This document shows, in pieces, positions 1 to 64,000 of a DNA stretch of 64,000 nucleotides (its first letter is position 1; each line of letters opens with the position of its first letter). Both the position numbers and the translations under genes were made by a program. The notes under the pieces are model-generated. The model searched no databases. It saw only the letters and a program-made list of their open reading frames with translations, and was not told the origin of the DNA. The DNA is taken from assembly GCF_017312725.1 (NCBI RefSeq), contig NZ_BOPO01000039.1:1-64000 (forward strand), in the 5' to 3' direction. Source of the stretch: Actinocatenispora comari. GTDB taxonomy: Bacteria; Actinomycetota; Actinomycetes; Mycobacteriales; Micromonosporaceae.

Positions 1-31
1 CGCGCCCCGGCGACGCGGGCGCGCCGGACCG

Positions 32-75
32 GCGACGGCCGGGACGCGCCGCGGGTGGCGCGTCCCGGCCGTCGC
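32..75 (-). terminator. Strong hairpin terminator of the alpha-mannosidase gene
   Basis: A perfect 19-bp stem (32-50 pairing with 57-75) closes a 6-nt loop and begins 2 nt after the stop codon of the upstream minus-strand gene. No U-run follows, as is usual for GC-rich actinomycetes. Seen directly; the termination role is inferred. Confidence 0.75.
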
Positions 76-77
76 GG

Positions 78-3000
78 TCAGCCGCGGCGCAGCCGCAGGG
101 TACGGATCTGGAACGGCCGGAACGCCAGCCGCACCGTGCCGTCCGCGTCCAGCAGGTCCGCGCCGGCGTCGGCGAGCGGACGCTCCAGCAGGTCCACCTC
201 GGTCACGCCGGCCGCGGCGAAGCCGGGGCGCAGCGTGGTCTGCGCGCGGCCACCGCGCGACTCGTACGCCCGGACGACCACGTCGCCGGAGCCGTCGTCG
301 GCGAGCTTGACCGCCTCCACCGCCACCGCCGGGTTGTCCAGCCGTACCAGCGGCTCCGGCGTCGTGTTCGCCGCCGCGACGCGCAGCGGCAGGTTCAGCG
401 CGTACCCCTGCGCCACCGCGTCGCCGATCTCGGCACCGGGCACCAGCGCGTAGGTGAACGTGTGCGTGTCGATGTCGGTGTGCGGGTCGGGGCTGTGCGG
501 CGCGCGCAGCAGCGACAGCCGTACCGTCGTGGTGGTGCCGCCGGTGTCCCGGGTGGCGCGGTGCACGTCGTGACCGTAGGTCGAGTCGGTCACCAGCGCG
601 ACGCCGTAGCCGGGCTCGCCCACGTGGATCCAGCGGTGCGCGTACACCTCGAACCGGGCGGCGTCCCACGACGTGTTGGTGTGGGTGGGCCGGTGCACGT
701 GGCCGAACTGGATCTCGGCCGACTCCCGCTCGGCGTGCACGTCGATCGGGAACGCCGCCTTCAGCACCTTCTCCGACTCGCGCCAGTCGATCTCGGTACG
801 CACGTCCAGGCGGCGGCTGCCCGCGGCGAGCACCAGCGTCTGGGTCGCGGTGGACTCGCCGAACCGGCGTACGACCCGGATCGCGGACACCAGCGGGCCG
901 CGCTCCACCACCTCGACCGACTCGGCGTCGGTCAGGTCGGTGTGTCGGTGCAGGTAGTGCTTGTCCAGGTCCCAGGCGTCCCACTTGTTGGGGTGGTCGG
1001 GGTGCAGCTGCAGCAGGTTGCCGTAGCTGCCGGGGGCCAGCACCTCGCGGCCGTGCGCGTGGTCGTACACCGAGGTGACCAGGCCGCGCTCGTCCACGGT
1101 GACCCGCAGCAGCCCGTTGTCCAGCACCAGACCGTCCACAGTGGACGGCGTGACCGCTCCGTCGGCCGGCAGGTCCGGGGCCAGCGTGCCCACCCCCAGC
1201 GCCGGTACGGTGGCGAACGCGGCGACGCTGCCGTCGGACAGCTTCTGCGCCGCGTCCGCGGACAGGCCCGCCGTCGCGGCCAGATCCGCCGGTACCGCGG
1301 TGACCTCGGCCCGGTCGTTCGGCGCGGCGTTGAACACCCGCAGCCCGCCGTCGCCGTCGCCACCCACCGCGTGCGTCGCGGCGTCGATGATCCCGGTCAG
1401 CTGCTCGCGGATCCGCCCGTACGTCTCCCGCGCCTCGCGGTGCACCCAGGCGATCGAGGAGCCCGGCAGGATGTCGTGGAACTGGTGCAGCAGCACGGTG
1501 CGCCACAGCTCGTCGAGCGCCTGGTACGGGTAGTCGGCGCCGGCGTGCACCGCCGCGGTGGCCGCCCACAGCTCCGCGGTGCGCAGCAGGTGCTCGCTGA
1601 ACCGGTTGCCCTGCTTGGTCTTCGCCTGCGAGGTGAACGTGCCGCGGTGCAGCTCCAGGTACATCTCGCCGGACCACACCGGTGCGTCCGGGTACTCCGC
1701 GCGCGCGGCGGCGAAGAACTCGTCCGGGTGCTCGATGGTGACCTTCGGCGAGCCCTCCAGGTCGCGCAGCCGCCGGGCGCGCTCCAGCATCTCGCGGGTG
1801 GGGCCGCCACCGCCGTCGCCGTGCCCGAACGGCAGCAGCGAGATCGTCCCGGCACCCTTCTCCGCGTAGTTGCGCACCGCGCGGGCCAGCTCCTCGCCGG
1901 CGAACGTCCCGTTGTACGTGTCCGCCGGCGGGAAGTGGGTGAAGATCCGGGTCCCGTCGATGCCCTCCCACCAGAACGTGTGGTGCGGCATCTTGTTGAC
2001 CTGGTTCCAGGAGATCTTCTGGGTCAGGAACCAGTCCAGCCCGGCCAACCGGGCGATCTGCGGGAACGCCGCGGTGTAGCCGAACGAGTCGGGCAGCCAG
2101 ATGCCGCGGGTGTCCACCCCCAGCTCCTGCGCGAAGAACCGCTTGCCCTGGGTGATCTGGCGGACCAGCGCCTCACCCCCGGGCAGGTTCGCATCCGACT
2201 CCACCCACATCGAGCCGACCGGCGCCCAGTTGCCGGCCGCGACCGCCTTCTTGATCCGCTCCCAGACCGCCGGCTGCGCCTCCTTCACCCACGCGTACTG
2301 CTGCGCCTGCGACGCGGCGAACACCAGCTCCGGGTACTCGGCGGCGAGCGCGGTGACGTTCGCGAACGTGCGGGACGACTTGCGTACCGTCTCGCGCAGC
2401 GGCCACAGCCACGCCGAGTCGATGTGCGCGTGCCCGGCCGCCGCGATCCGGTGCGCCGAGGCGTTCGCCGGCCGGGACAGCACCTCGGCCAGCTCGGCCC
2501 GGCCGGCGGCCGCGGTACCCGGCACGTCGTGCAGGTCGAGCGTGTCGAGCATCCGCTCCAGCGCGCGCAGGATCTCGTGCCGGCGCGGGTCCTCGACGCT
2601 CAGCTCGTGCATCAGCTCGGCCAGCACGTCCACGTCGGCGACCAGCGCGAACACCGTCTCGTCGAGCACCGCCACGTCGGCCGAGCGCAGCTGGTAGAGC
2701 GGCGCGTCACCGGCGGTGTACTTGTCGCCGAGCAGGGTCGGCTTGATGCCCATCGAGACCTGCGGGTTCGCCGCCGCCTCCAGCAGCAGGTCGACCCGCT
2801 CGCCGCCGGCGGCCGGCCGGGCGACCGGCACGTACCGGTTGAGCGGGTGCAGCGCCTTGATCGGCGCCCCGGCCCGGTCGTAGGCCATCGCCTCGGCGGA
2901 GAAGCCCGGGCCGCCACTGAAGCCCAGGTCGAACACCGCCTCCACCCGCTCGCCGGCGAACGCCGCGGGCACCTCGCCGCGTACCCGCAGCCAGCTGGTC

Positions 3001-3233
3001 GACCACGGTCGGCCCCAGGCGGTACCGATCGGCATCGGCACGTAGTCCGCGGCGAGCGCCTCGGTGACGTTCACCGGGTCCGCGGCGATCGGCGCGCCGT
3101 CCGGGCCGGGCACGTCCGGTACGTGCCAGACCTCGACGGTGAGGGGCGCGGTCGCGGTGTAGATCGCCGGCCGGATCCACTGGTTCATCGCCCGATCGAG
3201 GCGCGCCTCGACCAGGACACGATCGTCATGCAC
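78..3233 (-). CDS. GH38 alpha-mannosidase
   Basis: Predicted cytoplasmic alpha-mannosidase of glycoside hydrolase family 38, releasing alpha-mannose from oligosaccharides or glycans. The 1051-residue length suits the large bacterial/vacuolar type. The N-terminal third is a beta-sandwich-like region. The catalytic barrel begins with the metal-binding motif HAHIDSAWLW near residues 268-277, and the conserved WLPDSFGYT near 378-386 carries the presumed Asp nucleophile. HQFHDILPGSS, typical of the helical domain, and the long C-terminal beta domain follow. No signal peptide is visible, so the substrate is probably imported mannoside. The start at MHDDR fits family members as I remember them; an in-frame ATG 15 codons later is possible. 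It ends in a strong hairpin and is divergent from the GH67-like gene. Confidence 0.9.
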   Translation of the reverse strand: MHDDRVLVEARLDRAMNQWIRPAIYTATAPLTVEVWHVPDVPGPDGAPIAADPVNVTEALAADYVPMPIGTAWGRPWSTSWLRVRGEVPAAFAGERVEAVFDLGFSGGPGFSAEAMAYDRAGAPIKALHPLNRYVPVARPAAGGERVDLLLEAAANPQVSMGIKPTLLGDKYTAGDAPLYQLRSADVAVLDETVFALVADVDVLAELMHELSVEDPRRHEILRALERMLDTLDLHDVPGTAAAGRAELAEVLSRPANASAHRIAAAGHAHIDSAWLWPLRETVRKSSRTFANVTALAAEYPELVFAASQAQQYAWVKEAQPAVWERIKKAVAAGNWAPVGSMWVESDANLPGGEALVRQITQGKRFFAQELGVDTRGIWLPDSFGYTAAFPQIARLAGLDWFLTQKISWNQVNKMPHHTFWWEGIDGTRIFTHFPPADTYNGTFAGEELARAVRNYAEKGAGTISLLPFGHGDGGGGPTREMLERARRLRDLEGSPKVTIEHPDEFFAAARAEYPDAPVWSGEMYLELHRGTFTSQAKTKQGNRFSEHLLRTAELWAATAAVHAGADYPYQALDELWRTVLLHQFHDILPGSSIAWVHREARETYGRIREQLTGIIDAATHAVGGDGDGGLRVFNAAPNDRAEVTAVPADLAATAGLSADAAQKLSDGSVAAFATVPALGVGTLAPDLPADGAVTPSTVDGLVLDNGLLRVTVDERGLVTSVYDHAHGREVLAPGSYGNLLQLHPDHPNKWDAWDLDKHYLHRHTDLTDAESVEVVERGPLVSAIRVVRRFGESTATQTLVLAAGSRRLDVRTEIDWRESEKVLKAAFPIDVHAERESAEIQFGHVHRPTHTNTSWDAARFEVYAHRWIHVGEPGYGVALVTDSTYGHDVHRATRDTGGTTTTVRLSLLRAPHSPDPHTDIDTHTFTYALVPGAEIGDAVAQGYALNLPLRVAAANTTPEPLVRLDNPAVAVEAVKLADDGSGDVVVRAYESRGGRAQTTLRPGFAAAGVTEVDLLERPLADAGADLLDADGTVRLAFRPFQIRTLRLRRG

Positions 3234-3375
3234 TGCTCAGATCCCCCACACGCTCTCAGAGGTCATCGTTGTCATCGGGCATTCCGCGCCACGCTATGTC
3301 ACCCGCGGCCGGTGGCGCCAGGGTCCGATCACCACGTCACGCCGGAACCACACGCTGCGCCGTTCGTGCCAGAAT
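3234..3375. promoter_or_regulatory. Divergent promoter region between GH38 and GH67-like genes
   Basis: This 142-bp spacer serves both genes. Seen directly: GTCATC repeated at 3262-3267 and 3271-3276 (9-bp period), a candidate activator or repressor site on the mannosidase side; and CAGAAT at 3370-3375, a -10-like hexamer six bases before the GTG at 3382. That spacing would give a leaderless mRNA for the rightward gene. No convincing -35 element was recognised. Confidence 0.4.
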
Positions 3376-6300
3376 GTGCCCGTGCCCAGCCCTCCCCCGC
3401 CGGCGCGGCCACGGACCGTGACGCTGGTTGCGGTGCTCGTCGTCCTCGTCGCGCTGGGTGGTCTGGTCGCCGGATCGCTGAGCGCCTTCCTCGGCCAGAG
3501 CCACCACCCGGTGCGGGTACCGGCCGAGCACCCCGGTGTCGCCGCCGCACGCCCCGACGTACCGGCGCCGCCCGTCTCGACGATCGCGGTACCCGCCGAC
3601 CGATCGCTGCGGCTCGCGGCGAGCGCGCTGGCCGACGCGTACGCGGGTCGCGGGCTGCCCCGCCCGACCATCGGCACCGGTGCGCCGGAGACGGCGGCGA
3701 TCGTGGCCCGGGTCGACCGCCGGGCCGGGCTGACCGGCGAGGCGTTCCGGTTGCGGCGCTCCGGCAGCCGGATCGGCGTCACCGCGGGGACCACGGCCGG
3801 GGCGCGCGCCGGGCTGTACACGCTGGCCGACCGGGTCCGGTCGGCCCGGACGCTGGTACCCGCGGCCGAGCAGGGCCGCGTGCAGCGACCGCGGCTGGGG
3901 CTGCGGCTCACCGACGCGGGCGCGGTCGGCCTGGACGACGACGCGGCACGGTTCGCCGCCGGCGACGACTACTCGCTGGGTACCGGACGCACCGCGACGG
4001 CGATGCTGCCGACCGCGCCCTGGGTGGACCGGACGGCCGCGGCGCGCATCGCCGGCCAGTTCCGGGCGTTCGTGGACCGGTCGCTGGCGCAGGGCTACAA
4101 CGCCGTGGTCGTGGACGGCTTCCTGGAGTACGTGACGTTCGACCGGCTCGGCGTCTACCCGGCCGGCGATCCGCACCCGGCGCGGGCCCGGGCGATGGTG
4201 CGCACCTTCGGTCCGGTCTGGCGGTACGCGCACGACATGGGGATGAAGGTCTACCTGTCCACCGACATGCTCGCCACCGACCCGCCGCTGGTGCGGTACC
4301 TGCAGCGCCGGGTCGGCGGGCTCGACGTCGGCTCGCCGGCGCTGTGGTCGGTGTACCGGGCCGGCGTCGCCGAGCTGTTCGACAACCTGCCCTACCTGGC
4401 CGGCATGATGATCCGGGTCGGTGAGGGCGGCAGCGACTACGACGTGCCGGGCTCGGACTACTCGTCGGCGCTGGTGGTCACCACCGCCACTGCGGTACGC
4501 AGCATGCTGCGCGCGGTGCTCGCCCCGGCCGCCGCGGCCGGCAAGGACGTCATCTTCCGGTCCTGGACCGTCGGTGTCGGGCCGGTCGGCGACCTGCACA
4601 CCAATCCGGCGTCGTACCGGCAGGTGCTCGGCGGCCTCCACGACCGGCACCTGATCGTGTCGACCAAGTACAGCGCCGGCGACTTCTACAGCCACCTCGC
4701 GCTGAACCGCACGCTCGCGGTCGGCGACCAGCGGCGCATCGTCGAGATCCAGTCCCGGCGCGAGTTCGAGGGGCTGGGTGCGTTGCCCGACGACCTCGGC
4801 GCGCTGGACCAGACGGCGCTGCGCCGGCTGCTCGCCGCCAACCCGCACATCGAGGGGATCTGGGACTGGTCGCAGGAGGGCGGCCCGCTCTACGCCGGCC
4901 CGCGGGACATGTACCTGCGGCACGGGTTCTGGCAGCTGTGGGATCTCAACGTCTACCTCGCCGCGCGGCTCGCCTGGCGGCCCGAGGACGACCTGGCGCA
5001 GGCCCGGGCGGACTGGGTACGGCAGACGCTCGCCACCGATCCGGCGGCGGTACGGGCGATCTCGGCGGCGTTCGCGCTGTCGCGCACCGCGATCACCGAC
5101 GGCCTCTACCTCGGCCCGTACGCCGACCAGTCGGTCACCGCGCTCGGACTGCACCCGCCGCCGATGATGTGGATCTTCGAGTGGGACATCGTCTCGGGCG
5201 ACTCCGCCACCTTCGACACGATCTACCAGATCTCCCGGAACCACCTGGACGCCGCGATCGCGCAGGGGTGGACCGCGGTACGGGCGGTGCAGCGGATGCG
5301 CGCGCTGATCGCCGGCACCGCGCCGGCGGACTGGGCCGACCCGGCGCTGCGCGGCCGTTTCCTCGCCGCGCTGGACTACGAGCGCAGCCTGCTGCGCACC
5401 CTGGCCGACTACCGGGCGCTGGTGCTGCGCCACGCGCAGTGGCTGGACACCGGCTCCCGCTCGGCGTACGACGCGTGGCACGCGGCGCAACGCGACTTCA
5501 CCCGGCACCGGGCGCAGCACCGAGCCCGGTACGGCGACTCGCTGGCGCTGCCGGCGTACAACTTCACCGCCGCCGACCTCGGCCTGGCCCGCGCCGACCG
5601 GGACGTCGCGATGGCCTGGCTGTCCCGGGTACTGCTGCTCGTGACCCTGCTCGCGCTCGGCGTCGGTGCCTGGGCCGGCCGGCGCCGGCGCACGGATGCC
5701 GCGGTCCGCCCGGCCCGCGACGGTACCGCGCTGCGGGCACTGTGGCTCGGGGCGACCCGACCCTGGCGCCTCGCCGACCTCGACCCACCGCGGTCGAGGA
5801 CCGACCGGATCGTGGTGTGGGCGCTGCCGGCCGTCGTCCTGGTACTCAGCCGGGCCGCGTACTGCTGGTTCGCCTCGCCGGTGCACCTGGCCGGCACCCT
5901 CGGCGCCTGGCTGCTGTACGCGGCGGTGCTGCGCGCCCTGCTCGGCCGGCGCGGCGGCTTCCGGCTGTGGGCCGCGCTCGGCGGCGTCGCGTTGCTGCGT
6001 TCGGCGCTGCTGCTGGCGGTGCTGTCGGTGCGCGGCCCCGGCCGGTACTGGTTCGACTTCTGGAACCTGCCCGTCCGGCGCAGCGGCTACGTGGTCCTCG
6101 CCGTCGTCGCGTTCTGCTGGCTGTTCGTGGCGAGCTTCGGGGTGCTGCGCGCCGGGTACCGCCTGCGCCGGCGCCGCGCGGTCGGCGCCGTGCTGCTCGC
6201 CGCCGGTACGCCGCTCGCGATGTTCGGCGCGCTGGTCGCGGCGATCGGCCTGGAGACCGTGGCGACCTGGTGGAACGACCAGCTGACCCTGCTGCCGTGG

Positions 6301-6444
6301 GGGCTGTCCCGGATCCTCGGCCTCACCGTCTACCTGGGCGTCCCCGCCGCGCTGCCGACCGTGGTCGCCGCCGCCGGCGCGGTGCTCGGCCTCGCCGGCG
6401 GCCTGTTGCTGGCCCGCTACTCCCGCCGCCCGACGCACCCGTGA
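3376..6444 (+). CDS. GH67-like protein fused to a multi-pass membrane module
   Basis: A 1022-residue protein. Residues about 13-38 form one hydrophobic segment. Residues 60-150 resemble the N-terminal domain of alpha-glucuronidases and hexosaminidases (ALADAYAGRG, followed by GARAGLYTLADRVR). Residues 165-540 look like a GH67-type barrel, with signatures GYNAVVVDGFLEYVTF, GMKVYLSTDML and WDWSQEGG. From about 747 to 1015 there are roughly seven further hydrophobic helices. Together these suggest a surface-anchored glycan-active enzyme or sensor. The catalytic carboxylates were not verified, so activity is unproven. Start is GTG 3376 or, six bases on, GTG 3382, which would be leaderless behind CAGAAT. 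No carbohydrate transporter is adjacent. Family assignment is tentative; the fold match is by eye. Confidence 0.6.
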   Translation: MPVPSPPPPARPRTVTLVAVLVVLVALGGLVAGSLSAFLGQSHHPVRVPAEHPGVAAARPDVPAPPVSTIAVPADRSLRLAASALADAYAGRGLPRPTIGTGAPETAAIVARVDRRAGLTGEAFRLRRSGSRIGVTAGTTAGARAGLYTLADRVRSARTLVPAAEQGRVQRPRLGLRLTDAGAVGLDDDAARFAAGDDYSLGTGRTATAMLPTAPWVDRTAAARIAGQFRAFVDRSLAQGYNAVVVDGFLEYVTFDRLGVYPAGDPHPARARAMVRTFGPVWRYAHDMGMKVYLSTDMLATDPPLVRYLQRRVGGLDVGSPALWSVYRAGVAELFDNLPYLAGMMIRVGEGGSDYDVPGSDYSSALVVTTATAVRSMLRAVLAPAAAAGKDVIFRSWTVGVGPVGDLHTNPASYRQVLGGLHDRHLIVSTKYSAGDFYSHLALNRTLAVGDQRRIVEIQSRREFEGLGALPDDLGALDQTALRRLLAANPHIEGIWDWSQEGGPLYAGPRDMYLRHGFWQLWDLNVYLAARLAWRPEDDLAQARADWVRQTLATDPAAVRAISAAFALSRTAITDGLYLGPYADQSVTALGLHPPPMMWIFEWDIVSGDSATFDTIYQISRNHLDAAIAQGWTAVRAVQRMRALIAGTAPADWADPALRGRFLAALDYERSLLRTLADYRALVLRHAQWLDTGSRSAYDAWHAAQRDFTRHRAQHRARYGDSLALPAYNFTAADLGLARADRDVAMAWLSRVLLLVTLLALGVGAWAGRRRRTDAAVRPARDGTALRALWLGATRPWRLADLDPPRSRTDRIVVWALPAVVLVLSRAAYCWFASPVHLAGTLGAWLLYAAVLRALLGRRGGFRLWAALGGVALLRSALLLAVLSVRGPGRYWFDFWNLPVRRSGYVVLAVVAFCWLFVASFGVLRAGYRLRRRRAVGAVLLAAGTPLAMFGALVAAIGLETVATWWNDQLTLLPWGLSRILGLTVYLGVPAALPTVVAAAGAVLGLAGGLLLARYSRRPTHP

Positions 6445-6477
6445 ACCCGCCCGCACTCCGCGGCCCGTGCACCGCCC

Positions 6478-6537
6478 GGGCCGGGCACCGCAGGGCCGGG
6501 CACTGCAGGGCCGGGCACCGCAGGGCCGGGCACCGTG
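6478..6537. repeat. Four-copy 15-bp tandem repeat
   Basis: The unit GGGCCGGGCACCGCA is repeated four times (starting at 6478, 6493, 6508 and 6523), with one T-for-C change in copy 2 and a degenerate fourth copy. It lies between two convergent genes, where no coding is expected. It may be a slippage-prone minisatellite or part of a terminator region. Confidence 0.8.
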
Positions 6538-6616
6538 AGCCGGCGAGCGGGCAGGCAACCGGTGCGCGGGCCGGGCATCGGCCGGCAGCCACGGGGACCG
6601 GTGCGACCGGGCGCGG

Positions 6617-8053
6617 TCACTGGGTCGGGCAGCCGGACGGGGCGCCGTTGTACTCCTTGGTGTAGACGCGAACGAGCATCCTGGTGTTCGCGTACTCGGT
6701 GAGCGTCCACAGGTGCGCGTTGCCGGCCGAGTCGTGCCAGTACGCCATCGACTCGGTGTCGTCGACGAACGTGCCCGGCGTCGGGCACACGCCGTCGCTG
6801 TCCTGCTCGTACCACAGTTCGCTGCCGTGGCCGCCGGGCAGCGTGCGGGCGACGAAGTACTCCTGGTGGCCGGTGGCAGTGTTGGGCCGCGACACGACGC
6901 CCTGGAGGCCCTCGAAGTTCGTGGTCGCGAGCGACGCGGCGGTCACCGGCGTCGAGGAGCCGTGCTGGACCCGGTCGACCAGATCGCTCATCCGCCAGTT
7001 GACGATGCGCACCGGCGCACCGGACGCGGTCATGTCGGCGGTGCCGCGGTACTCGGCGGTGACCAGCTGGTTGCCCGACCACTGCAGCGACAGCGACGAG
7101 AAGCACAGCCCGGCGTCGACGTCGTCCGGCGTGGTCGAGCAGCCGGCCGGGCTGGTGTGGAAGCTGCCCACCTCGAACATCACGTACCGGTAGCCGGCGG
7201 CGCACAGCTGCGCGCCGCCGGACGGGTTCGTCACCTGACCGACGTCGTCGGGGGTCGACGCCGCGCCGTCCGGGCCGCAGGTCGTGTCGTTCGGGACCAG
7301 GTACGTGCGCCGGGTGTCGAACACCATCACGCCGGAACCGTGCCGGGCCACGAACAGGTACGGGCCGAACCAGCTCGCGCCGCCGCCGTGCACGTCGCAG
7401 ATCGGGCTGAACGTCAGCCCGGCGGCGTTCGGCGCGCCCGGCACCACCAGCAGCACGTGCCGGAACGCGCTGTGCGTGCCGTCGGTGTACGGGCGCTGGA
7501 TGAACGTCGCGCGCAGGCCCACCGAGCGCGCGGTGTCCTCGGGTACGCCGGGGCAGCGGGCCCGGTCGTCGGACAGCGCCTCCTGCCGCCACACCGTGAC
7601 CACCTCGTCGCCGCCGGCGTCGTACCCGGTGGAGCGCTCGGCGTCCTGCGAGGTGGTCACCGCCTGCGGCAGCCACCGGTTCGAGGTCTCCTCCGAGCCG
7701 TCGAAGCACCAGGCGGCCAGGGTGTACTGCGCGTCCGCGGCGTCGATCGCCGACCGCGCGCCGGCGCACTTCGCGTTGCTCTTGTAGTACAGCTGGTGGT
7801 TGGTGTGCGCGTACACCTGGGCGAGCCCCGGCGACCCGTCGGCGGACAGCTGACCCGCGGCGTACGCGGGGTCGATGCCGCTGGTGTCGGTGGGGGTGTA
7901 GACCAGCTTCTGCAGGTCGGCCGTGGACTGTCCGCCGTTCACGTACGGCTTGACGCCGTCCCAGCCGATCGCCTGCGCCGTGGTCGGCAGCGCGAGCACC
8001 GCTGCCGCCGCCACGATCCCGACAATGCCGCCGATGCCTCGTCGAACGCCCAT
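6617..8053 (-). CDS. Secreted protein of unknown function
   Basis: A 478-residue exported protein I do not recognise. It starts with a typical Sec signal peptide: MGVRRG, a hydrophobic core to about residue 22, then cleavage near AQA-IGWDG at residues 26-28. The mature part has several cysteines (AKCAGA, AAWCFDG, RARCPGV, SPICDVH, AGCSTTP, GVCPTPG, SGCPTQ) that could form disulfides, and many short repeats of beta-prone, Gly/Asp/Thr-rich sequence reminiscent of extracellular beta-propellers. No catalytic motif stands out. It lies downstream of the glucokinase gene on the same strand with a 121-nt gap, and converges on the GH67-like gene. Confidence 0.75.
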   Translation of the reverse strand: MGVRRGIGGIVGIVAAAAVLALPTTAQAIGWDGVKPYVNGGQSTADLQKLVYTPTDTSGIDPAYAAGQLSADGSPGLAQVYAHTNHQLYYKSNAKCAGARSAIDAADAQYTLAAWCFDGSEETSNRWLPQAVTTSQDAERSTGYDAGGDEVVTVWRQEALSDDRARCPGVPEDTARSVGLRATFIQRPYTDGTHSAFRHVLLVVPGAPNAAGLTFSPICDVHGGGASWFGPYLFVARHGSGVMVFDTRRTYLVPNDTTCGPDGAASTPDDVGQVTNPSGGAQLCAAGYRYVMFEVGSFHTSPAGCSTTPDDVDAGLCFSSLSLQWSGNQLVTAEYRGTADMTASGAPVRIVNWRMSDLVDRVQHGSSTPVTAASLATTNFEGLQGVVSRPNTATGHQEYFVARTLPGGHGSELWYEQDSDGVCPTPGTFVDDTESMAYWHDSAGNAHLWTLTEYANTRMLVRVYTKEYNGAPSGCPTQ

Positions 8054-8174
8054 CGGTTGCCCCTCTCGGTGACAACGACCACGATCCAGGCGATCATGGC
8101 AGATTCCCGACGGCCGCGACAGTCCCGGCGTCAGCGGCGGTCGCGATCGGCCGCGACACGGGCGACCGGGTGCG

Positions 8175-9329
8175 TCAGCCGCGTTCGCGCTCGTCGGCGA
8201 AGAACAGCCGGCGCCGGTAGGTCGACCGGCGCGGGTCGCGGGCGAACAGCCGGATCTCCTCCCGGGCCAGGTCCGCGGCGCCGATCAACCCCGCCTCGTT
8301 GCCCAGGGTGGCGCGCACGATCCGGGCCTCCGGGCGGAAGCCGCGCCCGGACAGGGTGCGCCGGTACGCCTCCCGGGCCGGGTTGAGCAGCAGGTCGCCG
8401 GCGTCCGAGACGCCGCCGCCGATGACGAAGCAGCCCGGATCCAGCGCGCACGCCAGGCCCGCCATGCCGACGCCGAGCCAGTGCCCGATCTCGTCGAACA
8501 GCTCGATCGCGGTCGGGTCACCGGCCATCGCCGCCTCGGTGACCAGCGGGCCGGTGATCGCCGCGACGTCCCGGCCGGCCCGGTCCAGCAGCGCCTGCGC
8601 CACCGGCGACTCCGCCGCGGCCAGCTCGCGCGCCTCGCGGACCAGTGCGTTGCCCGACGCGTACTGCTCCCAGCAGCCGCGGTTGCCGCACTCGCACCGG
8701 TGCCCGCCCGGCACCACCTGCATGTGCCCGAACTCGCCGGCCACCCCGTACCGGCCGCGCTGCACCAGCCCGTCGACCACGATGCCGCCGCCGATGCCGG
8801 TACCGAGGGTGATGCAGATCAGGTGGTCCTCGCCCTGGCCGGCGCCGAACCGCCACTCCGCCCAGGCAGCCGCGTTCGCGTCGTTCTCCACCACCACCGG
8901 CAGCCGCAGCCGGGACGACAGCGCCTCCCGCAGCGGCTCGTGCCGCCAGGACAGGTGCGGCGCGAACAGCACCGACGAGCCGGTCGCGTCGACGAAGCCG
9001 GCCGCGCCGATGCCGACCGCGGCCACGTCGTGCCGGCCGGTCAGCTCGTCCACCACGTCGGCGATGGTCTCCTCGACCTCGCGCGGGCTCTTGGACAGCC
9101 CCGGCGTGTCCCGGCGGGTACGGTCCAGGACCCGGCCGGCGGAGTCGACCACGCCGCCGGCGACCTTCGTACCGCCGATGTCAATGCCGATGGTGAGCCG
9201 GCGCAGGAACCTCGACGGCGGCCGGTTGCGGTACCGGCGGGCCGTCGGCTGACGCGATGCCATGAGTGCATTGAAACCCATGATCGGCCGCGCCCGGCCG
9301 CAGGGCCGTCGATCGGTGCGCCCGGTCAT
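8175..9329 (-). CDS. glk: ROK-family glucokinase
   Basis: Predicted ATP-dependent glucokinase of the ROK family, phosphorylating glucose to glucose-6-phosphate and possibly assisting carbon catabolite control as in Streptomyces. Evidence: phosphate-binding IGIDIGGTKVAGG, then VVENDANAAAWAEW, TLGTGIGGGIV, and the ROK zinc motif CECGNRGCWEQYASG. The core starts about 45 residues into the longest frame. The basic N-terminal extension (RRYRNRPPSRFLRR) is unusual. Starts at 9281 or 9263 are also possible; the 9329 ATG has GGAGG about 14 nt upstream and TGATAC before that. A C-terminal tail of about 25 residues follows the usual end (LIGAADLAREEIRLF). Confidence 0.85.
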   Translation of the reverse strand: MTGRTDRRPCGRARPIMGFNALMASRQPTARRYRNRPPSRFLRRLTIGIDIGGTKVAGGVVDSAGRVLDRTRRDTPGLSKSPREVEETIADVVDELTGRHDVAAVGIGAAGFVDATGSSVLFAPHLSWRHEPLREALSSRLRLPVVVENDANAAAWAEWRFGAGQGEDHLICITLGTGIGGGIVVDGLVQRGRYGVAGEFGHMQVVPGGHRCECGNRGCWEQYASGNALVREARELAAAESPVAQALLDRAGRDVAAITGPLVTEAAMAGDPTAIELFDEIGHWLGVGMAGLACALDPGCFVIGGGVSDAGDLLLNPAREAYRRTLSGRGFRPEARIVRATLGNEAGLIGAADLAREEIRLFARDPRRSTYRRRLFFADERERG

Positions 9330-9457
9330 GTCCGCTATGTCATCCTCCGGGTATCACCAGATGGAACAGTCGGCGAAGAAATCTTGCTTCTGCCCGGAGT
9401 CGGTTGAAAGATGAGTCCAGTCTGCCTGTCCCCGGGTCACGCCCTGGAGGAGTCGCC

Positions 9458-10522
9458 GTGCGCGCATTGCCGCTTCGCCGCCTGCTGTCCGCACTCGCCG
9501 TGGCACCGACGCTCGCCGCGGTCGCCCTCGCCGGGCCGTCCGCCGCCGCGCCGGCGCCCGTCGACCGCGCGGCGCCGGCCGCCACCACCGCGTCGCACTC
9601 CGATGCGACCGTCGGGTACGTCGACGTCGCCGCGGCCACCCTGTGGGTCGACCCGAACAAGGACCGCAAGGTCGACGCCGACGCCACCGGCAACCCGGTC
9701 GACCTGCGCGCCTGGACCGACGGGCTCACCATCGACCAGCGGCTGTGGCTCGTCGGCGAGCTGGAGACGCAGGCGCTGTACGGGACCAAGGTGACCATCC
9801 TCGACCACAAGAACGGCTGGTCGTACGTGGCGGTCGACGGGCAGCCGACGCCGCGCAACCCGCTCGGCTACCCCGGCTGGGTCCCGGACGTGCAGCTGAG
9901 CACCGACCCCGCGTTCGGCGAGTACGCCGGGCAGCCGTTCGCGCTGGTCACCGCGACCACCACCGGGCTGTACAGCGACGCCGCCCGCAGCCGCCGCAGC
10001 ATGGACGTCGCGCTGGACACCCGACTGCCGGTGCTCGGCCATGACGGCTCCTCGATCGAGGTCGCCACCCCCGACCGCGGCCCGGCGTACCTCGACGAGT
10101 CCGCCGCCACGGTGTACAACTCGCCTGCCGACATCCCGGCGCCCACCGGCGCCGACCTGGTCGCCACCGCCAAGCGGTACGTCGGCCTGCCGTACGTGTG
10201 GGCCGGCACCTCGTCCTGGGGCTTCGACTGCTCCGGCTTCACCCACACCGTGTACGACGTGCACGGCGTCACGATCCCCCGGGACGCCGACGCCCAGTAC
10301 GCCGCCGGCACGCCCGTCGCCGACAGCGACCTGCAGCCCGGCGACCTGCTGTTCTACGCCCACGACAACGGCTTCGTGCACCATGTCGGGATGTACATCG
10401 GCGACGGGTACGAGATCGACGCGCCGAACAACACCAGTACCGAGATCAGCACGGTCGAGATCGTCAAGGTCGCCGAGCACCGGTACGTCGACGAGTACGT
10501 CGGAGCCCGCCGGTTCCTGTAG
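9458..10522 (+). CDS. Secreted NlpC/P60 peptidoglycan hydrolase
   Basis: Predicted cell-wall endopeptidase cutting peptide stems of peptidoglycan. The GTG at 9458 is chosen because GGAGG sits 7 nt upstream and it gives a clean signal peptide (MRALPLRRLLSALAV to the Ala-rich site near residue 32); the frame could extend to a TTG at 9404. Residues about 45-230 contain SH3-like segments (GWSYVAVDG, PGWVPDVQL, and a second half that begins ALVTATTTGLYSD). The catalytic NlpC/P60 domain occupies about 235-354, with the Cys in FDCSGF (Cys258) and the His in VHHVGMYIG. It is terminated by a hairpin at 10540-10559. Confidence 0.9.
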   Translation: MRALPLRRLLSALAVAPTLAAVALAGPSAAAPAPVDRAAPAATTASHSDATVGYVDVAAATLWVDPNKDRKVDADATGNPVDLRAWTDGLTIDQRLWLVGELETQALYGTKVTILDHKNGWSYVAVDGQPTPRNPLGYPGWVPDVQLSTDPAFGEYAGQPFALVTATTTGLYSDAARSRRSMDVALDTRLPVLGHDGSSIEVATPDRGPAYLDESAATVYNSPADIPAPTGADLVATAKRYVGLPYVWAGTSSWGFDCSGFTHTVYDVHGVTIPRDADAQYAAGTPVADSDLQPGDLLFYAHDNGFVHHVGMYIGDGYEIDAPNNTSTEISTVEIVKVAEHRYVDEYVGARRFL

Positions 10523-10539
10523 TCCACCGCCGGCCCGGT

Positions 10540-10559
10540 GCCGCGCTCCAGAGCGCGGC
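10540..10559 (+). terminator. Hairpin terminator after NlpC/P60 gene
   Basis: GCCGCGCT pairs with AGCGCGGC around a 4-nt loop, 17 nt after the stop codon. Longer flanking complementarity around 10523 and 10575 could extend the structure. Confidence 0.65.
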
Positions 10560-10632
10560 GTCCGGCTCCCGGTCGGCCGGCGCGCCGGTGGATCGGGGCG
10601 CGGGCCGGTGCCGGCGGCGGCACACTGAGCGG

Positions 10633-10989
10633 ATGAGTGATCCGCTGCCCCGGCTGCGCGAGGCGTGCCTCGCCCTGCCGGAGGTCACCGAGCGCGTCAG
10701 TCACGGCGAGCCGTGCTGGTTCGTCCGGGACCGCCGGCTGTTCGTGATGTACGCCGACCACCATCACGACGACCGGCTCGGCTTCTGGTGCGCGGCGCCG
10801 CCCGGCGAGCAGGAGGCGCTCGTCGGCGCCGATCCCGGCCGGTTCTTCCGCCCGCCGTACGTCGGGCACCGCGGCTGGCTCGGCGTCTACCTCGACGTGC
10901 CGGCCGACTGGGACCAGGTCCGCGAGCTCGTCACCGAGGCCTACCGGGTGATCGCCCCCAGGACGCTCGCCGCCAAGCTGGACCGCTGA
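10633..10989 (+). CDS. MmcQ/YjbR family protein
   Basis: A 118-residue protein of the MmcQ/YjbR family (DUF419), small single-domain proteins with a CyaY-like, possibly DNA-binding, fold and no firmly established function. Family features visible: CLALPEVTERVSHGEPCWFV at the N-terminus, FVMYADHHHDDRLGFWCAAP in the middle, and GHRGWLGVYLDVP followed by a helical end (ELVTEAYRVIAPRTLAAKL). The ATG at 10633 begins just where homology begins; longer in-frame sequence upstream overlaps the preceding terminator and is not coding. Monocistronic, between two terminators. Confidence 0.85.
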   Translation: MSDPLPRLREACLALPEVTERVSHGEPCWFVRDRRLFVMYADHHHDDRLGFWCAAPPGEQEALVGADPGRFFRPPYVGHRGWLGVYLDVPADWDQVRELVTEAYRVIAPRTLAAKLDR

Positions 10990-10994
10990 ACTCA

Positions 10995-11016
10995 GGTCGC
11001 GGTGCCGGTCGCGACC
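10995..11016. terminator. Bidirectional hairpin between convergent genes
   Basis: GGTCGCG (10995-11001) pairs with CGCGACC (11010-11016) across an 8-nt loop, between the YjbR gene and the end of the minus-strand operon. Confidence 0.55.
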
Positions 11017-11055
11017 CCGCCGACCACGGCGCGGCCGGGTTCGCCGACCGGGTGC

Positions 11056-13167
11056 TCAGGGGGTGGGGGCCGGCGCGGACTCGTGGCGCAGTGCGCGGCC
11101 GGCCTCGGCGCCGGCGGCGAAGGCGGTGACGGCGTCCACCGCGCCGTCCGCCGCACCGCCGACCACCCGGTACGGCACGGCCAGCTCGGCGATCATCGGA
11201 CGCAGCGCATCGGCGGGCAGCTGCCCGGCGGCGACGACCACGGTGTCGGCCGGGACCAGTTCGGGTCCGTCGGCGCCCGCCAGCAGCACACCGGCGGGCG
11301 TGATCCGGTCGTAGCGCACGCCGGTCCGCAGCAGCACGCCGCGTCGGCGCAGCGCCGCCAGCAGCGCCCAGCGGGTGGTCCGGCCGATACCGGTGCCGAT
11401 GCGGGGGCCGCGGCGCAGCAGCGTGACCTGGCGGCCGCCGGTGACGCCGAGCGGCGCGGCCAGCCCGTGTTCGGCCCGGAACCGGTTCCGCTCGTCGCCG
11501 TCGGTGCGGCCGTGGCTGAGCAGGTGCGCCAGGTCGACGGCGATGCCGCCGCCGCCGACGACCACGACGCGCTCGCCGAGCCGGTCGGCGGCGGCGAACG
11601 CCTGCGGGTAGGTCAGCACGTTCGGGCCGTCGGCGCCCGGCAGGTCGACCGGCCGGGGCAGCACTCCGGTCGCGAGGACGATGCCGGCGCAGCCGGCGAG
11701 CTCGGCCCGGTCGTCCGGCCCGACCGGGTGGGCGAGCCGCAGCTCGACACCGAGCGCGGCGAGCTCGGCCGCGTAGTACTCGATGGTGGCGCCGTAGTCG
11801 GCCTTGCCGGGTACCAGCCGGGCCAGCCGGAACTGCCCGCCCGGCTCGTCGGCCGCCTCGTACAGCACGACCCGCTCGCCGGCGGTCGCCAGGGCGTGCG
11901 CGGCGGCGAGCCCGGCCGGCCCGGCGCCGACCACCGCGTACCGCCGGCGATCCCGGCCACGCTCGCCGCCGCCCGCGCGCGTCGCGTCCGCCACGGCCGC
12001 TCCCGGGTCGGCGAACCCGGCGGCGGGAAGCAGGCTCAGCTCGCGGCCGGCGGCCGGGTTGACCATGCAGGAGACCGGCTCGTCGGCCAGCGACCGGTCG
12101 ATGCAGGCCTGGTTGCAGCCGATGCACACGTTCACCGGCCGCGCCGCGCGCGAGCGCGCGATCAGCTCGGGGTCGGCGAGGAACGGCCGGGCCAGGCTGA
12201 CCAGGTCCGCGTCGCCGGCGGCAAGCAGCTGTTCGGCCTGCGCGAGCCGGTTGATCCGGTTCGAGGCGATGACCGGTACCGCGCCGGCGACCGCGGCCCG
12301 GATCCGCGCCGGGTACGGCGCCCAGGTGCCGGGCGGCACGACCGCCTGCACCGTCGGTACCCGGGACTCGTGCCAGCCGATGCCCACGTTGAGCGCCGCG
12401 GCGCCGGCCCGCGCCAGCTCCCTCGCCAGCGCGAGCACCTCGTCGGTGTCCGGCGCGCCGTCCATCAGGTCGGCGCCGGACATCCGGTAGAGCACCGGGA
12501 AGTCGGCGCCGGCGGCGTCCCGGACCGCGGCCAGTACGGCCAGCGGGAAGGCGCGGCGCCGCGCCGCGTCGCCACCCCACCCGTCGTCGCGCCGGTTGGT
12601 GACGGCCGAGGTGAACTGGTTGAGCAGGTAGCCCTCCGAACCCATCAGCTCGACCGCGTCGAACCCGAGCCGCCGCGCGGTCGCCGCGCCGCGGGCGAAG
12701 TCGTCGATCGTCGCGGCGATCTCGGCACCGGTCAGCGCCCGCGGCGGGTCCGGCGAGAACCGGCTCGGTACCGCCGACGGCGCCACCGGCCGCAGCCCGA
12801 ACGAGGCGGCGAAGGCGTACCGCCCGGCGTGGAACAGCTGCAGGGCGATCAGCCCGCCGGTCTCGTGCACCGCCTCGGCCACGCGTGCCAGCCGCGGCGC
12901 GTGCTCGCGCTCGCCGACGACGCTGTAGTGCACGCCGCCGGTGCCGACCCGGTTGACCGCCGATCCGCCGGTGACGATCAGCCCGGCGCCGCCGGCCGCC
13001 CGCGCCGCGTAGAACGCGGCCAGCGCGGCGCCGCCGTCGTCGCGGTCCTCGATGCCCAGGTGCATCGAGCCCATCACGACCCGGTGCGGCAGGGCCAGGC
13101 CGCCGAGCGTCACCGGGCTCAGCACCCGCCGCAACCCGACCGGATCGGCGGCTGGTCGATCAGCCAT
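11056..13167 (-). CDS. 2,4-dienoyl-CoA reductase-like flavoenzyme (OYE + FAD/NAD domains)
   Basis: A 703-residue Old Yellow Enzyme of the FadH/2,4-dienoyl-CoA reductase type. Residues 10-370 form the FMN barrel (LSPVTLGGLALPHRVVMGSM; FHAGRYA; YLLNQFTSAVTNRRDD; SLARPFLADPEL). A cysteine cluster for one [4Fe-4S] centre follows (CIGCNQACIDRSL... ending in VSCMVNP). A pyridine-nucleotide disulfide-oxidoreductase-like half follows, with two dinucleotide folds (YAVVGAGPAGLAAAHALA; VVVVGGGGIAVDLAHLL). It would reduce conjugated dienoyl-CoA using NADPH. It is last in the operon, and its ATG overlaps the SDR stop by 8 nt, implying translational coupling. By context it fits the dienoyl-reducing enzyme of cyclohexanecarboxyl-CoA synthesis (the AnsM type in ansatrienin producers, as I recall). 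Confidence 0.85.
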   Translation of the reverse strand: MADRPAADPVGLRRVLSPVTLGGLALPHRVVMGSMHLGIEDRDDGGAALAAFYAARAAGGAGLIVTGGSAVNRVGTGGVHYSVVGEREHAPRLARVAEAVHETGGLIALQLFHAGRYAFAASFGLRPVAPSAVPSRFSPDPPRALTGAEIAATIDDFARGAATARRLGFDAVELMGSEGYLLNQFTSAVTNRRDDGWGGDAARRRAFPLAVLAAVRDAAGADFPVLYRMSGADLMDGAPDTDEVLALARELARAGAAALNVGIGWHESRVPTVQAVVPPGTWAPYPARIRAAVAGAVPVIASNRINRLAQAEQLLAAGDADLVSLARPFLADPELIARSRAARPVNVCIGCNQACIDRSLADEPVSCMVNPAAGRELSLLPAAGFADPGAAVADATRAGGGERGRDRRRYAVVGAGPAGLAAAHALATAGERVVLYEAADEPGGQFRLARLVPGKADYGATIEYYAAELAALGVELRLAHPVGPDDRAELAGCAGIVLATGVLPRPVDLPGADGPNVLTYPQAFAAADRLGERVVVVGGGGIAVDLAHLLSHGRTDGDERNRFRAEHGLAAPLGVTGGRQVTLLRRGPRIGTGIGRTTRWALLAALRRRGVLLRTGVRYDRITPAGVLLAGADGPELVPADTVVVAAGQLPADALRPMIAELAVPYRVVGGAADGAVDAVTAFAAGAEAGRALRHESAPAPTP

Positions 13168-14002
13168 CGGTCTCGCGTCGGGTCGGCGCGGCGGGTGGTA
13201 CCTCCGGCAGCCGCAGCGGCGGCGCGGTGTCGGCGTGGAACGGCGGCGCGATGGTGGACAGCCCGCCGTCCACCACGATCGACTGGCCGGTGATGTAGCC
13301 GGACGCCGCCGACAGCAGGAACAGCACCACGTCGGACATCTCCTTGACCGACCCCATCCGCCGCTGGGGTACCAGCCGCAGCACGTCGTCGAGCGCCGGC
13401 ATCCCGGGCACGTCGTAGAAGTACGCCGACGAGTCGGACTCGATGATGCCCCCGTTGACCGCGTTGACGTTGATCCCGTACTGCGCGAACTCGACCGCCA
13501 TGTAGCGCACCCACGCCTCGATCGCGGCCTTCGCCGAGCCGAGGTTCGCGTAGCTCGGGTAGGCGCGGATCGACCCGTAGCTGGACAGCGTGACGATCCG
13601 CCCGCCGCCGGTCATCAGCGGTACCGCGCGCTGCGCGCCGAGCACCAGTGCCCGGACGTTCATCGCGTACGACCGGTCGAGGTTGTGCGCCTTGAGCTCC
13701 ATGATCGGCTTGAACGAGCTGGCCGCCGCGTTCGACACGAAGTGGTGGATCGTGCCGTAGGTGCTCTCCACGACGTCGAAGAGCCGGTCGATGTCGTCCG
13801 GCTCCTCCACGTCCGCGGCGACCGTGATCCCCTTGCCGCCCAACGCCTCCACCTCGGCCAGCGTCTTCTGCGCCGCCTCGGTGTTGCGCTTGTAGTTGAT
13901 CACCACGGTGCCGCCGGCCGCGGCCAGCGACAGCGCCAGCGACCGCCCGATGCCCCGCGAGGCCCCGGTGATCACGGTGACCGTGTCAGCGAACTCACTC
14001 AC
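13160..14002 (-). CDS. chcA: SDR enoyl-CoA/ACP reductase, ChcA-like
   Basis: A 280-residue short-chain dehydrogenase/reductase. The GTG at 14002 overlaps the stop of the acyl-CoA dehydrogenase gene (GTGA). The nucleotide-binding TGASRGIGRSLAL and NAAAS motifs are present. The active-site region reads SYANLGSAK, a Tyr150-x6-Lys157 spacing as in enoyl-ACP reductases (FabI/FabL) rather than the usual Tyr-x3-Lys. The C-terminus (INVNAVNGGIIESD; GQSIVVDGG) also resembles FabL. Length and context match 1-cyclohexenylcarbonyl-CoA reductase (ChcA) of Streptomyces collinus, which repeatedly reduces alpha,beta-double bonds on the way from shikimate to cyclohexanecarboxyl-CoA. The gene symbol is by analogy; an ordinary enoyl-ACP reductase role is the alternative. 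Confidence 0.7.
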   Translation of the reverse strand: MSEFADTVTVITGASRGIGRSLALSLAAAGGTVVINYKRNTEAAQKTLAEVEALGGKGITVAADVEEPDDIDRLFDVVESTYGTIHHFVSNAAASSFKPIMELKAHNLDRSYAMNVRALVLGAQRAVPLMTGGGRIVTLSSYGSIRAYPSYANLGSAKAAIEAWVRYMAVEFAQYGINVNAVNGGIIESDSSAYFYDVPGMPALDDVLRLVPQRRMGSVKEMSDVVLFLLSAASGYITGQSIVVDGGLSTIAPPFHADTAPPLRLPEVPPAAPTRRETDG

Positions 14003-15192
14003 GGCCGTTCCTCCTTCTCCGCGAACTCGCGCAGTACCTCGCGGGCGATCACGGTCTTCTGGATCTCGTTGGTGCCCTCCTCGAACCGCTGCGCCCGGGC
14101 GTCCCGGTACACCCGTTCGATCGGGCTGGTCGACCAGTAGCCGATGCCGCCGTGGATCTGCAGTGCCCGGTCGGTGACCCGGGTCAGCATGTCGACCGCG
14201 GTCAGCTTCGACGCCGAGGACAGCACGGCCGCCTGCGGGCTGCCCGCCTCCCACTCCCGGGCGGCGTGCAGGGTCAGCGCCCGGGCCGCCTCGATGTCTG
14301 CGGCGTTCTCCGCGATCGCGAAGCTGATCGCCTGCCGCTGGGCGAGCTTCTTGCCGAACGTCTCCCGCCGCAGCGCGTGCGCCATGGCCAGCTCGTGCGC
14401 CCGCCGGGCCAGCCCCACGCAGCTCATCGCCACCGAGATCCGGCTCGGCTGCAGGAACCCGCCGAGCGCGACCTCCAGCCCGCGACCCTCCTCGCCGAGC
14501 CGGTTGCCCACCGGCACCGGGGTACGGTCGAACGTCAGGTGCGCGTGGTCGGTGCCGTGCACGCCCATCGTCTCGGCCATCTCCTCGACGGTGACGCCCG
14601 CCGCGTCCCGGTCGACCATCAGCGCGACGGTGCCGTCCCTGCCGGTGGTGCCGGCCAGCCGGGCGAACAGCAACCACCAGTCGCACGTCACCCCGAACGT
14701 GATCAGGTGCTTCTCCCCCGACAGGACGTACGTGTCGCCCTCCCGCGTCACGCTGCACCGCAGGTCCGCGCCGGTGCCGGCGGTCGGCTCGGTCAGCGTG
14801 AACGCCGCCTTCCGCTCCCCCGCGATCACCGGCAGCACGAACCGCTTGCGCTGCTCGTCGGTGGCGAACTGGTCGATCGCCCGCCAGATGCCGTTGACCA
14901 CGTGCACGATCATCCGGATCGACGCGTGCGACATGGAGAACAGCTCCATCAGCTCCAGGTACCGGGAGAACGGCACCCCACGCCCGCCGTACTCCACCGG
15001 TGCCGCGAGCGACAGGTAGCCGCGGTCACGCAGCTGCGCGAACATCTCGTCGGGTACCTCGCCGTCGGCCTCGATGCGCTGCGCCCACCGCTCGGCCGGC
15101 CCGGCCACGTACTCGGCCACCTCGGCCTTGAGCGCCAGGAACCGTTCCTCGTCCGCGCCGGTGTCGGGTCCCGGGGGCTTGGTCTGGGTCAC
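13999..15192 (-). CDS. Acyl-CoA dehydrogenase
   Basis: A 397-residue FAD-dependent acyl-CoA dehydrogenase. Start GTG 15192 has GAGGAG 7 nt upstream; longer frames run into the preceding gene's tail. Domains in order: helical N-terminal (ERFLALKAEVAEYV; GYLSLAAPVEYGGRG), beta-barrel (AFTLTEPTAGTGADL; LSGEKHLITFGVTCDWWLLFAR), and helical C-terminal (RRETFGKKLAQRQAISF; QIHGGIGYWSTSPIERVYRDARAQRFEEGTNEIQ split over residues about 340-385). The Glu in the FEEGT segment is the likely catalytic base. In the ansatrienin cyclohexanecarboxylate pathway an acyl-CoA dehydrogenase (AnsL, as I recall) introduces a double bond during ring deoxygenation; that role is inferred here from the operon. Confidence 0.85.
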   Translation of the reverse strand: MTQTKPPGPDTGADEERFLALKAEVAEYVAGPAERWAQRIEADGEVPDEMFAQLRDRGYLSLAAPVEYGGRGVPFSRYLELMELFSMSHASIRMIVHVVNGIWRAIDQFATDEQRKRFVLPVIAGERKAAFTLTEPTAGTGADLRCSVTREGDTYVLSGEKHLITFGVTCDWWLLFARLAGTTGRDGTVALMVDRDAAGVTVEEMAETMGVHGTDHAHLTFDRTPVPVGNRLGEEGRGLEVALGGFLQPSRISVAMSCVGLARRAHELAMAHALRRETFGKKLAQRQAISFAIAENAADIEAARALTLHAAREWEAGSPQAAVLSSASKLTAVDMLTRVTDRALQIHGGIGYWSTSPIERVYRDARAQRFEEGTNEIQKTVIAREVLREFAEKEERP

Positions 15193-15262
15193 GTCGTACT
15201 CCTCGTCGCAGGGGTGTGGCGCGCGGCCGGCGCCGGGCCGGGCAGCGGGTCGCGGTGCCGGG

Positions 15263-18200
15263 TCACCGGGCACCGTCCCGCTCCGGGCGCAGCGTGCGGG
15301 CCCGCTCGCGCAGCAGGTACTTCTGGATCTTTCCGGTGGGGTTGCGGGGCAGCTCGTCGACCAGTTCCAGCCGCTCCGGCCAGTACGTCTTCGCCACCTG
15401 ATGGGTGTTGAGGTACTTCTGCATCGCGCCGAAGTCCAGGTCGGCGTGCGGCGCCGGCACCACGAACGCGCAGGCGCGCTCGCCCAGCCGGGGGTCGGGC
15501 ATCGCGACGATCGCGACCTCGGCCACCGACGGATGCTCGTACAAGAGCTGCTCGATCTCCGACACCGGTACCTTCTCCCCGCCCCGGTTGATCACGTCCT
15601 TGACCCGGCCGGTGATGCGGATGTACCCGGACTCGTCGATGATGCCCAGATCCCCGGTGCGGAAGAACCCGTCCGCGGTGAACGCGGCCGCGGTCCACTC
15701 CGGATGGTCCAGGTACCCCTGGAAGAACGTCGGGCTCTTCAGCTCGAAGTTGCCCTCGACCCCGGCGGGCAGCTCGCGGCCGTCGCCGTCCACGATGCGG
15801 ATGGTGATGCCGGACAGGGCCCGCCCGTCGGTACCCCAGGTCTTCGCCGGCTCGTCGCCCGGTGCGGCGAGCGTGCCCAGGCACGTCTCGGTGGTACCCC
15901 AGGCGCCGCACACGGTGGTACCGAGGATGCGGGTGGCGCGCTCGGCGAGACCGCGCGGCACGGCGGCGCCGGTGGCCACGAAGATGCGCAGCGACTCCGG
16001 CGCCCGGTCTCCGTCCTCGACGCCCTTGACCAGGTCGGCCAGGAACGGCGTGGCGGCCTGGACGAAGCTGACCCGGTGGTCGCGCATCGCCCGCAGCGCG
16101 CGCGACGACGACCACTGCCCCTGGATCACCTGCGGCGCGCCGAGCACGAACGCCAGCCACATCCCGTACAGGAAGCCGGTCTGGTGCGCCAGCGGCGACG
16201 GGATGTAGACGGTGTCGTCGGGGCCGAGCCCCAGGTGCCGCACCTCCATCAGTGCGGCGGTGGTCAGCGACCGGCCCTGCATCAGCGCGGCCTTCGGCTC
16301 CCCGGAGGTACCGGAGGTGAACAGCAGCTGTGCCGTCGCGTCGGGGCTGGGCCGGTGCGCACCGAGCCTGGTGACGTCGATGGTCACGTCCCGCAGCAGC
16401 TCGGGGTAGCTGTGCCAGGTGGCGCTGCCGCCATCCGGCAGCCGCAGCCGGTCGGCTCCGGCGTCGCTCGCCGGTACCACGATCACGTCGGTCAGCGCGT
16501 CGAGCCCGCTCCCGTCGGGGGTACCGCCGGCGGTCGCGGCGTCGAGGGCGGCATCGCCGGCGCTGCCGGACATCCCGGCACCGAGCAGCGCGGCCACCTC
16601 CTGCCGGTGGTCCCGGCCGCGGAAGGTGTCCGGGACGAACAGCACCTTGGCGCGGGAGCGACGCAGCGCGAACGCCATCTCGCGTTCCCGGAAGATCGGC
16701 ATCAGCGGGCAGCACACCGCGCCGATGCGCAGGGTGGCGAGCGAGATCACCACGAACTCGAACCAGTTCGGCAGCTGGAACGCGACCCGGTCGCCGGCCT
16801 CGACCCCCAGGTCGAGCAGCAGCGTGGCGACCCGGTCGGCCTGCTCCATCAGCTCCTGCCAGGTGTGCGTGTGCATCGCACCGGGGCGCACGTCGACGAC
16901 CGCGGTGGCGTGCGGCCGTTCGGTGGCCCAGCGCTGCACCCACTCGCTGATCGGTACCTGCGCGGAGGCCTGCGCCTTCCGGCCGCGGGACCGGCGTGGC
17001 CGGCCGGTGCCGGTGCCGTCGGCGACCGACATCGGGATGCCGATGCCGTTCATCGCGGTCAGGAACTCCGGATAGGAGATCCGGTACGCGTTGGGGTAGG
17101 TGAGGCTGGACCGCCCGGCCGCGCGGGAGGCGGCGACCGCGAGCGACATCAGGACCCGGTGGTCGTTGAACGACGACATGCTCGCCCCGGTCAGCGCCGG
17201 CACCCCGTGCACCCGCAGCGTCGAGTCGGCCAACTCCAGCCGGCCGCCCATCCGGTTGAGCTGCAGCATCGCCGAGGCGCGGTCGGACTCCTTGAGCCGG
17301 GCGTGCCCGACGTTGCGCAGCACGGTGGTACCGCGGGCGAAGGTGGCCATCGTGGACAGCACCGGCAGCATGTCCGGCAGGTCCCGGCAGTCGACCTCGG
17401 TCGCGGCCAGCGGCGAACCGTCGTGCCGGACCCGGACCGCGCCGGCGGCGGCGTCGTAGTCCAGGTCCAGGCCCATCCCGGCCACGATGGACAGCAGTTC
17501 CGCCTCGGGATGGTCGGTGTCGGCCGCGGCGGTACTGGTCAGCCCGCGGAACAGCACGTCGGAGGGGTGGATCGCGGCCGCGGCCAGACCGAACGCGGCC
17601 GAGCCGATGTCCGGCGGCAGCGTCACGGTGGCCGGCACCGGCTGCTGGTCCGGCTCGACGGTGAAGGTGCGCCAGTCGTCGGCGACGTCGACCGCCAGAC
17701 CGAACCGGCGCATCATGTCGACGGTCAGCCGCAGGTAGGTGCGCTCGTTGAGCTCGCCCTCCACCTCGATCACGGTGCGGCCGGTGGCGAACGGTGCGAG
17801 CAGCACCAACCCGGAGATCCACTGCGACAGCGTGCCGGGGATCTGCACCCGCCCGCCGGTGGGCCGGTGCGGCTGCACCTGGATCGGCGGGCAGCCGTCG
17901 GCGGACGACAGCCGTACCCCCATCTGGGTCAGCGCGCGCAGCAGCGGGGCGACCGGGCGACGCTGGAAGTACTTCTGGCCGGTGACGGTGACGGGGGCGT
18001 CGGCGAGCGAGGCGAGCCCGATCATGAAGTACAGGGTGGTACCGGAGCTGCCGGCGGTGACCGTCTCGCGCACCGGGTGGTAGCCGCCGCCGTGCACCAC
18101 GAACGTGTCGCCGCTGATCTCGACCCGGACGCCGAGCGCGCGCAGCAGCTCGACGGTGTAGTGCACGTGGTGCGCGTCGGACAGGCCGCGCACGGTGCTG

Positions 18201-18313
18201 GTACCGGGTGCGAGCGAGGCGAGGATGAGCGCCCGGTGCGCGTGGTACTTGGAGTTCGGAACGACGACCTCACCGGTCAGTGGCTCGCTCGTCCCGGCGA
18301 CCGACAGATGCAC
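15263..18313 (-). CDS. AroA-like (EPSP synthase fold) / AMP-forming acyl-CoA synthetase fusion
   Basis: A continuous 1016-residue reading frame joining two enzymes. GTG 18313 is preferred (GGGAGG upstream, 4-nt gap), making the first lysine Lys22 as in E. coli AroA; the frame is open to 18391. Residues 1-425 have the EPSP-synthase fold: VVPNSKYHAHRALILASL, LSQWISGLVLLAPF, LPPDIGSAAFGLAAAAI, HARLKESDRASAM, SFNDHRVLMSLAVA. Key changes: the GNAGTxxR loop is TAGSSGTTLYFM (Arg lost), and the C-terminal Lys of the usual KTFPDY segment is replaced (RISYPEF). After a basic linker (RPRRSRGRKAQ), residues about 448-1016 are an adenylate-forming CoA ligase: LLFTSGTSGEPKAA near 668, a GAWGTTETCLG box, FFRTGDLG, GRVKDVINRGGEKV, and NPTGKIQKYLLR near 990-1001. 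Together it likely activates shikimate (or a derivative) as CoA thioester and eliminates a hydroxyl, starting cyclohexanecarboxyl-CoA synthesis. First gene of the operon. Confidence 0.85.
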   Translation of the reverse strand: MHLSVAGTSEPLTGEVVVPNSKYHAHRALILASLAPGTSTVRGLSDAHHVHYTVELLRALGVRVEISGDTFVVHGGGYHPVRETVTAGSSGTTLYFMIGLASLADAPVTVTGQKYFQRRPVAPLLRALTQMGVRLSSADGCPPIQVQPHRPTGGRVQIPGTLSQWISGLVLLAPFATGRTVIEVEGELNERTYLRLTVDMMRRFGLAVDVADDWRTFTVEPDQQPVPATVTLPPDIGSAAFGLAAAAIHPSDVLFRGLTSTAAADTDHPEAELLSIVAGMGLDLDYDAAAGAVRVRHDGSPLAATEVDCRDLPDMLPVLSTMATFARGTTVLRNVGHARLKESDRASAMLQLNRMGGRLELADSTLRVHGVPALTGASMSSFNDHRVLMSLAVAASRAAGRSSLTYPNAYRISYPEFLTAMNGIGIPMSVADGTGTGRPRRSRGRKAQASAQVPISEWVQRWATERPHATAVVDVRPGAMHTHTWQELMEQADRVATLLLDLGVEAGDRVAFQLPNWFEFVVISLATLRIGAVCCPLMPIFREREMAFALRRSRAKVLFVPDTFRGRDHRQEVAALLGAGMSGSAGDAALDAATAGGTPDGSGLDALTDVIVVPASDAGADRLRLPDGGSATWHSYPELLRDVTIDVTRLGAHRPSPDATAQLLFTSGTSGEPKAALMQGRSLTTAALMEVRHLGLGPDDTVYIPSPLAHQTGFLYGMWLAFVLGAPQVIQGQWSSSRALRAMRDHRVSFVQAATPFLADLVKGVEDGDRAPESLRIFVATGAAVPRGLAERATRILGTTVCGAWGTTETCLGTLAAPGDEPAKTWGTDGRALSGITIRIVDGDGRELPAGVEGNFELKSPTFFQGYLDHPEWTAAAFTADGFFRTGDLGIIDESGYIRITGRVKDVINRGGEKVPVSEIEQLLYEHPSVAEVAIVAMPDPRLGERACAFVVPAPHADLDFGAMQKYLNTHQVAKTYWPERLELVDELPRNPTGKIQKYLLRERARTLRPERDGAR

Positions 18314-18451
18314 GTGACCTCCCAACCAACGGCCTGCCAGCGGAGTCGCAGGTTGGCGCGGTGTCGGCGGTCGTATCGACTTGTGCTGCACTCGAACACA
18401 GCCGAGCGGTCGGGAACCCTCGCGCCAGAGGAATCGGTGCTGCGGACTCGC

Positions 18452-18480
18452 CTACGGGCACGTAACCTACGGTTCCGTAG
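18452..18480. promoter_or_regulatory. CTACGG repeat/palindrome operator candidate
   Basis: Three CTACGG half-sites: 18452-18457 and 18467-18472 in direct orientation (15-bp period), and the inverted CCGTAG at 18475-18480, so the last two form CTACGGTTCCGTAG. This lies in the leader region of the AroA/ligase operon, after the end of the regulator gene. The rest of 18314-18630 holds AT-richer sequence (TTATCACTACAATTGG on the minus strand near 18550-18580) suitable for a promoter. The binding protein is unknown. Confidence 0.5.
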
Positions 18481-18602
18481 ATCCGATGGGGAACTTACAC
18501 CCGTCCGGGCGGGTTACCAGGCAGTACGACCAGGTGCCCACTCGGTAACAAGTCTCACACCAATTGTAGTGATAATCGGCGCTCGCCCGGATCGTTGAAC
18601 AT

Positions 18603-18624
18603 CGTCCGCTTCCTCCGGCGGACG
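18603..18624 (-). terminator. Weak hairpin after the RamB/ScfR-like gene
   Basis: CGTCCGC (18603-18609) pairs with GCGGACG (18618-18624) over an 8-nt loop, 6 nt past the regulator stop codon. It would separate the regulator from the downstream AroA/ligase operon, though readthrough is possible. Confidence 0.5.
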
Positions 18625-18630
18625 GCTTGC

Positions 18631-20097
18631 CTACTCCGCGTGCCGGTCCAGGAACGTGTACACGTCGGTCTCGTCCACGCCGGGGAACGTGCCCGGCGGC
18701 AGCGCCGCGAGGATGTGCGAGTGCGCCCGCGCCGACGGCCAGGCGAGCTGGTCCCAGCGGCGGGACAGCTCCGCCGGGGGCCGCCGGCAGCACTCCCCGT
18801 CCGGGCACGCCGACTTCGCCGTGGTGGTCGTCTCCCGGCCGCGGAACCAGCGCGAGTCGGCGTACCGCACGCCGAGCGTGATGGCGAAGTTGCGGTCCCG
18901 GCTGGGGTCCACGTACGCGGCGCACCAGTGCGTGCCGTTCGGCTTGTCGGTGTACTGGTAGTAGATCGAGAACCGGTCCGGCGCGGCGAACACCTGCCGG
19001 CCCGACCAGTACCGGCACATCCGCTGGCCCTCGATCGCGCCGGTGGCGTCGGTCGGGAAGACCAGCCCGTCGTTCGCGTAGGCCTTGTAGATGATCCCGG
19101 ACTCGTCGTTCTTGGTGAAGTGGCAGCGCAGGTCCAGGTGCCGGGTGGCGAGGTTGGTGAACCGGTGCGCGGCCATCTCGTACGAGGTGGCGAACACGTC
19201 CCGCAGGTCCTCCACCGACAGCTCGCGCGCCCGCTTCGCCTGCTGCAGGTAGGGCACCGCGGCCGACTCGGGGATCAGCACCGCGGCGGCGAAGTAGTTC
19301 GCCTCCACCCGCTGCCGCAGGAAGTCGGCGAAGTCGCGGGGCTGGTCGTGGCCGAGCAGGAAGTGGCCGAGGGTCTGCAGCAGCACCGTGCGCGGGGTGT
19401 GCATGCCGAAACTGGCCCGGGCCAGGTAGATGCGCCGGTGCCGCAGATCGGTCACCGACCGCACCGAGTGCGGCAGGTCCGCGACGTAGCGCAGGGTGAA
19501 GCCGGCGTGCGACACCAGCGCCAGCAGCAGGCCCTCGGAGACCGCTCCCCCGCCGTACCCGACCGCCTCCAGCGACTGGGCGGCGAGCCGTTCGATGCCG
19601 GCGAAGTAGTTGTCCCGCTCGCGCATCTCGGTGCGCAGCGCCGCGTTCGCGATCCGCGCCTCCTCCGGGGTACCGGTCGGGCGCGCGTCGCGGCGCTTGA
19701 GCTCGCCGTACAGGGCGACGAGGTGTTCCAGCACGTCGGTGGGCACCCGGCGGGAGACGTGCAGCCGGGGCAGGCCGAGCGCGCCGTACAGCGGGTCGCG
19801 CTGGGCGGCGTCGAGCGCGAGTTCGAGCTGGGCGCGCCGGGTCGGCGGCTCGCCGGAGAGCAGGTCGTCGAGGCCACAGCCGAGCTCGCCGGCCAGCGCG
19901 GTGAGCAGCGACAGCTTCGGCTCGACCTTCCCGTTCTCCAGCATCGACAGCGCGGACGGCGAGCGGCCGACCCGCGCGCCGAGCTCGGCGAGGGTCAGCC
20001 CGGCCCGGCCGCGCAGGTGCTTCAACCGCTGGCCGAAGGTCGCAAGATCGAGCTCTGCGGTGAAACTCTGATTTTCTTTCGACTGCAACTTCGGCAT
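18631..20097 (-). CDS. ramB: RamB/ScfR-type short-chain fatty acyl transcriptional regulator
   Basis: A 488-residue regulator with an XRE-type helix-turn-helix at residues about 20-75 (FGQRLKHLRGRAGLTLAELG; SPSALSMLENGKVEPKLSLL), a middle IrrE/ImmA-like (M78) region whose HExxH is degenerate (TLGHFLLGHDQ), and a C-terminal DUF2083 part with paired cysteines (SACPDGECCRRPP). This is the architecture of RamB of Corynebacterium, which represses aceA and acetate genes, and of mycobacterial relatives controlling the glyoxylate and methylcitrate pathways. It is divergent from isocitrate lyase across 205 bp, supporting the same target. Autoregulation is suggested by nested inverted repeats 4 nt upstream of the start codon. 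It also sits directly upstream of the AroA/ligase operon. Confidence 0.85.
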   Translation of the reverse strand: MPKLQSKENQSFTAELDLATFGQRLKHLRGRAGLTLAELGARVGRSPSALSMLENGKVEPKLSLLTALAGELGCGLDDLLSGEPPTRRAQLELALDAAQRDPLYGALGLPRLHVSRRVPTDVLEHLVALYGELKRRDARPTGTPEEARIANAALRTEMRERDNYFAGIERLAAQSLEAVGYGGGAVSEGLLLALVSHAGFTLRYVADLPHSVRSVTDLRHRRIYLARASFGMHTPRTVLLQTLGHFLLGHDQPRDFADFLRQRVEANYFAAAVLIPESAAVPYLQQAKRARELSVEDLRDVFATSYEMAAHRFTNLATRHLDLRCHFTKNDESGIIYKAYANDGLVFPTDATGAIEGQRMCRYWSGRQVFAAPDRFSIYYQYTDKPNGTHWCAAYVDPSRDRNFAITLGVRYADSRWFRGRETTTTAKSACPDGECCRRPPAELSRRWDQLAWPSARAHSHILAALPPGTFPGVDETDVYTFLDRHAE

Positions 20098-20100
20098 CGC

Positions 20101-20134
20101 TTCAGTCTAGCTGAAATTCTGTAGATCTTCAGCT
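20101..20134. promoter_or_regulatory. Nested inverted-repeat operator at ramB-aceA divergent region
   Basis: TTCAG-N5-CTGAA at 20101-20115 shares its right arm with AGCTGAA (20109-20115)/TTCAGCT (20128-20134), giving three half-sites in an AT-richer stretch directly upstream of the regulator start. It probably covers the regulator's promoter. I did not find an obvious AAGTTTGCAAA-type RamB consensus, so the binding factor is inferred only. Confidence 0.5.
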
Positions 20135-20302
20135 CACATTCGGCTGGGGCGACGGCCGCGCGCACCACAGACTCGTCGGTATCGCGAGGCGACGCCCGGC
20201 CAGGTCCGCCGCTCGCCCCGCGGCCGGCGGCCACGCGGCGAGCCCAGCGATGTGCCAGCACCGCGTCGGCGACCATCAGCGCACCTTGCAGGAGGCAGCG
20301 AC

Positions 20303-21679
<1,377 letters not shown>

Positions 21680-21692
21680 CCCATCGACCCGC

Positions 21693-21729
21693 CCGCGGGG
21701 CCGCCGACGTCGCGCCGGCGGCCCCGCGG
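21693..21729 (+). terminator. Terminator of aceA
   Basis: A perfect 14-bp GC stem (21693-21706 with 21716-21729) and a 9-nt loop, 13 nt after the isocitrate lyase stop. Confidence 0.8.
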
Positions 21730-21798
21730 CGTGCGCGAGATGCCGGCGCGGGCGCCGCCGGGGTGCTGTACTGAGCGCACCGACCTCGGGAGGCGAGC

Positions 21799-22539
21799 GT
21801 GCGCGTACTGGGCATCGACATCGGTGGCAGCGGCATCAAGGGCGCGCCGGTCGACGTCGGCACCGGCGAGCTGGCCGGCGAGCGGTACCGGATCGAGACG
21901 CCGCACCCACCGAACCCGGACAACGTCGCCGACGTGGTCGCGCAGCTGGTCCGGCACTTCGAGTGGGACGGCCGGGTCGGCGTCACGTTCCCCGGGGTGG
22001 TCAGCCACGGCGTCATCGGTACCGCGGCCAACCTCGCGCCGTCGTTCGTCGGGGTCGACGCGCACGCCCTGTTCGCCAGGGCGACCGGCCGGCCGGCGAC
22101 GGTACTCAACGACGCGGACGCGGCCGGGGTGGCCGAGATGCGGTTCGGGGCCGGGCGTGGCCGGCCGGGCACCGTCCTGCTGCTCACCTTCGGTACCGGC
22201 ATCGGCAGCGCGCTGTTCGTCGACGGCACCCTGGTGCCCAACACCGAGTTCGGCCACCTGGAGATCAACGGGCACGACGCGGAGAAGCACGCGTCCGCCG
22301 CGGCCCGGGAACGCGACGAGGCGAGCTGGTCGCACTGGGCGCACCACCACGTCCGCCGGTACCTGGACCACGTGGTGGCGCTGCTGTCCCCGGAGCTGGT
22401 GATCATCGGTGGCGGGGTGAGCAAGAAGGCCGACAAGTTCCTGCCGGAACTGGCCGACGTGCCCACCGAGCTGCGGCCGGCCGAGCTGCTCAACGAGGCG
22501 GGCATCGTCGGCGCGGCCCTCGCCGCCGGCAACCACTGA
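21799..22539 (+). CDS. ppgK: Polyphosphate glucokinase
   Basis: A 246-residue ROK-family kinase of the polyphosphate glucokinase type, phosphorylating glucose with inorganic polyphosphate (and often ATP). Typical blocks: [88 protein letters not shown], and the signature [35 protein letters not shown] (given here as segments of about residues 178-212). It lacks the ROK CxCGxxGCxE zinc motif, as expected for this subfamily. Starts with GTG after GGAGG. It is a second glucose kinase besides the one at 8175-9329. Confidence 0.93.
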
Positions 22540-22548
22540 CCGCACCAC

Positions 22549-22623
22549 GAGCCCGGCAGGGGCTCCAGCCGTACCCGCGCCGGCCGGCGGAACGGCAGGC
22601 CGCGCGGCCGGCGGGCCGGCGCG
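22549..22623 (+). terminator. Hairpins after ppgK
   Basis: Two structures follow the stop codon: GAGCCC (22549-22554) with GGGCTC (22560-22565), and a long-range stem CGCGCCGGCC (22576-22585) with GGCCGGCGCG (22614-22623). Either could terminate ppgK transcription. Confidence 0.55.
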
Positions 22624-22775
22624 CTGACCCGTCCGGGGTACGCCGTGAGCGTCGGACATACGACACCGGATCGGGTCCGTGCTGACGCTTCGTGTCCGCC
22701 GATCACCCCGTAGGCAGCGCAACGTGTCGCCGTGCCGGTTCGCTCGCCACGGTGGGTGATCGAGGCGACGGTCGG

Positions 22776-22795
22776 GGTGTCCTGCGCAGGACACC
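22776..22795. promoter_or_regulatory. 20-bp perfect palindrome, operator candidate
   Basis: GGTGTCCTGCGCAGGACACC is a perfect 20-bp palindrome in the 354-bp gap between ppgK and the DUF3307-like gene, about 100 bp before the latter's ATG. Apart from this and the ppgK hairpins, the gap (22540-22893) shows no gene. Such a site suggests a dimeric repressor; none is encoded nearby. Confidence 0.6.
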
Positions 22796-22893
22796 GCAGC
22801 ACGGCATCAGCAAGCACGATTGCGCCAGGCGACAAAGTTGCCGCCGATCAGCCCAGCGGGTCACCGGGGACCTGTGGAAGGAGCGCACGCGCC

Positions 22894-23457
22894 ATGCCGA
22901 CCGTCGAAACCGCAGCCGTTGCGGCTGCCACGTACGTGGCGCTGTTCGCCGGCCACCACCTCGGTGACCACCCGCTGCAGAGTCCCGCCGCCGCGGCCGG
23001 CAAGGGTGCCCCGAGCCCGACCGAGCTGTCCCGGGGTGCGAGCCCGTGGCGGGGCTGGAGCTGGTGCCTGCGGCACGTGCTGGTCTACACCGCCGTCCAG
23101 GCGATCTGCCTCGCGCTGGTGGCGATGGTCGCGCCGGTCGGGCTGATCGGTGTGCTGGCCGCGCTGATCGTCTCGGCGAGCAGCCACGCGGTGATCGACC
23201 GGCGCTGGGTGGTGCAGTGGTTCCTCGCGGCGAAACGCGCCGACGACTGGTCGGAGGGACCGTACCTGGTCGACCAGTCGCTGCATCTGGGCCTGCTGCT
23301 GGTCGCCGCGGTGGCCGCCGCGAGCGTCCGGACCCCGGGTGGGCTCGCCGTGGTCGCCTGCGCCGGCGCCGCGCTGGTGGCCGCCGCGCTGGTGGTCGAA
23401 CGCCGCCGGGCCGCGCACGCCACCGCCGCGCCGAGGGCCGTGTCCGCGCACCGCTGA
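22894..23457 (+). CDS. DUF3307-like integral membrane protein
   Basis: A 187-residue membrane protein. The ATG at 22894 has GGAAGGAG about 11 nt upstream; the frame is open further but crosses the palindrome. The N-terminal AGHHLGDHPLQSPAAAAGKG resembles the DUF3307 signature (a His/Asp-Gln motif on the first helix). Four or five hydrophobic helices follow: HVLVYTAVQAICLALVAMVA, LIGVLAALIVSASSHAVID, LHLGLLLVAAVAAASV, and LAVVACAGAALVAAALVV. DUF3307 proteins often occur on actinomycete integrative elements and plasmids, but no mobility gene is visible here. Function unknown; possibly nucleotide-second-messenger or envelope related, unproven. Confidence 0.7.
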   Translation: MPTVETAAVAAATYVALFAGHHLGDHPLQSPAAAAGKGAPSPTELSRGASPWRGWSWCLRHVLVYTAVQAICLALVAMVAPVGLIGVLAALIVSASSHAVIDRRWVVQWFLAAKRADDWSEGPYLVDQSLHLGLLLVAAVAAASVRTPGGLAVVACAGAALVAAALVVERRRAAHATAAPRAVSAHR

Positions 23458-23464
23458 GCCGGCG

Positions 23465-23498
23465 GGCGCCGGCCCCGCACGGGTGCGGGACCGGCGCC
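23465..23498. terminator. Bidirectional terminator between convergent genes
   Basis: A stem of eight plus six base pairs with a single mismatch (23465-23479 against 23484-23498) and a 4-nt loop separates the DUF3307-like gene from the phosphoesterase gene. Confidence 0.75.
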
Positions 23499-23536
23499 GA
23501 CTGCGGCGACCGTACGGCCCGATCGGCCGGACCGGC

Positions 23537-25162
23537 TCAGTGCCGGGTGGCCGCGCCGGTCCTCGGGTCGAGGATCAGTGGCCGGGTGTCCGGCCGGTGC
23601 CGGAAGTCGAGCATCCCGGTCAGGCTGCCCGCCCGGCTGTCGAACGAGTGGTCGCCGATCCGGCCGGTGTACCAGTTGTCCTCGATGAACCGCAGTACCG
23701 AGGTCTGGTCGGTGCGGGTGTGGTCGACGTGGTTGCGCTTCGCGTACGGCGAGAGCACCAGCAGCGGCAGCCGCGGCCCGTAGCCGCACCGGTCGGCGTA
23801 CCCGCCGCTCGACGGCCTGGCGGTACACGCCGCCTGGTCCTGCGCCGAGTCGGCCGAACCGTTGAGCACCGTCGGCGTGACGTGGTCGTACCAGCCGTCG
23901 GAGTCGTCGTAGGCGAGCACCACCGCGGTCGACTTCCACTCCTTCGAGCGCTGCAGTTCGTTCAGGGTCCGGACCACGAACTGCTGCTCGTCCAGCGGAT
24001 CGGAGTAGCCGGCGTGCCCGTCCTGGTACTCGGACGCCTTCAGGAAACTGACCGCGGGCAGGTTGTCCGCCGCGAGGCTCCGATCGAAGTCGGTCAGGTC
24101 GTACTGGTGGTTGGCCTGGTCGGTGTGCCCGATCGCGCGCACCGACGACGGCGGCAGGTGCTTGGGGTTCGACGTCGACTCGTAGTACTGGAACGGCTCG
24201 TGGTGCGGGCTGTAGTCGACGACCTGGGTACCGCCGATGTTGGCGTGCGTGGCGCCGCACACCGCGTACCCGTTGGCCGTGCCGGTCGGCCGGAACCCAC
24301 CCTGGAACCAGCCCCAGGTGACCCCCTTGGCGTTGAGCCGGTCGCCGATGTTGTCGCCGGTCATCACCGCGAGGTTCTCGTCGGCGGTGTGGTTGTGGTC
24401 CGAGCAGTCGTCGAACGCCGGGTCCGGGTCGTTGATGACCGTGCCGACGCCGTCGGCGTCCGGCGAGGCCACCACGTAGGAGTCGGACGTCTTCTCGTGC
24501 GTCACCGGGTCGACCGCGTAGCCCCCGTGCGTCTGGCCGGAGATGAGGTTCAGCGCGCCCGGCGTGGACGGCCCGTAGGTGGTGTTGAACGAGTTGTCGC
24601 TCAGCGAGTACCGCTGGGCGTAGTTCCACATCGCGGTGACCGTGTTGCCGTCGTAGTAGTCCATCACCAGGCCCGGCTCCCCGAACAGCAGCGGCTGCCC
24701 GGTGCACGTGTCGGTCTCGGTGTACTCGACGAACCTGTCGGCCTTCCCGCCGTCGTACGCCTTCTGCTCGGCGCCGTAGCCGTGGTTCTGGTCGCAGGTC
24801 AGCGCCTGCGATCCGGACAGCCGCTTCGGGTCGTACTGGTTCGGGTTGTTCGTCAGCAGCTCGTGCGACAGGCCGTCCACCGACGGGGTGTGCGCCGCGG
24901 CGTGGAACGGGGTGCCGTCGGTGTTCGCCGCGTGCGGGTAGGTGCCGAAGTAGTGGTCGAACGAGATGTTCTCGCCGAAGATCACCACCACGTGCTTGAT
25001 CGGCGTCGCGGTGTGCACCGGACGGTGTCCGTGGCCATGGCCGTTGCCGTGGCCGGCCCAGCTGACCGACGTACCGGCGACCACGGTCACCGCGGCGAGC
25101 GCCGCCGCGGTCACCACCGCCAGCTTGGCACTGCGGGTACGGATGCGGGCTTTCACGCCCAC
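23537..25162 (-). CDS. Secreted phosphoesterase (phospholipase C/acid phosphatase family)
   Basis: A 541-residue exported phosphoesterase of the AcpA/phospholipase C superfamily. A signal peptide spans about residues 1-36 (basic start, long Ala/Val core, ending SVSWAGHG), followed by a His/Gly-rich stretch (GHGNGHGHGH). The family's metal-site opening IKHVVVIFGENISFDHYFGTYP sits at about residues 54-75. Conserved later blocks are TYGPSTPGALNLISGQTHGG, SFLKASEYQDGHAGYSDPLDEQ, VVLAYDDSDGWYDHV, RLPLLVLSPYAKRNHVDHT and VLRFIEDNW. It probably hydrolyses phosphate esters outside the cell; substrate unknown. It lies downstream of efeB on the same strand, 150 nt away. Confidence 0.88.
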   Translation of the reverse strand: MGVKARIRTRSAKLAVVTAAALAAVTVVAGTSVSWAGHGNGHGHGHRPVHTATPIKHVVVIFGENISFDHYFGTYPHAANTDGTPFHAAAHTPSVDGLSHELLTNNPNQYDPKRLSGSQALTCDQNHGYGAEQKAYDGGKADRFVEYTETDTCTGQPLLFGEPGLVMDYYDGNTVTAMWNYAQRYSLSDNSFNTTYGPSTPGALNLISGQTHGGYAVDPVTHEKTSDSYVVASPDADGVGTVINDPDPAFDDCSDHNHTADENLAVMTGDNIGDRLNAKGVTWGWFQGGFRPTGTANGYAVCGATHANIGGTQVVDYSPHHEPFQYYESTSNPKHLPPSSVRAIGHTDQANHQYDLTDFDRSLAADNLPAVSFLKASEYQDGHAGYSDPLDEQQFVVRTLNELQRSKEWKSTAVVLAYDDSDGWYDHVTPTVLNGSADSAQDQAACTARPSSGGYADRCGYGPRLPLLVLSPYAKRNHVDHTRTDQTSVLRFIEDNWYTGRIGDHSFDSRAGSLTGMLDFRHRPDTRPLILDPRTGAATRH

Positions 25163-25297
25163 TCGCCTCCTTGCGCGGAGCGGAAGGCCGGCCGTGCGGC
25201 CGGCGGCGACCCGGCGGTCCGGGTACCGACCGCACTCTGACGGTCGCCGGTGGCCGCCGGCCCAACGCCGGTTGGCCGGCGGGTGAAGAGCCGGTCA

Positions 25298-25310
25298 GTC
25301 CACTGTGGAC
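25298..25310. repeat. Iterated palindrome copy (GTCCACTGTGGAC)
   Basis: One of four TCCACWGTGGA palindromes in the window, this one 2 nt past the efeB stop. Other copies: 1132-1148, 37757-37771 and 55042-55052. In RNA it can fold as a short hairpin. Confidence 0.6.
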
Positions 25311-25312
25311 GA

Positions 25313-26545
25313 TCAGGCCAGCAGGGCGCTGCCGTAGTGGTCGTGGTCGTCGCGCACGCCGGGCAGGGCGAAGAAGTACCCGCCGCCGAACGGCGTGATG
25401 TAGTCGACCAGCGGCTCGTCGATCAGCCGGGTCTGCACCGCCTCGAACTGCGCGGCCAGGTCGCGCTGGTAGCAGACGAACAGCTGCCCCATGTCCAGGT
25501 CGCCCACCGCGTCCACGCCCCGGTCGTAGTTGTACGGCCGGCGCAGCAGGATCGACGACGCCGTCTTCGCCGTCCGCGGGTTCGCCCGCCGGATGTGCGA
25601 GGTCAGCGGGATCGCCGAACCGACCGGGTCCTTCGCGTACTGCGGGGCGTCGTGCTCGTGGGTGCCGTCCAGCGGCGCGCCGTTGTCCCGGCGGCGGCCG
25701 AACAGCAGTTCCTGCTCGGCGGTGGAGATCCGGTCCCAGAACTCCAGCCGCATCCGGATCAGCCGCACCACCTGGTAGCTGCCGCCCCGGGTCCAGGCCG
25801 GCTCGCCGGCTTCCCGGCCCAGCCAGACGACCTGGTCCATCCGGTGCGCGTCGGCGGCGTCCGGGTTGGCCGTACCGTCCTTGAACCCCATCAGGTTGCG
25901 CGGCGTGCCGGACGGGCGCGGCGGCGGCACGAACCCGTCCAGCTTCCAGCGGATCTGCATCGCGCCGCGGGTGGCCCGGGTGACGTCGCGCAGCGCGTGG
26001 ATCACGGTGTCGGGGTTCGGTGCGCAGAACTGCACGCTCAGGTCACCGTGGCACCAGGCCGGATCCAGGTCGTCGTTGGGAAAGGTGCGCATCGGCCGCA
26101 GGTGCGTCGGCCGCCGGTCGCCCAGCCCGTACCGGTGGTCGAACAGCGAGGCGCCGACCCCGACCGTGACGGTGAGCCGGTCCGCCGGTACCTGCGGGCC
26201 GAGGATGCCGGAGTCGTCCGGCGGCGCGGTGATGCCGGGGTTGGGCGGGGTACCGCCGGCGGTCAGGAACCTGGCCCGCCGGGTGATCGTGGTCAGCAGC
26301 TCGGTCAGCTGCGCGCGGTCGGCCGCCAGCACGTCGAACGAGACGAACGTGCTGCGCGCCGGCGCGGCGTCCACGATGCCGGCCTGGTGCGCGCCGTGAA
26401 ACTCGACGTGGTCGGGCTGCGCCGGTTCGTCGGCGTGCGCGTACCGCTGGCTGCCGAGGGTGGCACCGACGCCGGCGACCGCGCCGGCACCGACCCCGAT
26501 CGCCCCGGTCAGCAGCTGCCGGCGGGGCCAGCGGGACTCACTCAT
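25313..26545 (-). CDS. efeB: Dye-decolorizing peroxidase, EfeB type
   Basis: A 410-residue haem peroxidase of the DyP family, EfeB class, acting at the cell exterior with EfeO in iron acquisition (proposed deferrochelatase/peroxidase). The ATG at 26545 has GGAAGGA upstream and yields a twin-arginine signal (SRWPRRQLLTGAIGVGAG, cut near HADE). Diagnostic residues: the GxxDG motif as GFKDGT with the distal Asp, a proximal-haem His in the HEHDAPQY segment or nearby, and a conserved Arg region RRPYNYDRG. It follows efeO by 75 nt on the same strand. Tat export fits cofactor loading in the cytoplasm. Confidence 0.9.
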   Translation of the reverse strand: MSESRWPRRQLLTGAIGVGAGAVAGVGATLGSQRYAHADEPAQPDHVEFHGAHQAGIVDAAPARSTFVSFDVLAADRAQLTELLTTITRRARFLTAGGTPPNPGITAPPDDSGILGPQVPADRLTVTVGVGASLFDHRYGLGDRRPTHLRPMRTFPNDDLDPAWCHGDLSVQFCAPNPDTVIHALRDVTRATRGAMQIRWKLDGFVPPPRPSGTPRNLMGFKDGTANPDAADAHRMDQVVWLGREAGEPAWTRGGSYQVVRLIRMRLEFWDRISTAEQELLFGRRRDNGAPLDGTHEHDAPQYAKDPVGSAIPLTSHIRRANPRTAKTASSILLRRPYNYDRGVDAVGDLDMGQLFVCYQRDLAAQFEAVQTRLIDEPLVDYITPFGGGYFFALPGVRDDHDHYGSALLA

Positions 26546-26620
26546 CGGCGTTCCTTCCTCGTCGCGACCCCGGTGCGGCACGGCACGCGCGCTGCCCGTG
26601 GTCCGCTCGCCGCCGCTGGT

Positions 26621-27766
26621 TCACTGCGCCCGCCGTACCTGGGCCAGGGCGGCGATCGGGGCGAGCCGCTCCAGCGCCTCGCCGGCGGCGCCGTCGATCG
26701 CCCGGCGCTGCGGCGCGGACAGGTCGTCGACCGGCGTCCAGGTGCCGTGCCGGTACTGCGCGTCCAGCAGCGTGCGCAGCTTGTGCAGCGCGGCGTCCGC
26801 CGCCGACAGCCCACGGAACCGTGACCGCAGCACCGGGCGCAACGCGTCGAGGACCGCGACGGTGCCGTCGACGTTGGCCCGGGCGGTGGCGAGGGTGGTG
26901 CCCGACCCCTGGTCGGCCTCGCCGGTCAGCTCGAACTGCAGGGTCATCTCCAGGATCTCGTGCGCGCGCAGCGGCAGATCGTTGGGATCGACCCGTTCGG
27001 TGCGGAACTGCGTGACGAGCTTCGCCACGTCGGCCGACAGCGCGTCGGCCGGCTTGCGCAGCGCGGGCAGCGACTCGCCGTGCCACAGGCCGTACTCGAT
27101 CCGGTGGAAGCCGGTGAAGCCCGGGTCGTGCACGCCCTTCGGCAGGCCGGCCGGCAGCCGGTCGATCGCGTCGGCCAGGTCACCGAACGTGCCGTACGCG
27201 GCGCCGAGCCGCTCGTAGTCCAGGTGGGCCGGCAGCCAGGCCCGCCGGGCCGCGGCCCGGTCGCCGGAGCGGACCGCGGCCGCCAGCCGGCGCACGTCAC
27301 GCCGCAGCGTGGGGAACGCGTGCTGCACGGACGACCGGTAGGTGTCGACCGGGCCGCGCAGCACCTGCTCGTCGACCGGGACGATCGCCGGCGCGCCGCG
27401 CTTCGGCCCGTCGGTCACGGTGACGGTGGGGCCGGTGACGGCGTCGGTGTCCTCCGGCAGGCAGCGGAAGGCGTACCGGCCGCGGCCGAGGGTGACCTGC
27501 ATCGGCCGGGTCGCGCCGGGGCCGAGGTTCTCCAGCTCGGCGTAGACGGCGCCGTTGGCCGGGTCGACCAGCTCCACCTCGGTGGTGTTGATGCCGACGT
27601 TGTGCACCCGGAACGTCTGCTCGCCGCCGTGCGGGTCGTGCCATTCGGTGGCGCAGCCGGACCGGGACACGGTCAGCGCCACCTCGCCGCCGTCGTGCCC
27701 GGTGCATCCCGCTAGGGCCAGCAGCGCCGTCGCGGCGATCACCGCCGTTCGTCGCGCGCGCCGCAC
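26621..27766 (-). CDS. efeO: Iron uptake lipoprotein EfeO (cupredoxin + M75)
   Basis: A 381-residue lipoprotein of the EfeUOB system. The GTG at 27766 is preferred, with GAAGGA about 10 nt upstream. Lipobox LLALAGC ends near residue 20. Residues 25-115 form the EfeO cupredoxin-like domain (FRVHNVGINTTEVELVD; RYAFRCLPE), and about 125-378 form the imelysin/M75 domain with its HxxE metal motif (TGFHRIEYGLW) and LRAHEILEMTLQFELTG. It would bind ferrous/ferric iron or copper and pass iron to the permease. The FTR1 permease gene efeU, normally adjacent, is absent on both sides. Confidence 0.9.
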   Translation of the reverse strand: MRRARRTAVIAATALLALAGCTGHDGGEVALTVSRSGCATEWHDPHGGEQTFRVHNVGINTTEVELVDPANGAVYAELENLGPGATRPMQVTLGRGRYAFRCLPEDTDAVTGPTVTVTDGPKRGAPAIVPVDEQVLRGPVDTYRSSVQHAFPTLRRDVRRLAAAVRSGDRAAARRAWLPAHLDYERLGAAYGTFGDLADAIDRLPAGLPKGVHDPGFTGFHRIEYGLWHGESLPALRKPADALSADVAKLVTQFRTERVDPNDLPLRAHEILEMTLQFELTGEADQGSGTTLATARANVDGTVAVLDALRPVLRSRFRGLSAADAALHKLRTLLDAQYRHGTWTPVDDLSAPQRRAIDGAAGEALERLAPIAALAQVRRAQ

Positions 27767-27873
27767 CGCCACCGTCCTTCGCCGTCGTGCCCCGTCGGTG
27801 CCACAGCCTAGGGCCGCGGGCCGCGGGACGGCACCCCCGCCGCCGGGATGTTCACGGCCCGGCCACCCGCCGA

Positions 27874-30384
27874 TCATCCGGTGACGGCGAAGCCGTCGAA
27901 CCCGACCAGGCCGACCGACGGGTCGTGCGCGGTGACGAACACCGCCGCGTCCTGCTCGTCCGCCGCCCGCGGCACCGTGGCGGTGCCGACGGGCCGCCAG
28001 CTCGTGCCGTCGGTGGAGTAGGCGCCGGTGGCGCCGGTGCCGGTACGGGTCAGCCGCAGCCACACCGGCCCCGACGTCCCCGCGTCGGCGCGGGCCACCG
28101 ACTCGACGTACCCGTCGCCGTCGGCGTCCCACAGCAGCAGCAGGTTGCCGGACGGCTTCACCGCGAGTACCACGTAGCCGCCGGACGCACCGGCGCCGGT
28201 CACGTCGTCGCGCAGCATCAGCCCGGCCCGCGCGTCCGGGCTGGTCGCCTCCTGGCTCGCCACCCGTACGGTCAGCGTCGCGCCGGGGCCGGCGGCGGCC
28301 GGGCGGTAGATCGCCCCGTACTCGTCGGCGTGCGTCCACAGGTCGCTGCCGGCGGCGGCCACGGCGAGCGTGTCGCCATGCTGGCCGAAGTACGCCTGGG
28401 TGCCGGCGAACGTGCGGTACGGCGGCGCGACCGGGGACTCGACGTACACCGTCGCGGTCGCCGAGTGGCCGGCGCCGGTGGCGGTCAGGGTGGCGCGGCG
28501 CAGCGCGTCGTCGCTGCCGGGCGGGCTGGCGTGCCAGCTCGCCGCGACCCCCTCCCCCGGCGGCACGGTGTCGAACGTGGTGGGCGTGGTGGCGGCGATC
28601 GTCCAGCCGGGCGCGGTCAGCGCGAGCGTCACGCCGGTCAGCGGCTCGGCGGTGGTGTTGCGCAGCGCCGCGGTGGCCGTCGCGGTGTCGCCGTGCTCGA
28701 CTGCGCGGTCGGCGACCAACGACAGCGGCCCCGCCGGTACCGGCCAGGTCAGCAGGGCGCCGTCGGCGAGCAGTTGCGCCCGCAGCGTCGGGTAGTCCAG
28801 CTCCTGCACCGTCGTGCCGGCGGCGATCGCCTGCGCGGCGGCGGTACCGGCCGCCTGGCCGAGGATCATGAACACCGGTTCCATCCGCACCGAGCCGTAC
28901 CCGATGTGCGAGGCCGACATCGCCACCGGGACCGTGAGGTTCGTGCAGTCGCCCGCCCGCGGCACGATCGACCGGTACGAGACCGGCCACGGCCCCGGAA
29001 CGCGCGTCTCCACGTCGCCCTCGTTGCGGGGACGCCCGTCGACGACGATGCGCTGCGCGTTGTGCGTGTCCATCGTGTACGACGCGAGCCCGACCGGATC
29101 GTCGGCGACCACCCGGCCCAGGCAGTCGTGCTCGGTGACCACGTAGTCGGAGATCATCCGCCGGCCCTCCCGCACGTACAGCTCGTGCGGCCAGCCGCCG
29201 GTGCCGGTGAACTCGTCGGCCGGCAGCCCCCAGGCGGCGACCGCGGTCCGCACCTCGGCGCTCACCCCGGGATCGTTGGCCAGGAAGTACAGCAGGCCCT
29301 GCTGGTAGCGCAGGTGCCGCTGGAAGATGCGCTCCCGCTGCCGGTAGGAGCCGGTCGGCCAGCCGTCCGAACCGCCGACGAAGTCGGTGGCCACCGCGCC
29401 GTTGTTGTTCAGGTCGGTCTTGCCGTGCGGCATCGTCCGGTTGTTGCCGAACACGTCGAACACCCCGGCGTCCAGGTAGCGCCGCAGCAACTCGTACCGG
29501 TCGGGCCGGTAGCCGGCCGGCTTCGGCCACGGCAGCCGGTCGGCCGCCCGGGTCAGGCAGAGCCGGAAGTTGTACGCCTGGACGCGCCGGTCGCCGCCGC
29601 CGGTCACGCCCGGCGCGGCCGACGACACCAGCGGCAGCAGCCCGCTGGCCGGGTCGCCCGGCGTGCGGTAGGGGTCGACCGGGACCTTGAACTGGTGGTT
29701 GACCGCCAGGTGGTAGCCGTCCCACGTCTCGCCGTAGACCGCGTTGGCCTCCCGGCCGACCGTCCACCGCACGCCCGCGGCGGCCATCAGGTCACCCTCG
29801 TACGTGGCGTCGACGTACTGCGCGGCGGTCACCGCGAGGCCGCCCTCCAGCTCGATCGCGCCGAGGCGCCCGCCGCGCCGGCGGACCCGGACGAGATGCT
29901 GGTCGCGGTACACGGTGACGTGCCGCTCGACCAGCCAGTCCTCGAAGATCTGCTCGGCGACGTGCGGTTCGACGGTGAACTGCGCGCCGCCCGCGCCGTA
30001 GTGCGCGCCGACGCGCTCGTAGAACTGCCGGGCCAGGCCGCCGATCGCGGCGGAGACGCCCACGTCGGTGGCGCCCAGACCGCTCGCGGTGATGCCACCG
30101 ACGTGCCGACCGAACGCCAGCAGTACCACCGACCGGCCCAGCCCGGCGGCGGTGACGGCGGCGATCACCCCGGCCGAGGTGGCCCCGTACACGCACACGT
30201 CGGCGCTCACCCGCCGCGGCCGGCCCGGCGCCGCGCGCCGGTAGTAGTACGGGCCGGTCGGCTCCGCGGGATCCGGGCCGGTCGCGGACGCGGAGCCGGG
30301 GGCGAGCAGTTCGGCGCCCAGCACGCCGGCACCGAGCGCGCCGCCGGCCGCCAGCAGGTCCCGGCGACGCAGCCCGCCGCTCAC
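27874..30384 (-). CDS. Tat-exported FAD-dependent oxidoreductase with C-terminal lectin-like domain
   Basis: An 836-residue protein. The GTG at 30384 places the twin-arginine signal GLRRRDLLAAGGALGAG at the N-terminus; the frame is open to 30519. An FAD-binding fold begins ADVCVYGATSAGVIAAVTAAGLGR near residue 60 and continues with ASGLGATDV and YVDATYEGDLMAAAG, as in the FAD-dependent oxidoreductase family PF12831 (xanthan-lyase-associated). Family blocks NFRLCLTRAADRLPWPKPAGY and RIVVDGRPRNEGDVE follow. Residues about 530-650 look like an immunoglobulin-type NEW3 region, and 650-836 like a concanavalin/DUF1349 domain (LMLRDDVTGAGASGGYVVLAVKPSGNLLLLWDADGDGYV). Probably an extracellular sugar-related oxidase; substrate unknown. 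It lies 162 nt downstream of the glucarate operon. Confidence 0.75.
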   Translation of the reverse strand: MSGGLRRRDLLAAGGALGAGVLGAELLAPGSASATGPDPAEPTGPYYYRRAAPGRPRRVSADVCVYGATSAGVIAAVTAAGLGRSVVLLAFGRHVGGITASGLGATDVGVSAAIGGLARQFYERVGAHYGAGGAQFTVEPHVAEQIFEDWLVERHVTVYRDQHLVRVRRRGGRLGAIELEGGLAVTAAQYVDATYEGDLMAAAGVRWTVGREANAVYGETWDGYHLAVNHQFKVPVDPYRTPGDPASGLLPLVSSAAPGVTGGGDRRVQAYNFRLCLTRAADRLPWPKPAGYRPDRYELLRRYLDAGVFDVFGNNRTMPHGKTDLNNNGAVATDFVGGSDGWPTGSYRQRERIFQRHLRYQQGLLYFLANDPGVSAEVRTAVAAWGLPADEFTGTGGWPHELYVREGRRMISDYVVTEHDCLGRVVADDPVGLASYTMDTHNAQRIVVDGRPRNEGDVETRVPGPWPVSYRSIVPRAGDCTNLTVPVAMSASHIGYGSVRMEPVFMILGQAAGTAAAQAIAAGTTVQELDYPTLRAQLLADGALLTWPVPAGPLSLVADRAVEHGDTATATAALRNTTAEPLTGVTLALTAPGWTIAATTPTTFDTVPPGEGVAASWHASPPGSDDALRRATLTATGAGHSATATVYVESPVAPPYRTFAGTQAYFGQHGDTLAVAAAGSDLWTHADEYGAIYRPAAAGPGATLTVRVASQEATSPDARAGLMLRDDVTGAGASGGYVVLAVKPSGNLLLLWDADGDGYVESVARADAGTSGPVWLRLTRTGTGATGAYSTDGTSWRPVGTATVPRAADEQDAAVFVTAHDPSVGLVGFDGFAVTG

Positions 30385-30546
30385 CGCGCACCACCCGGTA
30401 CGCGACCGGGCCCGGTCACCGCCGCTCGCGCCGGGAACGTGCGCCGGGCACCGGGCGGGTACGCCGCGAAAGTAGGCATGGCCGCACCCTACGGTCACGA
30501 ACCGCCCGACAACAGACATCGCTCGCAGCGTGGGACGGCCGCCGGG

Positions 30547-31830
30547 TCAGAGCGACGGCCCCAGCTCGGTGGGGTCGGCGTCGGTGGGGTCGGGTTCGCC
30601 GTCGTCGGGCGACTCGTCGGTGCGGCAGCGGCGGACGATCTCGGCCAGCTGCTGCTGCCCGCCCGGCGGCGCCAACCCCAGGTGGTACAGGTGCAGTTCG
30701 GTGGCGCCCGCCCCGAGCAACGCGCCGGCATGGTCCACCACCCGGGCCGGGTCGGCCGGCGGCAGCACCGTCAGGTACGCGCCGAGGGCGACCTCGTCGG
30801 GCAGCACCGACCTGGTGTGCGCCAGCGCCTCGACGCTCGCCGAGGTGGTCGGCCAGCAGGCCGTGAGCACCGCGTCGACCACCGGCACCGCGGGATCGGC
30901 GCCGGCCGCGGGGTCGGCGACAGGCCGGACGGTGTCGGCGTCGACGGCGACGTCGGGGCTGGTCGCCCACGGTTCGGCCCGGCCGTGCAGGGTGATCCGG
31001 GCGGACGGGGCGTGCCGGTGCACCGCCGCGAGCACGTCGGCGCGCAGCGCGGCGGCAAAGTCGCGCCGGGTGGCGAGGACGAGCTCCGCGATCCGGTCCC
31101 CGACCAGCTCCGACATCGGCGCGTCGGCCCCGTGGGTACCGGCCAGCACCCCGGCGACCGCGGCGGACAGCCGTTCGGCGACCTGGTCCGGGTCCTGGCC
31201 GCGCCGGATCCAGTCGGCGGTGCAGTACCCGCAGCAGCAGACCGACAGCGCGCGCTGGGCGGCCGGCGGGAACACCCCGGCGGTCTTCTCGTGCCGGCCG
31301 TGGTGGGCGACGCCGAGCTGCCCGCACGCCTCCAGCGAGACGCCGTCGACCGGCACGCCGCGGACCGCCTCGGCGGCGAGCGTCGCCGCGTACTGCCGGA
31401 CCTCGGGGTTGGCCGGGCACAGCGCGTACGGGTAGCAGTCGCCGCGGTAGTTGCGGACGGCGACGTCGGGGTGCGCGGTACCGAGGTGGGTGGCGTGCGC
31501 GAGCACGATCCAGGCGGTGACCGCGATGCCCGCGGCCCGCAGCCGCACGGTGGCGGCACCGAACGGGTCGTCGCCGGGCACCCAGTCGGCGGCGAGCGGG
31601 ACGAGCCGGTGCCCGGCCCACGCGCGCTGCCGGACCGGCCGGTACAGCGCGGCCTCGCGCGCCTCGACGACCAGGTGTTGCGGGTGCAGCGGGGTGGCGG
31701 CGCGGGTGGCGTGGTAGCTCGCGGCGAGCGCGACCTCGGTGACGCCGAGGGCGCGGACCCGGGAGACGAAGGCGGGATCGCCCAGCACGTCCCAGGGGTA
31801 CGCGTACCCCACCACCCGCGCGGTCACCAT
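30547..31830 (-). CDS. Unknown protein coupled to glucarate dehydratase
   Basis: A 427-residue protein I cannot assign. Its ATG (31830) overlaps the gudD stop by 7 nt, so it is co-translated with glucarate catabolism genes. It reads as a soluble alpha/beta protein with barrel-like strands (ARVVGYAYPWDVL; GVTEVALAASYHA; GIAVTAWIVLAHATHL; VDGVSLEACGQLG), reminiscent of glycoside-hydrolase-like TIM barrels. Distinctive is a Cys cluster SVCCCGYCTADW (near residues 198-209) that could bind metal, plus NYRGDCYPYALCPANPEV. The C-terminal tail is acidic (DESPDDGEPDPTDADPTE). No signal peptide or transmembrane helix. A missing pathway step or an accessory hydrolase is possible. Confidence 0.75.
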   Translation of the reverse strand: MVTARVVGYAYPWDVLGDPAFVSRVRALGVTEVALAASYHATRAATPLHPQHLVVEAREAALYRPVRQRAWAGHRLVPLAADWVPGDDPFGAATVRLRAAGIAVTAWIVLAHATHLGTAHPDVAVRNYRGDCYPYALCPANPEVRQYAATLAAEAVRGVPVDGVSLEACGQLGVAHHGRHEKTAGVFPPAAQRALSVCCCGYCTADWIRRGQDPDQVAERLSAAVAGVLAGTHGADAPMSELVGDRIAELVLATRRDFAAALRADVLAAVHRHAPSARITLHGRAEPWATSPDVAVDADTVRPVADPAAGADPAVPVVDAVLTACWPTTSASVEALAHTRSVLPDEVALGAYLTVLPPADPARVVDHAGALLGAGATELHLYHLGLAPPGGQQQLAEIVRRCRTDESPDDGEPDPTDADPTELGPSL

Positions 31831-33140
31831 GCGGCGACCCGTTTGCGGAAGTCGGGCTGGACGGTGCGCAGGTAGCCGGCGTCGTCGCGGCGGGTGATGC
31901 CGCAGTCGAGATACTGCTGGTGCAGCCGGGCCAGCGCCGCCTCGTCGAGGGTCACGCCCAGCCCCGGCGCGTCCGGCACCGCGACCGAACCGTCCACAAT
32001 GGACAGTGGGGTGGTCACCACGTCGTCGACCGCCCACGGGGCGTGCGTGTCGCACGGGTACGACAGTGCCGGCGCGGCGGCCGCCAGATGCACCATGGCG
32101 GCCAGACTAATGCCCAGGTGCGAGTTGGAGTGCATGGACAGGCCGATGCCGAACACGTCACACATCGCCGCCAGCCGGATCGAGGCGCGCAACCCGCCCC
32201 AGTAGTGGTGGTCGGCGAGGATCACCTGCACCGAGCCCAGCCGTACCGCCTCGGGCAGGTGCTCGAAGGCGACCACGCACATGTTGGTGGCCAGCGGCAT
32301 CGGCGCGCGGGCGGCGACCGCGGCCATCCCGTACCGGCCGGGGGTCGGGTCCTCCAGGTACTGCAGGTCGTCGGCGAGCTCGCGGGCCACCCGGTGCGAG
32401 GTGGCGAGGGTCCACGCCGCGTTCGGGTCCAGCCGTACCGGCAGGTCGGGCAGCGCCGCCCGCAGCGCCCGGACCGCGGCGATCTCGGCGTCCGGCTCGA
32501 ACACCCCGCCCTTGAGCTTGAGCGAGCGAAACCCGTACCGGTCGACCATGGTGCGGGCCTGCGCCACGATGCCGTCGGGATCCAGCGCGGCGCCCCAGCC
32601 GTCCGGTTCGCCGCCGGGGTGCCGGTCCCACTTGTAGAACAGGTACGCGGCGAACGGGATCGCGTCGCGCACCCGACCGCCGAGCAGCGCGTGTACCGGC
32701 CGGTCGGTGCGCTGACCGGCGAGGTCCAGCATCGCCACCTCGAACGGCGACACCACCCGGGCCAGCGACTTGCTCGGGCTGGACGCGCCGGTCAGGCCGT
32801 GTGCGTCCGGCGCCTCGGCGCCGCGCAGCTCGGCCGCGACCCGCACCGCCATCCCGTTGGCGTCGAACAGGTCCAGCCCGCGCAGCGCCGGTGCGGCCCG
32901 GCGCAGCAGGTCCAGGTGCGCCGCGTCGCCGTAGGTCTCCCCCAGCCCGATCAGGCCCGACCCCGTGCGCACCTGCACGATCGAGCGCAGCGCGTACGGC
33001 TGGTGCACGCCGGCGGCGTTGAACAGTGGCGGGTCGGCGAACGCGACCGGCGTGACCACCACCTCGTCGATCCGATCACCCCGGGCCGCCCGCCCCGAGG
33101 CAGCGCCGGGTGTCGCCGCCGCGCCCTCGACGTCAGCCAC
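31824..33140 (-). CDS. gudD: Glucarate dehydratase (enolase superfamily)
   Basis: A 438-residue enolase-superfamily enzyme converting D-glucarate (and L-idarate) to 5-dehydro-4-deoxyglucarate. The active-site set is complete by eye: KLKGG (KxK base, near residue 208), metal ligands in VRLDPNAAW, YLEDPTPG and LATNMCVVAFEHL, the Asp of VILADHHYWGG, and the catalytic His of SMHSNSHLGIS. The N-terminal capping domain carries LIGLGETYGD. Start GTG (VADVEG) overlaps the kdgD stop by 8 nt; the stop overlaps the next gene by 7 nt. So the three genes are one translationally coupled unit. Confidence 0.93.
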   Translation of the reverse strand: MADVEGAAATPGAASGRAARGDRIDEVVVTPVAFADPPLFNAAGVHQPYALRSIVQVRTGSGLIGLGETYGDAAHLDLLRRAAPALRGLDLFDANGMAVRVAAELRGAEAPDAHGLTGASSPSKSLARVVSPFEVAMLDLAGQRTDRPVHALLGGRVRDAIPFAAYLFYKWDRHPGGEPDGWGAALDPDGIVAQARTMVDRYGFRSLKLKGGVFEPDAEIAAVRALRAALPDLPVRLDPNAAWTLATSHRVARELADDLQYLEDPTPGRYGMAAVAARAPMPLATNMCVVAFEHLPEAVRLGSVQVILADHHYWGGLRASIRLAAMCDVFGIGLSMHSNSHLGISLAAMVHLAAAAPALSYPCDTHAPWAVDDVVTTPLSIVDGSVAVPDAPGLGVTLDEAALARLHQQYLDCGITRRDDAGYLRTVQPDFRKRVAAW

Positions 33141-34062
33141 GGCGCACCTCGGCCAGGGCGTCCCGGCCGGCCGCGACGATCGCGGCGAGCCGCTGCTCGT
33201 GCTCCGGCGGCGGGTCGGTCAGCGGCGGCCGGACCCCGCCGACGTCCTGTCCGGACAGCCGGGCACCGGCCTTGACCAGCGCCACCGCGTACCCCGGGGC
33301 CTGCGCGCGCAGCTGCGCGAACGGCAGGTAGAACGCGGCGAGCAGGGCCCCGGTGGTCGCCTCGTCGCCGGTGGTGACCGCGGTGTGGAACGCGGTCGCG
33401 ATCTCCGGGACGAACGTCAGCACCGCCGACGAGTAGGCGGCGACCCCGATCGCGGCGTACGCGGCGGCGGACAGCTCGGCGGTGGGCAGCCCGTTGAGGA
33501 ACTGGAACTCCGCCGCCCGGCGGTGCCCGCTGTGCCGGATCGCGGTGACGATGCGCAGCATCGCGTCCACGTCGCCGCGGCCGTCCTTGATCCCGGCCAC
33601 CTCGTCGACGTCCAGCAGCGCCACCGCCGCCCCGGGGTCGAGCACCGCGTTGGCCCGCTGGTACACCACGACCGGCAGGCCACCGCCGGCGGCGACCCAG
33701 CGCACGTGCTCGACCAGCCCGGCCGGCGTCGACTCGACCAGGTACGGCGGGAGCAGCAACGCGCCGTCCGCGCCGGCGCGGCGGGCGGCGGCGAGGTTCT
33801 CCCGGGCCACCTGCGGCCCGCCGCCGACCCCGGCGAACACCGGTACCCGCCCCGCCGTCACCGTGACCGCGGTCGCCACCACCCGCTCGTACTCGGCCGG
33901 CGACAGCGCGGTCAGCTCACCGGTGCCGCAGGCCACGAACAGCGCGGCCGGCCGGGCCGCGAGCTGGCGTTCCAGGTGGTCGGCCAGGCTCGGCCAGGCG
34001 ACGTCGGCGCGGTCGGCGGTGAACGGGGTGAGCGGGAACGAGAGCAGCCCGTCGAGTCGCAT
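33133..34062 (-). CDS. kdgD: 5-dehydro-4-deoxyglucarate dehydratase
   Basis: A 309-residue class I aldolase-type enzyme of the DapA/NAL superfamily. It decarboxylates and dehydrates 5-dehydro-4-deoxyglucarate to 2,5-dioxopentanoate, the step after gudD. The ATG at 34062 (MRLDGLLSFPLTPF) has GGGAGG 6 nt upstream; an upstream ATG at 34095 lies inside the operator. Seen: FVACGTGELTALSPAEYERV, the Schiff-base lysine in EVAGIKDGRGDVD (near residue 158), the Tyr in VVVYQRANAV, and LKDG-type C-terminal GYAVALVKAGARLSG. The 2,5-dioxopentanoate dehydrogenase needed to finish the pathway is not in the window. Confidence 0.93.
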   Translation of the reverse strand: MRLDGLLSFPLTPFTADRADVAWPSLADHLERQLAARPAALFVACGTGELTALSPAEYERVVATAVTVTAGRVPVFAGVGGGPQVARENLAAARRAGADGALLLPPYLVESTPAGLVEHVRWVAAGGGLPVVVYQRANAVLDPGAAVALLDVDEVAGIKDGRGDVDAMLRIVTAIRHSGHRRAAEFQFLNGLPTAELSAAAYAAIGVAAYSSAVLTFVPEIATAFHTAVTTGDEATTGALLAAFYLPFAQLRAQAPGYAVALVKAGARLSGQDVGGVRPPLTDPPPEHEQRLAAIVAAGRDALAEVRRG

Positions 34063-34073
34063 CGAACCTCCCG

Positions 34074-34125
34074 CGTCCACATATGTGGACGACATCCAGT
34101 ATTCGGATCGTCATTCGTGATGACG
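34074..34125. promoter_or_regulatory. Operator region of the kdgD-gudD operon
   Basis: An 18-bp perfect palindrome CGTCCACATATGTGGACG at 34074-34091, adjoining the RBS of kdgD, and a second inverted repeat CGTCAT-N5-ATGACG at 34109-34125. Both lie in an AT-richer stretch that likely contains the promoter. The layout suits a dimeric sugar-acid-responsive repressor, possibly IclR- or GntR-type, which is not encoded nearby. Confidence 0.65.
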
Positions 34126-34235
34126 TTAGGGCCGGCCGAACGGCATGGTCAAGGCGGCGACCGCCGGGGTGACGAACTCCGCCGGTGCGAGGCCGCGAGG
34201 AGCGCCGGTTGCCGTCGCCGCCCGGTCCGACCGGA

Positions 34236-34380
34236 CACCGGCCCGGACCGCCGCCGGCAGCTCGTCCACCGCCAGGCACCGGCCCGGACGGCCGCGGGCA
34301 GCTCGTCCACCGCCAGGCACCGGCCCGGACCGCCGCGGGCAGCTCGTCCACCGCCGGGCACCGGCCGGGACGGCCGCCGG
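34236..34380. repeat. 41-bp tandem repeat, about 3.5 copies
   Basis: Copies start at 34236, 34277, 34318 and 34359 (the last partial), each beginning CACCGGCCCGGAC and containing GCAGCTCGTCCACCGCC. The 41-bp period is not a multiple of three, and the array abuts the stop codon of the histidine kinase gene. So it is a non-coding minisatellite between kinase and glucarate operon. Copies differ by only a few bases. Confidence 0.85.
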
Positions 34381-35688
34381 TTACTCGTCGGTCGCCCACT
34401 CGGCCCGGCGGGCCGGCAGCAACAGGGTGAACACCGGCGGCGCCGGCCGGGTCAGCCGCAGCCGGCCGCCCTCCGCCTCGGCCAGGCTGCGGGCCAGCGG
34501 CAGCCCGATCCCGTGCCCGGCCGCCGCGCCGCTGCGGCGGGCGAACAGCAACTGCTCCGACACCGCGGTACCGGGACCCTCGTCGGCCACGTCGATCGCG
34601 AGCGCGCCGCCGGCGTTGCGGGCGGTCACGGTGATCTGCCCGGCTCCGTGCACGGTCGCGTTGTCCAGCAGCACCGACAGGATCTGCCGCACCGCGCTCG
34701 CCGAGGCGGCGCAGCGCGGGATGTCGCCCTCGACCACCACCAGCAGCGACCGGCCGGTGGCGGTCAGCGTGGGCAGCCGGTCCGCGCGCAGCTCGGCGAG
34801 CAGGCCCGCGACGTCCAGCGGCTCGTTCGGCGGCGGTACGTCCCGGGCCAGATCCAGCAGGTCGTCGACGATGCGCTCCAACCGGTCGGCGTGCTCGATC
34901 GCGGCGAGCACGTCCGGCCGCAGATCGCCGTTCGGCTTCTCCAGCGCCATCTCCAGGCCGAGCCGCAGCCCGGTCAGCGGGGTACGCAGCTGGTGCGAGG
35001 CGTCCGCGGAGAACGCCCGCTCCCGGGTGACCAGCCCGCCGAGCCGGTCCGCGGTGGAGTTCAGCGACTGCGCCACCGAGTCGATCTCGGCGATGCCGAT
35101 GGTGCGGGCCCGGACGCTGAAGTCGCCGTCGCCCAGCCGCCCGGCCGCGCCGGCCAGCCGCTGCAACGGTTCGGCCAGCCGGCCGGCCTGCCAGCGGGCG
35201 AACACGGTCGCCGCGACGATGCCCACGAGAGCCAACCCGGCCATGGTCAGCCAGGTCGGCACGGTGCGCCAGTACACCTGGCTGCGCGAGGTGGAGGCGC
35301 GCACCGCGCCGGTGACCCGCTCACCCTTCTCCACCGGTACCGCCACCACCAGCTCGTTGGTGTCCTCGCCGGTGGTGACCTGGCCGCCGGTCATCGCCGA
35401 GCGCACCGCGCTGTCCGCACGGGCCGGCCCGGCGCCGTCGGTGAGCCGGCCGTTCGCGTCGTACAGGCCGAGCACGATGCCGTGTTTGGAATGCGGGATC
35501 GACTCCGGGGTGCGCCGGGTGGCGTAGTCGGCGGTGATGTCCACCGCGGTCCGGTCGGCGACCCGTTCCATCTCCGCCCGGGCGTCGGCGACCTGCAACT
35601 GACCCAGCACCACCGCGAACGGGATGCCGAACAGACCCGCGGCGAGGATCGCGGCGAGCAGGCCGACCGACAGGATGCGCTGGCGCAC
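34381..35688 (-). CDS. Two-component sensor histidine kinase
   Basis: A 435-residue membrane sensor kinase. The GTG at 35688 has GGGAGG 7 nt upstream. TM1 is at residues 6-30; an extracytoplasmic sensor region covers about 31-140 (RTAVDITADYATRRTPESIP; GLYDANGRLTDGAGPARADSAV). TM2 is near 145-165, followed by HAMP (ARWQAGRLAEPLQRLAGAAGRL). The H-box is FSADASHQLRTPLTGLR; the ATP-binding domain has an N-box (VLLDNATVHG) and G-boxes (IDVADEGPGTAV; GHGIGLPLARSLAEAEGG). It is paired with the OmpR-type regulator 50 nt upstream. The signal is unknown; the architecture resembles envelope-stress or peptide-sensing kinases of actinobacteria. Confidence 0.9.
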   Translation of the reverse strand: MRQRILSVGLLAAILAAGLFGIPFAVVLGQLQVADARAEMERVADRTAVDITADYATRRTPESIPHSKHGIVLGLYDANGRLTDGAGPARADSAVRSAMTGGQVTTGEDTNELVVAVPVEKGERVTGAVRASTSRSQVYWRTVPTWLTMAGLALVGIVAATVFARWQAGRLAEPLQRLAGAAGRLGDGDFSVRARTIGIAEIDSVAQSLNSTADRLGGLVTRERAFSADASHQLRTPLTGLRLGLEMALEKPNGDLRPDVLAAIEHADRLERIVDDLLDLARDVPPPNEPLDVAGLLAELRADRLPTLTATGRSLLVVVEGDIPRCAASASAVRQILSVLLDNATVHGAGQITVTARNAGGALAIDVADEGPGTAVSEQLLFARRSGAAAGHGIGLPLARSLAEAEGGRLRLTRPAPPVFTLLLPARRAEWATDE

Positions 35689-35738
35689 GTCCTACCTCCC
35701 GCACCCGGCCGGCGGCACCCCGGCCGGCCGCTCGCCGG

Positions 35739-36440
35739 TCAGTCCGCCTCCATCCGGTAACCGCGGCCGCGCAGGGTGGTGATGCGCGGCGCGGCCACCC
35801 CGTTGCCGAGCTCGTTCTCGGTGTCGGCGAGGCGGCGTCGTACCGCGGCCATGTGCACGTCCAGCGTCTTCGTCGAGCCGAACCAGTTCTCGTCCCAGAC
35901 GTCGGACATCAGCCGCTCCCGGCTGATCGCCACGCCGGGCTCGGCGGCCAGCCGGGCCAGCAGGTCGAACTCCTTGGCCCGCAGCGACACCTCCCTCCCG
36001 CCGAGGGTGCAGCGCCGGGCCGAGGAGTCCACCACCAGCTCGCCGACCCGAAGCGCCTGCTGGTGCGGCGGCGCCGGCGCACCACGGCGCAGGTGGGCCC
36101 GGATCCGGGCGAGCAGCTCGGCGAACCGGAACGGCTTGGTCAGGTAGTCGTCGGCGCCGGCCTCCAAGCCGACCACGACGTCCATCTCCTCGCGCCGCGC
36201 GGTCAGGATCACCAGCACGCAGCCGGGCTGCGCGGCCCGCAGCCGCCGGCACACCTCGACCCCGTCCAGGTCCGGCAACCCGAGATCCAGCAGCACCAGG
36301 TCGAACTCGGTGCTCGCCGCGGCGCCCAGCGCGTCCCGGCCGGAGCGCACCCAGCGCACGTCGTGGCCGTGCGCCCGCAGCCCCGGCTCCAACAACCCAC
36401 CGATCGTGGCGTCGTCCTCCACCACGAGCAACCGCGCCAT
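35739..36440 (-). CDS. OmpR-family response regulator
   Basis: A 233-residue response regulator. The receiver domain (1-120) has acidic residues VVEDD, phospho-acceptor Asp52 in LLDLGLPD, TAR, and Lys in YLTKPFRFAELLARIRAH. The C-terminal winged helix (about 135-230) shows LRAKEFDLLARLAAEPGVAISRERLMSDVW, STKTLDVHMAAVRRRL and ITTLRGRGYRME. The ATG at 36440 is right at the family's MARLLVVEDD start; the frame is open to 36527. First gene of the kinase pair. A 279-bp gap upstream (36441-36719) serves as divergent promoter region with the deaminase gene; I see no clear operator there. Confidence 0.92.
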   Translation of the reverse strand: MARLLVVEDDATIGGLLEPGLRAHGHDVRWVRSGRDALGAAASTEFDLVLLDLGLPDLDGVEVCRRLRAAQPGCVLVILTARREEMDVVVGLEAGADDYLTKPFRFAELLARIRAHLRRGAPAPPHQQALRVGELVVDSSARRCTLGGREVSLRAKEFDLLARLAAEPGVAISRERLMSDVWDENWFGSTKTLDVHMAAVRRRLADTENELGNGVAAPRITTLRGRGYRMEAD

Positions 36441-36719
36441 GCTGGCCACCCTACCGGCCGGCCCCGCCTCGCTGGTCGCGGTCGAACCAGCCGGCGAACC
36501 CTCGCCGCCCATCACCGCTCCGGTCACCGGCCCAGCACCCCCTGGCGTCGTGCTCGTGTGTCCTCAACGCTAGGGGCCCGAAGGCAAGGGTGCGGTTAGC
36601 CGGCCGCAAGAGCCGCGACGAATGCGAAATCCGGTCATCCGCCAGGGAAGCGGCGATATCGGCGAGCGCCGCCCGCAATCCGGTCGCGCCCCGGCCGGGG
36701 CGGCCGTACCGTCCGGCGG

Positions 36720-37742
36720 GTGAGCGCGCTGACCCGACTGCCCAAGGCCGAACTGCACGTCCACCTGGAGAGCACGCTGCGCCGGGAGACGGTGCTGGAG
36801 CTCGCCGGGCGCAACGGGGTCCCGGTACCGGCCGACACCACCGGGCACCGGTTCGCCGGCTTCCGCGGCTTCGGCGACCACGGCACCGCGGTACGGGCCT
36901 GCCTGGTCACCGCGGCCGACTTCCGCCGGGTGGCGGTCGAGTTCTGCGCCGACGCCGTCGCGCAGTCCATCCGGTACGCCGAGGTCACGTTCACCGCCGC
37001 CGCGCACGAGGAGCGGCTGCAGGCACCCGGCATGCCGCTCGCCGCGGTACTGGACGGGCTCGCCGAGGGCCGCGACCGGTACGGCGTGGTCACCCGGGTG
37101 ATCCTGGACCACTCCCGGCGGCGCGGCGTGGACCGGCTGCGCCGCACCGTCGCGCTGGCCCGTACCCACGCGCCGGCGGTGGCGGCGGTCGGCCTGGCCG
37201 GCGACGAGTCGTACCCGCTGGCGCCGTTCGCCGAGGTCCTCGACGAGGCGGCCGACGCCGGCGTGGCGCTGGTGCACCACGCCGGGGAGACCGCCGGGAT
37301 CGCGAGCATCGCCGAGGCGGTCCGGCGCGGGCACGCGGCCCGGCTCGGACACGGCGTCCGGATCCTGGACGACGACCCCGAGCACGCCGACCTGCTCGCC
37401 GAGGTACGTGAGCGGGGCATCGCGCTGGAGGTCTGCCCGTCGTCGAACGTCGCGCTGGGCGTGGTCGACTCGTTCGCCGCGCACCCGCTGCCGGTGCTGT
37501 GCGCGGCGGGGCTCGCGGTCACCGTCAACACCGACATCCCGGCGGTGGTCGGCACCACGCTGAGCACCGAGTACCGGCGGATCGCGGATGCGTTCGGGTT
37601 GGGGCCGGCACGGCTGGCCGACCTGGCCCGGGCCGGCGTCGACGCCTCCTTCGCCCCGGAGCCGCTGCGCGCGACGCTGCGCCGCGACATCGACCGCTGG
37701 TCCGTCGCGTACTCCCGGACCGCGGCGCGGCCCGCCGGGTGA
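36720..37742 (+). CDS. Adenosine deaminase-family hydrolase
   Basis: A 340-residue metal-dependent purine deaminase-family protein. Zinc ligands: HVH in LPKAELHVHLES, His in LVHHAGETAG, and the first Asp of VNTDIPAV. The catalytic Glu is in HHAGE and the substrate-side GLAGDE block and GHGVRI are present. CPSSN is conserved. The second Asp of the family's usual DDP is Ile here (TDIP), and HLDG is HLES, so the substrate may not be adenosine. Adenine, an aminodeoxyfutalosine-type or another aminopurine compound is possible. GTG start, no strong RBS. Followed by an iterated palindrome acting perhaps as terminator. Confidence 0.8.
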   Translation: MSALTRLPKAELHVHLESTLRRETVLELAGRNGVPVPADTTGHRFAGFRGFGDHGTAVRACLVTAADFRRVAVEFCADAVAQSIRYAEVTFTAAAHEERLQAPGMPLAAVLDGLAEGRDRYGVVTRVILDHSRRRGVDRLRRTVALARTHAPAVAAVGLAGDESYPLAPFAEVLDEAADAGVALVHHAGETAGIASIAEAVRRGHAARLGHGVRILDDDPEHADLLAEVRERGIALEVCPSSNVALGVVDSFAAHPLPVLCAAGLAVTVNTDIPAVVGTTLSTEYRRIADAFGLGPARLADLARAGVDASFAPEPLRATLRRDIDRWSVAYSRTAARPAG

Positions 37743-37756
37743 GGGCCGGCCCCGAC

Positions 37757-37771
37757 GCTCCACTGTGGAGC
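37757..37771. repeat. Iterated palindrome copy between convergent genes
   Basis: GCTCCAC-T-GTGGAGC, a 15-nt palindrome, lies between the deaminase stop and the end of the spermidine-synthase-like gene. It may serve as a bidirectional terminator and belongs to the TCCACWGTGGA set. Confidence 0.6.
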
Positions 37772-37783
37772 ACCCGGATGCGC

Positions 37784-38641
37784 TCAGCGACCGGCGAACG
37801 GAGCGGCCGGCGGAGCCGGGCTGCGGGTGGCGGTGGCGTCGGTGACCGGCCGGGACCGGCCGACGAACCGGTCCAGCTGCTCGCCGTCCATCACCCGGGC
37901 CGGGAAGGCCGCGCCGGCGGCGCGCCGGGTCAGCTCGGCCACCGGCAGCGGCCGGTGGGCGGCCGCGAGCACCAGGTTGCCGAACCGGCGACCGCGCAGC
38001 ACCGAAGCGTCGGAGATCAGCAGCGTCTGCCCGAACACCGCGCGCTGGGTCGCGACCTGGCCGCGGGTGAAGGCGCAGCCGGCACCGTCGGCCACGTTCT
38101 GCAGGTAGCAGCCACCCGGGCGCAGCACCCGCGCCACCGCGGTCAGGAACTCCACCGTGGTCAGCCCGACCGGGATCGCGGCACCGGCGAAGACGTCCCC
38201 GATCACCACGTCGAAGCTGTCGGCCCGCATCGTGTCGACCGCCTCGCGGGCGTCGCCGATCCGGATCCGCGGCCGGCACTCGCGCGCCAGCGGCAGCTCC
38301 CGGCGTACCAGCTCGACCAGGGCGGCGTCGCGCTCCACCACGCGCTGCGCGGAACCCGGTCGGGTCGCCGCGACGTAGCGCGGCAGCGTCAGCCCGCCAC
38401 CGCCCAGGTGCAGCACGCTGATCGGCGTGCCCGGCTCGGCGGCCAGGTCGAGCAGGTCACCCAGCCACCGCACGTACTCGAACTCCAGCCGGGTCGGGTC
38501 GGCCAGGTCCACGTGCGACTGCGGCGCCGCGTCCAGCAGCAGGGTGTAGGCGTCCGCCCGGTCCGGATCGGCCGTCAGCTCCGCCGTCCCGGTGTCCACC
38601 TCGGCCCGCACCACCGCGCCGCCCCGCCGTCTGCCCGCCAC
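37784..38641 (-). CDS. Spermidine synthase-like methyltransferase-fold protein
   Basis: A 285-residue protein with the Rossmann-like fold of polyamine aminopropyltransferases. Segments: ADAYTLLLDAAPQSHVDLADPTRLEFEYVRWL, ISVLHLGGGGLTLPRYVAATRPGSAQRVVERD, and IRIGDAREAVDTMRADSFDVVIGDVFAGAA. The Asp in DVFAGAAIP is where the catalytic acid sits in spermidine synthases. Actinobacterial members of this family often lack proven polyamine activity, so the function is uncertain. GTG 38641 chosen from the start of the conserved region; alternative GTGs lie about 10 codons later. Divergent from the SpoU gene with a 100-bp gap. Confidence 0.75.
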   Translation of the reverse strand: MAGRRRGGAVVRAEVDTGTAELTADPDRADAYTLLLDAAPQSHVDLADPTRLEFEYVRWLGDLLDLAAEPGTPISVLHLGGGGLTLPRYVAATRPGSAQRVVERDAALVELVRRELPLARECRPRIRIGDAREAVDTMRADSFDVVIGDVFAGAAIPVGLTTVEFLTAVARVLRPGGCYLQNVADGAGCAFTRGQVATQRAVFGQTLLISDASVLRGRRFGNLVLAAAHRPLPVAELTRRAAGAAFPARVMDGEQLDRFVGRSRPVTDATATRSPAPPAAPFAGR

Positions 38642-38741
38642 CCGGCCAGTATCGCCACCGGTTCCGGACGGGTACCGCCGGGGCGACGCACCGGTGCCGG
38701 TAGGTTGCAGGACCGGACCCGGACCCACCCGAAGGAGCGGT

Positions 38742-39557
38742 ATGACCCGCCGTGCGGTCACCAGCCGCGACGCCCGTTTCCAGCAGTGGCAGGCGCTGCT
38801 GCACAACCGCACCAAACGCACCCGTTCCGGCCTGTTCGTCGTGCAGGGGGTACGGCCGATCACCCTAGCGGTCCAGCACGGCTGGCGCTTCGCCGCGCTG
38901 CTGCGCCCGTACGGCGGGCGGCTGTCCGGCTGGGCCGCCGACCTGGTGGCGGGCTGCCCGACCACCGAGCTGGTCGAGGTCGCCGGTGAGCTGCTGGCCG
39001 AACTGGGCGGCAAGGACGAACCGCCGGAGCTGGTCGCGATCGCCCACCAGCAACCCGACCGGCTGGACCGGCTGCGGGTCGGGCCGGACCTGCTCGCGGT
39101 GGTGTTCGACCGGGCGTCGAGCCCCGGCAACATCGGCACCCTGACCCGCTCGGCGGACGCGTTCGGCGCCGCCGGGGTGATCGTCACCGGGCACGCCGCC
39201 GACCCGTACGAGCCCCGGGCGGTACGGGCCTCGACCGGCTCGCTGTTCGCGGTGCCGGTGGTCCGGGCGGAACGCCGGGGCGTGCTCGACTGGGTCGAGC
39301 GGCTGCGCGCCGGCGGCCTGCCGGTGCGGCTGGTCGGTACCGACGAGGCCGGCGCCACCGATCTGCCGGTCACCGACCTGTCCGGGCCGACCGTGCTGGT
39401 CGTGGGCAACGAGACGACCGGCCTGTCCAGCGCCTGGCGGGAGGCGTGCGACGCGATGGTGCGCGTCCCGATGGGCGGCTCGGCCAGCTCGCTCAACGCC
39501 GCGGTCGCCGGCAGCCTGGTGCTCTACCACGCCGCCCAGCAGCGGCCGTCGCGCTGA
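38742..39557 (+). CDS. SpoU/TrmH-family RNA methyltransferase
   Basis: A 271-residue SPOUT-class methyltransferase that would methylate a ribose 2'-OH in rRNA or tRNA using S-adenosylmethionine. The ATG at 38742 has AAGGAG upstream. An N-terminal substrate-binding part (RFQQWQALLHNRTKRTRSGLFVVQGVRPI) precedes the knotted domain with motif 1 SPGNIGTLTRSADAFG, motif 2 VLVVGNETTGLS and motif 3 VPMGGSASSLNAAVAGSLVLY. The target nucleotide cannot be read from sequence. Length is normal for TrmH-like proteins; stand-alone gene. Confidence 0.9.
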   Translation: MTRRAVTSRDARFQQWQALLHNRTKRTRSGLFVVQGVRPITLAVQHGWRFAALLRPYGGRLSGWAADLVAGCPTTELVEVAGELLAELGGKDEPPELVAIAHQQPDRLDRLRVGPDLLAVVFDRASSPGNIGTLTRSADAFGAAGVIVTGHAADPYEPRAVRASTGSLFAVPVVRAERRGVLDWVERLRAGGLPVRLVGTDEAGATDLPVTDLSGPTVLVVGNETTGLSSAWREACDAMVRVPMGGSASSLNAAVAGSLVLYHAAQQRPSR

Positions 39558-39642
39558 CCTGCGCCGGTACCGCGGTGTCGCCCGACCGTGATCATCTCGG
39601 CGGGCCCGGCACAACCGAGGCGCATTATGATCGATCAGGCAG

Positions 39643-41913
39643 TTGGGACAACACACGGCGGCGCCGATCCGGCGGACGCCGGCAGCCGGGGGGCAGAGGC
39701 GTGACAGGGCCGGGCGAAGCACCGGGCCGGCAACCGGTCGGGTGTGCGGTCGACGCACCCAGCGAGCCGTCCGGGCGGATCGGATCCGCGCGTTGAGCGG
39801 GCAGGCCGGCCGCCGTGCGCCGGCCGAAGCCAGCACGGACGACCGGGTCGAGCGGGCCGCGGCGAACTGGGCTGCGGCGATCTGGCAGACCAGCGTGGTG
39901 CCGGTGGCCCGCGGCGCGCTCGCCGACCGGCTCCGGCCGCTGGTCGAGCAGCTGTTCGCGGCCGCCGGCGACCCCGACGGCGGTTACGCCACCGGTACCG
40001 CGGTCGGCGGGCGGCTGGTGGCCGAGCACTTCACCGACCCCGAGGCGCTGGCCCGCACCCTGATCGCGCTGGACCCGGCGCTGCCGGCCGGGCAGCGCGG
40101 CGCGCTGACCGCCGGCCTCGCCGCCGGGTACACCGCGGCGCTGCGCGGCCGCACCCTGGCCGAGCAGGAGACGATCCGGCTGGCCGCGATGCAGGCGCAG
40201 GCCCGCGCGGAGCGCGCGTTGAGTGCGGCGGAGGCCCGGTTCCACGCGGTGTACGCGGACTCCGCGATGGGCATCGCGCTGACCGACCTGGACGGCCGGG
40301 TGGTCGCGGCCAACGGCGCGCTGCACGCGATGCTGCGTACCGCGCCGGGCGGCCTGTCCGACCGCGACCTGCTCGGGCTGGTCCACCCGGACGACCGGGA
40401 CAGCCTGCGGGACATGGTCTCCGACCGGCTGGCCACCGGTACCGTCGGCCGGATCCGCACCGAGCGCCGGCTGGTGGCCGACGACGGGGAGCTGCTGTGG
40501 GCGCTGCTCGCGGTCTCGGTGGTGCGCGACCCGGCCGGTCGGCCCACCTATCTGGTGGTGATGGGTGAGGACAACACCCGCCGGCACCACCTGGCCGACA
40601 CGCTGTCCTGGCAGGCCACCCACGACACGCTGACCGGCCTGGCCAACCGCACCCTGTTCACCGAGCGGCTGCAGCGACTGTTCGCCCGGGGCACCGGCCG
40701 GCTCGGGCTGTGCTTCCTCGACCTCGACGGCTTCAAGATCATCAACGACAGCCTCGGCCACCACGTCGGGGACGACCTGCTGCGCCACGTCGCCGACCGG
40801 ATCACCGCCGCGGCGGGGTCGGACAGCCTGGTGGCGCGGCTCGGCGGGGACGAGTTCATGGTGCTGCGGGCCGACTCGGCCGGCGAGGCGGAGCTGGTGG
40901 CGCTGGCCGACCGGATCCTCGCCGCGCTCGACGAGCCGATCACCGTGGCCGGCCACGAGCTGTCGGTGTCGGCCAGCATCGGCGTGATCGAGCGCGCCAC
41001 CCTCGGTACCGACGCCGCCGAGCTGATGCGCGCCGCCGACATCACGCTGTACTGGGCGAAGGCCGCCGGGAAGGGCTGCTGGGCGACGTTCGACCCGGAG
41101 CGCGACGCGCAGCAGGCGGCCCGGCAGCTGCTCGCCGAGGCGCTGCCCGGCGCGCTGCGCGAGGAGCAGTTCACCCTGGCCTACCAGCCGGTCGTGGACC
41201 TCGCCGACCGCCGGGTGACCGAGCTGGAGGCGCTGGTGCGCTGGCGGCACCCGCGGCTCGGCGAGCTCGGCCCGGAGGCGTTCCTGGGCATCGCCGAGGA
41301 GACCGGGCTGGTCGTGCCGCTCGGCCGGTGGGTGCTGCACGCCGCCTGCGCGCAGGCCCGCCGCTGGCTGGACCGGTACGGCTGGGCGCCGGTGGTGTCG
41401 GTCAACCTCACCGTCCGCCAGGTCTGCGCGGTCGACCTGGTCGACGACGTCCAGCAGGCGCTGGCCGCGGCCGACCTGCCCGCGCAGGCGCTGCAACTGG
41501 AGGTGACCGAACGCGCGCTGATCGGCGCGGAGCCGGTCGCGGCACTGCGCAGCCTGTACGAGTCGGGGGTGCGGATCGTCATCGACGACTTCGGCACCGG
41601 CTACTCCAACCTGGTGTACCTGCGGCAGGCGCCGGTGCACGGGATCAAGCTGGCCCGCTCGTTCACCGAGAGCTTCAACTCGCCCAGCCATCCCGACCGG
41701 GCCGACGTGGCGATCGTGCGGGCGCTGGTGTCGCTCGCGCACACGCTGAACCTGACCGTGACCGCCGGCGGGGTCGAGACCGCCCGGCAGGAGTCCCGGC
41801 TGCGCGCGCTGGGCTGCGAGTGGGGCCAGGGCTTCCGGTACGGGCGGCCCGCCGTCGCGGCGCACATCGACGACCTGCTCGCCGCCGGCCGCACGGTGGC
41901 ACCGCACGGCTGA
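39643..41913 (+). CDS. PAS-GGDEF-EAL protein with degenerate EAL
   Basis: Cytoplasmic cyclic-di-GMP signalling protein. An N-terminal helical domain covers about 60-195, a PAS domain about 200-330 (FHAVYADSAMGIALTDLDGRVVAAN), a GGDEF domain about 345-490 with RLGGDEF near 399-405, and an EAL domain about 510-745. GGDEF is intact, so synthase activity is possible; no RxxD inhibitory site precedes it. In EAL, the EAL motif (LEALVRW), VNLT, LEVTE, DDFGTGYSNL and GQGF are present, but the usual AEGVET is AGGVET (near residue 707) and KxDRSF is KLARSF, so phosphodiesterase activity is doubtful. The start is uncertain: TTG 39643, or a later TTG at 39793. TATGAT near 39626 may be the -10. Confidence 0.85.
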   Translation: MGQHTAAPIRRTPAAGGQRRDRAGRSTGPATGRVCGRRTQRAVRADRIRALSGQAGRRAPAEASTDDRVERAAANWAAAIWQTSVVPVARGALADRLRPLVEQLFAAAGDPDGGYATGTAVGGRLVAEHFTDPEALARTLIALDPALPAGQRGALTAGLAAGYTAALRGRTLAEQETIRLAAMQAQARAERALSAAEARFHAVYADSAMGIALTDLDGRVVAANGALHAMLRTAPGGLSDRDLLGLVHPDDRDSLRDMVSDRLATGTVGRIRTERRLVADDGELLWALLAVSVVRDPAGRPTYLVVMGEDNTRRHHLADTLSWQATHDTLTGLANRTLFTERLQRLFARGTGRLGLCFLDLDGFKIINDSLGHHVGDDLLRHVADRITAAAGSDSLVARLGGDEFMVLRADSAGEAELVALADRILAALDEPITVAGHELSVSASIGVIERATLGTDAAELMRAADITLYWAKAAGKGCWATFDPERDAQQAARQLLAEALPGALREEQFTLAYQPVVDLADRRVTELEALVRWRHPRLGELGPEAFLGIAEETGLVVPLGRWVLHAACAQARRWLDRYGWAPVVSVNLTVRQVCAVDLVDDVQQALAAADLPAQALQLEVTERALIGAEPVAALRSLYESGVRIVIDDFGTGYSNLVYLRQAPVHGIKLARSFTESFNSPSHPDRADVAIVRALVSLAHTLNLTVTAGGVETARQESRLRALGCEWGQGFRYGRPAVAAHIDDLLAAGRTVAPHG

Positions 41914-41963
41914 CCCGCCGCCGGCCGGTCGCCGGCCCCGTCCGGGCGGTAGGGGGCGAGCCG

Positions 41964-42152
41964 TCAGAAGCCGGCGGTGCGGATCACCGCCTGGGCCTCC
42001 GGATCACCGGCCGGCGCCCCGGCCCGGTCGCCCGGTCGGGTGTCGACCGACTCACCGGCCGGGCGGACCCGCCCCGGCAGCCGCCCGTACCGCTGGTGTC
42101 GTGTCTGCGCCGCGTCGTCGGCGGAGGTGTTGCTGGCATTCTGCTCGGCCAC
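41964..42152 (-). CDS. Small hypothetical protein
   Basis: A possible 62-residue, highly charged, low-complexity protein starting at GTG 42152 (VAEQNASNTSADD) with a weak purine-rich leader (GAGGAACGGGG). The middle RHQRYGRLPGRVRP and the end AVIRTAGF look like those of small, poorly characterised actinobacterial proteins I vaguely recall. It fills the 333-bp gap between the GGDEF protein and the divergent dehydrogenase. Reality not certain; codon position bias is consistent but the length is short. Confidence 0.45.
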   Translation of the reverse strand: MAEQNASNTSADDAAQTRHQRYGRLPGRVRPAGESVDTRPGDRAGAPAGDPEAQAVIRTAGF

Positions 42153-42196
42153 GTCGCCGCCCCGTTCCTCGAAGCCAGTGATCTCTCCACAGTAGC

Positions 42197-42246
42197 CGCG
42201 ACAGTCGCGAACGCGCCGACCCGCGGATCTTCTAGGATCGGCAGAC
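42197..42246 (+). promoter_or_regulatory. Leaderless promoter of the hydroxyacid dehydrogenase gene
   Basis: TAGGAT at 42233-42238 is a good -10 and lies 8 nt before the ATG at 42247, so transcription should start at or next to the start codon. CGCGAC-A-GTCGCG at 42197-42209 is an inverted repeat upstream and could be an operator. There is no Shine-Dalgarno sequence, consistent with leaderless translation. Confidence 0.5.
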
Positions 42247-43158
42247 ATGGCGGAGCATGTACTGGTCCCGTGGGAGCTCACCGGCGGTGACGGGGGCTGG
42301 CCGAGCACCCTGCGCGTCACCGTGTGGGACGGCCAGGGCGCGCCGCCGGACGTCTCGGACGTCTCCTTCTACGTCCTGCCGTACGCGGTGCCCAGCGCCC
42401 GCGGGCTGATCACGGCGATGCCCCGGCTCCGGGTGGTGCAGGCGTTGACCGCCGGGTACGAGCAGCTCATCCCGCTGCTGCGGCCCGGCGTGACGCTGTG
42501 CAACGGGCGGGGACTGCACGACGCCAGTACCGCCGAGCACGCGCTGGGGCTGATCCTCGCCGCCCAGCGTGACCTGCCGAGGTGGGTGGACGACCAGCGC
42601 GAGCACCGCTGGGAGCCGCACTACACCCGGTCGTTGGCCGACAGCCGGGTACTGATCCTCGGCTACGGTTCGATCGGCGCCGCGCTGGAGCGCCGCCTGC
42701 TGGCCTGCGAGGCCAGCGTGGTGCGGGTGGCCCGGACGGCCCGGCCGGAGGCTCGGGTACACGGGGTCGGCGAGCTGCCGACGCTGCTGCCGGACGCCGA
42801 CATCGTGGTGTCGATCCTGCCGGACAACGAGTCGACCGAGCGACTGTTCGACGCCACCGCGATGGCCGCGTTGCCGGACGGCGCGCTGGTGGTCAACGTG
42901 GGCCGGGGCCGCACCCTGGACACCGACGCGCTCGCGGCCGAAACCGGGCGGGGCCGGCTGCGGGCCGCGCTGGACGTCACCGATCCGGAGCCGCTGCCGG
43001 CCGACCATCCGCTCTGGTCGCATCCGGGCGTGCTGATCACGCCGCACGTGGCCGGCGGCTCGGCCACCTTCTATCCGCGGGCGCGCCGGTTGATCGGCGA
43101 CCAGCTGCACCGGTTCGTCACCGGTGCACCGCTGCGCAACGTGGTCCGCGAGGGCTGA
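42247..43158 (+). CDS. D-2-hydroxyacid dehydrogenase
   Basis: A 303-residue NAD-dependent D-isomer-specific 2-hydroxyacid dehydrogenase (glyoxylate/phosphoglycerate type). The N-terminal substrate lobe has LRVVQALTAGYEQL and NGRGLHDASTAEHALGLIL. The cofactor fold contains VLILGYGSIGAALERRLLACEASVVRVAR. The catalytic triad is Arg in VNVGRGRTLD, Glu in DVTDPEPLPADHPLW and His in ITPHVAGGSATFYPRA. Compact for the family (usual length about 310-330) and probably cytoplasmic. Its 2-ketoacid substrate is unknown. Leaderless start (see promoter). Followed by a 207-bp spacer before trx. Confidence 0.88.
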   Translation: MAEHVLVPWELTGGDGGWPSTLRVTVWDGQGAPPDVSDVSFYVLPYAVPSARGLITAMPRLRVVQALTAGYEQLIPLLRPGVTLCNGRGLHDASTAEHALGLILAAQRDLPRWVDDQREHRWEPHYTRSLADSRVLILGYGSIGAALERRLLACEASVVRVARTARPEARVHGVGELPTLLPDADIVVSILPDNESTERLFDATAMAALPDGALVVNVGRGRTLDTDALAAETGRGRLRAALDVTDPEPLPADHPLWSHPGVLITPHVAGGSATFYPRARRLIGDQLHRFVTGAPLRNVVREG

Positions 43159-43330
43159 GCTGCCGGGTGCCGGGCGCCACCGGGCGCCCGGCAGCCGGAC
43201 CGCGCGGCGGTGCAGGGCCGTGATCCGGCCCGGCCGAGGTCACGGTCCGCGACGGCCGGCGGCCCGGTCCGCGCTACGGTGGACCGACGGCCGCCCGCGT
43301 CGGGAATGCACGGGGGCCGGCCACCGTTGT

Positions 43331-43345
43331 TACCCCCGAGGGGTA
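43331..43345. promoter_or_regulatory. CsoR/CstR-like operator upstream of thioredoxin
   Basis: TACCCC-CGA-GGGGTA is an inverted repeat 20 bp before the trx start. The TACCCC...GGGGTA pattern is characteristic of CsoR-superfamily sites (copper-sensing CsoR or persulfide-sensing CstR). Placed between promoter and RBS it would block transcription. No CsoR-family gene is in the window. Confidence 0.55.
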
Positions 43346-43365
43346 TCGATCCGGAAGGGGACGCC

Positions 43366-43743
43366 GTGCCGACCGTCGAGTTGACCAAGGACAACTTCAA
43401 CAGCACGCTGGAGAGCAACGACACCGTGCTGATCGACTTCTGGGCCAGTTGGTGCGGCCCGTGCAAGATGTTCGCACCGGTGTACGAGAAGGCCGCGGAG
43501 AGCAATCCCGACCTGGTGTTCGGCAAGGTCGACACCGAGGCGCAGCAGGAGCTCGCGGCCGCGTTCGACATCCGGTCGATCCCGACGCTGATGATCGTCC
43601 GGGACAAGATCGTGGTGTTCTCGCAGCCGGGCGCGTTGCCCGAGTCGGCGCTGACCGACGTCATCGACCAGGCCCGCAAGCTGGACATGGACGAGGTGCG
43701 GGCCAGCGTCGCCGACCAGCAGAGCGGCGACGCGCAGGCCTGA
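43366..43743 (+). CDS. trxA: Thioredoxin
   Basis: A 125-residue thioredoxin, reducing protein disulfides in the cytoplasm. Redox site WASWCGPCK with Cys30 and Cys33; the cis-proline region is RSIPTLMIVRDK. GTG start at 43366 after GGAAGGGG; the longer open frame upstream is not coding. A short charged tail (DEVRASVADQQSGDAQA) extends beyond the usual length of about 105-110. Preceded by a CsoR/CstR-like operator, and closed by an 18-bp stem terminator. Confidence 0.93.
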   Translation: MPTVELTKDNFNSTLESNDTVLIDFWASWCGPCKMFAPVYEKAAESNPDLVFGKVDTEAQQELAAAFDIRSIPTLMIVRDKIVVFSQPGALPESALTDVIDQARKLDMDEVRASVADQQSGDAQA

Positions 43744-43761
43744 CCGGCCACCGCGGTCACT

Positions 43762-43801
43762 CGACGGCGCGGATCCGACCACGGTCGGGTCCGCGCCGTC
43801 G
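43762..43801 (+). terminator. Terminator after thioredoxin gene
   Basis: A long stem, 43762-43779 pairing with 43784-43801 (one G:T wobble, 4-nt loop), 18 nt past the stop codon. Confidence 0.8.
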
Positions 43802-43931
43802 TCGTTGCCCGGGCGGTCGGCCGCCACCGCAGGTCTCACCGAACCGGGGCGAACCGCCCACACCATGGCAGGTGCGCGTGCCCGGAATGACGCTCGGTGC
43901 ACTTGTTCGCTGACGGTGAAACCAGCTGGGG

Positions 43932-43952
43932 AATGAGTCGGGTCGGCTCAAG
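43932..43952. promoter_or_regulatory. HAIR-like HspR binding site upstream of lon
   Basis: AATGAGT-N7-GCTCAAG matches the HspR inverted repeat consensus (CTTGAGT-N7-ACTCAAG) at 11 of 14 arm positions with the correct 7-nt spacer. In Streptomyces, HspR represses dnaK, clpB and lon through HAIR sites. TTGACC at 43954-43959 may be a -35 element. So heat-shock derepression of lon is expected here. Confidence 0.65.
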
Positions 43953-43990
43953 GTTGACCGGGGCGAGTACGAGGAACGGAGCCCCAACAC

Positions 43991-46363
<2,373 letters not shown>

Positions 46364-46377
46364 CCCGCGACACCAGC

Positions 46378-46414
46378 CGGCGGGCGCCGATCCACCGCGG
46401 ATCGGCGCCCGCCG
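46378..46414. terminator. Terminator of lon
   Basis: A perfect 16-bp stem (46378-46393 pairing with 46399-46414) and a 5-nt loop, 15 nt after the lon stop. It is convergent with the DoxX-like gene. The remainder of 46415-46582 shows no further gene. Confidence 0.85.
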
Positions 46415-46582
46415 CCGTCTCTGTCACCCGGGAGCCCGCTGTCCGCTGCGGCACGCCGGCGCCGGGACCGCCGTCGTCCGACCGCGTGGCCGGGCGCCGG
46501 GACCGCGGTCATCCGGACCGCGCGGCGCGACCCGACGTTGCGCCGTCGCGCGCCGCACCGCCGCCGGAGTACGGGTCGCGGG

Positions 46583-47017
46583 TCAGCGGTTGCGGTGCCG
46601 GCGCTCGGCGATGGCCTCGACCAGGAACCCGAGCGCCATCCCGAGCAGCCAGAAGTCCTTCGCCAGCGGTACGCCCTGCTCGGTGGGCACCGGGCTGCCC
46701 GGCTTGTGCACCCCGGGCGTACGCAGGTACATGCCGACCAGGCCGCCGGAGAACCCGGCGAGGCCGAGGCCGGCCACCGCGGTCGGCACCACCGGGTTGA
46801 GCAGCGCGATGCCCAGCGCGATCTCCGCTGTGGACAGCAGCTTGACGAACCGCTGCGGCTGGATCCGCTTCAGGAACGGGTAGGCGCCGGACGCCATGCC
46901 GTGCAGCGACGCGGCGGTCTCCTCGTCGGCGTTTCGTTTGCTCAGGCCGGAGTTGAGCAGGAAGCCGCCGGCGGCCATCCGGGCCGGCAGGTGCGCGAGC
47001 TTGACCGGAAGTCCCAT
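46583..47017 (-). CDS. DoxX-like membrane protein
   Basis: A 144-residue membrane protein of the DoxX type. The ATG at 47017 (MGLPVKLAHLPARMAAGGF) follows AAAGG. Four hydrophobic segments: residues 13-24 at the N-terminus, FVKLLSTAEIALGIALLN, PTAVAGLGLAGFSGGLVGMYL, and FWLLGMALGFLVEAIA. A basic end RRHRNR follows. Function not established; DoxX-family proteins have been linked to sulfur and redox metabolism. It is divergent from the GH20 gene with a 209-bp spacer (47018-47226). Confidence 0.75.
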   Translation of the reverse strand: MGLPVKLAHLPARMAAGGFLLNSGLSKRNADEETAASLHGMASGAYPFLKRIQPQRFVKLLSTAEIALGIALLNPVVPTAVAGLGLAGFSGGLVGMYLRTPGVHKPGSPVPTEQGVPLAKDFWLLGMALGFLVEAIAERRHRNR

Positions 47018-47226
47018 CTGCCTTTCGTACCACCGTGACCCGGTCGCGGACGGCGGAACGGCGTATCGCCCGACCGTGCTCGTGTCGTCCACCGCGGACC
47101 GGCAGGGCCGAACGGACCAACCAGGCACACCGGTTGACAAGGAACCACGGACTGCGCGAACATGCTGCAAAATCCGCACCACGGCGCAGCTCTGCGCAGT
47201 GGATGCGTATGGCGACGGGAGGCCGC

Positions 47227-49260
47227 ATGTCCCGCTGGTCCGTTCTCGGTGCCGTCGCTACGGCGACCGCGCTGCTCACCCCGCTCCTGCCGGCCCTCGC
47301 CGCGCCGGCCGCCGGCAGCCCCGCCCACCCCGCCACCGCAGGACCGGCCGGAGCCGGCAGTACCGCCACCCGGAACGCCGCTCCGGTCACCGTGCCGGCG
47401 CTGCGGTCCTGGCACGGCGGCAGCGGGCAGTGGCGCTGGACCGACCGCAGCCGGATCGTGCTGGCGCCGGGCACCGCACCGCGGCTGCGGGACACCGCAA
47501 CCACGCTCGCCGCAGAGCTCGCCGAGGCGACCGGGCACCGTCCGGACGTGGTCGGCGGCCCGGCCCGCACCGGCGACGTGGCACTCGACCTCACCGGCGC
47601 GGACGCCACGGTGGGCGACCAGGGGTACCGGATGACGGTCGGTTCGGCGCTGCGGATCGCGGCGCCGAGCGTCACCGGCGACTTCTACGGCACCCGTACC
47701 CTGCTGCAGGCGATGCGCACCAGCGCGGACCGGCGCAGCGTGCCCCGCGGTACCGCGGTCGACTCGCCGAACGTGGGCACCCGCGGCGAGATGATCGACG
47801 TCGGCCGCAAGTACTACCCGGTCGACTACCTGAAGCAGCAGATCCGCCAGCTGGCCTGGTACAAGGAGAACACGCTGCACCTGCACCTGTCGGACTGGCG
47901 CGGGTTCCGGCTGCGGCTGCCGCAGTACCCGGGCCTGGCCGCCGACGAGGCCTACAGCGTGGCCGACATCCGGGAGCTGACCGACTACGCGCGGCGCTAC
48001 CACGTGACGATCATCCCGGAGATCGACCTGCCCGGGCACGCCACCGCGATCAGCGCGTACCGGCCCGACCTCGCGTTCTCCTGCTCGTCGATGTCGCGGC
48101 CGAACAGGTGGACCGGCTCGGACACCGACGGTTGGACGCTGGACGTCACCAACCCGGACACGGTGACGTTCCTGCGCGGGCTGGTGCGGGCGGTCGGCGC
48201 GCTGTTCCCCGGGCCGTACCTGAGCATCGGCGGCGACGAGCTGCCCGGCACGGCGAACCAGAACGCCTGCCCGGAGCTGGTCGACTACCAGCACCGGATG
48301 GGCTTCGCGTACCCCGGCGACGTCTTCGTGCACTTCATCGACCAGCTCGACGAGACGGTACGGGCGATGCACAAGTCGACGGTCGTCTGGCAGTGGTGGG
48401 ACTACCAGCAAACGGTGAGCATCGTGCCGAACCACGACGTGATCGTGGACGAGTGGCTGAGCGAGCCGACCGGTCGGGCCGCGGCCGGCTACCGCACCAT
48501 CGGCACCCGCGAGTCGACGCTCTACGTCAGTCCCGGGTTCGGCACCCGTCCCGGCCAGTACGGCTACGTCGATCCGCGCAGCGTCTACCGCGACTACCCG
48601 TTCACCGCGGCGGACGACATCCTCGGCTACCAGATCTCGCGCTGGTCGGACCACGCGGAGAGCCAGCCGGTGTCCTGGTTCGACTTCTGGGCCCGGCGGC
48701 CGCTCGCGGTCGTCGCGGACCGCACCTGGGCCGCACCGACCGGCGGCGACGTGCGCGCCTTCCTCGACCGGTACGACCGGGTCGGGGACGCCGACGTGAC
48801 CCGCACCGACCTGGCCGCGAACCCGGGCATGCTGTCGTCGGCGGGCTGGCAGGCGAGCGCGACGAGCGCGGAGACCACCGCCGAGGACGGTGCCGCGGCC
48901 AACGCCGTGGACAACGACCCGTACACGATCTGGCACTCCGACTACAGCGACGGGGCACCGACGCTGCCGCAGCGGTTGACCATCGACACCGGTGCGGCGC
49001 AACCGATCTCGGGATTCCGCTACCTGCCCCGGCAGGACGGCGGGGTCAACGGTCGGGTCGCCGGCTACCGGCTGTTGACCTCGACCGACGGCACCCGCTG
49101 GACGGTAGCGGCAAGCGGTACGTTGCCGGACACGCAGACCGAGACCGTGGTGCGGTTCGCGCCGACCACCGCCCGCTGGGTCGCCCTCGACGTCGAGTCC
49201 GAGCACGGGCCGAACGACCGGTACGCCTCGGTCGCCGAGCTGGACCTCGTCCGCGGCTGA
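47227..49260 (+). CDS. Secreted GH20 beta-N-acetylhexosaminidase with CBM32-like domain
   Basis: A 677-residue exported hexosaminidase removing terminal GlcNAc/GalNAc, for example from chitin oligomers. The ATG at 47227 has GGGAGG 4 nt upstream. Signal peptide residues 1-29 (RWSVLGAVATATALLTPLLPALA). A GH20b N-terminal domain covers about 45-165. The catalytic barrel runs about 170-510, with the substrate-assisted pair Asp337-Glu338 in SIGGDELPG, and HLHLSDWRGFRL, VTIIPEIDLPGHATA and STVVWQWWDY. Residues about 545-677 form an F5/8-type (CBM32) carbohydrate-binding domain (WHSDYSDGAPTLPQRLTID; YRLLTSTDGTRWTVAASG). Likely secreted for chitin or glycan use. Confidence 0.93.
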   Translation: MSRWSVLGAVATATALLTPLLPALAAPAAGSPAHPATAGPAGAGSTATRNAAPVTVPALRSWHGGSGQWRWTDRSRIVLAPGTAPRLRDTATTLAAELAEATGHRPDVVGGPARTGDVALDLTGADATVGDQGYRMTVGSALRIAAPSVTGDFYGTRTLLQAMRTSADRRSVPRGTAVDSPNVGTRGEMIDVGRKYYPVDYLKQQIRQLAWYKENTLHLHLSDWRGFRLRLPQYPGLAADEAYSVADIRELTDYARRYHVTIIPEIDLPGHATAISAYRPDLAFSCSSMSRPNRWTGSDTDGWTLDVTNPDTVTFLRGLVRAVGALFPGPYLSIGGDELPGTANQNACPELVDYQHRMGFAYPGDVFVHFIDQLDETVRAMHKSTVVWQWWDYQQTVSIVPNHDVIVDEWLSEPTGRAAAGYRTIGTRESTLYVSPGFGTRPGQYGYVDPRSVYRDYPFTAADDILGYQISRWSDHAESQPVSWFDFWARRPLAVVADRTWAAPTGGDVRAFLDRYDRVGDADVTRTDLAANPGMLSSAGWQASATSAETTAEDGAAANAVDNDPYTIWHSDYSDGAPTLPQRLTIDTGAAQPISGFRYLPRQDGGVNGRVAGYRLLTSTDGTRWTVAASGTLPDTQTETVVRFAPTTARWVALDVESEHGPNDRYASVAELDLVRG

Positions 49261-49377
49261 CCGGTCGTCGTCTGGCCGGCCGCGACTGGGTTGGTGTGCG
49301 ACCGGTCACCGACGGGAGTGCATCCCCGCCCGACCGCCTCTTGTCGAGCGACGGAGACGTTCGGGAGGGGATGCACG

Positions 49378-50655
49378 ATGCGCAGAAGGACGATGCTCGG
49401 GCTGGCGGCGGCCGTCGGTACCGCGGCGGCGACGCCGTCGCTGCTGACCGCCGCGCCGGCGGGCGCGACGCACCGACCGTGGTGCGAGGAGTACACGTCG
49501 CTCGGTGGCGGCCTGCACCCGGTGCACGTACTGCGGGTCGGCGCGCCGGCCGCGCGCCAGGTGCTGGTGCTGGTGGCCGGGCAGTTCGGGGCCGCCGGCA
49601 GCCTGCGGATGCTGGCCCGGGAACTGGCCGGCCGGCTGCCCGGCACCCAGGTGTGGGCGGTCGACCGCCGGGAGACGAACCTGGCCGACCTGTCCGGGCT
49701 GCGCGGCAACGACCCGGACCGGGCCGCGGACCGGTACCTGGCCGGACGGTACCGGTCGGTGAGTGCGGCGAGCGCGCCGTATGTCGCCGGATGGGGGCTG
49801 GCCACCGCGCTGACCGACCTGCGCCGGGTGGTGCGCGCCGCCCGGGCCGGCGGCCGGCGGGTGGTGCTCGGCGGCCACTCGTGGGGCGCGACGACGGCGC
49901 TGGCCTACGCGGCGTGGGACTTCGCCGGCCGGCCGGGGTACCGGGACCTCACCGGGCTGGTGTTGATCGACGGCGGGGTGCACGACGCGTTCGCCGGCGA
50001 GGGCGACGTGTACCGGGTGACGCCGGAGCAGGCCCGGGCGGGGCTGGCCGACATCGCCGCGGGTACGGTCTTCGACCCGTCGCTGACCATGGGCCGCACC
50101 GAGACGTACGCGATCCTGCAGCTGCTCGCCGGCCGGTACGCGGTGGCCGCGCCGGACGCGCCGTCCACGCTGGCCGGACGGCTGCCGGCACCGCTGCGGC
50201 CGCCGGGGCCGGTCAGCAACGCCGGCCTGCTCCGGTCCGAGTACGTCGACGCGCCGCTGGTGCCGGATCTGAGCGTGAACCCGGCGTACACGTCGATCGC
50301 GACGGTGGCGCGCACCCTGGCGGCGGCGCGGCCCGGCGCGTTCGAGTGGTACTGGCCGCAGCGGTTGACGCTGGACCTGTCCGCCGCGGACCCGTTCGCG
50401 CGCACCGCGACGACCGACCTGCTCGGCCTGCGGCTGTGCCACCCGACCGCGATCGACGTGCCGCTCTACTCGTTCCAGACCGGACTCACCCACGGCACCG
50501 CGAACGCCGCGGCCCGCTGGGTCGTCGCGCACTCCCGGATCTCGTCCGCCAGCTACGACGGGGACGACGCGATGACCCACCTGGACGCGCTGTGGGCCGA
50601 CCGCAACCCGATGCTGCGCACCCTCGTCCCGTTCCTGCGGCGGCTCGAGCCCTGA
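49378..50655 (+). CDS. Exported alpha/beta hydrolase
   Basis: A 425-residue alpha/beta hydrolase. The ATG at 49378 follows GGGAGGGG. An N-terminal RR-containing signal (MRRRTMLGLAAAVGTAAA) suggests Tat or Sec export. The nucleophile elbow is GGHSWGAT (Ser near residue 166). An oxyanion-side segment is LVLVAGQFGAAGS. A His in THLDALWADRNP near the end is the candidate catalytic base. A central insertion (about 215-330) gives a large lid. Substrate unknown; could be a lipase, esterase or peptidase. It converges on the MFS gene with a perfect 26-bp palindrome between them. Confidence 0.8.
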   Translation: MRRRTMLGLAAAVGTAAATPSLLTAAPAGATHRPWCEEYTSLGGGLHPVHVLRVGAPAARQVLVLVAGQFGAAGSLRMLARELAGRLPGTQVWAVDRRETNLADLSGLRGNDPDRAADRYLAGRYRSVSAASAPYVAGWGLATALTDLRRVVRAARAGGRRVVLGGHSWGATTALAYAAWDFAGRPGYRDLTGLVLIDGGVHDAFAGEGDVYRVTPEQARAGLADIAAGTVFDPSLTMGRTETYAILQLLAGRYAVAAPDAPSTLAGRLPAPLRPPGPVSNAGLLRSEYVDAPLVPDLSVNPAYTSIATVARTLAAARPGAFEWYWPQRLTLDLSAADPFARTATTDLLGLRLCHPTAIDVPLYSFQTGLTHGTANAAARWVVAHSRISSASYDGDDAMTHLDALWADRNPMLRTLVPFLRRLEP

Positions 50656-50715
50656 GCCGGAGCCGACGGCGCGCCGACCACCCCGCGCCGGGATGCCCGA
50701 CGGCACCGATCTCGT

Positions 50716-50741
50716 CGGTGGCGCCGGGCCCGGCGCCACCG
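50716..50741. terminator. Bidirectional 26-bp palindromic terminator
   Basis: A perfect 26-bp palindrome (50716-50741) centred on GGGCCC lies between two convergent genes, 4 nt from the MFS stop codon. It would form a stem of about 11 bp in either RNA. Confidence 0.75.
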
Positions 50742-50745
50742 CGGG

Positions 50746-52002
50746 TCAGGCGGTGGCGGCCGGGCGGGCGAGGGTGTGCAGCAGGGCGACGGCGGCGAGC
50801 GCGAGAGCCACGATCACCACCGCCATCGGTACCGGGGTGCCGGTGCCGGCGATGCCCACCAGCGGCGCCACCGCGCCCCCGACCACGAACTGCAGGACGC
50901 CGAGCACGGCCGAGGCGCTGCCGGCGATCGCGCCGTGCTCGGCCAGCGCCAGCGAGGTGGCGTTCGGGCTGACCAGCCCCACGCTCGCCACCACCGCGAA
51001 CAGCGCCGGCAGCACGAGCGGCAGCCCGGCCCCGGTGAGTACCGCGACGAGCAGCAGCGCCGCGCCGCCGGCAGACACGTATGCGCCCCTTCGCAGCAGC
51101 GCGGCCGGGCCGAACCGGTCGACCAGCCGGGCGGACAGCTGGCCGGCCGCGACGATGCCCACCGCGTTGCCGCCGAACACCAGCGCGAACAGCTGCGCGG
51201 ACATCCCGTACACGTCCTGCAACACGAACGAGCTGCCGGAGATGTAGGCGAACATCGCGCCGGACACGCAGCCGGAGGCGAGCGCCAGACCGAGGAAGCC
51301 ACGGTCGGCGAGCAGCACCCGGAACGCCCGGCCGGTGCCGCGCAGCCCGCCCCGCGAGGCGGCCGGGCCCGTCCCGGCGCGCTGCCGGCTCGGCCGGTGC
51401 GTCTCGGGCAGTCCGACCAGCACCGCGACCAGCAGCCCGGCGCCGACGACGGTCAGCACCACGAACACGCCGCGCCAGCTGGTGAACCGGAGCAGCTGGC
51501 CGCCGATCGTCGGTGCCAGTACCGGCGCGATGCCGTTGACCAGCATCAGCGTCGCGAACAGCTTGGCCACCCCGGTACCGGAGCGCAGGTCGCGGACCAC
51601 CGCCCGGGACAGTACCACGCCGGCGGCGCCGGACAGCCCCTGCACCAGGCGCAGCGCCACCAGCGCCCAGACGTTCGGGGCGAACGCGCACAGCACCGAG
51701 GCGAGCGTGTAGCAGACCAGGCCGACCAGCAGCGGGCGACGCCGGCCGAACACGTCCGACAGCGGGCCGGCGAGCAGCTGCCCGGCGGCGAGGCCGACCA
51801 GGCACGCGGTCAGGCTCAGCTGGGCCGCCGAGGCGGTGGTGGACAGCTGGGCGGTCAGCCGCGGCAGCGCGGGGAGGTACATGTCGATCGACAGCGGCGC
51901 GAACGCCGACAGGCCGCCGAGGATGAGGATGATCCGGACCGGGAGCCGCGGTGCGGATCGCAGCGCGTGGTCGGTGCCGTCCGCGGTCACGGGGGTGCTC
52001 AT
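50746..52002 (-). CDS. Bcr/CflA-type MFS drug efflux transporter
   Basis: A 418-residue inner-membrane MFS exporter of the Bcr/CflA (DHA1) family, likely exporting antibiotics or metabolites with proton antiport. Twelve helices are visible. Family signatures: LSIDMYLPALPRLTAQL on helix 1, GPLSDVFGRRRPLLVGL after helix 2, and LRLVQGLSGAAGVVLSRAVVRDL (motif C area). The ATG at 52002 (MSTPVTADG) follows GGAG; the frame is open to 52080. No regulator gene is adjacent. The start of the gap 52003-52146 holds a 14-bp direct repeat (TGACCCGGCACGCA at 52066 and 52081), otherwise no gene. Confidence 0.88.
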   Translation of the reverse strand: MSTPVTADGTDHALRSAPRLPVRIILILGGLSAFAPLSIDMYLPALPRLTAQLSTTASAAQLSLTACLVGLAAGQLLAGPLSDVFGRRRPLLVGLVCYTLASVLCAFAPNVWALVALRLVQGLSGAAGVVLSRAVVRDLRSGTGVAKLFATLMLVNGIAPVLAPTIGGQLLRFTSWRGVFVVLTVVGAGLLVAVLVGLPETHRPSRQRAGTGPAASRGGLRGTGRAFRVLLADRGFLGLALASGCVSGAMFAYISGSSFVLQDVYGMSAQLFALVFGGNAVGIVAAGQLSARLVDRFGPAALLRRGAYVSAGGAALLLVAVLTGAGLPLVLPALFAVVASVGLVSPNATSLALAEHGAIAGSASAVLGVLQFVVGGAVAPLVGIAGTGTPVPMAVVIVALALAAVALLHTLARPAATA

Positions 52003-52146
52003 CGTCGGGTACTCCGGGGCTCGGGGGTGCGCGCCCAGCCTGCCAACGTTTCCATCGGCGCGCAGTGACCCGGCACGCAATGACCCGGCACGCAGCCGGC
52101 GGCCGGAACGTCGACCGCGCCCGGCGACGCCGGCGGCCGGGAGCGG

Positions 52147-53187
52147 TCAGCGGGTGACGGGGGTGACGAGGTCGCCGGTGATGTCGGCGAGGGAGGAACA
52201 GCCGGCGAGGGTCATGGTCTCGCGCAGCTCGCCGGTGAGGGCGTCGAGCACGGCGGTGACGCCGGCCGCACCGGCCGCGGCGAGACCCCACAGGTACGGC
52301 CGGCCGATCAGGACGGCGGCGGCGCCGAGCGCGAGCGCCCGGAACACCGCTCCCCCGGTGCGGATCCCGCCGTCGACCAGCACCGGGACGTCGACGGCCG
52401 CCGCCACCTCGGGCAGCGCCACCGCGGTCGGTACGGCGCCGTCGAGCTGGCGCCCGCCGTGGTTGGAGACGATCACGCTGTCCGCGCCGTGCTCCACGGC
52501 GCGCAGCGCGTCGTCGGCACGCAGTACCCCCTTGACCGTCAGCGGCAACCCGAGGTCGGTCAGCCAGTCCAGGTCGGTCCAGGTGAGCGTGCGGTCCCAG
52601 CGGCTCGCGACGTGCGCCCGGGTGGAGCCGTCGCCGAGGTGGGTGGTGACCGCGGCGCCGGGCGGCAGCGGGCCGAGGGTGCCGTGCCGGCGGGAGCGTG
52701 GCCGGTGCCCCTCGACCGGGCGGTCGAGGGTGAGCACGATCCGCTCGTACCCGGCGGCGGCCGCGTTGCGCACGACCCGGCGGGTGTGCGCGCGGTCCTC
52801 GCTGACGTACAGCTGCAGCCAGCGCCGGCCCGGACCGGTCAGGTCGTGCAGGTCGGTGGTGGCGCTGGTGGCGAGGCAGTACACGGTGCCGGCGGCTGCC
52901 GCCGCGGCCGCCACCGCGGTCTCGCCGTCCGGGTGCAGGGCCCGTTGCCGCCCGGCCGGACCGAGCAGCACCGGGGTCGACAGCGGGCCTCCCAGCAGGG
53001 TGCCGGCGGTGTCGACGGTGCCGACGTCGACCATCATCCGGGGCCGCAGCCACCAGCGGTCCCAGGCGGCCTCGTTGCCGGTCACGGTGGTCTCCCGGCC
53101 GGCGCCGGCGGCCAGGAAGTCGCGGGTGGCCGGCGGCAGCAGCCGCTCGGCACGGTCGCGCAGTTCGGCGATGCTGGGATCGGACAT
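52147..53187 (-). CDS. FMN-dependent alpha-hydroxyacid dehydrogenase
   Basis: A 346-residue flavoprotein of the lactate dehydrogenase/glycolate oxidase/mandelate dehydrogenase family, oxidising L-2-hydroxyacids to 2-oxoacids. Motifs: PATRDFLAAGAGRETT at the start, WWLRPRMMVDVGTVDT, the Tyr in QLYVSEDRAHT, Lys in PLTVKGVL, and the catalytic His with Arg in SNHGGRQLDG (near residue 242). DGGIRTGGAVFRALALGAAAVLIGRPYLWGL (residues about 270-302) completes the FMN phosphate site. The ATG at 53187 appears leaderless: TATGCT ends 6 nt before it. Confidence 0.9.
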   Translation of the reverse strand: MSDPSIAELRDRAERLLPPATRDFLAAGAGRETTVTGNEAAWDRWWLRPRMMVDVGTVDTAGTLLGGPLSTPVLLGPAGRQRALHPDGETAVAAAAAAAGTVYCLATSATTDLHDLTGPGRRWLQLYVSEDRAHTRRVVRNAAAAGYERIVLTLDRPVEGHRPRSRRHGTLGPLPPGAAVTTHLGDGSTRAHVASRWDRTLTWTDLDWLTDLGLPLTVKGVLRADDALRAVEHGADSVIVSNHGGRQLDGAVPTAVALPEVAAAVDVPVLVDGGIRTGGAVFRALALGAAAVLIGRPYLWGLAAAGAAGVTAVLDALTGELRETMTLAGCSSLADITGDLVTPVTR

Positions 53188-53193
53188 GGCGCT

Positions 53194-53214
53194 AGCATAA
53201 CGCTCGTACTGTTA
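53194..53214. promoter_or_regulatory. Leaderless promoter and TAAC-N9-GTTA operator
   Basis: On the minus strand TATGCT (53199-53194) lies 6 nt before the ATG and serves as the -10. Overlapping it is TAAC-N9-GTTA (53198-53214), an inverted repeat of the kind bound by TetR-family repressors. Operator overlap with the -10 suggests repression. No TetR gene is adjacent. Confidence 0.5.
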
Positions 53215-53305
53215 GACCGGGTCGGCCGATCCCTGGAGCCGGACCACCGCGCCGCCGAGGCGCCGACGATCGGCGCGGTGCCGGGAAGTGACCGCCCGGC
53301 ACCGG

Positions 53306-57484
<4,179 letters not shown>

Positions 57485-59590
57485 TCAGTCGCCGGTGAGT
57501 CTGGCCGGCGGGGTGGGCAGGTCGGTCCCGGTCGTCCCCCGCAGGGCGGTACGCATCGTCTGCGCCACCGCCCGGTCGACCGCGGCGGACACACCGGAGC
57601 CGACGTAGTCGGACGGGTCGGACGGGTTCGCGGCGATGCCGGCGGCGGCGATCTGCGGGGTGAACCCGACGAACGTCTCGGTCGCGTTGTTCTCCGACGA
57701 GCCGGTCTTGCCGCCGACCGAGCGGCCGGACAGGATGCTGCCCACCTCGGTGGCGGTACCGCCGTCGCAGTGCCCGCCGGCAGACTGCTGGCCGACCGGG
57801 CAGCGCGCCGCGTCGGCCGCCGCCGCCGCGACCCCCCGGCTCACCGCCTGGTGGCAGTCGGGACCGCCGGCCGAGACCCGGTCACCGTGCGCGTCGGTGA
57901 TCGAGGTGATCGGCGTCGGGGTGCAGTACTTGCCCTGCGCCGCAACGGTCGCGTAGGCATTGGCCAGGTCCAGCGGGGTGGTGTCGGCGACGCCGAGGGT
58001 GAACGAACCCCACGAGTCGGCGTCGTGCGCGGCCCGCTGCGCGTCCGAGTCGGCGCGGAAGGTGATGCCGAGCTTCTTCGCCATCGCGACCGCCTTGTCG
58101 GCCCCGACCTGCTCCTCCAGCCAGACGAAGTAGGTGTTGACCGACCGGCCGAAGCCGGTCCACATGGTGCGGTAGCCGTCCATCCAGGACGGGTTGTCGT
58201 TGCCCGGGCAGTAGTAGCCGCCGCAGCTCGCCGGCCCCGAGTCCGGCCACTTCGTCTGCAGCCGGCCGGGCGCGTCGAACCCGGTGGACAGCGGCTTGCC
58301 CTCGCTCAGCGCCGCCAGCATGGTGAACATCTTGAACGTCGATCCGGCCTGGTACCCGTCGACGCCACCGCCGCCGGCGATCAGCTGCGCCGTGGTGTTC
58401 GGGTACCCGTTCTGGCCGTCGGGGTTGCTCGCCAGGCTGAAGTGCCGGTTGACCGCGAGCGCCGACACCTTGCCGGTACCGGGCTGCACCACGGCGATCG
58501 GCAGCGCGCGGGCGTTGCCGTAGTCGTACACCGAGAGTGACTGGGCCAGCGCCTCGCGCTGAGTGTCCGGGTCCAGCGACGTGACGATCTTGTACCCGCC
58601 CTGCCGGAGCGCCTGCTCGCGCTGCGCGACGGTCCTGCCGAACGCCGGCTGGGCGTCCCACCACTGCTTGACGTAGTCGCAGAAGAAGCCCCAGTCGTTG
58701 TGGTTCGCCGGTACCGACACGCAGTCGTTGGGCGTGCTGCTGGGGTTCAGGGCGAGCGGCGAGGCCTTCGCCGTCCTGGCCCGGGCGCGGGTGATGTCGC
58801 CGGCCTTGGCCATCGAGTCGAGCACGTAGCTGCGGCGTTGCAGCGCCGCCTTCCGGTCGCCGGTGACCGGGTTGTCGGCGTCGGGCGACTGCACCAGCCC
58901 GGCGAGCAGCGCCGCCTGGGGCAGCGTGAGCTGGTCCGGCGGTACCGAGAAGTAGGTGCGGCTGGCCGCGTAGACGCCGTACGCGCCGTGGCCGAAGTAG
59001 GCGATGTTGAGGTAGCGGCGCAGGATCTCGTCCTTGGACAGCCGCTGCTCCAGCGCCGTCGCGTACCGCATCTCCGCGAGCTTGCGGCCGACGGTGTCCT
59101 TGGTGGCGTCGGCGCGCTCCTGCGGGGTCAGGCTCGGGTCGGTCTTGAGCACGTTGCGCACGTACTGCATGGTCAGCGTGGAGGCGCCCTGGCTGACCCC
59201 GCCGGACGAGCCGTTCGCCACTAGGGCCCGCAGCACGCCGCGCGGGTCGACCCCGCCGTGTTGGTAGAACCGGGTGTCCTCGGCGGCGACGATCGCCCTG
59301 CGCATCACCGGCGCGATCGCCGACAGCGACACCGCCTTGCGGTTCTCGTCGTAGAACGTGGTGATCAGCGTCTTGCCGTCGTTGGCGTAGAGGTAGCTGG
59401 CCTCCTGGGTGGGCGGCGTCTTCAGGGCTGCGGGCAGGTCGTCCCAGGAGCCGCCGGCGGCGCGCAGCGCGAGCCCGGACAGCGCGCTGGCCGGGAACGC
59501 CACCGCCGCGACGACGAGCCCCGCCACCACACCGCACAGCAGCAGGGTCGCCAGACTGGTCAGGCCGGACCGTCGTGCCGTGCTCGGCAT
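57485..59590 (-). CDS. Class A penicillin-binding protein
   Basis: A 701-residue bifunctional peptidoglycan synthase. The ATG at 59590 has GGAGG with a 5-nt gap; a GTG two codons earlier overlaps the RBS. A membrane anchor covers residues about 10-36. The GT51 domain (about 65-255) shows AAEDTRFYQHGGVDPRGVLRA, SQGASTLTMQYVRN, and KDEILRRYLNIAYFGHGAYGV. The transpeptidase domain (about 340-670) has SxxK as STFKMF near 416, SxN as SVNTYF, and KTGSS near 625. Cysteines (NDCVSVP; PASCGGYYCPG) suggest extracytoplasmic disulfides. Its C-terminus is short with no PASTA domains. Probably wall synthesis in growth or sporulation. Confidence 0.93.
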   Translation of the reverse strand: MPSTARRSGLTSLATLLLCGVVAGLVVAAVAFPASALSGLALRAAGGSWDDLPAALKTPPTQEASYLYANDGKTLITTFYDENRKAVSLSAIAPVMRRAIVAAEDTRFYQHGGVDPRGVLRALVANGSSGGVSQGASTLTMQYVRNVLKTDPSLTPQERADATKDTVGRKLAEMRYATALEQRLSKDEILRRYLNIAYFGHGAYGVYAASRTYFSVPPDQLTLPQAALLAGLVQSPDADNPVTGDRKAALQRRSYVLDSMAKAGDITRARARTAKASPLALNPSSTPNDCVSVPANHNDWGFFCDYVKQWWDAQPAFGRTVAQREQALRQGGYKIVTSLDPDTQREALAQSLSVYDYGNARALPIAVVQPGTGKVSALAVNRHFSLASNPDGQNGYPNTTAQLIAGGGGVDGYQAGSTFKMFTMLAALSEGKPLSTGFDAPGRLQTKWPDSGPASCGGYYCPGNDNPSWMDGYRTMWTGFGRSVNTYFVWLEEQVGADKAVAMAKKLGITFRADSDAQRAAHDADSWGSFTLGVADTTPLDLANAYATVAAQGKYCTPTPITSITDAHGDRVSAGGPDCHQAVSRGVAAAAADAARCPVGQQSAGGHCDGGTATEVGSILSGRSVGGKTGSSENNATETFVGFTPQIAAAGIAANPSDPSDYVGSGVSAAVDRAVAQTMRTALRGTTGTDLPTPPARLTGD

Positions 59591-59893
59591 CGCCACCTCC
59601 GTCGCGTCGCGCGTGCTTCCCGCAACCCTCTGTCGGCGGCGCCGAGCGCGACCAGTACTTCACTGGATCGGGAGCTGATTCACTGCCCGGTACCGGCCGA
59701 TACCCAGCAAGCGACCCGTCATGGCGGCTTTGGCCGACTCACCCGATTCACCCTCCTGAACCGGTTATGGCACAGCTTGCCGGGCGGCGGGCCGGGCCCG
59801 TTCGGTGTCGAGCCGTGCGGATCGTTGCGTTCCGGGCCGCCGGGCGTGAAACTTCCTTACCAACGTCACCTCAAGGCTTGAAGGGAACTTCAG
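59591..59893. other. Divergent intergenic region between PBP and GHL10 genes
   Basis: This 303-bp region holds the two divergent promoters. Seen: relatively AT-rich patches around 59660-59680 and 59740-59770, and three TTCAC motifs (near 59658, 59680 and 59744). No RNA gene or ORF with coding character. GAAACTTCC near 59846 precedes the GHL10 RBS. No operator is clear. Confidence 0.3.
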
Positions 59894-61525
59894 ATGCCCC
59901 CGTCAGGTCCCGACCTGCCCGAGCGGGTGCTCGGCACCCCGCTGACCCGCCGCCGGCTCGGCACGCTCGCCGCCGGTACCGCCCTCGCCGCCGGCGTCGC
60001 CGCCATCCCCGGCATGCTGCTGCCCACCGCCGCCCAGGCCCAACCGTCCGCCCCGGCCGGCGCCACCGCCGAGCCCGACCCGGACGCGCCGCTGCGGCAG
60101 CTGCGGGCGATGTGGATCGCCAGCGTCGTCAACATCGACTGGCCGTCCGCGACCGGGCTGCCCGCCGCCGAGCAGCGCGCCCAGCTCACCGCCTGGTTCG
60201 ACCTCGCCGTACGGTTGCGCTTCAACGCGGTGGTCCTGCAGGTGCGGCCCACCGCCGACGCGTTCTGGCCGTCGCCCTACGAACCGTGGTCGCAGTACCT
60301 GACCGGCACCCAGGGGGTCGACCCCGGCTACGACCCGCTCGCGTTCGCGGTCGAGGAGGCGCACAAGCGCAACCTGCAGCTGCACGCCTGGTTCAACCCG
60401 TACCGGGTGAGCATGCAGACCGACCCGAGCAAGCTGGTGGAGTCGCATCCGGCCCGCCGCCACCCGGACTGGGTCTTCGCCTACGGCCCCAAGCTCTACT
60501 ACGACCCCGGCATCCCGGAGGTACGCCGGTTCGTCGAGGACGCGATCCTCGACGCGCTGCGCTACGACATCGACGCCGTGCACTTCGACGACTACTTCTA
60601 CCCGTACCCGGTGGCCGGGCAGGAGCTGCCGGACGCCGACACCTTCGCCACCTACGGCGCCAGGTTCGACGACATCGGCGACTGGCGCCGGCACAACATC
60701 GACCTGCTCATCAGCGAGATGTACCAGCGCATCCACGCGCGCAAGCCGCACGTGCAGTTCGGGGTGAGCCCGTTCGGCATCTGGCGCAACGCCTCCAGCG
60801 ACCCGGCCGGCTCGGACACCGGCGGCACCGAGTCGTACAACGCGAACTACGCCGACACCCGCAAGTGGGTCAAGCAGGGCTGGCTGGACTACATCAACCC
60901 GCAGGTGTACTGGAACATCGGGCTGGCGGTCGCCGACTACGCGAAGCTCACCCCGTGGTGGGCCGAGCAGGTGCGCGACACCCCGGTCAAGCTGTACATC
61001 GGCGAGGCGACCTACAAGGTCGGCGCCGCGGGCCAGCCCGCCGCCTGGCAGGACCAGGCCGAGCTGTCCCGCCACCTCGACCTCGACGCGCAGTACCCGG
61101 AGGTGGCCGGCAACGTCTACTTCTCCGCGACCGAGGTGCGGGCCGACACCCTCGGCGCGACCAGCCGGCTGGTCGCCGAACACTACCAGCACCCGGCGCT
61201 GCCGCCGGCGATGCCGCGGCTGGACCCGCGCGCACCGGGGCGCCCGCAGCTGACCCACGCGGTACGCACCGGCGACGGGGTGAGCCTGCGGTTCCACCCG
61301 ACCGGATCGCTGCGCCCCGTCAGCTACGCGATCTTCCGGTTCGACGGCCGCGGCGCGCGACCGGTCGTCGACGCCGGCAACCTGATCGCGACGGTACGTG
61401 CCACCGGGCACGCGCAGCGCTGGACCGACACCACCGCCGGTACCGGCACGCACGGCTACGCGGTCATGGCGCTGAGCCCCACCGAGGTGGCGAGCCCGCT
61501 GTCCGCCACCCGTACCGTGCACTGA
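59894..61525 (+). CDS. GHL10-type glycosyl hydrolase-like secreted protein
   Basis: A 543-residue exported protein of the glycosyl hydrolase-like 10 family (PF02638, YngK type), proposed to act on peptidoglycan or other polysaccharides. RBS AAGGGAA upstream of ATG. A Tat-like signal (PLTRRRLGTLAAGTALAAG, cut near AQAQ, residues 1-50). The catalytic barrel (68-430) starts LRAMWIASVVNIDWPS. Conserved blocks are NAVVLQVRPTADAFWPS, LQLHAWFNPYRVS, AVHFDDYFYPYPV, GVSPFGIWRN and LDYINPQVYWNIG; the Asp pair of HFDDYF is the candidate catalytic acid. A C-terminal fibronectin-III-like part (about 445-543) follows. Divergent from the class A PBP. Confidence 0.9.
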   Translation: MPPSGPDLPERVLGTPLTRRRLGTLAAGTALAAGVAAIPGMLLPTAAQAQPSAPAGATAEPDPDAPLRQLRAMWIASVVNIDWPSATGLPAAEQRAQLTAWFDLAVRLRFNAVVLQVRPTADAFWPSPYEPWSQYLTGTQGVDPGYDPLAFAVEEAHKRNLQLHAWFNPYRVSMQTDPSKLVESHPARRHPDWVFAYGPKLYYDPGIPEVRRFVEDAILDALRYDIDAVHFDDYFYPYPVAGQELPDADTFATYGARFDDIGDWRRHNIDLLISEMYQRIHARKPHVQFGVSPFGIWRNASSDPAGSDTGGTESYNANYADTRKWVKQGWLDYINPQVYWNIGLAVADYAKLTPWWAEQVRDTPVKLYIGEATYKVGAAGQPAAWQDQAELSRHLDLDAQYPEVAGNVYFSATEVRADTLGATSRLVAEHYQHPALPPAMPRLDPRAPGRPQLTHAVRTGDGVSLRFHPTGSLRPVSYAIFRFDGRGARPVVDAGNLIATVRATGHAQRWTDTTAGTGTHGYAVMALSPTEVASPLSATRTVH

Positions 61526-61539
61526 CACCGGCGTCGAAC

Positions 61540-61574
61540 CACTGCCGGGGCGGCCACCGGCCACCCCGGCAGTG
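61540..61574 (+). terminator. Terminator after the GHL10 gene
   Basis: A stem of 11 plus 4 base pairs with one mismatch (61540-61555 pairing with 61559-61574), 14 nt after the stop codon. Confidence 0.8.
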
Positions 61575-61702
61575 TCGTGTCCGGCCGGCTCCGGTCCCGG
61601 CCGTGGCGGGCGAGCTTCGCAGATTCCTGGCCGGTGGTGACAACCCGCGGCGGGGGTCGACCCGTGTCTCACTCACACGGGTACGCAAGGGGGCACCGCC
61701 GG

Positions 61703-62209
61703 ATGGGCCGACGCGAGGACGGGTTCACCGCGTACTACCGGGCGCGCGCGGCGTCGATGCGGCGCACCGCGTACCTGCTGTGCGGCGACTGGCACGGCGC
61801 CGAGGACCTGGTCCAGACCGCGTACACGAAGCTCTACCTGGCCTGGCACCGCGTGTCGGCGCACGACCGGCTCGACCAGTACGTGCGGCGCATCGTGGTG
61901 CGCGCCTTCCTCGACGAGAAACGCCGCGGGTCGCGCCGCGAGTACCCGACCGACGCGGTACCCGACGTCGCGGTCGATCCGTCCGCGCCGGAGGAACGAA
62001 TGGTCCTGGTGGCCGCGCTGGCGCAGGTCGCGAGCCGGCAGCGGGCCGTGCTGGTGCTGCGGTTCTGGGAGGACCTGTCGGTGGCCGAGACCGCCGAGCT
62101 GCTCGACATCACCGAGGGCACGGTGAAGAGCCACACCGCACGCGGGCTGGAGACCCTGCGCCGGGCACTACCCGAGCGCCACTCGATCGGCGCGGGAGAC
62201 CCGGTATGA
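61703..62209 (+). CDS. SigE-family ECF RNA polymerase sigma factor
   Basis: A 168-residue ECF sigma factor of the SigE type common in Micromonosporaceae and Streptomyces. Region 2 is at about 8-75 (FTAYYRARAASMRRTAYLLCGDWHGAEDLVQTAYTKLYLAWHRV, residues 8-52). Region 4 is at about 100-160, with the HTH in ELLDITEGTVKSHTARGLETLRRAL. ATG 61703 has GGGGG about 10 nt upstream; earlier in-frame GTG and ATG codons exist. Its stop overlaps the next gene's start (ATGA), so both are co-translated. Likely controlled by that partner. Confidence 0.9.
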   Translation: MGRREDGFTAYYRARAASMRRTAYLLCGDWHGAEDLVQTAYTKLYLAWHRVSAHDRLDQYVRRIVVRAFLDEKRRGSRREYPTDAVPDVAVDPSAPEERMVLVAALAQVASRQRAVLVLRFWEDLSVAETAELLDITEGTVKSHTARGLETLRRALPERHSIGAGDPV

Positions 62210-63045
62210 GCGAGCACGAGGTCACCGACCTGTTCGAGCGGGTGCTCGACACGCCGGAACCACCGCTGCCCGAGGCGGGCCAGGTGATCGCAGCCGGGCG
62301 TGCCGCCCGGCGTCGCCGCGCGCTCGGTGCGTCCGCCACCGCGCTGGCCGTGGTGCTGCTCGCCGCCGCCGGTACCGCCGGCGCCACCGGCCTGCTGTCC
62401 GGCGAGCGGTCCGTGCCGCCGCAGCGCGGCGTCGCCCGCGGGTACACCCCGCACCCGACGCCGAACGTGACGCACTTCCTGCCGTCCGGCCGACCGCACG
62501 CGGGAGGCCCGGATCTGCCCGCCCGCGCCGCCCAGCTGCTCGACACGCTGACCCACGCCGTACCGCCGGGCTACACCGTGCCAACGACGGATCTGGTGCG
62601 GTACGGGGGACTCGGGTACGAGGTGCGCGGCTACACCGCCCCGGCCGGCCACCCCAAGGCGGACGGGAGCTGGCGGATCGACGCGCACACCGACGTCTAC
62701 CGCGACGGCCGGGCCGGCTCGCTGTGGGTCACCTGGACGAACGGAGTGCGGTACCCGGCGGCCGGCTCGGTGTGCGACGCGACGGTCCCGCTGCGGCACA
62801 CCGGTACGGCAACGCGGTGCTCGGTGACCTCGGTGCGCGGCGTGGCGGTACGGCTGGACGAGCAGGACCTGCCGGACGGCAACACCGTGCGGTACGCGAC
62901 CGCATTCGGCGCCGGCCACTGGGTCACGGTCAGCGCCGACCAGCGGGGCGCCGCCCCGGGAAAGGCCGCGCTGCCGGCGCCGCCGCTGTCCGGCACCGAT
63001 CTGGCCCGGCTGGTGACCGGGCCGAGTCTGGGCACCGGCGACTGA
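62206..63045 (+). CDS. Membrane protein coupled to the ECF sigma factor (anti-sigma candidate)
   Basis: A 279-residue single-pass membrane protein. The N-terminal 40 residues are cytoplasmic (SEHEVTDLFERVLDTPEPPLPEAGQVIAAGRAARRRR split around residues 2-38), followed by a transmembrane segment at about 42-64 and an extracellular part of about 210 residues with two cysteines (GSVCDATVP; ATRCSVTSV). The position and ATGA overlap point to an anti-sigma role, but the zinc-binding HxxxCxxC motif of classical anti-sigma factors is absent. The secreted half may sense a wall or ion signal. Alternative: an unrelated export-linked protein. Confidence 0.7.
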   Translation: MSEHEVTDLFERVLDTPEPPLPEAGQVIAAGRAARRRRALGASATALAVVLLAAAGTAGATGLLSGERSVPPQRGVARGYTPHPTPNVTHFLPSGRPHAGGPDLPARAAQLLDTLTHAVPPGYTVPTTDLVRYGGLGYEVRGYTAPAGHPKADGSWRIDAHTDVYRDGRAGSLWVTWTNGVRYPAAGSVCDATVPLRHTGTATRCSVTSVRGVAVRLDEQDLPDGNTVRYATAFGAGHWVTVSADQRGAAPGKAALPAPPLSGTDLARLVTGPSLGTGD

Positions 63046-63088
63046 CCCACCCGCAGCCGCGCACACCCCTACCGATCGAGGAGTACCG

Positions 63089-64000
63089 ATGGCCGGCCGA
63101 CGCCGCGCACGCAGCCCGTGGTGGGCCAGGCTCTGCCTGGTCGCCGGGATCGTCCTGACGCTGGCCAGCGGCGCGAGCTACGCCGGCACCGTGCTGGTGA
63201 CCGACCGGGTCGACCGGTCCGTCCCGCAGGCGGACCTGCTCGGCGACGGAGGCGGGCGCACGCCCGGCAGCCGGGTGACCGGGCCGCTGGACATCCTGCT
63301 GGCCGGCTCGGACCTGCGGCGGTCGTGGCACCGCCACCAGACGGAGAACCCGCGGACCGACACCATCATGTGGCTGCACGTGCCCGCCTCGTACGACCAC
63401 GCCTACCTGCTCTCGATCCCACGCGACCTGGAGGTGCCGATCCCGTACGACCCGAGGACCGGGAGGGGTGGCGTCAGCACCAAGATCAACGCGGCGTTCG
63501 CCTGGGGCATGACCGGCGTCGACGACGTCACCGGTGGCATGCAGAACCTGCACGCCACGCTGCGCAGGCTCACCGGCGAGAGCTTTTCGATGGCGGCGCT
63601 GGTGAACTGGGACGGGTTCACGGCGATCGTGTCCGAGCTCGGTGGCGTGACACTGTGCGTGGACAGGACCTTCACCTCGACCCAGCCCACGCTCGGCCAC
63701 CACACCTTCCGCAAGGGCTGTCACCACTACGACGCCGAGCTGGCGCTGGCCCTGGTGCGGGAGCGCTACGCGTACGCCGACTCCGACTACGGCCGGCAGC
63801 GGATGCAGCAGCAGTTCATCAAGCAGATCCTCCAGCGCGCCACCAGCGCCGGCGTGCTCACCAGTCCGACCAAGATCGACAAGGTGGTGGGCGCGGCCGG
63901 CAAGGCGCTGACCATGGACCGCGACGGCTACCGGCTGGTCGACCTGGTGCTGGCACTGCGCAGGATCACCCCGGACGCCATCACCAGCCTGCAGATCGCG
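63089..64000 (+). CDS. LytR-CpsA-Psr (LCP) family protein, truncated by the window edge
   Basis: At least 304 codons; the gene runs off the right edge. The ATG at 63089 has GAGGAG 5 nt upstream. TM anchor at about residues 14-37 (WARLCLVAGIVLTLASG). The LCP domain begins GPLDILLAGSDLRRSWHRHQ and continues with RTDTIMWLHVP, LLSIPRDLEVPIP, VSTKINAAFAWGM, FTAIVSELGGVTL and LALALVRERYAYADSDYGRQRMQQQF (residues about 218-243). The conserved Arg/Asp residues for pyrophosphate binding are present. LCP enzymes transfer teichoic acid- or arabinogalactan-type glycopolymers onto peptidoglycan. It is 43 nt from the membrane protein, possibly the same operon. Confidence 0.9.
   Translation, partial: MAGRRRARSPWWARLCLVAGIVLTLASGASYAGTVLVTDRVDRSVPQADLLGDGGGRTPGSRVTGPLDILLAGSDLRRSWHRHQTENPRTDTIMWLHVPASYDHAYLLSIPRDLEVPIPYDPRTGRGGVSTKINAAFAWGMTGVDDVTGGMQNLHATLRRLTGESFSMAALVNWDGFTAIVSELGGVTLCVDRTFTSTQPTLGHHTFRKGCHHYDAELALALVRERYAYADSDYGRQRMQQQFIKQILQRATSAGVLTSPTKIDKVVGAAGKALTMDRDGYRLVDLVLALRRITPDAITSLQIA

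Follow-up and report, generated by a model that had tools for sequence, protein, structure and literature searches.

In the ansatrienin producer Streptomyces collinus, the genes for cyclohexanecarboxyl-CoA (CHC-CoA) are ansJ-M together with chcA, with J and K as separate genes, and in the phoslactomycin system PlmJK is, as its name says, a fusion of J and K. The phoslactomycin cluster is tabulated in the order plmJK-plmL-ChcA-plmM (PMC5852498 Table 2), and the phoslactomycin/lactomycin genes lmP1-P4 listed in the same source are the same four genes, in the same order, as those described here. A passage in PMC4378227 and the title of a reference in PMC3035248 point to a shikimate-derived cyclohexane primer for the omega-cyclohexyl fatty acids of Alicyclobacillus and Sulfobacillus; both genera lie outside the 80 loci kept from 171 relatives.

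The window, a 64,000-nucleotide stretch of the Actinocatenispora comari genome, contains four minus-strand genes (referred to as JK, L, C and M; Table 1), all of them present as open reading frames, as an earlier note on this DNA had said. The Pfam and NCBIfam domain calls for the four proteins agree and uphold its assignment of an AroA-like/CoA ligase fusion, an acyl-CoA dehydrogenase, a 280-residue SDR and an OYE-type reductase. JK carries PF00275 at residues 9–419, PF00501 at 460–868 and PF13193 at 919–995. JK and L are separated by 70 bp, L and C overlap by 4 bp and C and M by 8 bp, and this spacing is consistent with a single operon; promoter and terminator scans gave no match, which is uninformative either way. 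The XRE-family regulator next to the operon scores 41 bits against the RamB model (cut-off 700) and is a context gene, present without the cassette in a more distant member of the genus (G001).

Table 1. Features of the candidate CHC-CoA operon, its neighbours and the unlinked gene pair.
Feature	Location	Strand	Description
JK fusion gene (AnsJ/AnsK, PlmJK-like)	15263..18313	-	1016 aa, GTG start; EPSPS-like + acyl-CoA ligase
J domain of JK	17024..18313	-	residues 1-430; EPSPS-like, without PEP-site Arg and Lys
L, acyl-CoA dehydrogenase (AnsL/PlmL-like)	13999..15192	-	397 aa
C, SDR enoyl reductase (ChcA-like)	13160..14002	-	280 aa; Y-x6-K enoyl-reductase signature
M, OYE/2,4-dienoyl-CoA-reductase-like flavoprotein (AnsM/PlmM-like; FadH-type)	11056..13167	-	703 aa
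XRE-family regulator, remotely RamB-like (context)	18631..20097	-	317 bp upstream of JK
Isocitrate lyase aceA (context)	20252..21679	+	
FabF-type ketosynthase	G000 contig C63, 74412-75851		adjacent to ligase
Acyl-CoA ligase	G000 contig C63, 75977-77629		pairs with ketosynthase

An EPSPS-like J and a CoA ligase K are thus followed by L, ChcA and M in the JK-L-C-M order, and the equivalence to the ansatrienin-type set proposed in the earlier note is borne out both by the match to plmJK-plmL-ChcA-plmM and by 55–68% identity of the parts to a Streptomyces locus (L038) with JK, L, C and M in order. As that note had also stated, the 64-kb window yielded nothing that passed our criteria for a PKS or FabH, and no linked PKS that would use a CHC starter was found in it. 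The phoslactomycin type, in contrast, has a linked PKS; here there is instead an unlinked FabF-type ketosynthase and ligase. Judged from gene content and homology, the reading of the locus as a CHC-CoA operon is well supported, and the primer that its enzymes make from shikimate is probably a CoA ester with a cyclohexane ring.

The EPSPS-like half of JK is, by its residues, no ordinary AroA. At the equivalents of EPSPS Arg100 and Lys411, which we take to be PEP-site residues in E. coli numbering, J domains have Tyr and Ile (Y95 and I412 in J numbering) in all 86 aligned rows, with K22, R27, D314 and E342, including the catalytic Asp and Glu of EPSPS, kept in 86/86; a separate AroA elsewhere in the genome has all of these EPSPS residues. 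It is very improbable that the genes are an ordinary AroA, FabL and beta-oxidation enzymes that became neighbours by chance; an AroA domain and an SDR of the ordinary kinds were what the earlier note had named as counting against its proposal. J does score above the NCBIfam aroA cut-off (TIGR01356, 304.5 against 287.25 bits), and FabL is both the best NCBIfam model of the SDR and its nearest solved structure, but the PEP-site residues are lost, the SDR falls below the FabL cut-off (PRK08063.1, 238.7 against 328 bits) and the JK-L-C-M order is kept across phyla. The SDR is 63–64% identical to the cassette SDRs of two other genomes (G098 and G308), the Y-x6-K signature is found in 61/61 of its homologues, and L is 75% and 66% identical to the respective cassette homologues. 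The nearest solved relative of M is 1ps9, a 2,4-dienoyl-CoA reductase; its Fe-S cysteine pattern, found in 10/59 M proteins in a strict version and 52/59 in a looser one, supports no conclusion. Since J passes the aroA cut-off, automatic annotation may label it AroA. A plasmid search returned 25 records, all below 60% identity, and those shown (28–34%) were mostly annotated aroA.

Models for cyclohexanecarboxylate catabolism were also tried and rejected, with scores below cut-off for the ligase (TIGR03208, 479 against 792.3 bits) and the dehydrogenases (TIGR03207, 138.9 against 575.35; NF043006, 200.3 against 650). A suspected second EPSPS/ligase fusion on contig C64 (a 1017-aa open frame) was dropped when tblastn gave no ligase match.

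We infer a pathway in which the fused J and K domains would dehydrate shikimate and form the CoA ester, after which L, the ChcA-type C and the dienoyl-CoA reductase-type M would help to remove ring oxygens and double bonds stepwise. The resulting CHC-CoA would be the primer that type II fatty acid synthase enzymes extend, together with a dedicated FabF-type ketosynthase and an acyl-CoA ligase, both from contig C63, and the end product would be omega-cyclohexyl fatty acids or a lipid derived from these.

The operon is conserved at 82–97% protein identity in two species of the same genus (G002 and G003), where aceA and the regulator gene again lie next to it; the block is therefore not a chance assembly. 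More widely, a PKS lies in the examined flanks of only 4 of the 80 related loci, with two more within 20 kb; its absence next to the cassette is the usual state. An exception is G308, where a cassette 52–66% identical gene by gene stands beside a type I PKS. In L038, an AHBA synthase lying some 3.6 kb away from the cassette marks an ansamycin-type cluster. AHBA synthases near the cassette match 1b9i with E values of 2e-190 (L038) and 4e-189 (L040), and L043 and L068, with PKS genes within 20 kb, belong to the same J clade, the J tree, whose outgroup was an ORF read in the wrong frame, being used for clade grouping only and carrying no root or direction of recruitment. These Streptomyces ansamycin-type loci differ from the present one in their AHBA or PKS context, and their four genomes lack the ketosynthase and ligase described below.

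The ketosynthase and ligase on contig C63 form a two-gene pair unlinked to the operon in this genome, and no ketosynthase of the same clade passed our criteria in the 64-kb window. The C63 ketosynthase groups in a 23-member clade (support 99/100), of which 17 members are cassette-adjacent. It belongs to the same family as FabF (KASII), scoring just below the fabF cut-off (TIGR03150, 478.5 against 493.75), with the Cys, His, Lys and His residues retained in 23/23 clade rows; the clade is nevertheless separate, and is set apart from 11 other ketosynthases by L164 and C304, which stand two residues ahead of the catalytic Cys and His.

The clade ketosynthase was found in 34/50 cassette-positive genomes and the ligase in 34/50, adjacent in 28; 37 of the 50 have one or both genes, including three with the ketosynthase but no ligase and three with the reverse. 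Of the 13 genomes with neither gene, 12 carry a PKS, AHBA synthase, FabH or NRPS gene close to their cassette. In the background set each gene occurred in 2/394 genomes, three of these four places being in cassette-positive genomes, figures that may be undercounts because only the 3–4 best first-look candidates were scored per genome, against up to 28–35 in the 50 cassette genomes, which are themselves related to one another and not a random draw. The ligase also occurs in one genome without a J match (G196). Within the genus, co-occurrence compares three close species with the more distant G001, the ligase search covering the close species. The two-gene pair is a new candidate element of CHC-CoA biology, beyond the cassette itself, and suggests that the cassette feeds unusual ring-ended fatty acids in many actinobacteria.

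How the primer is used can be read in other ways. It is unlikely, though the least so of these alternatives, that CHC-CoA enters fatty acids through the housekeeping FabH only, the C63 pair serving another lipid and co-occurring incidentally. The genome has one FabH match above cut-off, and two Streptomyces genomes (G522 and G689) have the clade ketosynthase without a J match. According to a passage in PMC4147253, moreover, the asukamycin producer makes 3.1% omega-cyclohexyl fatty acids, and an asuC15 mutant fivefold more, so a special gene may be unnecessary. Set against this, the ketosynthase counts in cassette-positive genomes are far beyond background, and the ketosynthase, the ligase or both lie inside the examined cassette flanks at 20 of the 80 loci.

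Slightly less probable still is a polyketide fate, with CHC-CoA as the starter for a cluster elsewhere in the genome; candidates include the type I PKS/FabF-like KS/ACP cluster on contig C101 and a PKS/NRPS-like one on contig C2. Genes corresponding to the C101 KS and PKS occur in G002 and G003, matching the distribution of the operon, and G001 is without matching C101 genes, having its own FabF and one weak PKS-like match only; elsewhere, too, the cassette adjoins PKS genes. Those PKSs, however, lay within about 20 kb where seen (farther ones being invisible), and the window here has none; the clade ketosynthase and the ligase are both missing from all six of the searched genomes in which a PKS was seen close to the cassette, G308 likewise lacking both, and this genome has both. 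An end product other than CHC-CoA itself, namely a ring acid that keeps some unsaturation or hydroxylation, or a lipid other than a fatty acid, is improbable. Eight of the 80 loci lack C, and M is missing beside JKL in some relatives, so different members of the family may make different ring products, but the present locus has all five parts, arranged as in the CHC-primed phoslactomycin-type clusters.

On balance, conversion of shikimate to CHC-CoA by the operon, followed by synthesis of omega-cyclohexyl fatty acids or a derived lipid with the C63 ketosynthase and ligase, is the reading that we favour with moderate confidence. Published lipid data bear on it in both directions. The omega-cyclohexyl fatty acids of the asukamycin producer speak for it as well. 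PMC10011130 states of Herbiconiux that 'Cyclohexyl-C17:0 may be present', and a Herbiconiux MAG (L103) carries J-K-L, with neither C nor M in the roughly 5.6 kb left downstream of L. For the first Eremiobacterota species brought into culture, iso-C13/C14 acids are given as the major fatty acids, which counts against a lipid role.

For a broader proposal we put the chances at about even: that the cassette and its own-clade FabF-type ketosynthase and ligase form a two-locus lipid module which builds omega-cyclohexyl lipids in several Actinomycetota orders, from which the Streptomyces PKS and ansamycin cassettes would be recruitments, and to which a Ca. Eremiobacterota version, with a different ketosynthase and a DAHP synthase, would run parallel. 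No description of such a module was found in the literature searched. The main known role of CHC-CoA genes is to supply starters for antibiotics, yet most holders examined here show no PKS beside the cassette. If the proposal is correct, the pair and cassette would provide a genetic marker for omega-cyclohexyl lipids in actinobacteria, and perhaps in Ca. Eremiobacterota, a candidate dedicated condensing enzyme would have been named, and the reason for cyclohexyl chains in unrelated taxa would become testable.

The four minus-strand genes proposed in the earlier note for the formation of cyclohexanecarboxyl-CoA (CHC-CoA) were all found as described, within bases 1–64000 of contig C39 of an assembly of 7.96 Mb in 151 contigs. 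They form a cassette, JK-L-C-M, in which JK and L are separated by 70 bp whilst L/C and C/M overlap by 4 bp and 8 bp respectively, and its base composition lies inside the range found across the remaining window.

Genes of the JK-L-C-M cassette on contig C39
Gene	Position	Strand	Length (aa)	Pfam domains
JK	15263-18313	-	1016	EPSP synthase, AMP-binding, AMP-binding C
L	13999-15192	-	397	acyl-CoA dehydrogenase domains
C	13160-14002	-	280	SDR
M	11056-13167	-	703	OYE domain, pyridine nucleotide oxidoreductase

The order JK-L-C-M is identical to that in which plmJK, plmL, ChcA and plmM of the phoslactomycin type are listed (PMC5852498, Table 2). The same cassette adjoins a large type I PKS gene in genome G308, and in two Streptomyces loci (L038 and L040) it lies ~3.6 kb from AHBA synthases (2e-190 and 4e-189 to 1b9i), with a class II DAHP synthase relative (412 bits, cut-off 615) also adjoining it in L040. 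L038 and L040 are thus ansamycin-type clusters, in line with expectation for ansatrienin.

The earlier note had named close kinship to ordinary AroA and FabI/FabL, together with an absence of cyclohexyl acyl groups, as the outcome that would speak against this pathway. Judged by NCBIfam alone, J would be an AroA, since it passes the aroA cut-off (304.5 bits, cut-off 287.25), but its PEP-contact positions are replaced in every aligned copy. We aligned 86 J domains (from 80 named loci, two genus members, G308, G628, G629 and the window itself) with EPSPS-family proteins of the same genome and its relatives, and separately with solved EPSPS. Where the E. coli enzyme has its PEP contacts Arg100 and Lys411, 86/86 J domains carry Tyr and Ile. 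The Ser23 position is likewise Tyr in all 86, and the equivalents of Lys22, Arg27, Arg124, Asp313, Glu341, Arg344 and Arg386 are unchanged throughout. Since the PEP-contact residues are gone and the other active-site residues are kept, J probably no longer carries out PEP transfer but still has its shikimate site and acid/base residues, a residue pattern that would fit elimination on shikimate. The genome holds six EPSPS-family places, J among them; the protein on C126 has all the listed active-site residues, and a second AroA-like protein (L004, G000:C64:53469-54683) differs at several active-site positions in an unrefined alignment.

For C, FabL is both the best NCBIfam model and the nearest solved relative (3oic), but the model score falls short (238.7, cut-off 328) and C is 63–64% identical to the SDRs at the same place in the cassettes of G098 and G308. 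The enoyl-reductase Y-x6-K is present in C and in 61/61 homologues from the loci. The closest solved structure to M is the 2,4-dienoyl-CoA reductase 1ps9; the nearest NCBIfam models, all under their cut-offs, are cyclohexanecarboxylate-CoA ligase for the K half and acryloyl-CoA reductase and cyclohexane-1-carbonyl-CoA dehydrogenase for L.

Scanning GTDB genomes once with the J alignment gave 194 matching stretches; 171 encode relatives, of which the best 80 were kept (L028-L107). These best 80 of 171 come from several Actinomycetota orders, Ca. Eremiobacterota and single differently labelled MAGs (one Gammaproteobacteria), and hold the J-K-L-C-M order wherever the parts are present. In flanks of up to 10 kb, often shorter at contig ends, 4 of these 80 loci show a PKS (L072, L086, L089, L097), so a cassette with no PKS nearby is the usual state; at L043 and L068, PKS genes lie no more than 20 kb away. 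The same flanks contain a FabF-type ketosynthase of a distinct clade at 19 of the 80 loci, another FabF-like ketosynthase at 17, and at ten, all Ca. Eremiobacterota, a DAHP synthase of class I, which catalyses entry into the shikimate pathway. In L042:7687-17035 and nine more Ca. Eremiobacterota loci, a FabF-like ketosynthase lies upstream of the cassette with DAHP synthase beside it. Eight loci have no C beside JKL (L070, L071, L078, L082, L087, L090, L094, L102) and six no M (L074, L075, L077, L081, L083, L085); they are Cellulomonas and Arthrobacter-like, each group being one J clade, and may make a different ring product or encode the absent enzyme elsewhere.

J occurs in 3/394 genomes of an evenly drawn class sample and in 6/295 of a Streptomyces sample. 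One of the latter (G538, L170) has an internal stop and no recognised neighbouring cassette genes, and is probably a decayed copy. Among 61 genomes (this one and 60 relatives) six match at E 1e-40, three at 95–100% identity (G000, the present genome, and its congeners G002 and G003) and three AroA-like at 31–35%. In the fourth genus member, G001, with a syntenic aceA-regulator block and a YjbR-family gene further on, a ketopantoate-reductase-like and a 5'-nucleotidase-like gene occupy the place of the cassette; with this single outgroup, the pattern fits acquisition by the three species as well as loss from G001.

On its contig C63 the present genome encodes a relative of the ketosynthase adjacent to the cassette of G098 (L018), with 76% over the larger of the matched parts; G002 and G003 have one too (74–75%), whilst G001, which lacks the cassette, yields only a 46% FabF-like and one weak PKS-like match. 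A tree of 55 ketosynthases puts the C63 protein inside a 23-member clade (support 99/100), made up of 17 cassette-adjacent proteins (from Streptomyces, Streptosporangium, Microbacterium, Solirubrobacterales-type MAGs and G098), those of the three genus members, and three that are unlinked or from genomes without a J match. It is separate from the genome's own FabF (C8) and C101 ketosynthase, and the Eremiobacterota-type ketosynthases form another clade. Cys, His, Lys and His are present in 23/23 members, the clade-specific residues being two positions ahead of the catalytic Cys and His. An acyl-CoA ligase gene (550 aa in G000) lies downstream in the three genus members; at seven Streptomyces loci a relative of this ligase comes after the clade ketosynthase next to the cassette. 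The C63 ketosynthase (L154:12413-13852) has ~60 extra residues, rich in Ala, Gly and Pro, inserted around position 97 of the Acidothermus protein, close to where the G002 and G003 matches split. In Streptosporangium saharense (L066:8802-18205, with the cassette) and in G689 (L168, without a J match) the clade ketosynthase accompanies a carrier protein and a FabI-like reductase, possibly a third use of it.

Other ketosynthases occur in the genus. A type I PKS cluster with FabF-like ketosynthase and ACP (PF00550) lies on C101 (L175) and in G002 (L179, C1:52000-71999), by eye with a thiamine-diphosphate-type enzyme and an AMP ligase; its ketosynthase and PKS match in three genus members, with no matching one in G001. 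Several ketosynthase genes on C150 (L178), found only in G000 among the four genus members, look by eye like a type II PKS cluster.

Co-occurrence was followed in 50 of the 80 locus genomes, comprising 47 isolates and the MAGs L028, L029 and L103; outside these stand 29 MAG loci and L061, the same strain as L044. Ketosynthase scores were bimodal, with 34/50 genomes at 500 bits or more, a cut chosen after the gap was seen, and the next place at 346.5; the ligase was present at E 1e-120 in 34/50. Compared by hand, the two genes are adjacent in 28/50 (divergent in G727 and G728) and apart in three (G762, G748, G742), with the ketosynthase alone in three (G747, G734, G735), the ligase alone in three (G732, G737, G776) and neither in 13. 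Six of these 13 have a PKS (L043, L068, L072, L086, L089, L097), two AHBA synthase (L038, L040), three FabH (L079, with ACP, L093, L098) and one an NRPS gene (L100); no such gene was seen near the cassette of L052.

In the class sample, where scoring only the 3–4 best first-look candidates per genome may make counts low, the ketosynthase occurs in 2/394 (G000 and G098, both with J) and the ligase in 2/394 (G000, and G196 without J). Fisher tests against J-free genomes gave 7e-39 and 2e-37, and with hand-grouped genera counted once 15/19 versus 1/135 (p 2e-16), figures that are only a guide because they take no account of common descent or of how the 50 were chosen. In the Streptomyces sample the ketosynthase occurs in 5/295; J accompanies it in three (p 5e-5), and G522 and G689 have it without J. 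G458 and G553 coincide with places in the named set and so do not count as independent of that set.

By the pathway logic of ansatrienin, JK would dehydrate and activate shikimate, and L, C and M would alternate double-bond shifts and reductions to give CHC-CoA, a proposed primer for fatty acid synthesis. For the C63 ketosynthase we propose condensation or extension of cyclohexyl-acyl-ACP, and for the ligase activation or recycling of a cyclohexyl acid; both assignments are guesses drawn from co-occurrence. CHC-CoA is described as a precursor for omega-cyclohexyl fatty acids, which make up 3.1% of all fatty acids in the asukamycin producer (PMC4147253). For the genus Herbiconiux, "Cyclohexyl-C17:0 may be present" (PMC10011130), a hint of phenotype from a strain other than the MAG L103, in which J-K-L is preceded by a ligase relative, 1.4 kb upstream, with no C or M within the ~5.6 kb remaining on its contig. 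Against the lipid reading, should the Eremiobacterota species Vulcanimicrobium alpinus carry the cassette, speak the major fatty acids given for it, iso-C14:0 and hydroxylated iso-C13/C14 (PMC9758169, major acids only). Neither the ketosynthase/ligase pair nor the wide distribution of the cassette was described in the open-licence PMC articles searched, a minor part of the field's literature and so a weak guide. What is new is the pairing of the cassette with a separate condensing module, the cassette itself being of a known kind.
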